The position numbers and the translations under genes are program-made. A DNA stretch of 64,000 nucleotides from Candidatus Ecksteinia adelgidicola (GTDB taxonomy: Bacteria > Pseudomonadota > Gammaproteobacteria > Enterobacterales > Enterobacteriaceae), in contig CP045239.1 of the NCBI GenBank assembly GCA_020541345.1, positions 434,001 to 498,000 of the forward strand, read 5' to 3'. The notes beneath the pieces are model-generated. The model had not been told where the DNA came from. It was given only the letters and a program-made list of their open reading frames with translations, and did not search any database. Positions 1-64,000 of this stretch are shown one piece after another (the stretch's first letter is position 1; every line of letters begins with the position of its first letter).

Positions 1-123
1 AAAATCACGTGGATTCCAATATTTTAATTTAAGTAATCCATTTTTAACTGCTTGACTAGTTATTCCATAATTAGTAATTGCATGAAATATTTTTGGAAAT
101 AAACTTATAATAGAAATTAGCAT
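1..123 (-). CDS. trmD: tRNA (guanine-37-N1)-methyltransferase TrmD, N-terminal part only
   Basis: The first 41 codons of TrmD run off the left edge. TrmD methylates N1 of G37 next to the anticodon of several tRNAs and so prevents +1 frameshifting. The visible start reads [20 protein letters not shown] and later includes QAVKNGLL and WNPRDF, which match the N-terminus of E. coli TrmD (ISLFPEMF, ITDYGVTGRAVKNGLL, SPRDF). ATG at 123-121 is preceded by a clear GGAG Shine-Dalgarno about 8 bases upstream. It lies 56 bases after rimM in the conserved rpsP-rimM-trmD order. Whether the gene is intact further left cannot be seen. Confidence 0.93.
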
Positions 124-179
124 AAATAAATCTCCATACTGAATGAGTTTATTTATATGTTGATGTGAAGTTAAACAGT

Positions 180-725
180 TTAAAAATTAACATTCCAATC
201 TACTAAAATAATTTGAGTAATAAGATTAATTTTTTTTATTACTTTTTTATCAAGAAAAGGAACTAAATATTCTTTTATAGAATTTTTATTCTGCATATGT
301 GATCTTACAATCATAACATCATTAGAACCAGTTTCTATCATATTGATTACTTTACCTAGAAAAATTCCTTTTATTGTAATTACTTTGCAATGTATTAAAT
401 CTGTCCAATAAAAATCTTTTGTCAAGTGAGGTAATTGTTTAGAAGTGATAACAATTTTACACTGAGTTAGTAAATGTGCTTTATTGCGATTTTGAATGTT
501 TTGAATTTTGATAACAAGATTTTTTTTATGGTATTTCCAAGTTTCCAAGTATATAGATTTCCACGTTCCTTCTATACAAATAATCCAAGGTTGATAATTA
601 AAAATATTTTTTTTTATTTCAGTGTATGAAAAAATTTTAAGCCAACCATAGATACCATAAGTAGATCTTATTTTACCAATAATAATTGGATTTATAGGTG
701 TTTTTAATGTAGGTAGCATATCCAT
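180..725 (-). CDS. rimM: 16S rRNA processing / 30S maturation factor RimM
   Basis: 181 codons against 182 in E. coli. RimM binds S19 in the head of the 30S subunit and helps late 16S rRNA processing. It consists of an N-terminal RimM barrel and a C-terminal PRC-barrel-like domain. Recognisable stretches are [17 protein letters not shown] near residue 17, FNYQPW, the strongly conserved METGSNDVM near residue 131 and [13 protein letters not shown] near residue 155, with the end VDWNVNF matching VDWDPGF. It starts 22 bases after rpsP stops, with no convincing Shine-Dalgarno, so it is probably translated by coupling. An alternative ATG lies two codons downstream. The protein is lysine- and isoleucine-rich, as expected at this base composition. 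Confidence 0.96.
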
Positions 726-747
726 AATCTACAAATTTTCTATAAAA

Positions 748-996
748 TTAAGTATCTTTTTGATTTTTTTTTATTAAAGTTTGAACACGATTAGAAATAT
801 GCGCGCCTACGCTTATCCAATATATAATACGATTAAGTTTTAAGTATAGTGCTTGAGTTTGACCAGAAGCAAATGGATTAAAAAAACCTATACGTTCAAT
901 AAAACGACCATCACGTGAATTACGACTATCTGTTACAACAACTTGATAGAATGGACGTTTTTTCGAACCATTACGTGACAAACGAATTTTTACCAT
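748..996 (-). CDS. rpsP: 30S ribosomal protein S16
   Basis: 82 codons, the E. coli length. S16 binds 16S rRNA early and is needed for assembly of the 30S 5' domain. The N-terminus [20 protein letters not shown] and the motif [14 protein letters not shown] are diagnostic. ATG at 996-994 follows a purine-rich run (AGAGAGAGAG on the minus strand) that can serve as the Shine-Dalgarno. It is the first gene of the rpsP-rimM-trmD block and lies 136 bases downstream of ffh, as in E. coli. The C-terminal tail is altered to IKKNQKDT but the core is intact. Confidence 0.98.
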
Positions 997-1132
997 AATA
1001 CTCTCTCTCTAATTAATAATAGATAATTTCTTAAGACTATGAATTTAGCTATAATATATAAAAATTTTAATTTTAATAAAAACTAATTTAACATAACAAA
1101 ATATTTTTAATAATGTTAATAAAAATCTAATA

Positions 1133-2494
1133 TTATCGATTTATAAAACTTGGTTTAATTATATTTTTCATGCTACGCATGACCTTAGTAATACCATTAT
1201 ATTTTATTTGCTTTATTATATTCTGCATTTCATGAAATTGTTTAAGCAAATGATTCACTTCTTGAATTTTTGTTCCAGAACCATTGGCAATACGACATTT
1301 ACGAGAAACTTTAATTATTTCTGGATGCTCTCTTTCTTTAGGAGTCATTGAATGTATAATTGCTTCCATTTTTATCACTTTGTGGTCATTCATATTTAAT
1401 TTTAAACTATTTGGTATTTGATTTAAATTTGGTAGTTTGCTTAATAGATTTTCTATATTACCTATATTACGTATTTGCTTAAGTTGAGATAAAAAATCAG
1501 TAAGATCAAAATTTTGATTATTATTAAATTTTTTTCGTAATTTTTCTGTTTCTTTATAATCTACTTTTTTTTCTACTTCTTCTATGAATGATAACATATC
1601 ACCCATTCCTAGAATTCGTGATGCCATTCGATCTGGATAAAAAGCTTCTAAATCATCAGTCTTTTCTCCTACACCAATAAATTTAATTGGTATACCAGTA
1701 ATATGGCGAATAGATAAAGCAGCTCCACCATTTGAATCGCTATCAGCTTTTGTAAGTATTGCGCCAGTTAAAGGTAATACTGTATTAAATATTTTTATTG
1801 TATTAGCAGCGTCTTGACCAGTCATAGCATCAACAATAAATAAAGTTTCTATTGGTTTAGCAGTAGTATGTATTTCTTTAATTTCTTTCATCATTGATGT
1901 ATTAACATGTAATCGGCCAGCTGTATCAACAATTACAACATCATAAAATTTTAGTTGTGCATATTTTAATGCGTGATTAAGAATGTCAATTGGTTTTTCT
2001 TGAATATCAGCAGGAAAAGAGTCAATACTAATATCTTTAGTAATTTTGTTTAATTGAGTAATTGCTGCAGGACGATAAATATCTGTAGATACTACTAAAA
2101 CTTTCTTTTTGTTTTTTTCTTTTAAAAATTTACCAAGTTTAGCAACAGTAGTAGTTTTACCTACTCCTTGAAGACCTACTAGCAAGATTACTGCTGGTGG
2201 TTGAGTTCTTAAACATAATTTAGTATTTACTGAACCCATAGCATGAATTAATTCATTTTTTACAATTTTAATAAACATTTGTCCTGGTTGTAAACTAGTA
2301 TTAATTTTATGGCCAATCGCTCTTTTTTTTACTTGATAAATAAAATTACGGACAACAGATAGGGCAACATCTGATTCTAAAAGTGCTGTTCGTACTTCGC
2401 ATAGAGTTTCTTGAATATTATTTTCAGTCAATCTTCCACGGTTTTTAATATTTTTTATTGTGCATGATAATCGATCAGTTAATTTTTTAAACAT
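1133..2494 (-). CDS. ffh: Signal recognition particle GTPase Ffh
   Basis: 453 residues from the ATG at 2494-2492, exactly the E. coli length. A TTG seven codons upstream is in frame but is not needed. Ffh binds 4.5S RNA and hydrophobic signal sequences and hands ribosomes to FtsY for co-translational membrane insertion. The order is N domain, G domain with P-loop GLQGVGKTT (residues 107-115), KVLVVSTDIYRPAA, DTAGRLH and TKADSDSNGG, then the M domain with GSGTKIQEVNHLLKQF. In the G4/G5 region E. coli has TKVDGDARGG and this protein TKADSDSNGG. The C-terminal methionine-rich tail has lost several methionines to isoleucine. No ftsY or 4.5S RNA gene was seen in the window. Confidence 0.98.
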   Translation of the reverse strand: MFKKLTDRLSCTIKNIKNRGRLTENNIQETLCEVRTALLESDVALSVVRNFIYQVKKRAIGHKINTSLQPGQMFIKIVKNELIHAMGSVNTKLCLRTQPPAVILLVGLQGVGKTTTVAKLGKFLKEKNKKKVLVVSTDIYRPAAITQLNKITKDISIDSFPADIQEKPIDILNHALKYAQLKFYDVVIVDTAGRLHVNTSMMKEIKEIHTTAKPIETLFIVDAMTGQDAANTIKIFNTVLPLTGAILTKADSDSNGGAALSIRHITGIPIKFIGVGEKTDDLEAFYPDRMASRILGMGDMLSFIEEVEKKVDYKETEKLRKKFNNNQNFDLTDFLSQLKQIRNIGNIENLLSKLPNLNQIPNSLKLNMNDHKVIKMEAIIHSMTPKEREHPEIIKVSRKCRIANGSGTKIQEVNHLLKQFHEMQNIIKQIKYNGITKVMRSMKNIIKPSFINR

Positions 2495-3100
2495 TATCTT
2501 ATACTCAATCTGCAATAATAAATAACAATTGTATAGTAATTATTATAATGGAAAATATGAGATATTTATCTCAAGTAATATAAATGTATTTTTTAAAAAA
2601 TGTAATAATTGTTTTTAAACATTACTACGAATATGATAAAAAAATATAAAATAACAGTAATTTTTTATTTATATTTTTTGTTTTTATCATATCTTAAAAA
2701 AAATATTTAATAAAATTATAAAACAATAGTCTTATTATAAAGACAGCACTATAATTAAACTATCATTTTTTTATTAAAAATAACATAATGTTGATATTAT
2801 AATATTTTTTTTGATTGTATTTAATAAAATACTAACATAATGATATTTATATATGATAAATATCATGTTATGTAGTTACTTTAAAAAATCTTTTAATGAA
2901 AATACATTGATAAATTAACTTTTTTATTGTGTAGTATTATATTATATTTTACACATTTTACTGATTTTATATAATTTACGTATTTGTAATAATGTCTATT
3001 TTATATTAATACCATATATATAATTTATAATTTTTTTATAAAAAGTTAATAATTAACATTGTGATTATAAAATAATTTTTTTATTATTAATAAATTTTTT

Positions 3101-3140
3101 TTTAATTGATGCATACTATTTTTAATTGATGCATACTAAT
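3101..3140. repeat. 20-bp tandem duplication
   Basis: Two adjacent copies of a 20-base unit beginning tttaattgatgcatacta, differing at a single base near the 3' end. It is followed at about 3150-3170 by a weak hairpin (ttgatt/aatcaa). This is typical replication-slippage debris in a neutral spacer, with no sign of function. Confidence 0.85.
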
Positions 3141-4069
3141 ACATGCTGTTGATTACTATAGCAATCAAATGTTATTTATCAAAAAAAAAAAACAACATAG
3201 TATACTTTTAATATATATTTTATTTAAATTCAATAAATTTTTAAATAATTTTATTAGATAAATATACATCTATAATTTTTTTATTATGAAATATTGTTTA
3301 TTATTAATTATTATATAATAAAAAATATTCTCTAAGATTTGAATTAAAATATTTAGATATATTTGTGTAATATTTTATAAATAATATATTATTCTTTAAA
3401 GATTTATATTATACTAACTTCTTTTTATTTAAAATTTATGTATTTTAATAAAAATATTATGTATTATTACATAAATAGCTTTAAAATTATTCTTTATATA
3501 TAAATATTTTATTTAATATTTTAAAAATTTTATGTTATCTTTATGTTTTTAAAATTTTTTGTTCGATTTGATTAAATTGTAACTTATTTAACTATTCGTA
3601 ATTTCATAAATTAATTTATGTAATAACTATTTTTCTTAAAAAAATAATAATTTTTTATCTATTTAATCTGTTAAAATAATTAAATAATTCATAATATCTA
3701 ATATTTCTTATACAATAATAAAATAAAAATATTATTAATTTTATTATTTAGTATATTATATTATCAATTTTTAAAAAAATATTATAATTCTTTATATTTT
3801 ATCTCTCTTAATGCAGTTAATTTCATGTGATTTTTTATTTAAGAAAAGCATTAATATTTTCTTGATGTGATTTAGTTATATGTTTTTATATGTATGAAAT
3901 ATTAAGTAAAAAATTAATTTTTTATATTTAATTAATTTATCAAATGTAAAAATATTATTATTTTTTATATAACATTTAACTATTTAACTAATATAAATTA
4001 TTTTATTAAATAATTTTGAATTTTTAAAATAATAATTTTAATTTTATATGAAATACTGTTAACATTTTA

Positions 4070-4111
4070 AATTATATCAATTGTTTAATTAATTATATCA
4101 ATTATTTAATT
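4070..4111. repeat. 21-bp tandem duplication
   Basis: Two adjacent 21-base copies of aattatatcaattgtttaat plus one base, differing by one G/A. It lies in featureless AT-rich spacer and most simply reflects slippage. Confidence 0.8.
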
Positions 4112-5742
4112 AATGTTATGAAAAGTTATATGTTTTATTTGTATTTTAAAAATAACGATTTTTTTTATAAATTTTAATAAATAAATGGTAATAAAAATTG
4201 ATAATATTGTATTCTAATAAGTATTTATATTATATAAATGTTATTAATAATTTAACTGATGTAATTCAGTAAAATGTAATAATATTTAATTTTAATTTAA
4301 TTTTCATTAATGTATTTTATTATCTATCTTCATTACTATATTATTTATCTGCATTACTAAATTAAAAATTATAGAAAGAACAAAAACAAAAATATTTTAA
4401 ATTTTTATTTATAAATATCGAAATAATTAAACAATATTACATGACAAGTATAATTATTTTATTAATTATAATATAATATGATATGTTATATTTTTGTTTA
4501 TAAATCAGTTATTATCGAAAAAAAATTAATGTGATTTAGTTATTTAATTTTAATTAAATAATTTATTATTTATTTTTTTCATTGACGATATTGTTTTTTT
4601 ATACAATTTTATTAAAATAAATTTTTATTTTTTATATTAAAACATTTTAATTTTTTTAATGATATTTAAAATAATAAATAATTATAAAAAATTTATAAAA
4701 TATATCTTTATAATAAAAATGCTTATTAGACATAAATATAATATATATAAAATTTTTTTAAGTAATGAAATTGAACATCAATTAAATATATTAGTATTAG
4801 TTATAATTTTAGGGTTTCATATTTATATATACATGTTTAAACTATTATATTATATTTAAAATAGAAATAAATTTCTTGATTTTTTTATGATTTTAATATT
4901 AACTATATTGAAAATATTTTTATTTTAAAAGGCAATAAAAAAGAAATTTTACTATACGTATAAAATTTTTTAATGTCAGATATATTGACACTATTACCCT
5001 TTCATACTTACAATTTAAAATTTTTAGTACTTATAATATTAAAGTTTAATAAAAATATATAATATATTTTTTAAAGAAATATACTTTATTACATAATATT
5101 ACATGCTAATTATGAATAATTATATTTTAATAATATTAATAATTAATATATTAACTTTAAATAATATTATTTTTTATTTTTTAATAAAAAATGTTATAAA
5201 ACATATAAATGATTGATTAGTAATTTGTTGTTAATAATTAGAATTTCTATTAATACTTTTATAGTATGTTATACAATGATGACTATTGTATATTGTTTTT
5301 TATTAGTTTAAACGTATTATTATATAATTTCAATTAAAAATTGATATTACATATATTAGATTTAATACTATTAATTAAATTTTTTACTGTATTGTAACAT
5401 AATAAAAATAACCAAGTTATAGTTAAGATGTATTGTAAATTTTTATTTATAGATATTGATTATATAAAAACTGTCATTTAAAATGGTAAACAATTTTATT
5501 AATTATTATATAATTTAATAAATCAAAAAATAGTTTTTCTTATGAATGCTATTTAATGTATAATTTTATATTAAAATTTTAAAATGAAAAAAGCAATAAG
5601 TAATTTATGTATAAATATATAATTTTAAAAAAAATTAATGAGCAATAATTATTAAATAATATATTAATAATTTTAACATATTTTTAAAATTTTTGTTGTA
5701 TAATTAATATAATATGTCTTAATAATTTTATTATAAAATGCA

Positions 5743-6600
5743 TTAATTTTCAATTGCTATTTTTAATTTTTTCATAGCATTTTTTTCTAATTGCCGAACA
5801 CGCTCTGCAGAGACATTATATAGTGTCGCTAATGTTTGCAAAGTAGATTTTTTATCATTATCTAACCATCGTGCACGAATAATATGTTGACTACGTTTAT
5901 CTAAAATTTTTAAAGCATAAATAAGTTTATCTGCTGCTTTACTTTCCCAATTATCTTCTTCAATGTTTTCTGCAAAATCGGAACTTTTATCTTGAAGATA
6001 AATCACAGGTGCGACTAAAGATCCATCACGCGTTTCGTCATCTGAAACTAGATCAAATGTCATATCTTGTGCTGTCATTCGAAATTCCATCTCTCGCACG
6101 TCTTTACTTGTTACACCTAATTCACGAGCTACAAGTTCTATTTCGTTTTGATTAAACCATCCTAATCGTTGTTTTGTTTTACGTAAATTAAAAAATAACT
6201 TACGTTGTGCTTTAGTGGTAGCGATTTTTACAATACGCCAATTACGTAATACATATTCATGAATTTCTGCTTTAATCCAATGAACTGCAAAAGATACTAA
6301 ACGTACACCAATTTCTGGATTAAATCGACGTACTGCTTTCATTAATCCTATGTTACCTTCTTGAATTAAATCCGATTGAGGCAATCCATAACCTGAATAA
6401 TTTTTGGCAATGTATGTTACAAAACGGAGATGTGACAAAATAAGTCGCTTAGCAGCTTCTAAATCACCTTGATAATAAAGTCGTTCAGCAAGTACTCGTT
6501 CTTCTTCAGCTGTAAGCATTGGATGCGAATTAGCTGTTTGAATATAAGGTTTAAAACTACTTTCAGATATTACAGATAAAGTTTGTATTTCTTTTGTCAT
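5743..6600 (-). CDS. rpoH: RNA polymerase heat-shock sigma factor sigma-32 (RpoH)
   Basis: 285 residues against 284 in E. coli. It directs RNA polymerase to chaperone and protease promoters. Region 2 ([29 protein letters not shown], residues 77-105) and region 4 ([28 protein letters not shown]) are intact. The RpoH box QRKLFFNLR at residues 132-140 is perfect and separates it from RpoD and RpoS. Retention of one alternative sigma factor with an otherwise minimal regulator set is common in reduced insect symbionts. The Shine-Dalgarno is weak (AGAGAAC). The ftsX/ftsE/ftsY genes that precede rpoH in E. coli are not visible upstream (6601-9294). Confidence 0.98.
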
Positions 6601-9294
6601 AAAAAGTTCTCTGATTAGAAATAAATAATGTAGATAAAATATTAAAAATAAGAAGTTTATTGATTGTAAGAAACTATTTTATCTTATGAAATGTAATCAT
6701 ACATTATGCATTAATGTATTGAGTGTATTTTTGACTATAATGCACTAAACAATGTAGTATTTTACATACATTATATCTAAAATATCTAAAATATATAAAA
6801 TTAAGATCTAAAATTATTAAGATTATGCGTTTAATACTTATTATGTAAATTATTTAATAAACATATGTTTATTAAATAATTTGAATTATAAAATAAATTA
6901 TATAAAGTATTTTACTATAAAATCATATAAAGTTTTTCACTATAATGTAAGTTTAAGTATAACTAGACAATCATTTAATTATTTTTTAAACGTCTTTGTA
7001 TAAACAATAAAAAATTATTAAAATAATTACGTTTTATGTTCTTTATAATTTATTTAGACTATAAAATTTATATACTTTTAAATAATTTTATGCTGTTTAT
7101 TCTAATCATGAGTTTATTTCTGATATTATCTATTTTAGTGTTGAAAAATATTTAAAAAAGTTTAGGAGATTTTATTTTAAAAAATGTAAAATCACATTTA
7201 TTAAAAATATTAATTAATTTTAAACATGTACTCTATTACAATACACACAAATTTAAATGTATTTTAATTTTAATGATCGAAATATATTAACTATTATTTT
7301 TATTATGAATTAATATATTCTGATTAAATGATTAATTTCTAAAGATGTATCGATTATTTGTTAATAATAATTTTTACTTTTATTAATTAATTTTATTTAA
7401 TAATATATAATTAAATATTTTTTTATTTTTATTATTTTATCTTTAAATAAAAATTATTTATTTTAATAGTACATTTTAAAATTTTTATATTTTATTAAAA
7501 TATTATTTTTTAAAAAATATTTTATTGTTTTTTTATAAAAAATTTTTATATGCATTATAAACTAAAAAATACTTATGTTATAATATTATTTTTATTTTAG
7601 TATAGTTAATATTAAATATAATTACAAATATTCTGATATTCTTTAGTTTTTGTTATTTAATTTCATCATATGAAAACATATATTAAAAATTAAATATTAA
7701 GTATTAAAAAAATTAATAATATTTTATATTAATTATATTATTTACTAAATAATATCAAACAATTTTTAAAAAGTATTATAACAATAATTTTATAAAAATA
7801 TGTTATAATTATATATTAATATTATTTTATATTTTAAAAGAATATTATTTGATATTATTTTATTATAGATATAAAAACATAAATATCTTTATTTTGTGTA
7901 AAATTTTTAAATAATAAAATTAATCATACTTATTATTTAATTATCAATAAATATCTTAATTAAGATTAACATAAAAAATAAGTAGTGAAAATTTAACATT
8001 TTATATATATAAATATTAAATAAAAACATGTTTTTTCAGTGAGTAAATTTTATTAAAATTTAAGAAATAAAGTTTTAAATGTTTATAATAATTATAATAT
8101 GTAGTGTAATAAAAATATAATTTATATAATGTATTATATAATTAAAAATATTAATAAAAATTTTTTAAAATACTTTTTTATTTAATAATTTATAAAATTT
8201 TTTACATTTTAATTATTTTTTATATTGCTAATAGTAAATTATACGTTATTATAATATTATTAAATTATTTTATATAAAAAATAAAATATAATAAGATATT
8301 ATAATAAATACAATTTAAAACAAATAATTTATTTATTAAAATTAATTTCTTATTAATATTTTATTAAAGAAAAATATTTTATTATTTAAAAACAATAAAT
8401 ATTAAAAAATTCGTTTTAATTACATTATATCAGATTAACATAAGTTGTTTATATTTTATCTATATCTACATTTTAATATATTTTCTATAATAATTTTTTT
8501 TACTTTATAAATAATAAAAATATGTCTTTATATAAGTATTAATAATTTATGTCTTTATTTATAAATAATAATATCATAATTTATATTTATATAAAATATT
8601 TTATATAATATTTATTAAAAATAATCTTTATTAATATTTACATATCTTTAATGTTACAACATTTATTTAATTTTCTATACAGAAAGATTTGTATTAGTTA
8701 TTTTTATAAATATATATATAAATAATTTTTTATTTGTTGGACTTGCTTTATTTTCATAATAAAAATATTTATTCAAAATAAACACATATGTTAAACTATG
8801 TACTATATATAAAATATTTTTTTGTTATTAGCATAATTAACAACGTTGTATGAAATTAATAAAAATTAATATTGATATGATATTTTTATTAAATTTATTA
8901 TAAACAGTCACTTTTTTAAAAAAATATAAATAACAAAATTTTATATTTATAAAATAAAAATTAACATTTTGTTTTTAAAAATATATTTATGATTATTTAT
9001 AATTATTATTATAGTTAGTATTAAAATTTTTTGACAAAAATTATAATGAAAATGTATTTATAAAACTGCATTTTATTATTTTAACCAAACTGTTATTTTT
9101 TTTATATTTAAAAATATAAGAAAGGATAGATTATAAATGTTATTAATTAAAATCATAGGTGCATTATATTGAAAAGATGTCTGTTTTTTAAGTTATGCTA
9201 TTCCTGTATATCTATAATCTTCTTGTATTTAACAACTAAATACAGCGAGTAATAACATCAAGAATTTACAGTGTCATAAAATAAGGAAATAGAT
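6601..9294. other. AT-rich spacer between rpoH and zwf (2.7 kb)
   Basis: The two flanking genes are divergent, so both promoters must lie here. The part next to rpoH (6601-7160) is slightly richer in G and C than the rest. By E. coli synteny it should hold ftsX-ftsE-ftsY, but I could not recognise any of their motifs. The middle (7200-9000) is almost pure A/T. No RNA gene was seen. Confidence 0.7.
9190..9218 (+). promoter_or_regulatory. Possible zwf promoter (-10 TATAAT)
   Basis: A consensus TATAAT at 9213-9218 lies about 75 bases before zwf. The sequence at -35 (around 9190-9195) matches the consensus poorly. In DNA this AT-rich, TATAAT occurs often by chance, so the position relative to zwf is the only real support. 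A second TTGACA at 9031-9036 with a poor -10 18 bases later is a weaker alternative. Confidence 0.25.
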
Positions 9295-10770
9295 ATGATA
9301 GTAACTTTAACACCTAAAGCCTGTGATTTAGTAATTTTTGGAACTAAAGGTGATTTAGCTCGCCGTAAGTTGTTTCCTTCTTTATATCAATTAGAAAAAG
9401 AAGGCTATATTCACGAAAACACACAGATTATTGGTGTTGGTCGCGCTGATTGGAATAAGAAAACTTATATTAAGGTAGTTAAGGAAGCCTTGTTAACTTT
9501 TATGAATGAAAGAATAAATGACAAAATTTGGAATGTATTTAGTGCTCGATTAAATTTTTGTAATCTTGATGTAAATGATAGTAAAAATTTTATTACATTA
9601 GGTAAAATGTTAGATCAAAAAAAAAGAATTACGATTAATTACTTCGCTATGCCACCACACACTTTCGGAATAATTTGTCAAGGACTAAATCGTGCTAAAT
9701 TGCATTATAAACCAGCTCGTGTATTAATAGAAAAACCATTAGGAACAGATCTTGTATCTTGTCGTATTATTAATAATCAAGTAGCACAATGCTTTCATGA
9801 ATCACAAATTTATCGTATTGATCATTATTTAGGAAAAGAAACTATATTAAATTTGTTAGCTTTACGTTTTTCTAATTCATTAATTGCATTTAATTGGGAT
9901 AATCGTACTATTGATTCTATTCAAATTACTGTAGCTGAAGAAATTGGAATTGAAGGACGTTGGAGCTATTTTGATCAAGTTGGTCAAATGCGAGATATGA
10001 TTCAAAATCATTTATTGCAAATTTTGACTATAATTGCTATGTCTCCTCCCATGGATTTATCAGCTGACCGTATTCGAGATGAAAAAGTAAAAGTATTACA
10101 ATCTTTACGTTGCATTGATCATACTAATGTTCATAAAACTACTGTACGCGGTCAATATACTACTGGGTTTATTCAAGGGGAAAAAGTACCGGGATATCTT
10201 GAAGAAGAAGGAGCTCATGAAAATAGTCGAACTGAAACTTTTGTTTCAATTCGAGTAAACATTGATAATTGGCAATGGATTGGAGTTCCATTTTATTTGA
10301 GAACTGGAAAACGATTACCAACTAAGTGTTCAGAAATTGTGGTTTATTTTAAAAAATTACCAATTAATTTATTTAGCAATTCTTCTAAAAAACTACCACA
10401 TAATAAACTCATAATTCGTCTTCAACCAAATGAAGGTATTGAAATTCAAATTTTAAATAAAATACCAGGATTAGATTATAATCATCAATTACAAGTTATT
10501 AATTTAGATGTTAGTTTTTCAAAAATCTTTCATCAAACACACATAGTAGATGCTTATGAACGTCTATTATTAGAAAGTATGAGAAGTGTTCAATCATTGT
10601 TTGTACGTCGTGATGAAATAGAAGAATCATGGAAATGGGTAGATTCTATTATTGATGCATGGAAATCAAGTAATATATTGCCTGAACAATATGAAGCTGG
10701 AACTTGGGGACCATTAGCTTCAGTAGCAATGATGACTCGTGATGGTCGTTCTTGGAATAAATATAAATGA
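9295..10770 (+). CDS. zwf: Glucose-6-phosphate 1-dehydrogenase
   Basis: 491 residues, identical in length to E. coli Zwf. It oxidises glucose-6-phosphate to 6-phosphogluconolactone with NADP+ and makes NADPH at the head of the oxidative pentose phosphate pathway. The dinucleotide-binding loop FGTKGDLARRKL is at residues 15-26, with Thr in place of the usual Ala or Gly. The substrate signature RIDHYLGKE is at 174-182, and EKPLG and FYLRTGKRL are present. The start is fixed by AAGGA 9 bases upstream. The edd-eda genes that follow zwf in E. coli are gone, so an Entner-Doudoroff branch is not encoded here. With the PTS genes of this window it gives a complete entry from external glucose to NADPH production. 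Confidence 0.98.
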   Translation: MIVTLTPKACDLVIFGTKGDLARRKLFPSLYQLEKEGYIHENTQIIGVGRADWNKKTYIKVVKEALLTFMNERINDKIWNVFSARLNFCNLDVNDSKNFITLGKMLDQKKRITINYFAMPPHTFGIICQGLNRAKLHYKPARVLIEKPLGTDLVSCRIINNQVAQCFHESQIYRIDHYLGKETILNLLALRFSNSLIAFNWDNRTIDSIQITVAEEIGIEGRWSYFDQVGQMRDMIQNHLLQILTIIAMSPPMDLSADRIRDEKVKVLQSLRCIDHTNVHKTTVRGQYTTGFIQGEKVPGYLEEEGAHENSRTETFVSIRVNIDNWQWIGVPFYLRTGKRLPTKCSEIVVYFKKLPINLFSNSSKKLPHNKLIIRLQPNEGIEIQILNKIPGLDYNHQLQVINLDVSFSKIFHQTHIVDAYERLLLESMRSVQSLFVRRDEIEESWKWVDSIIDAWKSSNILPEQYEAGTWGPLASVAMMTRDGRSWNKYK

Positions 10771-13700
10771 TATTAATTTTAATTGTGTATTTATATTTTA
10801 AAAAATAAGAGCATAAAATCTTAAAATTTTAATGTAAAATATAATAAATTTTTATATATTTATATTTTTTGTTATGAATATTTAATATTAAATCATAATA
10901 TTTATTTTAGTAATTTAAAATAATTTATTAGTAAATAATTAATAAATATTACTATTAAATTTATTAAGAGATAATACTTGAAATATTAAAATTAGCAATA
11001 TTTTTTAGCGTTAACAGATGACGTTTTATTTTAAACTTCATATTTACTAAGAGATTAGTGTTAAAATTTCATATTAAAAAGTCAGTATAATAAAGTGATA
11101 AGTATGATACTTAGAATTTTAACATTTAATAAAAATTATATAAAAAGATAATTCTTATTATAGTAAACAAATAATAATATAAGAAAAATATAATTTTAAT
11201 TTTTTTGTAAATTTAAATATTTTTTCATGATTAAAAATTTAATTAAAAGAATAAATATATAACATATAACGTAAAAAATTACATATTATATAAAAACATT
11301 ATTTTAAGTTATATTTTCTTATATGCTAAAATAATAATAAAAAATTGTTAACTGAAAATACTTTAAACATGATATGAATTAATAATTTTTATATCAAATG
11401 TACAAAATAAATATTCAATTATTATAATAATTTACTTAATAAAAATCGATTTTATCAACTAATATTAATAAAAAAATTAAAGATAACTTAATTAAACATT
11501 TTATTTTTAATAACATTTATTTTTCATTTAGTTATAATTAATTATTAAAATATTAATATATAACATTATTTTATCAATTATAAAACACAGAACATAATTT
11601 AAATGGTTATAAATTTTTTATTGAATAAAAATTATAAAAATAAATTAATAATGATTTTAATGATTAAACTTTTTATTAATTTTATATTTGATTAAAAAAT
11701 TTTTTGATTAAAATAAAAATAAAAAAATATTCTTTATATACCTCATATAAATAAAACGCTAATATAAATAACTGTAAAATAATTTTTTAGGTTTATATTT
11801 TGATTATCAGTCTAATTATTGTAAACTTAAATAAGTTGTTATTAACAACTATTATATTTTAATAAAATATTCAGTCAATATAATAAAAGTAAAATATTAT
11901 TACCTTAAATAATTTAGCTTATCAAGTAATACATGAAATGAAAAAATTTTAATTTATAGAATACTGTTAGTATGTATATAATAGTACCATTATTAGTTTA
12001 ATTATTAACTATGTAGTAAAATTTATTTAAAAATAAAAATATAATATTTTCAATTAGTTTATCAATAAAATTTTTATTAATCATCTTTATATATAAAGAT
12101 AGAAATTTATATATTAAAATCATAAAATGTTTAAAAAATACAGACACAGAGTTTATTGAAAATATTTTTTATTGATTTTTTAACAATTATTAAAAGAACT
12201 ATTTCATTATAACTATATTTAATAAATAATTAACACATGTAAATAAAAATATTATATATTTAAGTATTTTTACAACATACTTAATAACAACGTAATGTTG
12301 TATTTAAAGTTATTTAATTTATTTTTTTGTATTTCAAAATAAATCGATAAAATTTTTTAATTAGTAGTACATATTGAAATTTCAAAAGAAATACAAAAGA
12401 TTAACAGTTTTTTAATATTTTCTTTAATAAAAAAATTTTGTAAAAATTTGTTACATTAATATATTATATATTTAATAATTAATATTTAAAAAATAAAAAT
12501 ATGTTTATTTTTTATTTTATAATAATATTTTTTATAACATTAATATACCTTTATTATAATAAAGTTGACGTTACTTGAAATATTAATTATTATATCACGT
12601 TATATTTATAATATTACTATTAATAATTCATTATATATTCTTTTAGTAAAAACTTTATTAGTAAGAACTTTATAAAATTTTTTTTATGTAAACAATGATA
12701 AATATATTTTATAATAAAAATTAACATGAATATTGATGATAATATAACTTTATCATTTATTTCTTTAAATAAAACATTTGAAATACTATAAAAACATAAA
12801 ATTACTCAAATATTATCAAAATTTTATATTAGTTTATTTAAGACATAAAAATTAATTAATATTAATCATATATAAAATTTATAATTATATAATTAGTATT
12901 ATTAAATACATAAATTTAATTTTTTTAAATGAAGTATTATTTATAAACAATTATTAATATACAAATATTAAAAATATTAATATTAAGTGTTTAGTTTATA
13001 CACTTTAAATAAAAAATTTTTATTTTATTAAAGTGAATTATATTATAATACTTTTTATATGATAGTTAATAATTAATATGAATAATTTTTCTTCTAAGTT
13101 AACTTTGTATAATATTTTTAAATTTTATTATTTTAATAATTTCATAAATAAAGATAATATTTTTTTATATTTTATATTTTAATGGCAATAATATATTAAT
13201 TTTTAATAAAAGATATATTTTTTATATATTAATATTTTTTATAAAATGATAACTTTTATAAATATATGTTATTATTTATTAATAATAAAATAACAATTTT
13301 TATAAAAGAATCATAGTAATAAAAACATGTTAATATTATTAATATAATATTATATAAATAAGTGTAATTTATTATATTAAATAATATAAATATTTTTTAC
13401 TTATATAAAATAATTAATATTTAGATTAATTTATAAAATTTAATAATATTTAAAAAAAATAATTATGAAATATAATATTAAATTAATTTAAAAAAATATT
13501 TAAACTATATAATTTTATATAATTTTTATAAAATATTATTAAATTTTATTAAAAAATAATATTTAATGCATAAAAACTAGCTATTATTTTTATTAAAAAT
13601 TTTTTATTTAAAAATACATATAATTTTATTGATAAACTCTTATTCATAAACTGTTTTAAAACTAAAATAACAAAAATGAAATATGAATGATCAATATTAT

Positions 13701-14589
13701 TAATCAAATCATAAAACATAAGATAGATTATACTAATAAAATTATTTTTTTTAAATCATTTTAAAAATTGTATGTATGTTAAAAAACTCATAAAAAAACA
13801 ATTAATAATAAAAACAAAATTATTGGTGATTAAAATACATGTGACTGATTAGTAATTTAAATCAATATATAAAAATAGTATAAACATCCATGTTAATGAC
13901 ATTTATATTATGACAAAAAACATGCATAATCATTTCCAAAATAGATAGTAATAATTATATAATAAAAAAAATATTATTCTTTCTAAAATTGTCGTAAGTT
14001 ATTTAACAATTAAATATTATAGGTAAAACAAAACAATAAAATCACACTATATATTAAATATTATTCATCTTTTTAAACACTTAAATGATCTTATTTCATA
14101 ACCTTATTAAGATAAAAAATTTTTAGAAATGTAATAAACAAGTTATAATAAACTATATTTTTTTAATATAACAATCATTTTAAGTTTTTTATTATAACTA
14201 TTATAATAGTTATAATTAACCAATTAAAAATTTCTCTTTATTATATAATAAAAATGTTATTCTATGATTAATTTATATTAGTTTTACTGTTTTTAATTTA
14301 AATAAAATATTATAATTTACTATTTTTATGGTAATGATTGTAAAAAAATAATAATCAATTACACTTTGAAAATAATTATAATACAATTAATATTTTTAGA
14401 GATATGTTTAATACATGATAAATTTCATATATATTATGTGTTAATATCAATAATACACACTTAAAAAATAAAATATTAACAATATTAAATATTCATTTTT
14501 TTATGAAACAATTATTATTTAAATAACTTAATAATTAACATAAATTATGTCGCTCTTATATTTGTTTTTTTAAATTAGATGATAAAATA
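10771..14589. other. AT-rich spacer between zwf and ptrB (3.8 kb)
   Basis: In E. coli the interval between zwf and ptrB carries edd, eda, purT, yebG, yebF and yebE in the same relative orientation. Here zwf and ptrB keep that order, but nothing in between is recognisable. Two patches (10980-11110 and 13650-13960) are slightly less AT-biased and could be last traces of genes. No terminator hairpin follows zwf and no RNA gene was seen. Confidence 0.7.
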
Positions 14590-16623
14590 ATGATAATACC
14601 TCCTAAAGCTAAAAAAAAGCCTTATTCTATTACAATGCATGGTCATACTCGCATAGATAATTATTATTGGTTACGTAATGATTTACATATAAATGAAGAA
14701 ATTATTAATTATTTACAAGAAGAAAACTTTTATACTGAAATGGTATTAAAATCGAAAAATAAAATACGTAAAACATTATATGAAGAAATGATTTCTCGTA
14801 TTCCTTTAAAAGATTATTCAGTTCCTTACATTAAAAATAATTATCGTTATCAAACTCGTTATGAAGAAAATAATGAATATCCTATTTACATGAGGCAATC
14901 AGTAAAAGAAAATAGTAATTGGAATGTATTACTAGATGGTAATCAACGCGCTAAGAATAATAAGTTTTATTCCTTAGAAAGCCTCAAAGTTAGTCCTGAT
15001 AATTTAACACTTGGAGTAGCAGAAGATTTTTTATCACGTCGAAAATGTGAAATTCGTTTTAAAAATTTAACTAGTAATAATTGGAATAATCAAGAAATAT
15101 TAAAAAATACATCTGATAGTTTTGAATGGAATAATAATTCTTCGAGTATATATTATATAAAAAAACATGATAAAACATTGTTACCTTATCAGGTATATCG
15201 ACATCAAATAGGAACGAATTCAATTCAAGATCAATTGATTTATGAAGAAATAGACAATACTTTTTATATAAATTTATTAAAAACAACTTCAAAACAATTT
15301 ATCTTAATTTACATTAGTAGTAGTACTTCTTCTGAAGTATTATTATTAAATGCAGATGATAAAAATAATAAAATAACAGTATTTTTAAAACGTCGAAAAA
15401 ATCATAAATATATTGTTGATCACTATCAAGGATTTTTTTATATTCTTTCTAATAAAAAAGGAAAAAATTTTGGTTTATATCAAAGTTTAGAATCTAATAA
15501 AACTCAATGGCATACTATCATTTCTCCACATTCTACAACAATTTTAGAAAATTTTATTTTATTAAAAAATTGGATTATAGTGTCAGAACGTACTAAAGGT
15601 CTCGTTTTGTTTCGTCAAATTGATTGGAAAACTAAAAAAGAAAAATACATCATCTTTAATGATACTGTTTATACAGCATGGTTGGCATATAATCCAGATT
15701 CAGAAACTGTATTATTACGTTATGGTTATTCATCAATGATTACTCCACATACTATATATGAGTTAAATCTAAATAATAATAAACAAGTTATCTTAAAGCA
15801 ACAAAAAGTGAAAAATTTTATTTCAAAAAATTATAACAGTAAACGATTATGGATTACAGTACGAGATGGAGTTCAAGTACCTGTTTCATTAGTTTATCGT
15901 CGGGATTCTTTTAACTATGGTAAAAATCCATTAATACTCTATGGATATGGATCATATGGTCACAGCGTAGATATAAGTTTTAATGCTAATCTATTATGTT
16001 TATTAGATCGTGGTTTTGTCTTTGCAATTCCACATGTTCGAGGTGGAGGAGAACTAGGTGAAGATTGGCACGAAAATGGTAAACTACTAAATAAGAAAAA
16101 TACTTTTAACGATTTTATTGATGTAACAAAATCATTAATTATAAAAGGTTATGGACATACTAAAAAAATTTTTGCCATAGGTGCTAGCGCAGGAGGTTTA
16201 CTAATAGGAGCTATCATTAATCAAGATCCAAAATTATTTCATGGAGTAATAGCAAAAGTTCCGTTTGTTGATGTATTAACAACTATGTTAGATGCATCTA
16301 TTCCTTTAACTACTGGAGAATATCATGAATGGGGAAATCCAAATCAGTTAATTTATTATAATTATATTTTTGATTATAGTCCTTATGATCAAGTAAAAGC
16401 GAAGGATTATCCAAATATGTTAGTTATAACTGGATTATATGATTCTCAAGTGCAATACTGGGAACCAGTAAAATGGGTTGCAAAACTTCGTGATATGAAA
16501 ACAGATAATAACCAATTATTATTATATACTCATATGAATTCTGGTCATAGTGGAAATTCTGGACGTTTTAAAAGTTATCAAGATGTTGCATTAGAATATT
16601 CTTTTATTTTAACTTTGATATGA
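14590..16623 (+). CDS. ptrB: Oligopeptidase B (protease II)
   Basis: 677 residues against 686 in E. coli. It is a prolyl-oligopeptidase-family serine peptidase that cuts short peptides after Arg or Lys in the cytoplasm. An N-terminal beta-propeller gating domain is followed by an alpha/beta-hydrolase domain. The triad is in place: Ser533 in GASAGG, Asp618 in TGLYDSQVQYWE and His653 in NSGHSGNSGRF, each one residue beyond the E. coli numbering. YGYGSYG (oxyanion region) and HVRGGGELG are also kept. The last 9 or so residues of the E. coli protein are missing. No good Shine-Dalgarno is visible. It may help recycle peptides. Its preservation amid heavy gene loss argues for selection. Confidence 0.97.
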   Translation: MIIPPKAKKKPYSITMHGHTRIDNYYWLRNDLHINEEIINYLQEENFYTEMVLKSKNKIRKTLYEEMISRIPLKDYSVPYIKNNYRYQTRYEENNEYPIYMRQSVKENSNWNVLLDGNQRAKNNKFYSLESLKVSPDNLTLGVAEDFLSRRKCEIRFKNLTSNNWNNQEILKNTSDSFEWNNNSSSIYYIKKHDKTLLPYQVYRHQIGTNSIQDQLIYEEIDNTFYINLLKTTSKQFILIYISSSTSSEVLLLNADDKNNKITVFLKRRKNHKYIVDHYQGFFYILSNKKGKNFGLYQSLESNKTQWHTIISPHSTTILENFILLKNWIIVSERTKGLVLFRQIDWKTKKEKYIIFNDTVYTAWLAYNPDSETVLLRYGYSSMITPHTIYELNLNNNKQVILKQQKVKNFISKNYNSKRLWITVRDGVQVPVSLVYRRDSFNYGKNPLILYGYGSYGHSVDISFNANLLCLLDRGFVFAIPHVRGGGELGEDWHENGKLLNKKNTFNDFIDVTKSLIIKGYGHTKKIFAIGASAGGLLIGAIINQDPKLFHGVIAKVPFVDVLTTMLDASIPLTTGEYHEWGNPNQLIYYNYIFDYSPYDQVKAKDYPNMLVITGLYDSQVQYWEPVKWVAKLRDMKTDNNQLLLYTHMNSGHSGNSGRFKSYQDVALEYSFILTLI

Positions 16624-17757
16624 TTTATTTCGTTAATTTATTTTAATAATATATAATATAATTTTAAGTAACACTTTCATGTAAACATATTGTTTTTTTA
16701 ATTTATATTGTAGTTTATTACTTAAAATTTACTAAATAAATTAGTAAAATTAATTATGTTATTTATAAGAGATCATAAAAAAAACAGAAAGTAAATTTAA
16801 TAAAAATATTTTGATAAATATCATGAATATAAAAGATAAGTCAAATTATTTTAATATTCATTTTTTTTAATAATATATATCATAATATACCGAATTATAT
16901 GTTAGTATTTTCAAAAAATGTATTAAAATAAATAAAAAAAGATTGATTTAATATAAATAAAACTAAATGAATTTTATGTTAAAGAAATATAAAAATAAAA
17001 ATTATTTAAATATAATGTAATAATAAATTTTATCATAAAATATTAATTAATTTTAAAAACAAAATTAACTTATCAAACTTTTAATTAATTAAATCTTAGA
17101 AACAAATTTTTAAAGAAAATTAGTTAATCATGCTATTTTTATGATTTTTATATTCAGAAAAAATTAAGTAAAAGATATACTAATTCATAATATTTTTTTA
17201 TTTTCATTAATTATTTTAAATTTTACAAATTATATTTTATACCTTTGAATCTATTTTTATGAAATAAATATATTGAATATGCTATTTTTAAATTATTGTA
17301 TTTTGTTATAGTATAAAATTTTTTAATATTTTAACAATATACACATATAATCATAACATCTTATATTAATATATTTTTTTAAATAAAATGCATTATTTTA
17401 ATAATATTATCATACAGTCTAAAAAAAGAATTTAGTGCTATATTTAAACAATTGTTTATTTATAAAAAAAATAAAAATTATATAAATGTAATTATATGTA
17501 TAGCATAAATTATTAATCTAATTTAATATAAAATAAAAAATATTGTTTTAAAAATAATAAAAAATAAAAAATGTACAATAAAATATTTTTTAACGTTTAT
17601 AAATGATTAATATAGTATAACAATTTTATATAGTTGGAATCAGACGTTATAATAAATATCTTATAATTATATTGATACATTTGTTTTTTGTTATTTTGAA
17701 ATATCGTTCAATCATTATATTAATTTTAATAAAATACAATTGATAATTATAAAAAAA
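16624..17757. other. AT-rich spacer between convergent ptrB and kdsA (1.1 kb)
   Basis: The flanking genes converge, so only terminators are expected. No GC-containing hairpin with a T-run was found for either gene. Nothing else is recognisable. Confidence 0.7.
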
Positions 17758-19363
<1,606 letters not shown>

Positions 19364-20044
19364 TTATTCAATTTTTAGTTTTTTTAAAGTATGTTCTGCT
19401 GCTGCCTGTTCAGCTTTTCGGCGACTTGAACCAGTACCCATAATCGGTTCTTTTAATGCACTAATGTAACAATGTATAGTAAATTCTTGATCATGCGCTT
19501 CTCCTCGAATTTCGACAACTAAATAAGAAGGTAATGGAAGATGATTTCCTTGAGAAAATTCTTGCAATCGAGTTTTTGGATCTTTTTGAACATCACCAGG
19601 ACTAATTTTTTCTAATCGAGTATGATACCAATTTAAAATAAGGTATTCAATACATTGCATATTACTATCGAGAAATACACTACCAATTAATGCTTCCATT
19701 GTATCTGCTAAAATTGATTCTCGTCGAAATCCACCACTTTTTAATTCACCTGGTCCAAGACGTAAATAATTTCCTAAAGAAAATTCACGTGCTATAGTTG
19801 CCAATGTATAACCACAAACTAATGTAGAACGCATACGACTCATATCTCCTTCATTTATAGAAGGAAAGCGATGATAAAGAGCATTAGCTATAGCAGCACT
19901 AAGAATAGAATCACCTAAAAACTCAAGGCGTTCATTATGTTTACTGCTAGCACTTCGATGAGTTAAAGCAAGAAATAGTAATTCTTGCTGTTGAAAATAA
20001 TAACCTAATTTTTTTTGTAGTACTTTTATTGATGTAAGATTCAT
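19364..20044 (-). CDS. rnc: Ribonuclease III
   Basis: 226 residues, identical in length to E. coli RNase III. It is a dimeric double-strand-specific endonuclease that separates 16S and 23S precursors and processes mRNAs. The catalytic signature [11 protein letters not shown] is at residues 38-48 with Glu41 and Asp45, and the second acidic pair lies in [12 protein letters not shown] (Asp114 and Glu117 by homology). The C-terminal dsRNA-binding domain ends [21 protein letters not shown]. It lies 208 bases downstream of lepB in the conserved lepA-lepB-rnc order. The Shine-Dalgarno is weak. Confidence 0.98.
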
Positions 20045-20252
20045 GCTTTACCAGTTAATATCAAGAATGCATTAAAATTTATGGAATAGGAAAATATACC
20101 TGATTTAAAGAAATCTAATCCAAAATATTTTATTTATAATTCTTTCAATAATAAATTTATTTTTAGTTTTTAAAAATACACATTTGAAGCATATATAAAA
20201 TAATACTATGTGAGTATTATTTCTGTTAATCAAAGAACATATAAATTAGAAA

Positions 20253-21233
20253 TTAATGAATAATACCAATATGATGGAATCTAATACCAATAGGCCATTC
20301 TCCTTCTTGTTTTTCAAAACTCATCCAAACAATAGTAGCTTTACCTATTATGTTTTTTTCTGAAACAAAACCCCAATAACGACTATCAGCACTGTTATCT
20401 CGATTATCTCCCATGACAAAATAATTTCCTTTCGGAACTACCCATGTGCCTAATGGTTGATCAAATTCTTGATAATAATCAAGGATGGTATCTTGTTTTC
20501 CTGGTATGATTAAAATATCATGAGATAGATTATTGAGTGTTTCTTTATTTTTATATAAGCGAATTCCGTGTTTTGGTATATTGTTTTTTAATGGAATGTG
20601 ATAAAAATAATTATGAACTTTATTAAAACGATCATAATTAAATAATTGTACAATATCATTTGATTGTATATTATTATAAGTAATATTGATTTTTTTATTA
20701 AAATGTTGATAATCTTTAGAAGAATATTCTATAGTAATGTGTTTATTAATTAAATCATAAGTAACACGATCACCTGGTAAACCAATGATTCGTTTTATAT
20801 AATTAATTTTTGGTATTATTGGATATTTAAATACTATAATATCACCTCGTTTTGGATTTGAAATATTAAATAATGTCTTTTTAGTTATAGGATTTTTAAT
20901 ACTATAAGCATATTTCTTGACTAAAATAAAATCGCCAACAAGCAATGTTGGCATCATTGAACTAGATGGAATTTGAAATGGTTCATAAATAAATGATCGG
21001 ATGAAAAAAACTAATAGTAATGTTGGAAAAATCGAAGAACCAACTTCTATCCAGTTTGTTAGTTTTTTCATAATTTTTGTTTGATCATGATTATTTAAAT
21101 CATTTATAGTCTGTGCTAGTAATGTTGTATTTTTTATTCGGCGATTTTTCTCTAATTTAAAATGTTTAATCAACCAGATTATTCCTGTAATTAATGTTAT
21201 TCCTGCTAAAATTAGAGTAAATACGTTCTCCAT
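20253..21233 (-). CDS. lepB: Signal peptidase I
   Basis: 326 residues (E. coli 324) from the ATG at 21233-21231, which has GAGG 8 bases upstream. A longer in-frame start at 21263 lacks this support. LepB cleaves signal peptides from exported proteins at the outer face of the inner membrane. The N-terminus has two hydrophobic segments (about residues 4-22 and 66-82) flanking a short cytoplasmic loop. The Ser/Lys dyad is present: Ser92 in IPSSSMMPTLL and Lys147 in NYIKRIIGLPGD, with the same 55-residue spacing as E. coli. MGDNRDNSADSRYWGFV is perfect. The central beta-rich insert is diverged. It starts 32 bases after lepA ends. Confidence 0.97.
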   Translation of the reverse strand: MENVFTLILAGITLITGIIWLIKHFKLEKNRRIKNTTLLAQTINDLNNHDQTKIMKKLTNWIEVGSSIFPTLLLVFFIRSFIYEPFQIPSSSMMPTLLVGDFILVKKYAYSIKNPITKKTLFNISNPKRGDIIVFKYPIIPKINYIKRIIGLPGDRVTYDLINKHITIEYSSKDYQHFNKKINITYNNIQSNDIVQLFNYDRFNKVHNYFYHIPLKNNIPKHGIRLYKNKETLNNLSHDILIIPGKQDTILDYYQEFDQPLGTWVVPKGNYFVMGDNRDNSADSRYWGFVSEKNIIGKATIVWMSFEKQEGEWPIGIRFHHIGIIH

Positions 21234-21265
21234 TAAAATTGCCTCATTATTTTTATATATCACTC

Positions 21266-23065
21266 TTATCTGCTATTTTTACCAACGTGTAAAATAGATA
21301 AAAATATTTCTTTAGGTACTTGAATATTTCCTATTTGTTTCATGCGCTTTTTGCCATCTTTTTGTTTTTGTAATAATTTTTTTTTACGAGTCACATCACC
21401 ACCATAGCATTTTGCTAAGACATTTTTACGTAATTGTTTTATAGTAGAACGTGCGATAATATGATTTCCGATTACTGCTTGAACAATAATATTAAATTGT
21501 TGACGTGGAATGAGATTTTTTATCTTATCTATTAATGCTCTACCTCGGTATTGTGCATTATTTCGATGCGTTATTATTGTTAATGCGTCAATACGTTCAT
21601 GATTAATTAATATATCAACACGAAGCATATCAGACACTCGAAAACATTTAAAATTATAATTTAACGATGCATAGCCGTGTGTAATCGATTGCAAACAATC
21701 AAAAAAATTTAGTACAACTTCTGACATAGGAATTTCACATATTAATGTCACTTGATTGTCATAATATATTATATCAATTTGAACTCCACGTTTTTCGATA
21801 CATAGAGTCATTACATTACCTAAAAATTTTTTAGGCATTAATATATGACATTCAGCTATTGGTTCACGTACTTTATGAATATTATATGTTGATAATAATT
21901 TTGAAGGATTATCAATATAAAAAACTTCTTTTTTAATAGTTTCTATTTGGTATACAACTGTTGGTGCGGTAATAATCAGCTCTAAAAAATATTCGCGTTC
22001 TAATCGTGCTGTAATAATTTCCATATGTAATAAACCAAGAAAACCGCATCGAAAACCAAATCCTAGTGCAATTGAATTGTCTGGTTCATAAAATAATGAT
22101 GCATCATTTAAACTTAATTTTCCTAGCGCAATTCGAAAAGCTTCGTAGTCGTTTGATACAATAGGAAATAAACCTGCATAAACTTTTGGTTGTACTTTTA
22201 AAAAACCAGGTAATATATCTTTTGCAGGATTAGACGCTAAGGTTAAAGTATCTCCTACTGGAGCACCAAAAATGTCTTTAATTGTGCAAATTAACCAACC
22301 GACTTCTCCGCAATTTAAAACATTACGATTAAGCCGTTTTGGCGTAAATATTCCTAGACGATCAACAGTATAAATTTTATTAGTACTCATTATTTTAATT
22401 TTGTCATTTTTTCGTATAGTTCCATTTTTAATACGTACTAAAGACACTACACCTAAATAAGTATCAAACCAGGAATCAATAATTAATGCTTGTAAAGGTG
22501 CTTTTGAATCTCCTTTTGGTGGTGGAATATTATGTATTAATCGTTCTAGCACTGAAATTACACCTATGCCTGTTTTTGACGAGCAATGCACTATATCTCT
22601 GGTATTAAGACCGATGATATTTTTAATTTCTTTCGAAACACGATCAGGATTAGCAATTTTTAGATCAATCTTGTTTAATATTGGTACTACTTCAAGAGAC
22701 ATATTTAATGCTGTATGACAATTTGCTAATGTTTGCGCTTCTACACCTTGGCTTGCATCTACTAGCAGTAATGCGCCTTCACAAGCTGCAAGTGAGCGTG
22801 AAACTTCATATGAAAAATCAACGTGTCCAGGAGTATCAATAAAATTGAGTTGATAAATTTTTCCATGTGATGACTTATAATTTAAAGTCACACTTCGTGC
22901 TTTAATAGTAATACCTCGTTCACGCTCTAGATCCATTGAATCTAATATTTGATTACCGATTTGCTGTTCAGTTAGACCGTTACAAATTTGAATAATACGA
23001 TCAGATAATGTTGATTTTCCATGATCAACGTGAGCAATGATAGAAAAGTTTCTTATATGTTTCAT
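21266..23065 (-). CDS. lepA: Elongation factor 4 (LepA), ribosome back-translocating GTPase
   Basis: 599 residues, exactly the E. coli length. LepA is a translational GTPase related to EF-G, linked to back-translocation and to 30S biogenesis or initiation. G1 is AHVDHGKS (residues 11-18), followed by the switch region [19 protein letters not shown], and NKID. EF-G-like domains II, III and V follow, then the LepA-specific C-terminal domain with [20 protein letters not shown] and [23 protein letters not shown]. It leads the lepA-lepB-rnc cluster. The rpoE-rseABC genes that can lie upstream in E. coli are absent. Confidence 0.98.
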
Positions 23066-26000
23066 TTGATAGAATATTTCTTATTTTATACTCATAAAGT
23101 ATCTATTTTTAAAATTTAATATTTACATAAACTAAATAAAACTATTTTATATGAAATACTAAATGTTATATTTTAACATATTAAAAAACTATTAATTTAT
23201 CTCGTAAATTTTTTTATACAAAACATTTTTAAAAAAAAATTAAAAAGTATTTTAAGTAAATTAAATTTTATTTAAAATTTTATTATATACTAATTACTAT
23301 TTATTAAATAAAACATATATTAATATTTTTAAAAAAATAATTTTATCATACTATTATTTATGTATTAAGTTAGATATAATGTATGAAAATTCAATTATTA
23401 ACTCTTTAGTATAATTATTTAAATGATAACTATACAATATTATTAATATTATTTTAAATATAATAAAAATTTATTTAAAATAATCAATTAAATAATTATC
23501 TTTTTTTATTTAAAAGATAATGTTACGAATTTTTTTAAAAATAGAAAAATATAATATAAAAAATATATTTAGATTTTTATTTTAAATAAGATTTTTCATA
23601 TTAATAAAATTTTTCATGATAATCTGATAATAAATTCTTAAAAAATTTTTTAATTATAATATACAATTGTATAATTTAATCTAAATTAATATGAATTAAT
23701 TCTAATATATACTAATTAGTTTTTAAAATATAATTAAATTTTTGGTAATTGATTTATTACGATAACATGATAAATTAAAGATTGTAACAAAAAATTATTT
23801 TTTTAGTTATATGTTAATGTAAAGATAATTATAATGAAATATTAATGTTGTTTTCAAAATTTTTTAAAATATTTTTATATATAAAAATAAATAAAAATTT
23901 ATTAATATTATTTTAAAATGTTTTAATATATTATATTTGTTTTTTAAATGTTTTAAAGATATTAAAATTTTAAATTTTATTCATTAAAAATAACTTTCAA
24001 TATATTTTATTTTAAAATAAAAAATTAAAATTATTATTAACATACAATAAAATTTTAAATAATGTTTTAAAAAAGTTATACTAAAATTAATTCATGTTAT
24101 ATTATTATATTTTTAAAATTTTTTAATATAAAATATTTTACAAAAAAATTTTTCGTAAAATATAGTTTTATTTAATAAAATATTAATTCATATATTCAAT
24201 TATAGTTATTTAATATAATGATTAAAATTTTTTTATCATTTTTTTATAAAAATAATTTTTTTTAAAATAAAAGATAATACAACACAAAAATTTTAAAAAA
24301 CAATAAATTTTTATTTTAAAATTAAGATTATTTGTAAGAATAAGATATATATACAAAAACATATTGTAATTTTTATAAAAAATATATTAAGCAATAAAAT
24401 AATATTTGTTTAACATTGAAATCATTCATTAAATTTTTATATAGATATATAAAATGTTTTATTGATTTTTTTTTTAAAAAATATGATTAAATGCAATGAT
24501 AATAATAAAATAAGCATTTATTTTATAATTAAATGTTTTTAATGAAATTAAATAATAAAATAAAGCAATAATTTTTTATATTCAAGTTATTATAAATTTT
24601 ATACTTTATAAAAATTTGTTTTGTTTATGTAAAATAAAAAAATTGAAATATTTTTAATTTTTTTCTTAATAATATTAGAAAGATATCTTTAAAAATTTAA
24701 TTATAAGTATTTTCATTTTAATAAATAAAAAATTTATAATATTTTTTAATAAAAAATAATTATTATTAAATTAAAAAATCATACATTAAAAATTTATAAT
24801 TAAAAATTAAAATTTTTATTTAAAATTAATATACAATATATTTTTATATTATAAAATATATTTTTTAATATATAATAAAAAAATAGTCTGATTAAATAAA
24901 AGTTTTTGTAATTTATTAGTAATTAGAATGTATAAGTAATTAAGGCATGATATTATCATATTGTTTTTATAACATAAATAAAATATTATTAAAATAATAT
25001 TATTTATAATGTAGTTTTTATTAAAATCTCATTATAATTTACTGTATACTATGCTATTTTAAATAAATTTTAACCTTATTTTACAATAAAAATTGTTATT
25101 ATTAATTCTTTATTTTAATTTTAATTATATATATTATTTTTTATTTTTTATTTTATAAAAATAGTTTTATTTTTTGTTCTTTAATACAAATTGTATTTTA
25201 TTAGTTCTATTTTATTAATTTTATTATAATAAGAATACACTAAAATAAAGATAAATAAAATTGATAATTTAAACATTAATTATACTTATTTGTATAAGTA
25301 TAATTTCTATGAAAAATTAATAATTTTTTATTTAATAAAACATTAATTTTTCTATATTTGTTCTGTTATTAATATTTATTTTAACATTTAATGATTATCA
25401 TCAAGTATAATATTTTATATTTTTTTAATTATATCGAATGGATATAAGATTAAAAGTATTTTAGTTTAAATAATATTGATTTCATATTATATTCTTTAAA
25501 TAAGCATTAAAATTTATATTACTAATTTTTACAAAGAATAAAAATCTGTTATTAATATTTATTTTACAAAATTAAAATATTTCATTTCATTATAATTATC
25601 TTTAAATATTAACATAATGTTTTAATATTTTAATAAGTTGATTATTTTATTAATATAAATATAATTATTTTTTTTTTTGAATAATACCATTAACTTGATT
25701 TAATAATAGATTTAATCATATTTTATTACGTAATATTATTAAATCATTTTACTATAATAAAAATAACTATTAATTTAAAAATATATTAAACGTTTTATAC
25801 TAAAAAATAAATTTTTAAATGTTTATTTTCTTTATAATAATTATTTCTTATAAAGAAATAATTAATTTATTTTTTTTAAAATAATAAACTTATTAAAGAT
25901 ATGTAATATATTTTATTAAACATCATATAAAATCTATAAAAATAAAAAATATTTTATTAATTATATTTTATTTCTTAAAAAACGTAATTCTAATGTTTTA

Positions 26001-26997
26001 AAAAAAATAAATATTTATTTGTTATTCTTTAACACGATATTGTATTTTTTAAAAATTTAAAATATATATTCTTATAATAATATAATATTATTTTTAATCT
26101 AGATACATAAAAATTTTTTATTTAAAGATAATTATATATATTAAATTTTACAAAAAAAAAATAAAAAAATAAATTTTTATATGTTATATACATTTATATT
26201 TTTAACATTTTAATAAATGTTTTAACATTTATTAAAAAACTATTTAAAAGTATTTTAATTTAACATTTTACCATGAAAAAAACAATTACTATTTTTATAC
26301 AATATATATATTAATTAAATTAATTAAGTATATTTTTTGATAAAATAAAAGTAATAAAAGATACAATATGTTTATATTTTGTTTATTTATAATAATAAAA
26401 TATCATATTTCATAAATATAAAATAATTATTTTAATCTATTTCATACATGTAATAAACTAAATTTTGTTAACATTTAATATTTTAGTTTTATATGTTTAT
26501 TAGATCTTATTTATCAATATAAAAATAATATATATATTTAATTTATATTTAAGTATAAATATTGTTTTTAAAATTTAACTTTTTTTAATAAAAATATTTT
26601 TGTTTATTTTTTATATTATTTTATTAAATATGTAATGTAAATATAAAATAAATGTATTGTTATTTTATTTATATATTTTAACTAGCACAATAATTAATAA
26701 AACGTTTTATAAAACTATCATTTTATCCTAAACATTAATAATTTTTATAAATTAACATGCATAGTAGAAAATTTTAATGTCATTTCCAATACTGAGTTTT
26801 TTAATAATAATATTTAAAGAAATAATAATTTTTTAAATTAAAAATATAATAAATAAAAATACTAATTACAAAATTCAGATTGATAACTCATCATTAAAAA
26901 ATTTAACTATATTGTAGATGTATTGTTATCTTAAAATATTCACTTTATGCTGTATATTAAATTTTATTATAATCATAATTTATTAGTAATTATTTAA
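23066..26997. other. AT-rich spacer between lepA and rho (3.9 kb)
   Basis: One of the most extreme stretches in the window: long A/T runs with very few G or C and no open frame above background. No RNA gene, hairpin terminator or protein remnant was recognised. The lepA promoter must lie near 23070-23200, and the rho terminator should lie near 26900-26990, but neither can be pointed to. Confidence 0.75.
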
Positions 26998-28257
26998 TTA
27001 TGATCGTTTCATCATATCAAAAAATTCATCATTAGTTTTTGTCATTGCTAATTTATTAATTAAAAATTCCATTGCATTAATTTCACTCATTGGATGAATA
27101 ATTTTTCGTAATATCCACATTTTTTGTAATTCATCAGAAAATGTCAACAATTCTTCTTTACGTGTACCAGATCGATTATAATCTATTGCTGGAAATACAC
27201 GTTTTTCAGCAATTTTACGTGCTAAATGTAATTCCATGTTACCAGTACCTTTAAACTCTTCATAAATAACTTCATCCATTTTTGATCCAGTATCAATAAG
27301 CGCAGTAGCAATAATAGTTAAACTTCCACCTTCTTCAACGTTTCGTGCTGCACCAAAAAATCGCTTTGGTCGATGAAGAGCATTAGCATCTACTCCACCA
27401 GTTAAAATTTTTCCTGACGCTGGTACTACTGTATTATAAGCGCGAGCTAAACGAGTGATAGAATCAAGTAAGATAATAACATCTTTTTTATGTTCTACTA
27501 AACGCTTAGCTTTTTCAATAACCATTTCTGCCACTTGCACATGTCTAGATGCAGGTTCGTCAAAAGTAGAGGCAATTACTTCTCCTTTTACAAGTCGTTG
27601 CATTTCAGTAACTTCTTCGGGACGCTCATCAATTAATAACACCATAAGAACGCAATCTGAATGATTATAAGCAATACTTTGTGCAATATTCTGCAATAGC
27701 ATAGTTTTACCAGCTTTTGGTGGTGCAACAATTAAACCACGTTGTCCCCGTCCAATAGGTGAAGCCAAATCTAAAACGCGTGCTGTTAAATCTTCAGTGG
27801 ATCCATTACCTCGTTCCATACGAAGTCGAGAGTTAGCATGAAGTGGAGTTAAATTCTCAAAAAGTATTTTATTTCGTGCGTTTTCTGGTCTATCATAATT
27901 AACTTTGTTAACTTTTAATAAAGCAAAATAACGTTCTCCTTCTTTTGGTGGTCTAATTTTACCAGAAATAGTATCGCCGGTACGTAAATTAAAACGACGA
28001 ATTTGACTAGGAGATACATAAATATCATCAGGTCCAGCAAGGTAAGAGCTATCACTAGAACGAAGAAAACCAAATCCATCTTGTAAGATTTCTAATACAC
28101 CATCGCCGAAGATGTCTTCTCCACTTTTTGCATGTTGTTTTAAGATAGAGAAAATAATATCTTGTTTTCGAACACGTGCAAGATTTTCTAATCCTATATT
28201 TTCTCCAAGAGTAATTAAATCAGAAACTGGTGTATTTTTTAATGTGGTAAGATTCAT
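26998..28257 (-). CDS. rho: Transcription termination factor Rho
   Basis: 419 residues, identical in length to E. coli Rho. It is a hexameric RNA-dependent ATPase that releases untranslated transcripts. The N-terminal helix bundle and cold-shock-like RNA-binding domain ([17 protein letters not shown], residues 51-67) precede the ATPase core. The P-loop is [12 protein letters not shown] at 174-185 (Lys181 and Lys184 as in E. coli), followed by [10 protein letters not shown], the Q-loop/R-loop region and [12 protein letters not shown]. Rho is among the best-conserved proteins in the window. Since Rho-independent hairpins are almost absent here, Rho probably carries most of the termination load. 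Confidence 0.99.
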
Positions 28258-29109
28258 AATGGTGGATTCTTAGACTTAAGGTATGTCACGAAATTATATC
28301 GTGAATAATATGGAAACATCATAGGTATCTATTTACTGTATTTTAACATATAAACTGATATTATTATGACAAGAAATAATTTTATATTTTTTATATATAT
28401 TATATTAATTTTGTAAAACAAGAATAATTGAAAGTTAATTTCAAAATAGTTTTTACTAAAAATTTATATAAATATATTATTCTCTGATATTAGATAATAT
28501 TGCATAAAAACAAATTTATGTTTTATATTTTTAGATATAAAATGTTTTATAAATCATTATATGTAATTTAATTTTACATACTTATTTTATATACTTATAG
28601 TATGTATCTTTTGATAAAAGAACATTATACTAAGGAATTGTTTTAAAAAGAACAAATTTTATTAATATTTTTATTTTTTTAGTTTCTTAATTGCACTTCT
28701 CTATATTAAAAAATATTTAAAGTTTTATAATTTTTTATAAAATGTTATTTAGATAACAATAACTTTTATTAACAAGTACGTTTTTATATCTTATTATTAT
28801 CTATTATATTTTTGTTATAACCGATTATATGTTATACTAACACACTAATATGTATGAATAAAAATAATTTTATGACATTTAATATATCGTTTGTTCTAAC
28901 GTTAATTGATAAAAAATTTAATGTACTTTTAGAATGATAAAGAATTTAAGTTTTTTTTAATTATTAAAGAAGTTATTAAGTTATTTTAATAAATTTTAAA
29001 AGTATAGTAAATTTTAAAAAAAAATAATATTGAAAGATATTTTTTTATTTATTTTATAAAATAAATATCTTATTTATAATCTAATACGTATAAAGAAAAA
29101 ATTTTTATT
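28258..29109. other. trxA-rho spacer with a small leader hairpin
   Basis: The 850-base spacer corresponds to the leader region between trxA and rho in E. coli. Close to rho there is a hairpin (TCACGA, 28286-28291, pairing with TCGTGA, 28299-28304, seven-base loop). E. coli rho is autoregulated in its leader, but this stem is short and its role is only a guess. The rest is plain A/T. Confidence 0.6.
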
Positions 29110-29442
29110 TTATGATGAAATATTTTCATTTATAAAATTTTGTAATTGTTTTTTAGAAAATGTACCAATTTGACTTGCTTTAACTTTTCCATTATCAAAT
29201 AACAATATTGTAGGAATACTGCGAATTCCATATTTAAGAGGTGTTTTTGGATTGTATTCAATGTTTAATTTAGTAATAGTTATTTTCTCAAAAAATTTTT
29301 TCGCAATATCATCTATAATTGGTGCAATAATTTTACATGGTCTACACCATTCTGCCCAAAAATCTACAAGAATTAATCCTTTAGCATTTATGACATTAAC
29401 ATCAAAGTTGTCATCAGTTAAGCAAATAATTTTATTACTCAT
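29110..29442 (-). CDS. trxA: Thioredoxin 1, with CRPC instead of CGPC active site
   Basis: 110 residues against 109 in E. coli. Thioredoxin reduces disulfides in ribonucleotide reductase and other proteins using electrons from TrxB. The fold is complete: buried Asp in [10 protein letters not shown], cis-proline loop RSIPTILLF and C-terminal helix. The redox centre reads WCRPC (Cys33 and Cys36 counting the initiator Met), where nearly all thioredoxins have WCGPC. Codon 34 is AGA at 29343-29341, one G-to-A step from GGA. Both cysteines remain, so redox function is expected, but the dipeptide between them sets the redox potential. AGGA upstream supports the ATG. It is next to rho, as in E. coli. 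Confidence 0.97.
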
Positions 29443-30062
29443 TTTATTTTCCTAAAATGTAATATTTTTATAGAATTGTCAATATTTTTTTAAATCAATA
29501 TTATATTATTATTTTTATTTTAGTAAATTTTTGTATAATATTATGAATGTTTTTATAAAATTTTAATAGTATAAAATTTAACTTTTTTTTGTTACTACAA
29601 ATTAGTATCTTTATTATATACAATGTTTTTTATGGTTATATTATCATATAATATAACTTAAAAATATTTGTTTTCATATCAAAAAATAAAATGCTATAGA
29701 AAACATTTTTATACATTAAAAATTAATAAAAACATTAAAAATTATTTTAATAGCATCAGTATTATAAAAAAATATAATAGTAACCATCTTATAAAAAATA
29801 CATGAAAATTTTTTTATAAATACATAATATATACGATATTTATTTATATTAAAAATTAAAATTTATATAAATTTAAGATAATTTATTTAATAATGATTAA
29901 AGTATTTTTTTGAATATATAATAATGTAAAATTAAGCTATTAATTTAATTAAGTAATATTTAATTTAATTAAATATTATTATATTTAAATAATTTTGAAA
30001 TATATAAATTAAATTTTATTTAACATATCAAATAATAAAAAAACAATTTTTAAAAAAGTAAA

Positions 30063-30083
30063 GTAGTATGTAGTATGTAGTAT
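30063..30083. repeat. 7-bp microsatellite, three copies
   Basis: Three perfect consecutive copies of gtagtat within AT-rich spacer. Probably slippage. Confidence 0.85.
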
Positions 30084-32068
30084 ATTATATAAAATTACTT
30101 TTATGTATTACAAAATTTTTTCATATTGTTTTTTATAATATTTAATTTAATTTTTATAATAACATATATTAGATGTATATAAAAGATATCGTCTATTAAA
30201 TTTTCAATATTTTTATTTTTTTAAAATATTAATAAATTAGAACATAAATCTTTATGTTATTTTTTAAATTTTTACACGTGATAAAATTTTATCTACAACA
30301 ATATTATTAACTTAATGATTAAAATAAGAACATGTTAATAAGCAATGTTAATAACTTGAATAAAGATATATTTTAATATGATGAACTATTTTTCATGTTT
30401 TTATACTGAAGTTTAGTATAATTTTAAATATTTTTAAATGTATTTAATTACATAAAATTAAAATATAACAATTTGAAGTATTCAGTTTTTTATTTTAAAA
30501 TATTAATAATATTATAAATATTTTATGTTTTATGTTTATAATGATTCAATTAAATTAAATTAGTAACTAAATTTAAATCGATGAATTTCTAATGTTTTTG
30601 TATTTCTAAATATATGATTTTATATATAATGAAAACATTAATTTTAAAATATTTTATAGTATGATATTAAATTGTTAAATATTATTAAATATTTTAAAAA
30701 AAAATAAAATAATACATATAATGTATTTTATTTATATATTATGATTTATATAAAAAGATAAAATTTATATATTGTTATTTACATGAAATAATAAATTTAT
30801 TTATATAATAAATTACCAATTAATAATTTCTAATTTATTTAATATAATAAATGATATTTAAAGTAAAAAATATTTTAAATAATTATCATAGTTTATAACT
30901 ATTAATAAAAATTTTTAAAGTTTTTACAAATCAAAAAATAATTTTTTATAAGTTAGTTTTCTACTAATAATTAATAATATAAAATATGTAAAATTACTTA
31001 AATTAAGTTAATTGAATTGTTATTTGTAAATAAATATTTTTATATAATGATTATTATAATATAATTTTAAATGAAAAATTCATTTCTTGATATAATAAAA
31101 ATGATAACACTAGATTTTTTAAATAAGTATTAGTATAAATATAAGATAATTAATATTTAGAGATAATAGTAAATTAATTTTATACATTGATAAATAATAT
31201 AACATAAAACATTTTTATTAAAAATAAAATAGATTTTATTACACATAGTTAATTCAAATAAAAATTATAATGTTAGTTAGCAACAAACATGAGGTACATA
31301 TCTTTAATTTTTATTAGTAAAAATTAGATAAAATATTTTTTAAAAATAAATGAATTTTTAAAAGTTTAATATACATTATAAAATACAGTTAATATAATTT
31401 AAATATTATTTTATATAATAATTATATATTTATAAATTATTTATTTAAAATTATTTTTATAAATAATAAAAAAATTACTATTTTTGTTAAAAAAAATTTA
31501 AAAATAATTTAAAAATATTAAATCAATAAACTGTATTAGCAATATATATTATATATCAAATATAAAAACAAATATATAATTGAAACTAAATTATTATTTC
31601 AATTAAATAATTTTAATAATAATTTTATTTTATATTAATTTTATTAGAAATAATTCATTGTTTTAAAAAATTTTTATAATAATATAAATTTTGAAATTTA
31701 ATAATAAAATATTTAAATATTTTATTAAAAATATTAAAAATATCTAAGTAAATTAAAATATTTTAAAAAAATTTTTTATTATTAATATATAAAAATTATA
31801 AGTATTATATTTTATAATAAATTAATACGTTTTATAATCAATAATTAATTCATGTTCTTTCAAAAAGATCTATTTAGAAATAGAAGTTATTATTTAATTA
31901 AATTATAAAATAAAAAATAACTATTATTAGATTTTGATATATTTTATTTAATAAAATAAATTAAAAAATATATGTTATCTTTATAACAATTAATGTTTTG
32001 ATATTATTTTATTATTTTGTTTATTCAAAAAAGTATCTTTTAAATAAAAATGAATACTATGTTAATGG

Positions 32069-32082
32069 TTAATGCGCATTAA
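32069..32082. promoter_or_regulatory. 14-bp perfect palindrome of unknown role
   Basis: TTAATGCGCATTAA is a perfect palindrome with a GCGC centre, unexpected in DNA this poor in G and C. It sits in a compositional island (about 32040-32340) that also has a possible stem, CGTAAA pairing with TTTACG near 32212-32240. It could be an old operator or the remains of a gene. No flanking gene is close enough to assign it. Confidence 0.3.
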
Positions 32083-32973
32083 TATAAAGTATATATTTTA
32101 ATTATGATAATAAATTAAAATTTAACTGAGAACTAGTAGTTAGTAGTGAAACTAAAAGTTAAAACCTCATATATTGAATTGGTTTAAATATCGTTATAAT
32201 TTGAAAATTCGTAAAGTATAGTGGTCATTTTACGTAATGAAATCTTTGTTTATATGTTTAAATATACATACTTTAATAATTGTAAATACAGTACCAATTC
32301 TTTTTTTAATTAACTATAGCATATTGTAATAAAAAATAAAATATTTTTATCTATTTAAAAAAAATCAAATACACTATATGTTTCTAATTTTAATAAATGT
32401 ATTTTTATGTAATTAATAAACATATCTTAATTGATTAATAAAAATATTGTAAAATAAAAAAACATATGCATATTTTGATTGTTACATATTAAATATATTT
32501 ATATTAATAAGTCTCGATGAATAAAATTAAGTAGTCAAATTAACATAAGTTATATAGATAAAATTGTAGTTGACTAACTCTATGATTATATACATAAAAA
32601 TTATTTTATTTTTTAAAATAATTAGTTCTTTTAATAATAATTTTATAAAAGAATATTATATATTCATATTTAATAAATATAATTTTAATAAATAATACTT
32701 ATTGTAATATTATTATTGTTCTAATGCTTATACAAGCAATGTTCATTTTTAAATTTTTATTATCAAATATCGTACAAAAAATTTTCTAAGACAGTTATAA
32801 AAAAATAAAATATATAATTTCTTACAAATAAAAAATTTTATAAAAGTGATATCATTAAAAAATTTTTACATTTTAACAAAAAAAAACAAATTGTAATTTA
32901 ATATATTGTTAATAATTTCTACTAATTATTTTTAACAAAAAAACTATCAATGTTGTTATTAATTATAGAAATA

Positions 32974-33003
32974 AAAAAAATAGCGTACAAAGTACGCTAT
33001 TTT
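32974..33003 (-). terminator. Rho-independent terminator of lpp
   Basis: Perfect 9-bp stem atagcgtac (32980-32988) and gtacgctat (32992-33000) with an AAA/TTT loop, followed on the minus strand by eight T residues. It begins 17 bases after the lpp stop codon. It matches in position and form the strong terminator of E. coli lpp and is one of only two clear intrinsic terminators in the window. Confidence 0.93.
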
Positions 33004-33019
33004 TGTAACTAAAATACTC

Positions 33020-33256
33020 TTATTTTTTATAATCATGAACTTGATTATCTATTCGTTGATTTGCTCGAATAGAGTTTTCTTTAGCGTATTGTACATCAGA
33101 GCGAATTACAGTTACGTCAGAACTTATTTTATCAGCTTTAGTGTTTAAATTTTTAACATCAGAAGATAATTGTTCAAGTTTATTATTAGTTGAACATCCT
33201 GTTAATAGAACAGACGTTAAAATTACTGTTCTTAATACTAATTTAGTACAATTCAT
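33020..33256 (-). CDS. lpp: Major outer membrane (Braun) lipoprotein Lpp
   Basis: 78 residues, the E. coli length. A type II signal peptide (hydrophobic core VILTSVLLTG) ends in the lipobox LLTGC, so Cys21 is the lipidated N-terminus. The mature part is a heptad-repeat coiled coil (LEQLSSDVKNLNTKADKISS, IRSDVQ, RANQRIDN) ending in YKK. The C-terminal lysine is the one linked to peptidoglycan. Matching AAGGTGAT precedes the ATG. With its own promoter and terminator it is a monocistronic unit directly behind pykF, as in E. coli. It implies a real outer membrane anchored to a wall. The lipoprotein-processing genes (lgt, lspA, lnt) and the L,D-transpeptidase are not in this window. Confidence 0.98.
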   Translation of the reverse strand: MNCTKLVLRTVILTSVLLTGCSTNNKLEQLSSDVKNLNTKADKISSDVTVIRSDVQYAKENSIRANQRIDNQVHDYKK

Positions 33257-33283
33257 GATATCACCTTTATATTAAGTTAACAT

Positions 33284-33332
33284 TGATGTAATATTACAAG
33301 CATGACATAAACTTTTTATGAAAAAGAATATT
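33284..33332 (-). promoter_or_regulatory. lpp promoter and start region, conserved with E. coli
   Basis: Read on the minus strand, AATATTCT, then CATAAAAA, TTATGTCATGCTTGTAA and TTACAT line up almost base for base with the E. coli lpp promoter as I remember it (AATATTCT, CATAAAAA, TTGTGTAATACTTGTAA, CTACAT). The -35 region is near 33325-33331. The -10 is at about 33300-33305 and has drifted from TAATAC to TCATGC. The short leader to the ATG is also of E. coli length. Such conservation in otherwise freely evolving spacer points to strong selection on Lpp output. Confidence 0.75.
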
Positions 33333-33527
33333 TGAATTAATCGTTTTATTTTAATACATGTTTAAAAAAAAATACAAAATAACCAAATATAATTATTTTC
33401 TATAAAAAGTAAACTTGAGTTTTTATTAACACAATAATACTTTGTGTTATTTAATTTTATAAAGAAATTTTAATTTCTATAATATAGTGATAATAATATT
33501 TTTGTTAAAATATTGTTATGTTATATA

Positions 33528-34940
33528 TCATAATATATGCACTGAAATAGTATTAATAGTACCGCTTTCTACTAAAGCACCAAAAACCATTACAATTATA
33601 TCACCGTTTTTTGCTAATTTACTAGACATAGCTGCTTTCTTTCCAATGTAATAAAAATCATCAGTTGAAGAAATTTTTTTAATTTTTATAGGGATGACGC
33701 CTTTAATTAAAAGTAACTGATTAGCAGTACTATTATTAGTAGTTAATGCTAAAATTAAAGAATTTGGAAAATATTTACGTATTGATTTAGCAGATCTTCC
33801 ACTATTAGTAGAAACAACAATTAGCGGAGATTCTAATTTTTCTGATGTTTCAACTGCTCCTCTACACACAGCTTCAGTTAAACAAAGTTTTTGTTTCTGT
33901 TTGAAATGATCAAGACGAGTACGCATTACACGATCAGTGCGTTCACAAATAGTTGCCATAATATTAACTGCTTCTAAAGGATATTTTCCTTTAGCGCTTT
34001 CGCCTGAAAGCATAACAGCATCAGTTCCATCTAAAATAGCATTAGCTACATCACCTGCTTCAGCACGTGTAGGTCGCGGGTTTTTTATCATAGAATCTAA
34101 CATTTGAGTAGCAGTAATTACTGCTTTACATGCATAATTACATTTTTTAATAATCATTTTCTGAGCAAAAATTACTTCTTCTACTGGAATTTCAACTCCA
34201 AGATCACCACGAGCTACCATTATTCCATCAGATAGTTCAAGGATTTCATCAAAATTATTTAAACCTTGTTGGTTTTCAATTTTAGAAATAATTTGAATAT
34301 TTGTACCACCATGCGTATTTAAATATTCGCGTATTTTAAGTACATCAGATTTTTTACGAATGAAAGAAGCAGCAATAAAATCGACCCCTTGTTCGCAACC
34401 AAAAACAAGATCACGTTTATCTTGTTGTGCTAATGCAGGCAATTGAATAGTAACACCAGGTAAATTTACTCCTTTATTTTCAAGTAAACTTCCAGTATTT
34501 AAGACTCTACAAGTTACTTCTTCTTTTGTAACATGAATTACTTTCATAGCAATTAAACCGTCATCAACTAGAATAGTATTTCCAATTTTTAAGTCTGTTG
34601 AAAACCCTTTGTAAGTTACTGCAACACGTTTATTATTACCAATAATATTTTGATTAGTCGTAAAAGTAAAAATTTGACCTGAAAGAAGACGAACTTCTTT
34701 TTTTTCTTCTAGCCTCATAGTTCTGATTTCTGGACCTTTTGTATCTAATAATATACCCGCATTTAATCCAGTGTTCATCATTACAGTACGAATATTACGA
34801 ATACGTTGACTGTGATCTTTATAATTTCCGTGCGAAAAATTTAATCGAACAACATTCATACCAGCATGCAACAATTTAGTTAAAATTTCTTCTGATTCAC
34901 TCTTTGGACCAATAGTACAAACGATTTTAGTTTTTTTCAT
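33528..34940 (-). CDS. pykF: Pyruvate kinase I
   Basis: 470 residues, the same as E. coli PykF, and closer to PykF than to PykA in its start ([20 protein letters not shown]). It transfers phosphate from PEP to ADP in the last step of glycolysis. Visible motifs are [22 protein letters not shown], the catalytic lysine and metal region [28 protein letters not shown] and [11 protein letters not shown]. The C-terminal effector domain keeps the sugar-phosphate loop region. PEP is shared with the PTS of this window, so pykF and ptsI compete for it. The next gene is lpp, as in E. coli. No clear Shine-Dalgarno. Confidence 0.98.
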
Positions 34941-36139
34941 GAGAAATTTCTACAAGTTATAATAATAAAAACAAATAAAATTTATAGTAAATCCATTAAT
35001 GTTAAATATTTCAGACATCTAATAGTAAAAAAATATTAAAATAGGTGATAACATTTAATTAATAAAATATTTAATTATTCTTTAAAATTATAAAATTACA
35101 TATTAAACCATGTATATTATTTTTATAGAAAATTAAATAATTTATAATTATGTAATATAAATCTTATTATTTTTTTAGATGATATCAAATATTTTTTTAA
35201 CATTTGATAAAATTAATATTTTATTGTAACTTTAATGTATTCAAAAAATAAAGTGAAAATTCTATATAAAAACTATATTTACTGTTATTTATATAAATAT
35301 ACATTTTATGTTAATATATGTTTGATATTTTAAAAATATTTATAATTTAAATATAAATAAACAATTAAAATATATTTATATTGTTTTTATATTTTTATAA
35401 ATGTTTTTATAAAGATATTTATTTATAAATAAAAACACTAAATGCTATAATTTATACAGAATAAAATAATATTTTTAATATTTTATGTTGATAAAAATTA
35501 TTTTTTATATTAATATTTAAATTGATACAACTTATTAATATTAAATATTTATATAATATTTTATTTTTATTATTTTGATAAAGTTTAAAAAAATTATTCT
35601 TAATTTTTATGCTAAATTTTCATTTAAAATTAATAACTAAAGATTTTAAAAAAAATATATATAAATATTTTGATACAAAAATATTGTCATATGTATTTCA
35701 CAAGTATTTTATATAAAATATGTTTATATTTATCAACGTTGTTTTTTAAAAAATAGTTTTAAAAAATAATACTTAGTTTTTATTAAATATAAACTTGTTA
35801 TTTTAATTGTTTTAACGTACAAGTTTATTTTTTTTTAAAATAGTATATTACATTATATTTAAAAATTAAAAAGTATGACATTACATTTTTAAAATTATTA
35901 GTTAATTATTACTAATATTATATATTAATTGTTTTATTTATATAATCATGCTTAATATACGAGTTAATAACTCTTTATTAGTATTTTTAATAAACGTTCT
36001 TTAAAGAAAAAACTTATAAAATTTTTGTTTAATTTTATCTACATATATATCTTAAAATTACTACTATATGTTATATATAGTCTTATATTTTTTATATAAA
36101 ACTAAATTTTTAATAAATGTTGTTATTTTAATATAAATT
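34941..36139. other. AT-rich spacer between gyrB and pykF (1.2 kb)
   Basis: Plain A/T with no frame or hairpin worth naming. It should contain the pykF promoter, and it follows the gyrB stop without any visible intrinsic terminator. Confidence 0.7.
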
Positions 36140-39802
<3,663 letters not shown>

Positions 39803-40861
39803 TTATCCATTTTGTGCACGTTGCCTCAATAAATGATCCATGAGTATGATAGCCATCATGGCTTCAGCAATAGGTACTGCACGAATTCCTACACAAGGAT
39901 CATGACGACCACGTGTAATTACTTCTACTTCTTCTCCTTGTCGATTAATAGTACGTCCTGATTTCATAATACTAGAAGTTGGTTTTAATGCTAAATGTGC
40001 TATTATTATTTGACCGCTACTAATACCACCAAGAATTCCTCCGGCATGATTGCTTAAAAAACCTTTTGAAGTTATTTCATCACGATTTTCACTACCACGT
40101 TTAGTTATAACAGAAAATCCATCACCGATTTCTACACCTTTCACTGCATTAATACTCATTAATGCATGCGCTAAATCAGCATCAAGACGATCAAAGACTG
40201 GTTCACCTAGTCCAACTGGGACATTTTTAGCAATTACACTAATTTTCGCACCAATTGAATCGCCTTCTTTTTGTAAAACACGCATTAATTTATCTAATGC
40301 TTCTAACTTATTTATATCAGGACAAAAAAAAGGATTTTTTTCAACTTGATCCCAATCTTTTAGTTCACAAATTATATTTCCTAGTTGAGATAAACATCCA
40401 TGAACTTGAATAGAATATTTTTGTCTCAAATACTGTTTTGCAATCACTCCTGCTGCTACTCGCATAGCAGTTTCACGTGCTGAAGAACGCCCTCCACCTC
40501 GATAATCACGTAGACCATATTTTTTTTCATAAGTATAATCAGCATGTCCTGGACGAAATAGATTTTTAATAGCATTATAATCTTGAGAGCGTTGGTTAGT
40601 ATTTTTAATAGTAAGTCCAATACTAGTACCAGTTGTCATACCTTTAAAAACACCAGATAAAATATGAACTTGATCTGCTTCTCGTCGTTGAGTAGTATAT
40701 CGAGAAGTACCGGGACGTCGACGATTTAAATCATACTGTAAATCTGTTGCAGTTAAAGGTATTCCAGGTGGTGCACCATCCACAATACATCCTAATGCTA
40801 CTCCATGAGACTCTCCAAATGTTGTTACACGAAAAATTTGACCAATAGTATTTCCCGCCAT
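39803..40861 (-). CDS. aroC: Chorismate synthase
   Basis: 352 residues against 361 in E. coli. It makes chorismate from 5-enolpyruvylshikimate-3-phosphate with reduced FMN, the last step of the shikimate pathway and the precursor of aromatic amino acids and folate. Signatures are GESHG (residues 16-20), [50 protein letters not shown], and [18 protein letters not shown] near the end. The start is supported by AAGGAG six bases upstream. It follows prmB by 14 bases, so the two are co-transcribed as in E. coli. Only the last few residues of the C-terminus are shortened. Confidence 0.98.
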
Positions 40862-40875
40862 ACATACTCCTTAAT

Positions 40876-41838
40876 TTAATTTTTAATATAATTGTTATAA
40901 ATATTTATTTTATTACAGTAAATCATAAATTTTTTTTTGTTTTCAATTAGTTCTTTTTTTGTAAGCATAAAAACATGTTCTCCGCCATGTTTAAATTTTA
41001 ACCATTTAAATAAAACATTTGGATAACATTGAATTAAATTTACAATACTATTACCTACTTCACAAATTAATATTCCATGATCGTTTAAATAATTTGACGC
41101 ACTAGCTAAGATTTGATGTATAAATTTTAATCCATCTCCAGCAGCTAATCCAATTTTTGGTTCAAAATGAAATTCTTTTGGCAAATTTAACATATCTTGT
41201 TCATTAACATATGGTGGATTTGTAACAATTAAATCATATTGAACTTTAGGAATATTATTAAATAAATCTGAGCAAATAGGAATTATTTGATTTTCAAGAT
41301 GATAAGATTGAATGTTAATCTCCATGACTGATAATGCTTCGAGAGAAATATCTACTGCGTCTATTTCTGCATCAGGAAAAATATTACTACAAGCAATAGC
41401 AATGCATCCACTTCCAGTACACATATCAAGGATACGTTTCGGATCACATGGCAGTAAAGTATGAAAACGATTACTAATCAATTCACTAATAGGTGAACGA
41501 GGAATGAGAACTCGTCTATCTATATAAAGCTCTATACCAGAAAACCAAGATTTATTAGTTAAATAAGCAATTGGAATTCGTTCATGAACACGACGTATTA
41601 CACGATTTATAACATGATAGCGCTCACTACGAGTTAAACGAGCTGAATACATACTTTGTGAGATATTTATTGGTAAAAAAAGACTAAGTAATACCAATTG
41701 TATTGCTTCATCTAACGGATTGTTAGTTCCATGCCCATAATAAAGATTAGAAGTACTAAAATAACTAATTGTCCAACGTAATATATCTTGAATAGTATAC
41801 AGTTCGTTCAATATTTTATTAATAAAAATTTTATTCAA
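40876..41838 (-). CDS. prmB: Ribosomal protein L3 glutamine N5-methyltransferase PrmB
   Basis: 320 residues against 310 in E. coli. It methylates a glutamine in ribosomal protein L3 using S-adenosylmethionine, assisting 50S assembly. The N-terminal helical domain has YTIQDILRW and [17 protein letters not shown]. The Rossmann methyltransferase domain has [12 protein letters not shown] (SAM loop) and the catalytic NPPY. The start codon is TTG (41838-41836), confirmed by GAGG six bases upstream and by collinearity with E. coli MDKIFVDEAV. The C-terminus carries about 12 extra AT-coded residues ([11 protein letters not shown]), probably from read-through after loss of the original stop. It is the first gene of prmB-aroC and divergent from smrB. 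Confidence 0.96.
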
Positions 41839-42011
41839 TTTTTCCTCTTTATAATAAATGAAGTTATTTAATAAATAAATTTAGTTTGTTATAAATTTTA
41901 AATAAATGACATTAATTTTTTATTTTTATTTTAATTTTTATTTTATATCGACAGTCTGATTTTATAAAGGTACACTAAGAAAACAAATAAATTTTTAATT
42001 AATGATACATA

Positions 42012-42548
42012 ATGAGAACAAAACAACAATTTATATTAAGTCAAAAACAAAAAAAACTTTTTAGAGAATCCGTTTCTGATGCGAAGAAAATACAACAAGA
42101 TACTATTAATAATTATTTTCCTAAAATAAAATTAAAACAAAAAATACAATTTCGTTTAGAACAAGAACAAATAAATGCTAGTCATTATTTTTCAAAAGAA
42201 TACCAATCGTTTATAAAAAAAAAAGGTCCAACTCGTTATATTCGTCCTGGTTATGATTTAAATGAATTAAAAAAATTACGTTCTGGAAGATATTTTCCAG
42301 AAGTATTTTTAGATTTACATGGTTTAAATCAAAAAGAAGCCAAAAAAGAATTAGGAATGTTAATTGTCAGCTGTAAATATGAAAATATATATTGTGCTTG
42401 TGTTATACATGGTCATGGAAAAGAAATTTTAAAACAACAAATACCAGTATGGTTAGTTCAACATCCTGATGTCATGGCATTTCATCAAGCACCAAAATCA
42501 TTAGGTAATGATGCAGCTATTCTTTTTTTGCTTTCTCTATTAAAATAA
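42012..42548 (+). CDS. smrB: Ribosome rescue endonuclease SmrB (Smr domain)
   Basis: 178 residues against 183 in E. coli (YfcN). SmrB cuts mRNA at collided ribosomes to start rescue. The basic N-terminal extension (residues 1-70) is followed by GPTRYIRPGYD. The Smr domain then has FLDLHGLNQKEAKKEL, ACVIHGHGKEILKQQIPVWL (His-Gly-His-Gly motif, catalytic region) and VMAFHQAPKSLGNDAA. It is divergent from prmB with a 173-base intergenic region, exactly the E. coli arrangement. No Shine-Dalgarno is obvious. The C-terminal few residues are shortened. Keeping a collision-rescue nuclease in such a reduced genome is notable. Confidence 0.95.
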   Translation: MRTKQQFILSQKQKKLFRESVSDAKKIQQDTINNYFPKIKLKQKIQFRLEQEQINASHYFSKEYQSFIKKKGPTRYIRPGYDLNELKKLRSGRYFPEVFLDLHGLNQKEAKKELGMLIVSCKYENIYCACVIHGHGKEILKQQIPVWLVQHPDVMAFHQAPKSLGNDAAILFLLSLLK

Positions 42549-44048
42549 GAATAAAAAAAATTTACAATATTTATTAAATGAAAAAAGTTTAGTGTAATAA
42601 ATTATGTAAAATTTAAAAATAATCGAAATTACTTCAATAGAAAGTTAAACTTATTTTTTTATTAAGTATTAATTTATTTTTTTTGTTTACGTATAAAAAC
42701 ATTATCGTGTTATTAAAAAATTCAATTTTAATATTTATTTTATTATTTCAATTAAAGTATTTTTAGATATAATTGTAAAAATTTACTTTTTAAATTAAAT
42801 TTTAATTATATACTAGTATTAAGTAATAAAATTTTTTTGTTTAAAACTAAATATGTACATATTAATAAAATTTATATTTATCTTTTTGAGCATTAATTTT
42901 AAAATAATAATATAAATATTAATTATTTATAATGAATTAACTAATGATTATAATATAAAAATATTTTTTATATTTTGAAATAAAATATATCTATTTTGAT
43001 AAAATGTTTAATATTATTATAATAATACTATTTTATATAAAACAGTATAAATTTTATAATAATATTTAAAAGTTATTTTAATAATATATTTAAAAAAATA
43101 ACAATAATATTGAATAACTTTATAATTTCAGTATTAAATATGTTTGTAAATATTTTTATTTATATTAATAATTAATTAAAGTTTAATAATAATTTTTATT
43201 TTTATATTTTCATATATAAAGTTTTAAAAAAAATGACATTCTTTTTTTAGTGCATGAAAGTTAAAAATATAATTTTATTAATAATATTCATAAAGAAATC
43301 TTATTAAAAAATTTTAATTATTTTATTATATTAATTAATTTAATTTTTATAAAATTAAATATTTTAATTATACATAAAACTATATTAGTAATATACATTA
43401 TTTTAAAAATATAGAAAGATAAAATAAAATATAAAACACATCTTTAAATAATAATAAACATTATTATTTAAATATTAATATATCTTCAATACATACAATT
43501 TTAAAAATGTTCATTTTTGACTTAATAAATAAATATAAAATATTATATACTTTTTCATTAAAATTTTTTACAAAACTTAATTTTTAAACATTATATTTAA
43601 TAATTTTTATAATATTTTTAATAAAATGTATAAAAAATTATAATATTATATCAAATACAACATTTTTATCAATAATAGTTAAGTACTTAACTTAAAAATT
43701 AATTATATTAAAATACAAATAAATATACTATTAATATATAAAAAAATATTCAAAAAATATTACGTAATAAGTTTTGTGTTTATTGAAAAAAATAAAAACA
43801 TGTTAAAAACAATACTATTTTTTAATATAAATTACAATTATATTTTTAAATTATTAAAAATATACAGAAAAAAAACATACAATTAATTTAATTTATTAAT
43901 AAAATAATATTTTTATATTACATTATTAATCTAATAACATTATATACTATAAACACAAATAAAATTATTATTTTACATAAAAATTTTATATTATTGTTTT
44001 ATAAAAACATAATATAATTATTTTTCTTTTTTTTATTTAAGGAAAAGA
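42549..44048. other. AT-rich spacer between smrB and tmk (1.5 kb)
   Basis: In E. coli tmk is preceded by pabC and mltG (yceG). Neither is recognisable in this spacer. It is low-complexity A/T throughout, with no hairpin terminator after smrB and no RNA gene. Confidence 0.7.
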
Positions 44049-44693
44049 ATGAACAGTAAATTTATTGTTCTTGAAGGACTAGAAGGAGCAGGAAAAACTA
44101 CGGGTTGTAACGTTGTATCTAAAGCATTACAATCGCATGGTATTCAAGATATTATTTTTACTCGAGAACCTGGTGGAACTCCTATAGCTGAAAAACTTCG
44201 TTATCTTTTTAAAGAAGGTATTAATGGAGAATTTCCTACTATAAAGACAGAACTTTTAATGTTATATGCTGCTCGCACACAATTAGTAGAAACGGTTATT
44301 CAACCAGCGTTAAAGCGTGGTACTTGGGTCATTGGTGATCGTCATGATTTATCTTCACATGCATATCAAGGGGGAGGACATTGCATGGATCCAAAATTAA
44401 TTATCTCATTACGTAATATTATATTAAATAATTTTTATCCTGATCTAACTCTTTATTTAGATATTCCTCCTTTAATCGGATTAGATCGTATTAAAAATCG
44501 TAGTCATTTAGACCGTATTGAAAAAAAGGAAACATTGTCATTTTTTATACGTATACGCGAACGTTACCTTGAATTAGCAAAATTAAATAAATCAATTATT
44601 ATTATTAATGCTTCAGATTCAATAGAAAAAGTTACTACTTCTATTTATGTTTGTGTTAAAAATTGGATAAAACAGCAGAAAAATTTGTTATGA
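44049..44693 (+). CDS. tmk: Thymidylate kinase
   Basis: 214 residues against 213 in E. coli. It phosphorylates dTMP to dTDP for DNA synthesis. The P-loop is [10 protein letters not shown] (residues 9-18), with the DRH-type substrate motif as [15 protein letters not shown], the acceptor loop [15 protein letters not shown] and [18 protein letters not shown] lies just before the ATG. The gene overlaps holB by four bases (ATGA at 44690-44693), so translation of the two is coupled. It is the first gene of the tmk-holB-ycfH-ptsG block. Confidence 0.98.
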
Positions 44694-45697
44694 ATCAGTA
44701 TCCATGGTTACAAAAATCTTATTGTCAAATAATTCAATCTTATACTTTTAATAAAAGACATTATGCATTATTATTACACGGTTTTGAAGGAAATGGAATC
44801 GATGTGTTATCTTATTTATTAAGTTGTTGGTTACTTTGCAAAAAACGTAAAGAAAAGACGTATTGTGGAAGATGTCATAGCTGTGCATTAATGTTAGCTA
44901 AAAATCATCCAGATTATTATGTATTAAAACCAGAAAAAAATAAAAAATATTTAGGTATTGAACTAATTCGTCAAACAATTGAACAACTGTATTCTTGTTC
45001 TCAACAAGGAGGTGCTAAAGTTGTTTTGTTATTCAACGCTGAATTAGTAACTGATTCAGCTTGCAATGCCTTATTAAAAATATTAGAAGAACCGCCTAAC
45101 GACACTTACTTTTTATTAAGTTGTCAAGAACCTTTACGAGTATTAGCTACATTACGTAGTCGTTGTGTATATTGGAATATACGTAATCCAGACGAAACGT
45201 ATAGTATACAATGGTTAAATCAAAATGCTATTGGCAATCATATTCAACAATTAACTGCATTACGTTTATGTAATGGCGCTCCAATTGCTGCTGAAAAGTT
45301 TTTACGAACTAAACATTGGAATCAGCGTTGTGAATTATTTGTAGCTTTAAATGTTTCTTTATCACAAAACAACATTTTATCACTTTTACCTTTTTTAAAT
45401 CATGAAAATGTATGTGATCGCTTATACTGGCTATATACATTATTTATAGATGTAATAAAATTAAATTTAGAAATATCAAAAATTTATATCTTTAATCAAG
45501 ATCAACAAGAATTATTACAACAACTAAATATTTATTTCAATAATAACAAATTACTAAATATTTCTAAACAATTATTAATTTGTCGTTATCATGTGTTTAA
45601 TATAGTTGGTATTAATGTTGAATTGTTGTTAGTTGAACAATTACTTAATTTAGAAAAAGAGCTTCATGTTGTTAAAAATGTTTCTCTTTTTTCTTAA
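44690..45697 (+). CDS. holB: DNA polymerase III subunit delta-prime
   Basis: 335 residues against 334 in E. coli, taking the ATG that overlaps the tmk stop ([11 protein letters not shown], like MRWYPWLRPDF). An in-frame start nine codons upstream lies inside tmk and is not homologous. HolB is the rigid stator of the clamp-loader complex. The zinc-binding cysteines are at 50, 59, 62 and 65, the same positions as in E. coli. The AAA+ core has [14 protein letters not shown] (as [14 protein letters not shown]) and the arginine motif [11 protein letters not shown]. As in E. coli, the P-loop region ([13 protein letters not shown]) is not a canonical Walker A, fitting a subunit that does not hydrolyse ATP. 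The C-terminal collar domain is diverged. Confidence 0.97.
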
Positions 45698-45716
45698 AAA
45701 AAGGTTTAAAATTATT

Positions 45717-46493
45717 ATGTTATTAATTGATTCTCATTGCCACCTTAATAGTTTAGATTATTATTCTTTACATAAAAATATAGATGATGTTATGAAAAAA
45801 GCTAAAATATGTGATGTTAAACTTGTATTAGCAGTTGAAACTACTTTACCACGTTATTTAATTATGACTCAGCTAATTGGTAAAAGAGATGATGTTATTT
45901 TTTCTTGTGGCGTACATCCTTTAAACTTAAAAAATAGTGACGATTATCGTGAATTAAATAGTTTAGCGAAATCAAAAAAAGTTGTAGCATTAGGAGAGAC
46001 TGGATTAGATTATTTTTATCCAAAAAATAATGTTGACTTGCAGAAATTGTCATTTCGAAAACATATTCGTATTGCTTGTTCTCTAAATAAACCATTAATA
46101 GTGCATACGCGTAATGCATGTTCTGACACTCTAACTATTTTACGAGAAGAAAATGCACAAAATTGTGGTGGTATTTTACACTGTTTTACAGAAGATCGTA
46201 TGACTGCTTCAGTATTGTTAAATTTTGGATTTTATATTTCTTTCTCTGGAATTATAACTTTTCGAAATTCTGAAAAATTGCGTGAAGTCGTTCGATATTT
46301 ACCGCTTGATTGTATTTTAGTTGAAACTGATTCACCGTATTTATCACCAATACCTCATCGCGGAAAAGAAAATCAACCTGCTTATGTACGAGATATAGCT
46401 CAATGTATAGCAAAATTAAAAGGTGTGAGTTTAGAAAAATTTTCTGAAATTACTACTAATAATTTTTTTCGTTTATTTAAAATGAAGGTTTAA
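45717..46493 (+). CDS. ycfH: TatD-family metal-dependent hydrolase YcfH
   Basis: 258 residues (E. coli 265) from the ATG at 45717 (MLLIDSHCHLNSLDYYSLH), preceded by an AAGG. The 17 extra in-frame codons upstream lie partly inside holB and are not homologous. The TIM-barrel metal ligands are visible: HCH near the N-terminus, Glu in ALGETGLDYFY, His in IVHTRNA, His in LHCFTED and Asp in ETDSPYLSP. HRGKENQPAYVRDIA is the conserved signature of this subfamily. TatD proteins have been linked to 3'-5' exonuclease activity, and the true substrate of YcfH is not settled. It follows holB by 19 bases, as in E. coli. Confidence 0.96.
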   Translation: MLLIDSHCHLNSLDYYSLHKNIDDVMKKAKICDVKLVLAVETTLPRYLIMTQLIGKRDDVIFSCGVHPLNLKNSDDYRELNSLAKSKKVVALGETGLDYFYPKNNVDLQKLSFRKHIRIACSLNKPLIVHTRNACSDTLTILREENAQNCGGILHCFTEDRMTASVLLNFGFYISFSGIITFRNSEKLREVVRYLPLDCILVETDSPYLSPIPHRGKENQPAYVRDIAQCIAKLKGVSLEKFSEITTNNFFRLFKMKV

Positions 46494-46809
46494 TTTTCAA
46501 TGAAACTGTATTAATTATCATTAATAATATTACACTTTTATATATAACAAATTAATTACACTATATAATATTGTAATAAGATTTATAAACATTTTATGCT
46601 ATTTTAAAAAAAAATAAAATATTTTAAGATCATAAAAAAAATATTGTTATTTTAAAAAGTTTTAATGTTATTTTATTATAAATTAATGCATAAAATATTT
46701 ATTTTTTTATTACATCTAACAAAAAAATTCTAAATCATTTAACTTTTCATTTATTTTAATTACAGAATTTTAAAAAACAATAATAATTGTTACTTATGAG
46801 TGTACTTTT
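46494..46809. other. ycfH-ptsG spacer
   Basis: 316 bases of AT-rich sequence that should carry the ptsG promoter. In E. coli ptsG is controlled by Mlc, CRP and the sRNA SgrS. I see no clear match to an Mlc or CRP operator. The region before the ATG (GAGTG, 46797-46801) is the only Shine-Dalgarno candidate. Confidence 0.55.
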
Positions 46810-48249
46810 ATGTCAAAAAATATATTTTCAAATATGCAAAGAGTAGGAAAATCTTTAATGCTTCCAGTGTCGGTGCTTCCTATTGCAGGTATTTTACTAG
46901 GTATTGGGTCAGCTCATTTAAGCTGGATACCCACAATAATTTCTAACATAATATCTGAAGCAGGTGGATCTGTTTTTTCAAATATACCATTAATTTTTGC
47001 AATTGGTATTGCTTTAGGTTTTACAAATAATGATGGTGTTTCTGCATTAGCATCAGTTGTTACTTATGGTATTATGAACAAAACTATAATGGTTATTGTA
47101 CCATTAGTCTTGCAATTAACGCCTGAAGAAACTATTCATAAACATTTATCTGATACCGGTGTTTTAGGTGGTATTATAGCTGGTTCTATTTCTGCTTATA
47201 TGTTTAATCGATTTTTTAGAATTAAATTACCAGACTATTTAGGGTTTTTTTCAGGTAAACGATGTGTACCTATAATGTCTGGTTTAGCAGCCATTATATT
47301 TGGTATAATATTATCCATAATTTGGCCTCCCATAGGAACTGCTGTTCAAGTGTTTTCTAAATGGGCTGCGTATCAAAACCCAGTATTAGCATTTTTTTTA
47401 TATGGAATAATAGAACGCGCATTACTACCATTTGGTTTTCATCATATTTGGAATGTGCCGTTTCAAATGCAAATTGGTGAATTTATTAATGCAACAGGTC
47501 AAGTATTTCACGGAGATATTCCGCGTTATATCGCAGGTGATATAACAGCAGGTAAATTATCAGGAGGTTTTTTATTTAAAATGTATGGTTTACCTGCTGC
47601 TGCTATAGGAATTTTCCATTCAGCTAAATTAAAAAATAGATCTAAATTAACTGGAGTTATAATTTCTTCTGCGTTAACATCATTTCTTACAGGAATTACT
47701 GAACCAATTGAATTTTCTTTTATGTTTATTGCGCCAATTTTATATGTTGTTCATATTATTTTAGCTGGCCTTGCTTTTCCACTTTGTATTTTACTAAATA
47801 TGCGTAATGGTATTAGCTTTTCACATGGGTTAATTGATTTTATTATCTTAAGTGCTCATAGTAGTAAAATATGGTTATTTCCTATTATTGGAATTTTTTA
47901 CGGTTTTTTATATTATTTTCTCTTTCGTTTCTTAATTATAAAACTCAATTTGAAAACTTTAGGTCGTGAAGATGATATCTTTGATGACAATTTAAAAAAT
48001 AAATTAGAAATGTCTGCTGCTTTAGTTCGAGCTTTTGGCGGTAAAAAAAATATTAAAACTTTAGATGCTTGTATCACTCGTCTTCGTGTTAGTGTTATTG
48101 ATATTACTCAAGTTGATCAAATTGCTTTAAAAAAGTTAGGTGCAGCTGGTGTAATTATTTCTGGATCTGGTGTTCAAGCAATATTTGGTACTAAATCTGA
48201 TAACTTAAAAACTGATATGGATGAATATATTACAAATCAAATTGATTAA
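46810..48249 (+). CDS. ptsG: Glucose PTS permease, EIICB-Glc
   Basis: 479 residues against 477 in E. coli. It imports glucose across the inner membrane and phosphorylates it to glucose-6-phosphate, with phosphate passed from PEP through EI, HPr and IIA-Glc. The N-terminal IIC domain (about residues 1-380) contains many hydrophobic segments, [12 protein letters not shown] and [11 protein letters not shown] (GITEPIE motif). The C-terminal IIB domain has the phosphorylated Cys421 in [12 protein letters not shown], the same residue number as E. coli. All partners (ptsH, ptsI, crr) are encoded about 9-11 kb downstream, so the system is complete. No terminator hairpin follows. Confidence 0.98.
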
Positions 48250-50464
48250 TTGTTATATGTTTATTACATATAATGTATAATATAATTAACATATAAAAAT
48301 TTTAGGATTGTGTAGATAATTATCTTAATCATGATAAACTATTTTATTTTAAAATTAATATTGTACTTCTATTTTTAAAAGTTCACGTATTATAAAAAAT
48401 AAAATATAATCATATTATAACATATAGTATTAAAGATAATACATTAAAATAACATGTTATTAAATATTATTTGTAATACTTTTAACTGAAATATTAATTA
48501 ATATTTCTTTATTTGATTTTATAATATATACAAGTTTAGTCATTAGTAAATAAAAATATAAAATATTTATAAAACATTATATTTTTATTTTATTTAGTAT
48601 ATAACATCATAACAATAGTATATAAAATCATAACAATGTTTATCTATAAATTTATTTTTTTAATAACTTATTCTAAAAAGAATTAATAACAATATGTTTA
48701 TTTTTTAAATATTTCTTAATTTTTTTATTAAAAATACAATTTAATAAAAAATCAAAACAATTACGTAACAATTATATAAAATTTATATTTATTAAATAAT
48801 AATGTTTAACATTTTTTTTATTTTATAAGTAAACTATTTTATTTTGATTTAATCTTCTAAATGAATTACTTAGTTAACTTTAGATGCATAAATTAAAAAA
48901 TATAATAATTAATAAATAAAAAAATATTTATTAATTATATTATATTTTTATTTATTTATAATGTTTAATTAATCATAAATAATGTAAAATAAAGAATGAT
49001 TAGTTATGTTTTATTACAAAAGTTTTTTAATAAAAATTTGTATATAATTTTAAGAGATGAAATCTATTTAAAAAATATTTAAAAATATATTCTTTTATAA
49101 TAAAACAATAAATAATATTTATTTTATTATTTTTCATAATAATAATTATTTTATTAAATAATTTTTAACACATTATAATTTTATAACTAAAAAAATAATA
49201 ATATTTTTCATAATACATCAAAATTTTTATTAATAATAAATATTATAAAATATGTTATGATATTACTATTCTTTTGTTTAATAAAATTATATAAATAAAA
49301 ATTTCAGAATAGTAAATATATTTAATCATTTAATATAAATAATTTTGAATAATCAACACATATTTGTAACTTATTAATTTTTATTATTTTAATTATCTAA
49401 GTTATTTTTTTACAAAAGATTTATTATAATAATGTTAAAAAAATCTCAATTATTAATATACATTTATATAATTTTTTATGTTGTTTATACTGACTGTTAT
49501 TTATTATTATTTTAAAAAAGTAACAAATATAGAAAATATAACTTTCATGCTATCTAGATAAATAAGTATGTTATGTTTTATTGTTAAAACAACTACAACA
49601 TCGTTTTTATGAACACATTAAATATGTTCATAACTGTATAAAAATAAAACATTTTCATTTTTTTTATAATGATTTTAATATAACGATTAATATCAAATTT
49701 TTTATTATTTATAATTAATTTTTCAATTAATAAAAATTTATATTGTTTGATAAAAAAAAATTTATCTTTAGTTAAATTTATTAACATTATTTTCTCATAA
49801 ATAAATATTATTATTTTTTTACAAATATTGCAAATCATACAAATAACACTATACTAAATTAAAATTTTTATTTTGTAATTTTATTTTGTAATATAAATAT
49901 AAAAAATTTTTTATTTTATATTACATATTTTGTATGTGTTATTAATATATGTAATATCAAACTTATTTTTAATATTATAGTTTATAAATAGTTATATTTG
50001 ATAAATTATTGTGAACTTTTAATATAGTCATTTATTTTTTTAAAATACATAAGACTAATATTAATCGTTTTTTTAAAATATATCATTGTTATTAAATTAT
50101 AAATGAAACATATTTTAAAATATTTTATTCATTTGACATAATCTCTTGTAGTAATCAGAGAAAATTTTTAATAAAAATATTTTTAGAATATAAAATTAAA
50201 TAATTACGCTAATTTTATAGATAATGCTTTCAAAAAAAAGTATATTAGTTTTTTAAAAAACATAATTAATATAAAAAATTAAAAATTAAAGTAATCAATA
50301 CCATTAGTGAATAATATTAATATATTTAAAATTCAAGATATGTTTTACATGATATTTTATTGTTTTTTATATTAATACAAATTATTTTTTTATTTTTATA
50401 AAATATTAATTTGAAACAACTATTTAATAAATTGTTTATATTTATTTTAGTTTATCCTTTTTAA
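48250..50464. other. AT-rich spacer between convergent ptsG and rep (2.2 kb)
   Basis: Featureless A/T. An 81-codon frame at 49593-49838 on the minus strand is only Ile/Lys/Phe/Asn/Tyr-rich background and is not called. A 13-base repeat (atcataacaat) occurs twice near 48606-48640. No terminator or RNA gene was seen. Confidence 0.7.
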
Positions 50465-52402
50465 TTAATGAATTAATGCTTTCCATATTAAATCATCTTG
50501 AGGTAACTCTAATAAAAAGCGACTTGGCTCTGATTCTATGAATTGTCCATATTGTCGACGCTGTTGGCATAAACTAAAAATTAATGTTTTTTTTGCACGA
50601 GTAATTCCCACGTACGCTAATCGTCGTTCTTCATCAATATTGTTATTATTAATACTATTTTGATGAGGTAATAATCCTTCTTCCATTCCAACAAGAAAAA
50701 CATGAGGAAATTCTAATCCTTTAGAAGCATGTAATGTCATAAGTTGGACCTGATCTTGTTCTTCTGTACTTTTGCTATTTTCTACTACATTATGTAAAGT
50801 AATGCGTTCTACTACTTGATCAAGCGTTATAGCTTGATCGACTTTATTACCTAATAACATATCTATAATCCAATTTAATAAAATATTAATATTGTTTATT
50901 TGCATCGTAGCTATATTAGTATTAATAGCTGTTTTAACTATCCATTTTTCATATTGTATTTCTTGTATTAAAGTACGTATTGCTAAAATTGGTTTATGCT
51001 TTGCAAGCTTTACTATATTACTTAACCAATAAATAAAATTTTGTAAAGATCTCATTCCTTTACTATTAAAATGTTGATACAATTTTAAATCAAGACTAGT
51101 ATGATATAAACTTTTATTAATATTTTTTGAAAACATATCTAATTTTTTAATTGTAGTTAATCCAATTGCACGTTTAGGTATATTAATAATACGAAGAAAA
51201 GAAATATCGTCATCTGGATTAGTTAAAATTCGAATATAAGCAAGTAAATTTCTAATTTCTGAACGTAAAAAAAAAGAAATATTATTAGTAATTTTATAAG
51301 GAATTTTATATTTTACAAGTACTTTTTCAAATGCTTTAGATTGATAGTTACCTCGATAGAGAATTGCATAATCACTGTAAGAAGTTTTTTTAATTAAGCG
51401 ATGAGTAATTAATTCTTGAATCACCCTCTCACTTTCTTGATCTTCATCAATTGCAGTAATTACCTTTAATACTTCACCATACTCTAGTGTAGAAAATAGT
51501 TTTTTTTTAAACATATGAGAATTATTTGATATAAGAATATTAGCTACTTTTAAAATTCGTTTGCTAGAACGATAGTTTTCCTCTAATTTAATTACTTTCA
51601 AAGATGGAAAATCATTTTTTAATAACACTAAATTTTGAGGTTGTGCTCCACGCCAAGAGTAAATAGATTGATCATCATCACCAACAACAGTGAAATGTGC
51701 TCGTGTTCCTACTAATAATTTAATTAATTTATACTGACTAATATTTGTGTCTTGATATTCGTCTACAAGCAAATAACGAATATAATCTTGCCATTTTTTT
51801 TGTATTGTTTTATTCTTGTCAAGTAGTAAAGTTGGCAACAGAATTAAATCGTCAAAATCTAAAATATTAAAAGTTTGTGTATGTTTGTTATATAAATCAT
51901 AACAGTGCGCGAACAATTTATCACGTTGAGATTGTGATAATTGCATGGCTTGAATAGGATTAACTAAATTATTTTTCCAATGAGAGATCATAGATGTAAG
52001 ATTTTTTACTAATACGTTATTGTTTTTAAAATACTTCGTAGTTATTTTTTTTAAAATAAAAAATTGATCGTAAGTATTTAATAATGAGAAATGAGGTTTT
52101 ATTTTTAAAGATTCATATTCTTGTTTAATAAACTCTAGTCCAAGCGCATGAAAAGTCGAGATGATTAATCTAGATATTTTTTTTTGCTGCGTAGTTTGCA
52201 TCACACGTTCTTTGATCTCTCGTGCAGCTTTATTAGTAAAAGTAATTGCAGCAATGTGTTGAGGTAGATAACCGCGTTGATTAATTAAATAAGAAATTTT
52301 TTCAATGATAACACGTGTTTTACCAGAACCTGCTCCTGCTAAAATTAAGCAAGGTCCTGTAACAAATTCAACAGCTTGTTTTTGGTTACAATTTAATTTC
52401 AT
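50465..52402 (-). CDS. rep: ATP-dependent DNA helicase Rep
   Basis: 645 residues against 673 in E. coli. It is an SF1A 3'-5' helicase that clears proteins ahead of the replisome and helps restart forks. Motifs in order: Q motif LNCNQKQAVEF, Walker A GAGSGKT (23-29), TFTNKAAREI, Walker B LLVDEYQDTN, DDDQSIYSWRGA, LEENYRSS, QLMTLHASKGLEF and ITRAKKTL. The sequence is clearly Rep rather than UvrD (VEFVTGPCLILAGAGSGKTR, FLLELPQDDLIW). The protein stops soon after LPQDDLIW, so about 28 residues of the E. coli C-terminal tail are missing. That tail contains the segment that contacts the DnaB helicase in E. coli. No Shine-Dalgarno is visible. Confidence 0.97.
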   Translation of the reverse strand: MKLNCNQKQAVEFVTGPCLILAGAGSGKTRVIIEKISYLINQRGYLPQHIAAITFTNKAAREIKERVMQTTQQKKISRLIISTFHALGLEFIKQEYESLKIKPHFSLLNTYDQFFILKKITTKYFKNNNVLVKNLTSMISHWKNNLVNPIQAMQLSQSQRDKLFAHCYDLYNKHTQTFNILDFDDLILLPTLLLDKNKTIQKKWQDYIRYLLVDEYQDTNISQYKLIKLLVGTRAHFTVVGDDDQSIYSWRGAQPQNLVLLKNDFPSLKVIKLEENYRSSKRILKVANILISNNSHMFKKKLFSTLEYGEVLKVITAIDEDQESERVIQELITHRLIKKTSYSDYAILYRGNYQSKAFEKVLVKYKIPYKITNNISFFLRSEIRNLLAYIRILTNPDDDISFLRIINIPKRAIGLTTIKKLDMFSKNINKSLYHTSLDLKLYQHFNSKGMRSLQNFIYWLSNIVKLAKHKPILAIRTLIQEIQYEKWIVKTAINTNIATMQINNINILLNWIIDMLLGNKVDQAITLDQVVERITLHNVVENSKSTEEQDQVQLMTLHASKGLEFPHVFLVGMEEGLLPHQNSINNNNIDEERRLAYVGITRAKKTLIFSLCQQRRQYGQFIESEPSRFLLELPQDDLIWKALIH

Positions 52403-55400
52403 ATTTTTTTATTGTTTAATTTAATAAAATAATAAAATATTATATCAAAATATTAATAATATTTAATAAAAAATTTTCTTATATTTATAAATATATTGTA
52501 TTTGTATTTTGTTTAATAGTTTTTAGTAATAAAAATATTAAATGTATAGTATAAAAAATATATTTCAATTATTAAACAAAGTAATGAATAATGTGTTTGT
52601 ATTTTATCTAATTATTTTTAATAGTTGTGAATAATTTATTTTTTCATTTTGTTTATATATAAGACATAAAATTAATATATTGTCTTAAATAAAGCACTAT
52701 TATGTATTATATTTGTATCTAACAATAATACAGTAAATAACTTCAATTCTTTATTTATAAAAATATAAAAAAATATTGCTTATTATAAATATATAAATAT
52801 CTTTATAAATAAGTATATATTAAATAATATTATTATAATGTTATAAAATAAATTTATATTAGTGAAATATTATTCATTAAACTTTTTTATTGTAATAAAT
52901 ATTTTTTAAAAAATATTTAATTAGTTTTATATTTTATAATATTTGATCTAAAATTTTATTATTAAATATTTTTATATTAAAATAATTTTTATAGTAAGAA
53001 AATATATTAATTTTTATTATATAAATAACTTAATATTTTTATACATATAAAACTTTTATTTTTTTATAATTTTATATTTATTATTTTCATATAAATAATA
53101 TTTTTAGAATAACATTCAGTATATTAATATTTAGTATATTCTTGTATGTATAATTTAAATAAAAAATTAAATAATATTATTATATTTAATGTTTTATTCA
53201 TGATTTTAAATAAATAAATTACACCATTAAAGATATTATATTTTATAAGTATATTTTTTACAGTAAAATATTTAATATATAACGAAGCAGTGTTTCTATA
53301 CCTCATAATAATTTATCATTAATAGCACATTTAAATAATTTTTTTATATTAAATTTTCTATTCAACTAACAGATATGTTGAATTCTATAAATAGTTACTC
53401 TTAAGATTAATTTATAAAATATAGTTTTTGTAGTTAAAGACAATAATCAATCATTTATTATATAAGGCTAATATTTGTTTTATTTCTAATAATAGAAAAA
53501 TTCTTATATTGTGAAGTAAACGTTTGACTATAAACATGTAGGGGATAAATCTAAATACTGAAGACTATCTTATTAAAATAATATAAAAAAATATTTAAAA
53601 TTTTATTTTTCTGCTCTTTTTTTTATTTTTACAAATTTAATTATTAGTTTATTAACTTATTATATTTAATTTTTAACTGATACTGTTGTACTACAGTTAT
53701 TTATTACTAGTAAATTATTTTTTAATATTGTATTAACCTAACTTTTAATATCTAAAATCATTAAAATTAAATTTTAAACTTATATGATATTGTAAAACAT
53801 GTTTATTGAAATTAGTAATTTAAAAACGTATTTCTTCCTTAAGTAAATAAAGTTTGATACATAGATACTAGTATTCTTTATTTTATTAGGTTATAAAAAA
53901 TTATCTTTCGAGAAGTGTAACTATAAAATTAATAGTGTAATTATTATAAACAAAAATATTTTACCTTACGATGTAAAGTTTATTAAATTAATTTATAATT
54001 TTGTAGGGCCTAAAATATTAACAACGTTATATCGCATACGTAATGTAAGAAGAAATATTCTTTGAACAACCTTTCTAACCAGTTGTATATAATTTAGGAT
54101 TAACCTTTTACAATTATCTTCTCCATAACAACTAAACATAATATCAAATGTATTTAATATAGTAATCTTATAATTGTGTTTTAAAGAATTTTTTTTTCAT
54201 TATTAACACTTGATACTCTTGATCTAGTCTGAAAAGTAAGAATTTTTAAAAATAAAAATAAATGCAATCAAAAAAATACAATTAAAATTTTATTCTTTTA
54301 TTATACACTACATTCAAACTAATCTAATTACTATATGACAATTAATAAATATAAAATATTTTATAGTAATTAATTTTTAACAGGTGATAAATTAAAATTA
54401 TATGTTATGATATTATAGATGTTGTTATATTATATGATTTGAAATTTAATATAATATATGTATATTATATTTTATTGTTTAGTTTATATCTTATTGTCTT
54501 TTATTTTTAAATTAATTAGCTTTTTAAAATTAATTAATTGTAAAATTTTTTTATATACTTATTCGTTTTATTAGGAATAAAAAATGTTAGTTAATATTTT
54601 ATTATAGTAAAAATTAAAAATATAAAATAAAATATTGAAAATAATGTTTTATAAATTTTTATTATTTTTATCGTATATCTAAGTTATACTTGTTAAGTAA
54701 ATATTATTTTTTTAATAATGAAAAAATGATTAAATTTATTGTTTTTTTTATAAAAATTTTTGTTTTTTATTTATAATAAAATTTATGCATTAAATATTGT
54801 CTTTCTTTTTTTTTAAAATTTAAAATATCTTTATTAAATTATAAACTATAGAATAAAAAATTACGATTTGAAATTAATATATAAAATATGTTCTATTTTA
54901 GAAACTATAATTACTTTAAATTTTAAATAAAAAAATAAAAAGTTTTTAATTAGTAAAAAATTAATCATATATTATAAAATATATTATTTTTTTCTTTAAA
55001 TATTTGTTTTACATAATTTTTAGTTAACAATTTTTTTTATTTAAGTATTCTTTTGATAAATTTCGTTAAAATAAATAGATAATATAATTTTTTAAATTTA
55101 AAACTTATTTTCGCTATATTAAAAATAAATCATATTTTTTTTTAATTTATTTTTATTCATAATATTATATATAATATTTTAGAATAATAAAAATATATAA
55201 ATTAAATAATAATAAAAATCTCAATTGTATAATATTTTTAATTTTTAAATAAAATTACTTAAAATACACTATAAAAAGTTTAACATCATAGGTACAGATA
55301 ATAATGTATAAAATAAAATATGTTTCAAACTAAAATATATAATTGAATACGTTAAGATCTATTGAAATTAATCCATAAACGTTTATATAAAATAAATATT

Positions 55401-55619
55401 TTTATAAAATTTATGCTAATAAAAATATAAATAAAAAAACTATAATATAAGCATTTTGCTAAACAACTTAGTTAAATCTGTTATATTATAATTCAAGTTA
55501 TTTTTACTTATATAATATATTAAAATTTTTATAATAAAATATGCATTAATTATTTATATTTTTATATAGTTATGAGTATGTAACTGTCAGTTTCAATCAA
55601 ATTTTATAAAGTTAAAAAA
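52403..55619. other. Long spacer between rep and the cysK relic, with a less AT-rich island
   Basis: Mostly A/T, but 53340-54240 is visibly richer in G and C and less repetitive, suggesting one or more eroded genes. In it, a 66-codon stretch without stops runs on the plus strand (about 53868-54065, containing FVGPKILTTLYRIRN). On the minus strand an overlapping stretch contains RIFLLTLRMRYNVVNILGP. I could not assign either with confidence. By synteny with E. coli, either ppiC/ilvC/ilvY (neighbours of rep) or ligA/zipA/cysZ (neighbours of cysK) could be expected. A small hairpin is at 53683-53698. No RNA gene was seen. Confidence 0.5.
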
Positions 55620-56575
55620 ATGAACTTATAAATCATATATATAGATAATTTTTAACGATTTTTATTATTAATACATATTTGCATTATATTTAATATATTT
55701 GAATCATATTAGGAATAGTCGTACTTTAGTTAAAATTGAATAATAAAATTTTAGTAGTAATAGTATTAATATCATATTACTATAATAGATCATTTTAGAT
55801 GTAGAAAATCGTTGTGTTCTAACGATTAAAAAAATAGTAAAATTAAATAGTAATACTACCATTAAACTTATTTTTATAATTTCAACTAAAGATTACTAAA
55901 TTGAGGGTTACTAAAATAAAATTTCGTTAAAACAATAATTTTTTTAGAGATAAAACTACTAAAAATATTTAGTAAAACTTTAATATTAACTAAATAAGAA
56001 AGTGTGAGAAACATCATAATTAAAAATATTTTTTATAATTATAGTTATTTTTAACAATTTTATAACCTATCTCATCTAGAAATTCATTGAAAATAACTAA
56101 CTTAAATATTTGAAAAGATACTAATTAATAACATTATTAATATATTTTTTATAAATATAAATAACTGGCAGAATCATAATTGATGTTAGTTATTGTATTA
56201 AATTTAATAAAAAATACTTATAATTAAAGATAAAACTATCTAATTTTTTAAATATTATATAGCACAAAATTAAAAATAAGATTATATCAAAATACAAAAC
56301 ATCAATGCCAGATTTATCTGTAGTACTTTAAATTTAGCATTGTTAATTTATATTAAATAAGTGAATAATAAATTATTAATATAAAAAAATCGATCAATAA
56401 AAATGTTCTTTCTAGAATCTTCTCTGTTAAAGAAGTATCATCAGAAGAAAAATTAATTAAAAAAAATTTAATTTTTTATAAAATTATTACAGTTATTTTA
56501 CTTTCTTTTAGAGAGTGCTATCTTAATGTATTTTATTATTTAATAATATATCTACTAATACAAAAAACAAGATGA
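55620..56575 (+). pseudogene. cysK: Eroded cysteine synthase A gene (psi-cysK)
   Basis: No open frame survives, but translation in shifting frames follows E. coli CysK from end to end. IYIDNF (55635-55652) matches IFEDNS. RNSRTLVKIE (from 55711) matches GNGRILAKVE. DVENRCVL matches DAEKRGVL. IKLIFIISTKDY (55861-55896) matches IALAYVAAARGY. QFYNLSHLEIH (from 56055) matches QFSNPANPEIH. TGRIIIDVSYCIK (56164-56202) matches TGGTLTGVSRYIK. QNINARFICSTLNLALL (from 56295) matches QGIGAGFIPANLDLKLV. VILLSFRECYL (from 56492) matches VILPSSGERYL. Several stops and at least three frame changes break it, and the PLP-lysine segment is lost. Most changes are G/C to A/T. Its length (956 bases against 972) and place directly before ptsH are ancestral. 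Cysteine synthesis by this enzyme is therefore lost here, though cysM could exist elsewhere. Confidence 0.95.
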
Positions 56576-56590
56576 TAAATTACAAAAATT

Positions 56591-56617
56591 AAAAAGCGCC
56601 TTTTCAGGTGCTTTTTT
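56591..56617 (+). terminator. Rho-independent terminator left from cysK
   Basis: Stem AAAAGCGCCT (56592-56601) pairs with AGGTGCTTTT (56606-56615) with one G-T pair and a TTTC loop, running into six T residues. It lies 16 bases after the relic cysK stop. Nothing intact upstream on this strand needs it (the nearest upstream gene on the plus strand is ptsG, 8 kb away). It may still block read-through into ptsH. Confidence 0.9.
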
Positions 56618-56943
56618 ATAGAAAAGATTATATTATCTTTTATTTTAATACAAATTTTATATACTGTATTTATTTTTTTGAGTATATTATTATAATATGA
56701 AAAGTAACAATTTTCTTTTTAAAATTTAATAAAAAAGTTTATTTATTTGTTAATAAAATAATAATACAAATATAATAAGAAAATTAAAAAAATTATAAAA
56801 AACTAAAATTTCTAATTAAATAATCTACTATATTTTTATTGTATTAATATGTTTATAGTCGAATGTAAATACAAAAATTAAACTAATGATCACATCAGAT
56901 TGTAGTGTAAAAACATCACTTCTACTGATTTGGAGAACTATCA
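56618..56943 (+). promoter_or_regulatory. ptsH upstream region
   Basis: 326 bases between the cysK terminator and ptsH must hold the pts promoter. E. coli has several promoters and CRP sites here. I see only a half-site-like gatcacatcaga near 56888-56899 and no convincing -35/-10 pair. GGAG at 56933-56936 is the ptsH Shine-Dalgarno. Confidence 0.4.
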
Positions 56944-57201
56944 ATGTTTCAGAAAGAAATTACTATTACTGCTCCGAATGGTTTGCATACCCGCCCTGCT
57001 GCTCAACTTGTAAAAGAAGCTAAAAGTTTTATGTCTGATATTACTGTCAGTTCTAACGGAAAAATTGCTAGTGCAAAAAGTTTATTTAAATTACAAGCTC
57101 TAGGATTAACTCAAGGCACTGTAATAACCATCCAAGCTATTGGTCAAGATGAACAAAAAGCTGTTAAACATTTAATAGAAATAATGAAAAAACTTGATTA
57201 A
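56944..57201 (+). CDS. ptsH: Phosphocarrier protein HPr
   Basis: 85 residues, the E. coli length. HPr carries phosphate from EI to the sugar-specific IIA proteins. The phosphorylated His15 sits in [12 protein letters not shown], and Ser46 in [10 protein letters not shown] is also kept. GGAG lies 7 bases before the ATG. ptsI follows after 47 bases and crr after that, the standard operon. It is the best-preserved small protein in the window. Confidence 0.99.
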
Positions 57202-57248
57202 TAACTAGCATGTTTTTTAGTTCATGTCAATCAGGAGTAAGTAGATTT

Positions 57249-58985
57249 ATGATTTCAGGTATTTTAGTATCACCAGGTATCGCTTTTGGTAAGGCATTGT
57301 TACTAAAAGAAGAAGAAATTATTATTAGAAGAAAAAAAATCTCTATGAATCTTATAGAAGAAGAAATTTTACGTTTTTTATCTGGTCGTGTGAAAACGTC
57401 TAAACAGTTAATAAGGATTAAAACTAAAGCACGAGAAACCTTTGGAAAAGAAAAAGAAGCAATTTTCGAAAGTCATATCATGTTATTAGAAGATGAAGAA
57501 TTTGAAAAAGAAATTATATCTTTAATAAAAAATAAATATGTTTCTGCAGAAGAAGCAGTTTATAATGTAATTGAAAATCAAGCGAATAAGTTAGAAAAGT
57601 TAGATGATGAGTATTTAAAAGAACGCGCAGCTGATGTACGTGATATTGGTAAACGTTTATTAAAGAATATTCTTGGATTAACTATCGTTGATCTAAATAA
57701 CATTCAAGATAAAATTATTTTAGTTGCTGTTGATTTAACTCCATCTCAAACTGTACAGTTAAATTTAAACGTAGTATTAGGGTTGATTACTGATTTAGGA
57801 AGTCGAACTTCACATGCCTCTATTATGGCGCGATCTCTTGAATTACCAGCTATTGTAGGAACTAGTAATGCAACTCAAAAAATAAAAAATGGTGATTATT
57901 TAATTTTAGATGCAATAAAAAATCATATTTATGTAAATCCTTCTAGAAAAATTATTAATAAATTAAAAATAGTAACAAATGAATATTGTAATAAGAAAAA
58001 TAGTTTGTTTCAATTAAAAGATTTACCAGCTATTACGTTAGATGGACATCAAGTAAACATATGCGCGAATATTGGAACTATTCGTGACATTGAAAGTGCT
58101 AAACGCAATGGTGCGGAAGGAATTGGATTATATCGTACTGAATTTTTATTCATGAATCGTAATACGTTACCAACTGAAGATGAACAATTTAACGCATATA
58201 AAACTATTGCAAAAGCGATGGGTTTACAACCAGTAATTATTCGAACCATGGATATTGGTGGAGATAAAGATCTACCATATATGCATTTACCAAAAGAAGA
58301 AAATCCATTTCTTGGTTGGCGAGCTATTCGAATTTTAATGGATCGTAAAGAAATCTTACATACTCAGTTACGAGCTATTTTACGCGCATCGGTATTTGGC
58401 AACTTATACATTATGTTTCCAATGATTATTTCTGTAGAAGAAGTACGCGATTTAAAAAATGAGATTAATATATTAAAAACACAGTTGCGTAAAGAAAATA
58501 AAATTTTTACCGAAGATATTAAAGTTGGAGTAATGATAGAAACACCTGCTGCTGCTTGTATCTCTCACTATTTATCAAAAGAAGTTGATTTTTTTAGTAT
58601 TGGAACAAATGATCTTACTCAATATACTTTAGCAGTTGATCGAAGTAATAAAATGATTTCTCATCTTTATGATCCTTTATCTCCATCTATACTTAGTTTA
58701 ATTAAACAAGTTATTAATGCTTCACATGTAGAAGGTAAATGGACTGGCATGTGTGGAGAACTTGCTAGCGATGAACGTGCTACATTATTATTATTAGGAA
58801 TGGGGTTAAATGAATTTAGTATGAGTGCTATTTCAATTCCACGCATTAAAAAAATTATTCGAAATATTAATTTTTCAGATGTAAAAATATTAGCAGAACA
58901 AGCTTTAGTTCAACCAACTTCAAAAGATGTAATAAATTGCATTAATCAATTTATTAAAGAAAAAAATATACTACTTAACTTTTAA
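57249..58985 (+). CDS. ptsI: PTS enzyme I (PEP-protein phosphotransferase)
   Basis: 578 residues (E. coli 575) from the ATG at 57249 ([21 protein letters not shown]), which has GGAG 11 bases upstream. A 13-codon in-frame extension to 57210 is not homologous. EI takes phosphate from PEP and gives it to HPr. The phospho-His189 is in [20 protein letters not shown] at the E. coli position (GGRTSH in E. coli, GSRTSH here). The C-terminal PEP-binding barrel keeps [46 protein letters not shown] and the catalytic Cys in WTGMCGELA. It is the second gene of ptsHI-crr. Confidence 0.99.
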
Positions 58986-59034
58986 CGCATTAAAATAGTA
59001 AGTAATTATTTTATGCAGCATTTAGGAGAGCATT

Positions 59035-59544
59035 ATGGAATTTTTTAACAAGTTAAAAAAATTAATTTTTAATAAAAAACAAGGTGTAGATACACTTGAC
59101 ATTATTGCTCCTATTTCTGGTGAAATTGTTAATATAGAAGATGTACCAGATGCAGTGTTTTCTGAAAAAATTGTTGGTGATGGTGTTGCTATTAAACCTT
59201 ACGGTAATAAAATAGTTTCTCCAGTTAACGGAACAATTAGTAAAATTTTTGAAACTAATCATGCTTTTTCTATAAAGTCTGAATATGGTGTTGAATTATT
59301 TGTACATTTTGGTATTGATACAGTAAATTTAAAAGGTAAAGGTTTTAATCGTATTGCTCAAGAAGGAAAAATTGTCAATATAGGTGATGTTATTATTGAA
59401 TTTGATTTAGTATTTTTGAATAAAAAAGCTAAATCAATAATAACTCCGGTTGTTATTTCTAATATTGATGAATTTAAAGAATTAATAAAAATGTCTGGAA
59501 ATGTTACCATTGGGAAAAGTATAATTATGCGTCTTAAAAAATAA
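59035..59544 (+). CDS. crr: PTS glucose-specific enzyme IIA (IIA-Glc, Crr)
   Basis: 169 residues, the E. coli length. It passes phosphate from HPr to PtsG, and in free-living relatives it also controls adenylate cyclase and sugar permeases. The active-site pair His76 (TNHAFSIKS) and His91 ([10 protein letters not shown]) are at the E. coli positions. AGGAG lies 7 bases before the ATG, and the gap after ptsI is 49 bases. No cya or crp gene is in this window, so only the transport role is supported here. No terminator hairpin follows. Confidence 0.98.
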
Positions 59545-62500
59545 ATTATTATATAAAAAAATAATATTTAAATACCATTTTATAGTGATATTATAATAAT
59601 TTGTTAAGTATTATTTTTTTTATTCATGATTTATTAAAAATAAATTTATATTTATATTTATAATTGATACTAACATAGTAATATGTTGATAATTTAATTC
59701 AATTATTACTATATAATGTTTAAAATTTATTAAATATCATTTTAAATGTATTAAAAAATAAATTTATATTATAAAAATCTTTTTTGTTCTGATTAAGACA
59801 TTTTTAGTTTATTTTTAATATTTAATATAGTACATAATGTACTTGAGTAAATATATTTTAAAAATGATAATTTCATTTTTAAAATTATAAAAAATTCATT
59901 GAATTAAAAGTATTTTATATTATTGATTAAACATAATAAATCTGTAATTATAAGATTTTTAAAATATAATGTTTCTTATTTATTTTTACTATTGTTTATA
60001 ATAACAATGAAATATATTAAATAATTTTATCTTTTTAATATGAATATAAATAGTAAAAATTTTTTTATGATATATTTTTTATATTATACGTTTATATAAT
60101 CATAATTGTTCAATACTCCTTATCAAAATTAACAATGTAAGGAGTAAGAAGTAAAAAGTTAATTTTATTATACAAATTATTTTATAAAAACAATATTTTA
60201 ATTATACGTGTGATTTATTTTATATAGTTTTATTATTTATTATCTTTAAATGTTATAATGTATAAATATTTGTTATATAATTTAATTAAAGATGTTTGTA
60301 TTTACATAAAATATCTTAGATAAACTTTAATAAGAATAATATTATTAAATTGTTTAATATTAAAAAATAATGTTAGTACCTTCTTGATTACTATTTTTAA
60401 AAGAAACAGACTGTAGTAGTTAATTTTTATTATTTAGATATGCATATAGATGTTTAGCATAATAAAAATTACCTCAGATAAGTGCTAGTTTTTTTAATTT
60501 TTAATTAATCAACTAAGATTAAAAGTCTTTAAAACGTTATATAGTTAATTATGTAAAGTCACTGTGTAAGACTACCTTTTATTACTTACTTATATTAATA
60601 GAAGATAATATTTTTTTATTTTAACTTGCTATTTTTATACCCTATTAATAAAAAACATATTAATATTACCTTATTGTATGAATTAAGATAATATTCATTA
60701 TTGATGAATACCTATAATAAAACTTAATTTTAAATTTTTTTCTGTTAAAGTAATTTATATTTATAATAAATTTTAATAGAAAGAAATTAATTAAAATATC
60801 TATAATAAATTGTATAAAATTAACTTCTTTAATATTAACTTAACTTATTATAATAATTTAATTAATTGTTTTTATTACTTTTTCTTAATTATTAGTAATA
60901 AAATACTTTTAAAATTTTAATTCTTTATATGATATTCGTAATTAATATTAAAATTCTTTACAAACTTGTATATCTTATTTAAACAATAATTTATCAAACA
61001 GTAAAATATATGATTTCGTGTTAAAAAATAAACTTTGAAATATATTGTTTTTAATCTCTAGGAAATTGTGATAGATAACGTTTTCTAAATTTGTCATTGT
61101 GTTACTTCAATAATTAAATAACTTTTTATTAAATACTTCTTTTTTTTATTTTGTTTTTATCTTAAGTAATATGATATGATAAAAATATTTTAAAATGCTA
61201 TTATGTATAAAAATAAAGAATAATCTTAAGCTATAAAATTAACTATAAAATGGCGTATATACATATAAATAAATATACATAAATAATATTAATTAAATAA
61301 AATCTAGTAGATTGCTATTTTAATTTTAAAAACTTAAAATAATATATACCAATACAATTTTTGAAAAATTTTTATCATCATATAAAAACTACAACTTTCT
61401 TTTTAAGGGATATTAATTGAGGTGTTATTTAAAACTTTAATATTTCAAAAAATATTAAAGTTATTAATTTTTAATGTTTATAATTTTATTTTTATTTACA
61501 TTATAATATTTATGTTTTAAACATTATTCAACAATATGCTTTAAAATATTATCATTGTTATTTTGTCATTAAAATAGTAATAGTAAGAAAATATATAGTA
61601 CTAATATTTTGTTTTGATAATTTAATATATTAAGACAACTATAATTTTGTTTTGAATAATGTTAAAGATTACTAAAACTGTTTTAAATTAATTAACAGCG
61701 CATATATTATTTAACGTATTACTATATTATAACATTAAAAATGTTGTGTATTACATAAAAAATATCTTCAATCATATATCTAAAGAAAATAAATGCTTAA
61801 TTTTTTTTAGCTTCTTTAGTTTAACATTTTATGAAAACGAATTAAAAAATTATAAATCAAAACAATAAACATTATTATTTATTTTATTCTAAAATCAGTA
61901 AATAAAATGTAAATATTAATAATGTATTAACTAACTATCAAGCTTGTTTTTTTATAAAATAGTAAAATTTCAATTATAAAACAGTAAGAATTTTAATTAT
62001 GTTACTGCTAAAAAACATAAAAAAGTTTATTAGTTAGTATAAAAAATTAATGTAGTATCAAAAAAAAACTAATGATCTAAAAATTGAAAATATATCATAA
62101 GCCATGTGAACGATGTGCCAACATTATATTATATGACATAATAATTAATATAATTAACAAAATGTAAAAAATAGTGTATAGAATATAGTATTTTCATAAT
62201 AAAATTTATTTATATTTTTTAATACTTTGAGAAAAAATTTTAAAAAATAAAAATTATTAAAGATTTAAAAAAAATAAAATAAAAAAAATACATCAATATT
62301 AATTATCAATGATTTAATTAAGTTAATAGTAATATCATGGATAATGTTAAAATTAAAAATTTTATCTATACGAGCTCTTTATTCGTTAATAAAAAAATGA
62401 TTTAAAAAAAATATTAAGATGATAGATAAAAATTATAATATTAAAATGATTAACGAAATAGTATATATTTCTTATTAATTAAATTTTTATTATAATATAA

Positions 62501-64000
62501 AAATTCTTAATAAGAATACTTCTGTTTTTTTAAGTTATATATCTAAAAATAGAACAAACTACACTAAATTCTTTTGTATCTTTAGTACAAGTTATTTCTT
62601 TTTTTTTTGATAGTAATACTAGTTTTATCTAAGTAAGGTTATTAAAAAATAAGTTTATTTAAAAAATTTTCCAATAAATCGTATCTAAAATATGATCTAT
62701 GTTTCGTATTTTATAGTTTTTATAAAATACATTAAATAATTTGAATTAAAAATGATAAGTTAATTAATCATATTAGCATAATAATACTTTAAAAAAAAGT
62801 CACTTTATATTAAAATAAAATAACGATTTTCTATACTAGAAAATTATAAAAATAATTTAGACAATATTAAATTAACATTGTCTGTTAAACAATATAAATA
62901 ATATATTAATTATCTTGTCTAAAATTGAATTCTTAGGTAAGTAATAATAAACTGATTTCTCTGTATTAATTAATATACGAAAAGTGTATTGATTAAATCA
63001 ATAGTATGTTAAAATATAAAATTAACTTATATATTACGATAACCTAAAAATTTAATTTTTATTATGATATACACGTAATTTATTTTGACTAAATAATTAG
63101 CGCGCTATCTAGAAATAAAAAACAAAAGAAAGCAAACACATTAATACTTAGTTTAAATCTACATGTTAAAAATATATTGCATTAATTATAGAAATATTTT
63201 TGACATTTTTTTATCAATAATTAATTTAATTTATCATAACTTTAAAAATATCTTTTTATTTCTTATTTTACATTTTAAATTCATCTTTAACATAAAATGA
63301 TTGAGTATCTAGAAATTTTCTTTGATATTTTATTCAATATTTTAAAAGATAAATAAATTTTAAAAGCTAATAAATAAAAGTTATATGATATTAACAATGA
63401 TTAAAATATAAAAATTAAGTTATTTTATTAGATATGAAATAACGTAAATAACTATAATGTTACTGTATAAACTAATTTTTTTATTTGTGAATAAAAATAT
63501 AAAATTGCTCATTGAAATACCATCATTGTAATGTTTTTCTTAAAAATAATAAGTTAACGATAAAAATAATAAATTAATGATTATAAAAAAGTTTATAAGA
63601 ACTTCTTAATAAAGTATTAAAAATAAGCAATAATCATTTTTTTTAATTAATTAATTTATTAACTCTAAATTATTTTTTTATAAAATTGTTATCTACTTTT
63701 ATTATAATATGAAAACAAAATATATCTTATATTTTTGATATATTAATTAAATATTAATTATTTTTAAATATAATATTATTTTTTTATATAAAAAACTAAA
63801 TATAATATAAAGATATCAATTTTATTAAAATATTATCATTGTATAATGTTAAGTTATTTCGACGTAAAAGTAATACTCTATTATAACAATTTGTATAAAT
63901 TTCATATTTTTTTGAAAGATTTCTTAAAATAAAACTGATAACTTTATAAATTTTCATTTATAAAATATAATTTTATAAAAAAATAGAAAAATAAAATTTT
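59545..64000. other. AT-rich right-hand spacer (4.5 kb), no gene recognised
   Basis: No open frame above background. Features are a 9-bp inverted repeat at 60114-60146, a patch at about 60360-60600 with more G and C, a patch near 62095-62125 (ataagccatgtgaacgatgt), and an isolated GC-rich palindrome at 63098-63107. An imperfect repeat of about 22 bases lies near 61955-62000. pdxK and cysM, which follow crr in E. coli, are not recognisable. No RNA gene was seen. Confidence 0.65.
60114..60146. repeat. 9-bp inverted repeat, 15-base loop
   Basis: TACTCCTTA (60114-60122) and TAAGGAGTA (60138-60146) are perfect reverse complements around a 15-base AT-rich loop. It lacks a T-run on either side, so it is not a typical terminator. 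It lies 570 bases after crr. The right arm contains AAGGAG, but no start codon with an open frame follows. Confidence 0.6.

Follow-up and report, generated by a model that had tools for sequence, protein, structure and literature searches.

A thioredoxin gene in the 64 kb stretch of DNA analysed here (the window) encodes an arginine between its two redox cysteines, at a residue that is usually glycine. We asked whether this gene specifies a protein on its way to losing function, a thioredoxin adapted to other partners or to another reductant, or an ordinary working thioredoxin in which the glycine is no longer required.

An arginine codon in an intact trxA gene

The AGA codon and the resulting WCRPC motif had been pointed out in a sequence-only reading of the window, and both were borne out. 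Positions 29341-29343 read TCT on the plus strand and AGA on the minus strand, and the minus strand from 29349 to 29332 reads TGG TGT AGA CCA TGT AAA, giving W-C-R-P-C-K within the local motif WAEWCRPCK of an uninterrupted frame (Table 1). We conclude that the Arg codon is real at the level of the assembly. By E. coli numbering its position presumably corresponds to Gly33, and we take the trxA-rho gene order to be that of E. coli as well.

Table 1. Features of the trxA region, in window coordinates
Feature	Position	Strand	Remark
trxA	29110..29442	-	intact ORF, 110 aa
Trp codon before the N-terminal Cys	29349-29347	-	TGG
N-terminal (attacking) active-site Cys	29344..29346	-	TGT
Arg codon between the redox cysteines	29341..29343	-	AGA; residue 34 counting Met
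Active-site Pro	29338..29340	-	CCA; kept
Second active-site Cys	29335..29337	-	TGT
rho	26998..28257	-	next long ORF downstream of trxA; named by sequence recognition
Lpp-like ORF	33020-33256	-	78 aa; resembles murein lipoprotein Lpp by eye; C-terminal end YKK

The window ORF passed the NCBIfam TrxA equivalog model NF006898 (152.8 bits, cut-off 138) and TIGR01068 (118.5, cut-off 96.8), and trxA gave the only match to the Trx family PF00085 in the window genome, a single contig of 980,458 bases. The protein has both redox cysteines, the tryptophan that precedes them and the proline between them (WCRPC), together with a loop proline in SIPT that we take to be cis; the Gly of CGPC is replaced by Arg. 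When aligned with solved thioredoxin chains, presumably those of E. coli TrxA, 108 residues matched with zero gaps, and we assign a thioredoxin fold to the window protein because of this gapless match. E. coli thioredoxin 1 (TrxA, NF006898) resembles the window protein over these 108 residues in W-C-x-P-C, the Asp and the cis-Pro, and E. coli likewise has TrxB. The two proteins differ at the first X, where Arg replaces Gly, and at E. coli position 74, where the window protein has Ser; the solved chain 2fch shares the RSIPT stretch.

The G+C content ranged from 0.13 to 0.27 across the window in 4 kb steps. The window bacterium has a reduced genome and, judged from genome size and base composition, is probably host-restricted. 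ARAGORN found no tRNA genes in the 64 kb window, and no ORF longer than 45 aa was found in the 3.6 kb separating the Lpp-like ORF from trxA.

The inter-cysteine residue in small and large genomes

We drew 392 genomes of the family and divided them by rounded size into 117 small (1.4 Mb or less) and 275 large (1.6 Mb or more) genomes. A TrxA match was obtained in 75 of 80 small genomes in one batch and in 33 of 37 in the other, and the residue after the N-terminal cysteine was read in 106 of the 117, with code 4 used for G126, G235 and G369. Nine small genomes had no match at E 1e-8 (G087, G101, G140, G221, G243, G295, G335, G346 and G359), and two further ones stand outside the 106: G195, whose frame is broken, and G308 (locus L360), which reads as WCNPC under code 4 and was excluded. 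The 106 small-genome TrxAs divided into G 40, N 36, S 11, A 8, T 4, R 3, E 2, H 1 and M 1. Residues other than Gly were present in 66 of them (62%), and in at least one member of 26 of the 48 genera, with Gly and non-Gly mixed in four genera (g1, g62, g71 and g83) and more than one kind of non-Gly residue in five (g18, g71, g76, g125 and g144). We conclude that Gly after the N-terminal cysteine is usual in TrxA, but not defining.

The window protein shares with these TrxAs (CNPC, CSPC, CAPC, CTPC and CRPC) the replacement of one and the same residue in a site otherwise fixed bar one Pro-to-His change, but it carries Arg where they usually carry Asn. Asn was the commonest replacement, found in five of five members of g68 and five of five of g97. 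Arg was confined to the window genome (labelled G000 in these counts), G076 and G352; the latter two belong to one other genus, g76, and have the AGA codon too, and the other three members of g76 that were read have Asn or Ser. The survey of this codon in sister symbionts had been proposed in the sequence-only reading, which also placed the Arg codon one transition from the normal one. In agreement with that, G001, the sole other genome of the genus compared, has GGA (Gly) at this codon (locus L023), and the window AGA differs from it by one G-to-A transition.

The same reading had called WCGPC near-universal. This held among the sampled relatives with large genomes and among the best named loci, but not in reduced genomes. 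The motif EWCGPCK was matched in 278 family genomes, 24 of them small, which gives 254 of the 275 large genomes as a genome-level motif match and not gene by gene; for the remaining 21, the best TrxA match by protein search had Gly in 20 and Ser in one. This last case, G171 (L279, 3.1 Mb; WCSPC with the Ser codon TCT), was the only non-Gly best TrxA match found among the 275 large genomes. In a scan of public genomes, the best 80 named loci of at least 591 relatives had Gly in 79 and Ala in one. Of the 57 genomes that were read outside the small list, 54 had Gly, the exceptions being G171, G053 (WCSPC, in a weakly matching protein that is perhaps not TrxA) and G058 (WCNPC in a 300 kb genome from another family). 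A class-wide motif scan matched 101 of 369 genomes, and 39 loci were then read; we give no class-wide count, because many of the loci read were other proteins or Trx paralogues. TrxA-like reads with other residues in this class-wide set included WCQPC (L302 and L303), WCNPC (L299) and WCPPC (L297). In the literature covered, as titles and partial abstracts and with most subscription journals outside it, we found no description of recurrent Gly loss in small-genome TrxA.

Conservation of individual columns was scored over 129 reference rows, 54 of them from genomes outside the small list and 75 from named loci; 29 columns were at least 95% conserved in these rows. Within the small genomes (n = 106), F28, W29, A30, W32, C33, C36, P77 and G93 changed in 0%, and P35 was altered in 1%, once, giving WCSHC in G033; the tryptophans, both cysteines and the cis-proline were invariant in all 106. 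I39 changed in 77%, always to L, F, M or V, V17 in 45%, mostly to I or L (38 of 46 changes), and G85 in 39%, its 41 changes including K 8, D 3 and Q 3. The idea that the inter-cysteine residue is the most changed conserved column was ruled out by I39 (77% as against 62%). What is distinctive about it is a non-conservative change beside unchanged active-site neighbours. Lys, Asp or Gln accounted for 14 of 41 changes at column 85 versus 0 of 66 at the inter-cysteine residue, counted over sequences that are not independent. Because none of these three appears here whereas column 85 takes a wider set, the position looks relaxed, but not free. Some new constraint or selection on the residue is likely, given the limited letters and the Asn kept across several sampled genera, and this counts against free drift.

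A tree was built for 40 small genomes from TrxA, with the inter-cysteine column removed, and TrxB. The best tree holds at least 7 changes between Gly and non-Gly and at least 16 changes over all states; 10 of 37 inner branches were well supported, and these counts apply to the best tree only.

Thioredoxin reductase and other partner genes

Out of the 117 small genomes, 80 were used to test partner loss as a cause of the Gly replacement, for trxB, the RNR large chain and glutamate-cysteine ligase (gshA). Of these 80, 75 gave a trxB match (TIGR01292), 68 of them above the curated cut-off, and the five genomes lacking one were the same five that lacked a trxA match. Every one of the 75 genomes with a trxA match had a trxB match, and TrxB loss was rejected as the cause on this ground. 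The trxB match of G369 is in two pieces with one stop.

The RNR and ligase comparison used the 74 of these 80 genomes in which the TrxA residue was read (43 non-Gly and 31 Gly). Among the 43 non-Gly genomes, 34 had the RNR large chain, as did 24 of the 31 Gly genomes (Fisher p 1.0, with the interrupted matches in G160 and G407 scored as present), and RNR loss was rejected as a cause; in G407 the large chain is split into three pieces. Loss of glutathione synthesis was rejected as well, gshA being present in 25 of 43 non-Gly and 16 of 31 Gly genomes (Fisher p 0.64, with the interrupted matches in G073 and G113 scored as absent); a separate comparison by independent pairs had only 4 pairs. The window genome has a full-length TrxB with CATC, a 773-aa open frame for the RNR large chain and a 523-aa open frame for glutamate-cysteine ligase, and the ligase is also present in G076 and G352.

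Single TrxB sites were compared with non-Gly TrxA over 40 genomes and 307 sites. Several gave low p values, the best being 3e-6 at V195, and we set these values aside, since genomes with non-Gly residues are clustered in the tree. Of 55 TrxB sites that do not vary among E. coli and the 39 remaining genomes, one is altered in the window genome, N156 to S. In G195, trxA is degraded (2 stops) and trxB is full length; because trxB is kept in this genome although trxA is broken, the two genes are not strictly tied.

A probably relaxed glycine and the alternative readings

Taken together, these results suggest that the window gene probably encodes an ordinary working TrxA, in which the requirement for Gly was relaxed as in other reduced genomes, Arg arrived by one transition and TrxB was retained. 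Because trxB is kept in each of the 75 small genomes that gave a trxA match, the protein is probably a functional cytosolic thioredoxin 1 reduced by TrxB. Weak selection and AT-biased mutation in the reduced-genome relatives would relax the need for Gly and would lead to repeated change, in which small residues (Asn, Ser, Ala and Thr) are the usual outcome and Arg an occasional one, with TrxB kept as the reductase. In the window genome, the change from GGA to AGA would have placed Arg at the first X of CXPC and left the chemistry intact, namely attack by the N-terminal Cys, the resolving Cys, the Pro, the cis-Pro and the buried Asp. We assume that the inter-cysteine residue sits on the docking face, and Arg may mainly alter the rate at which thioredoxin reductase and some clients engage the protein. 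Being charged and rare (3 of 106), Arg may also behave differently from Asn or Ser. The sequence-only reading had left the choice between mild degeneration and an adaptive shift; the data favour relaxed constraint with a limited set of allowed residues in a protein that probably works.

The Gly of WCGPC is regarded as near-universal, yet it is repeatedly lost in reduced genomes that keep its catalytic neighbours and, in all 75 of the 80 searched that gave a trxA match, the reductase. This pattern separates the role of the residue from the chemistry, and dozens of natural variants with their cognate reductases are available for asking what Gly33 does.

Convergent positive selection in host-restricted bacteria might instead have replaced the active-site Gly, re-tuning the balance between TrxB and glutathione for the single remaining thioredoxin, with Arg as an extreme, recurrent version; we regard this as doubtful. 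Similarly, we think it unlikely that the replacement is an adaptive switch of reductant, in which a non-Gly residue lets thioredoxin draw on glutathione, its own or the host's, beside TrxB or in its place. A study of rice thioredoxins ties this residue to the choice of reductant, thioredoxin reductase or glutathione, and to the speed of reduction: G41T (Gly to Thr) slows reduction by the reductase, and T55G (Thr to Gly) in OsTrx20, which has WCTPC, lowers reduction by glutathione (PMC5396813). According to the same study, plant Trx h of subgroup III (WCTPC or WCSPC), which like the window protein has a non-Gly residue after the N-terminal cysteine, is reduced by glutathione and glutaredoxin and not by thioredoxin reductase (PMC5396813), whereas the window genome retains TrxB. 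The recurrent change to N, S, T and A and the ligase genes of all three Arg genomes would fit such a switch. The presence of trxB in all 75 of the 80 small genomes with a trxA match, however, speaks against full replacement by glutathione, and gshA is unlinked to the non-Gly state, although glutathione might be imported from the host. A shift toward glutathione is possible, and gene content gives no support for it.

It is improbable that Arg shifts the redox potential, making the window protein more oxidising and changing its choice of partners, as the sequence-only reading had suggested. The title of a 1998 paper by Huber-Wunderlich and Glockshuber, cited in reference lists, says that the dipeptide modulates redox properties in this enzyme family. 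In addition, a report on type III plant nucleoredoxins describes a WCRPC motif, identical to that of the window, as highly conserved in their first Trx domain (PMC12052764). Because these proteins keep it, a conserved redox protein can evidently carry CRPC, although theirs is a multi-domain plant protein and ours a bacterial TrxA. Against a shift in potential, Pro and TrxB are both retained and the replacements in relatives are mostly uncharged. The rice study reports no redox potentials, the term occurring 0 times in it (PMC5396813).

Decay toward loss of thioredoxin function is quite improbable: low G+C, long spacers in the window and the degraded trxA of G195 are in keeping with it, but the trxA frame and TrxB of the window genome are intact, and the catalytic residues are conserved both there and in the small genomes read. 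A single-base sequencing or assembly error, for which one base would suffice, is very improbable given that G076 and G352, from a different genus, share the AGA codon, and given the frequency of non-Gly residues in small genomes and the assembly of the window genome as one contig.

Two further observations concern the smallest genomes. The WCSHC of G033 (L122, 353 kb) has both inter-cysteine residues replaced, giving a PDI-like X-His pair; TrxB was found in this genome, and searches for the RNR large chain and glutamate-cysteine ligase found neither. In genus g126 (about 300 kb; L252, L253, L255 and L360), the TrxA matches each contain two in-frame TGA codons, and the full-length TrxB matches of G126 and G235 contain one each. 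When TGA is read as Trp, thioredoxin-like frames result, as would be expected if TGA is a sense codon in these genomes.
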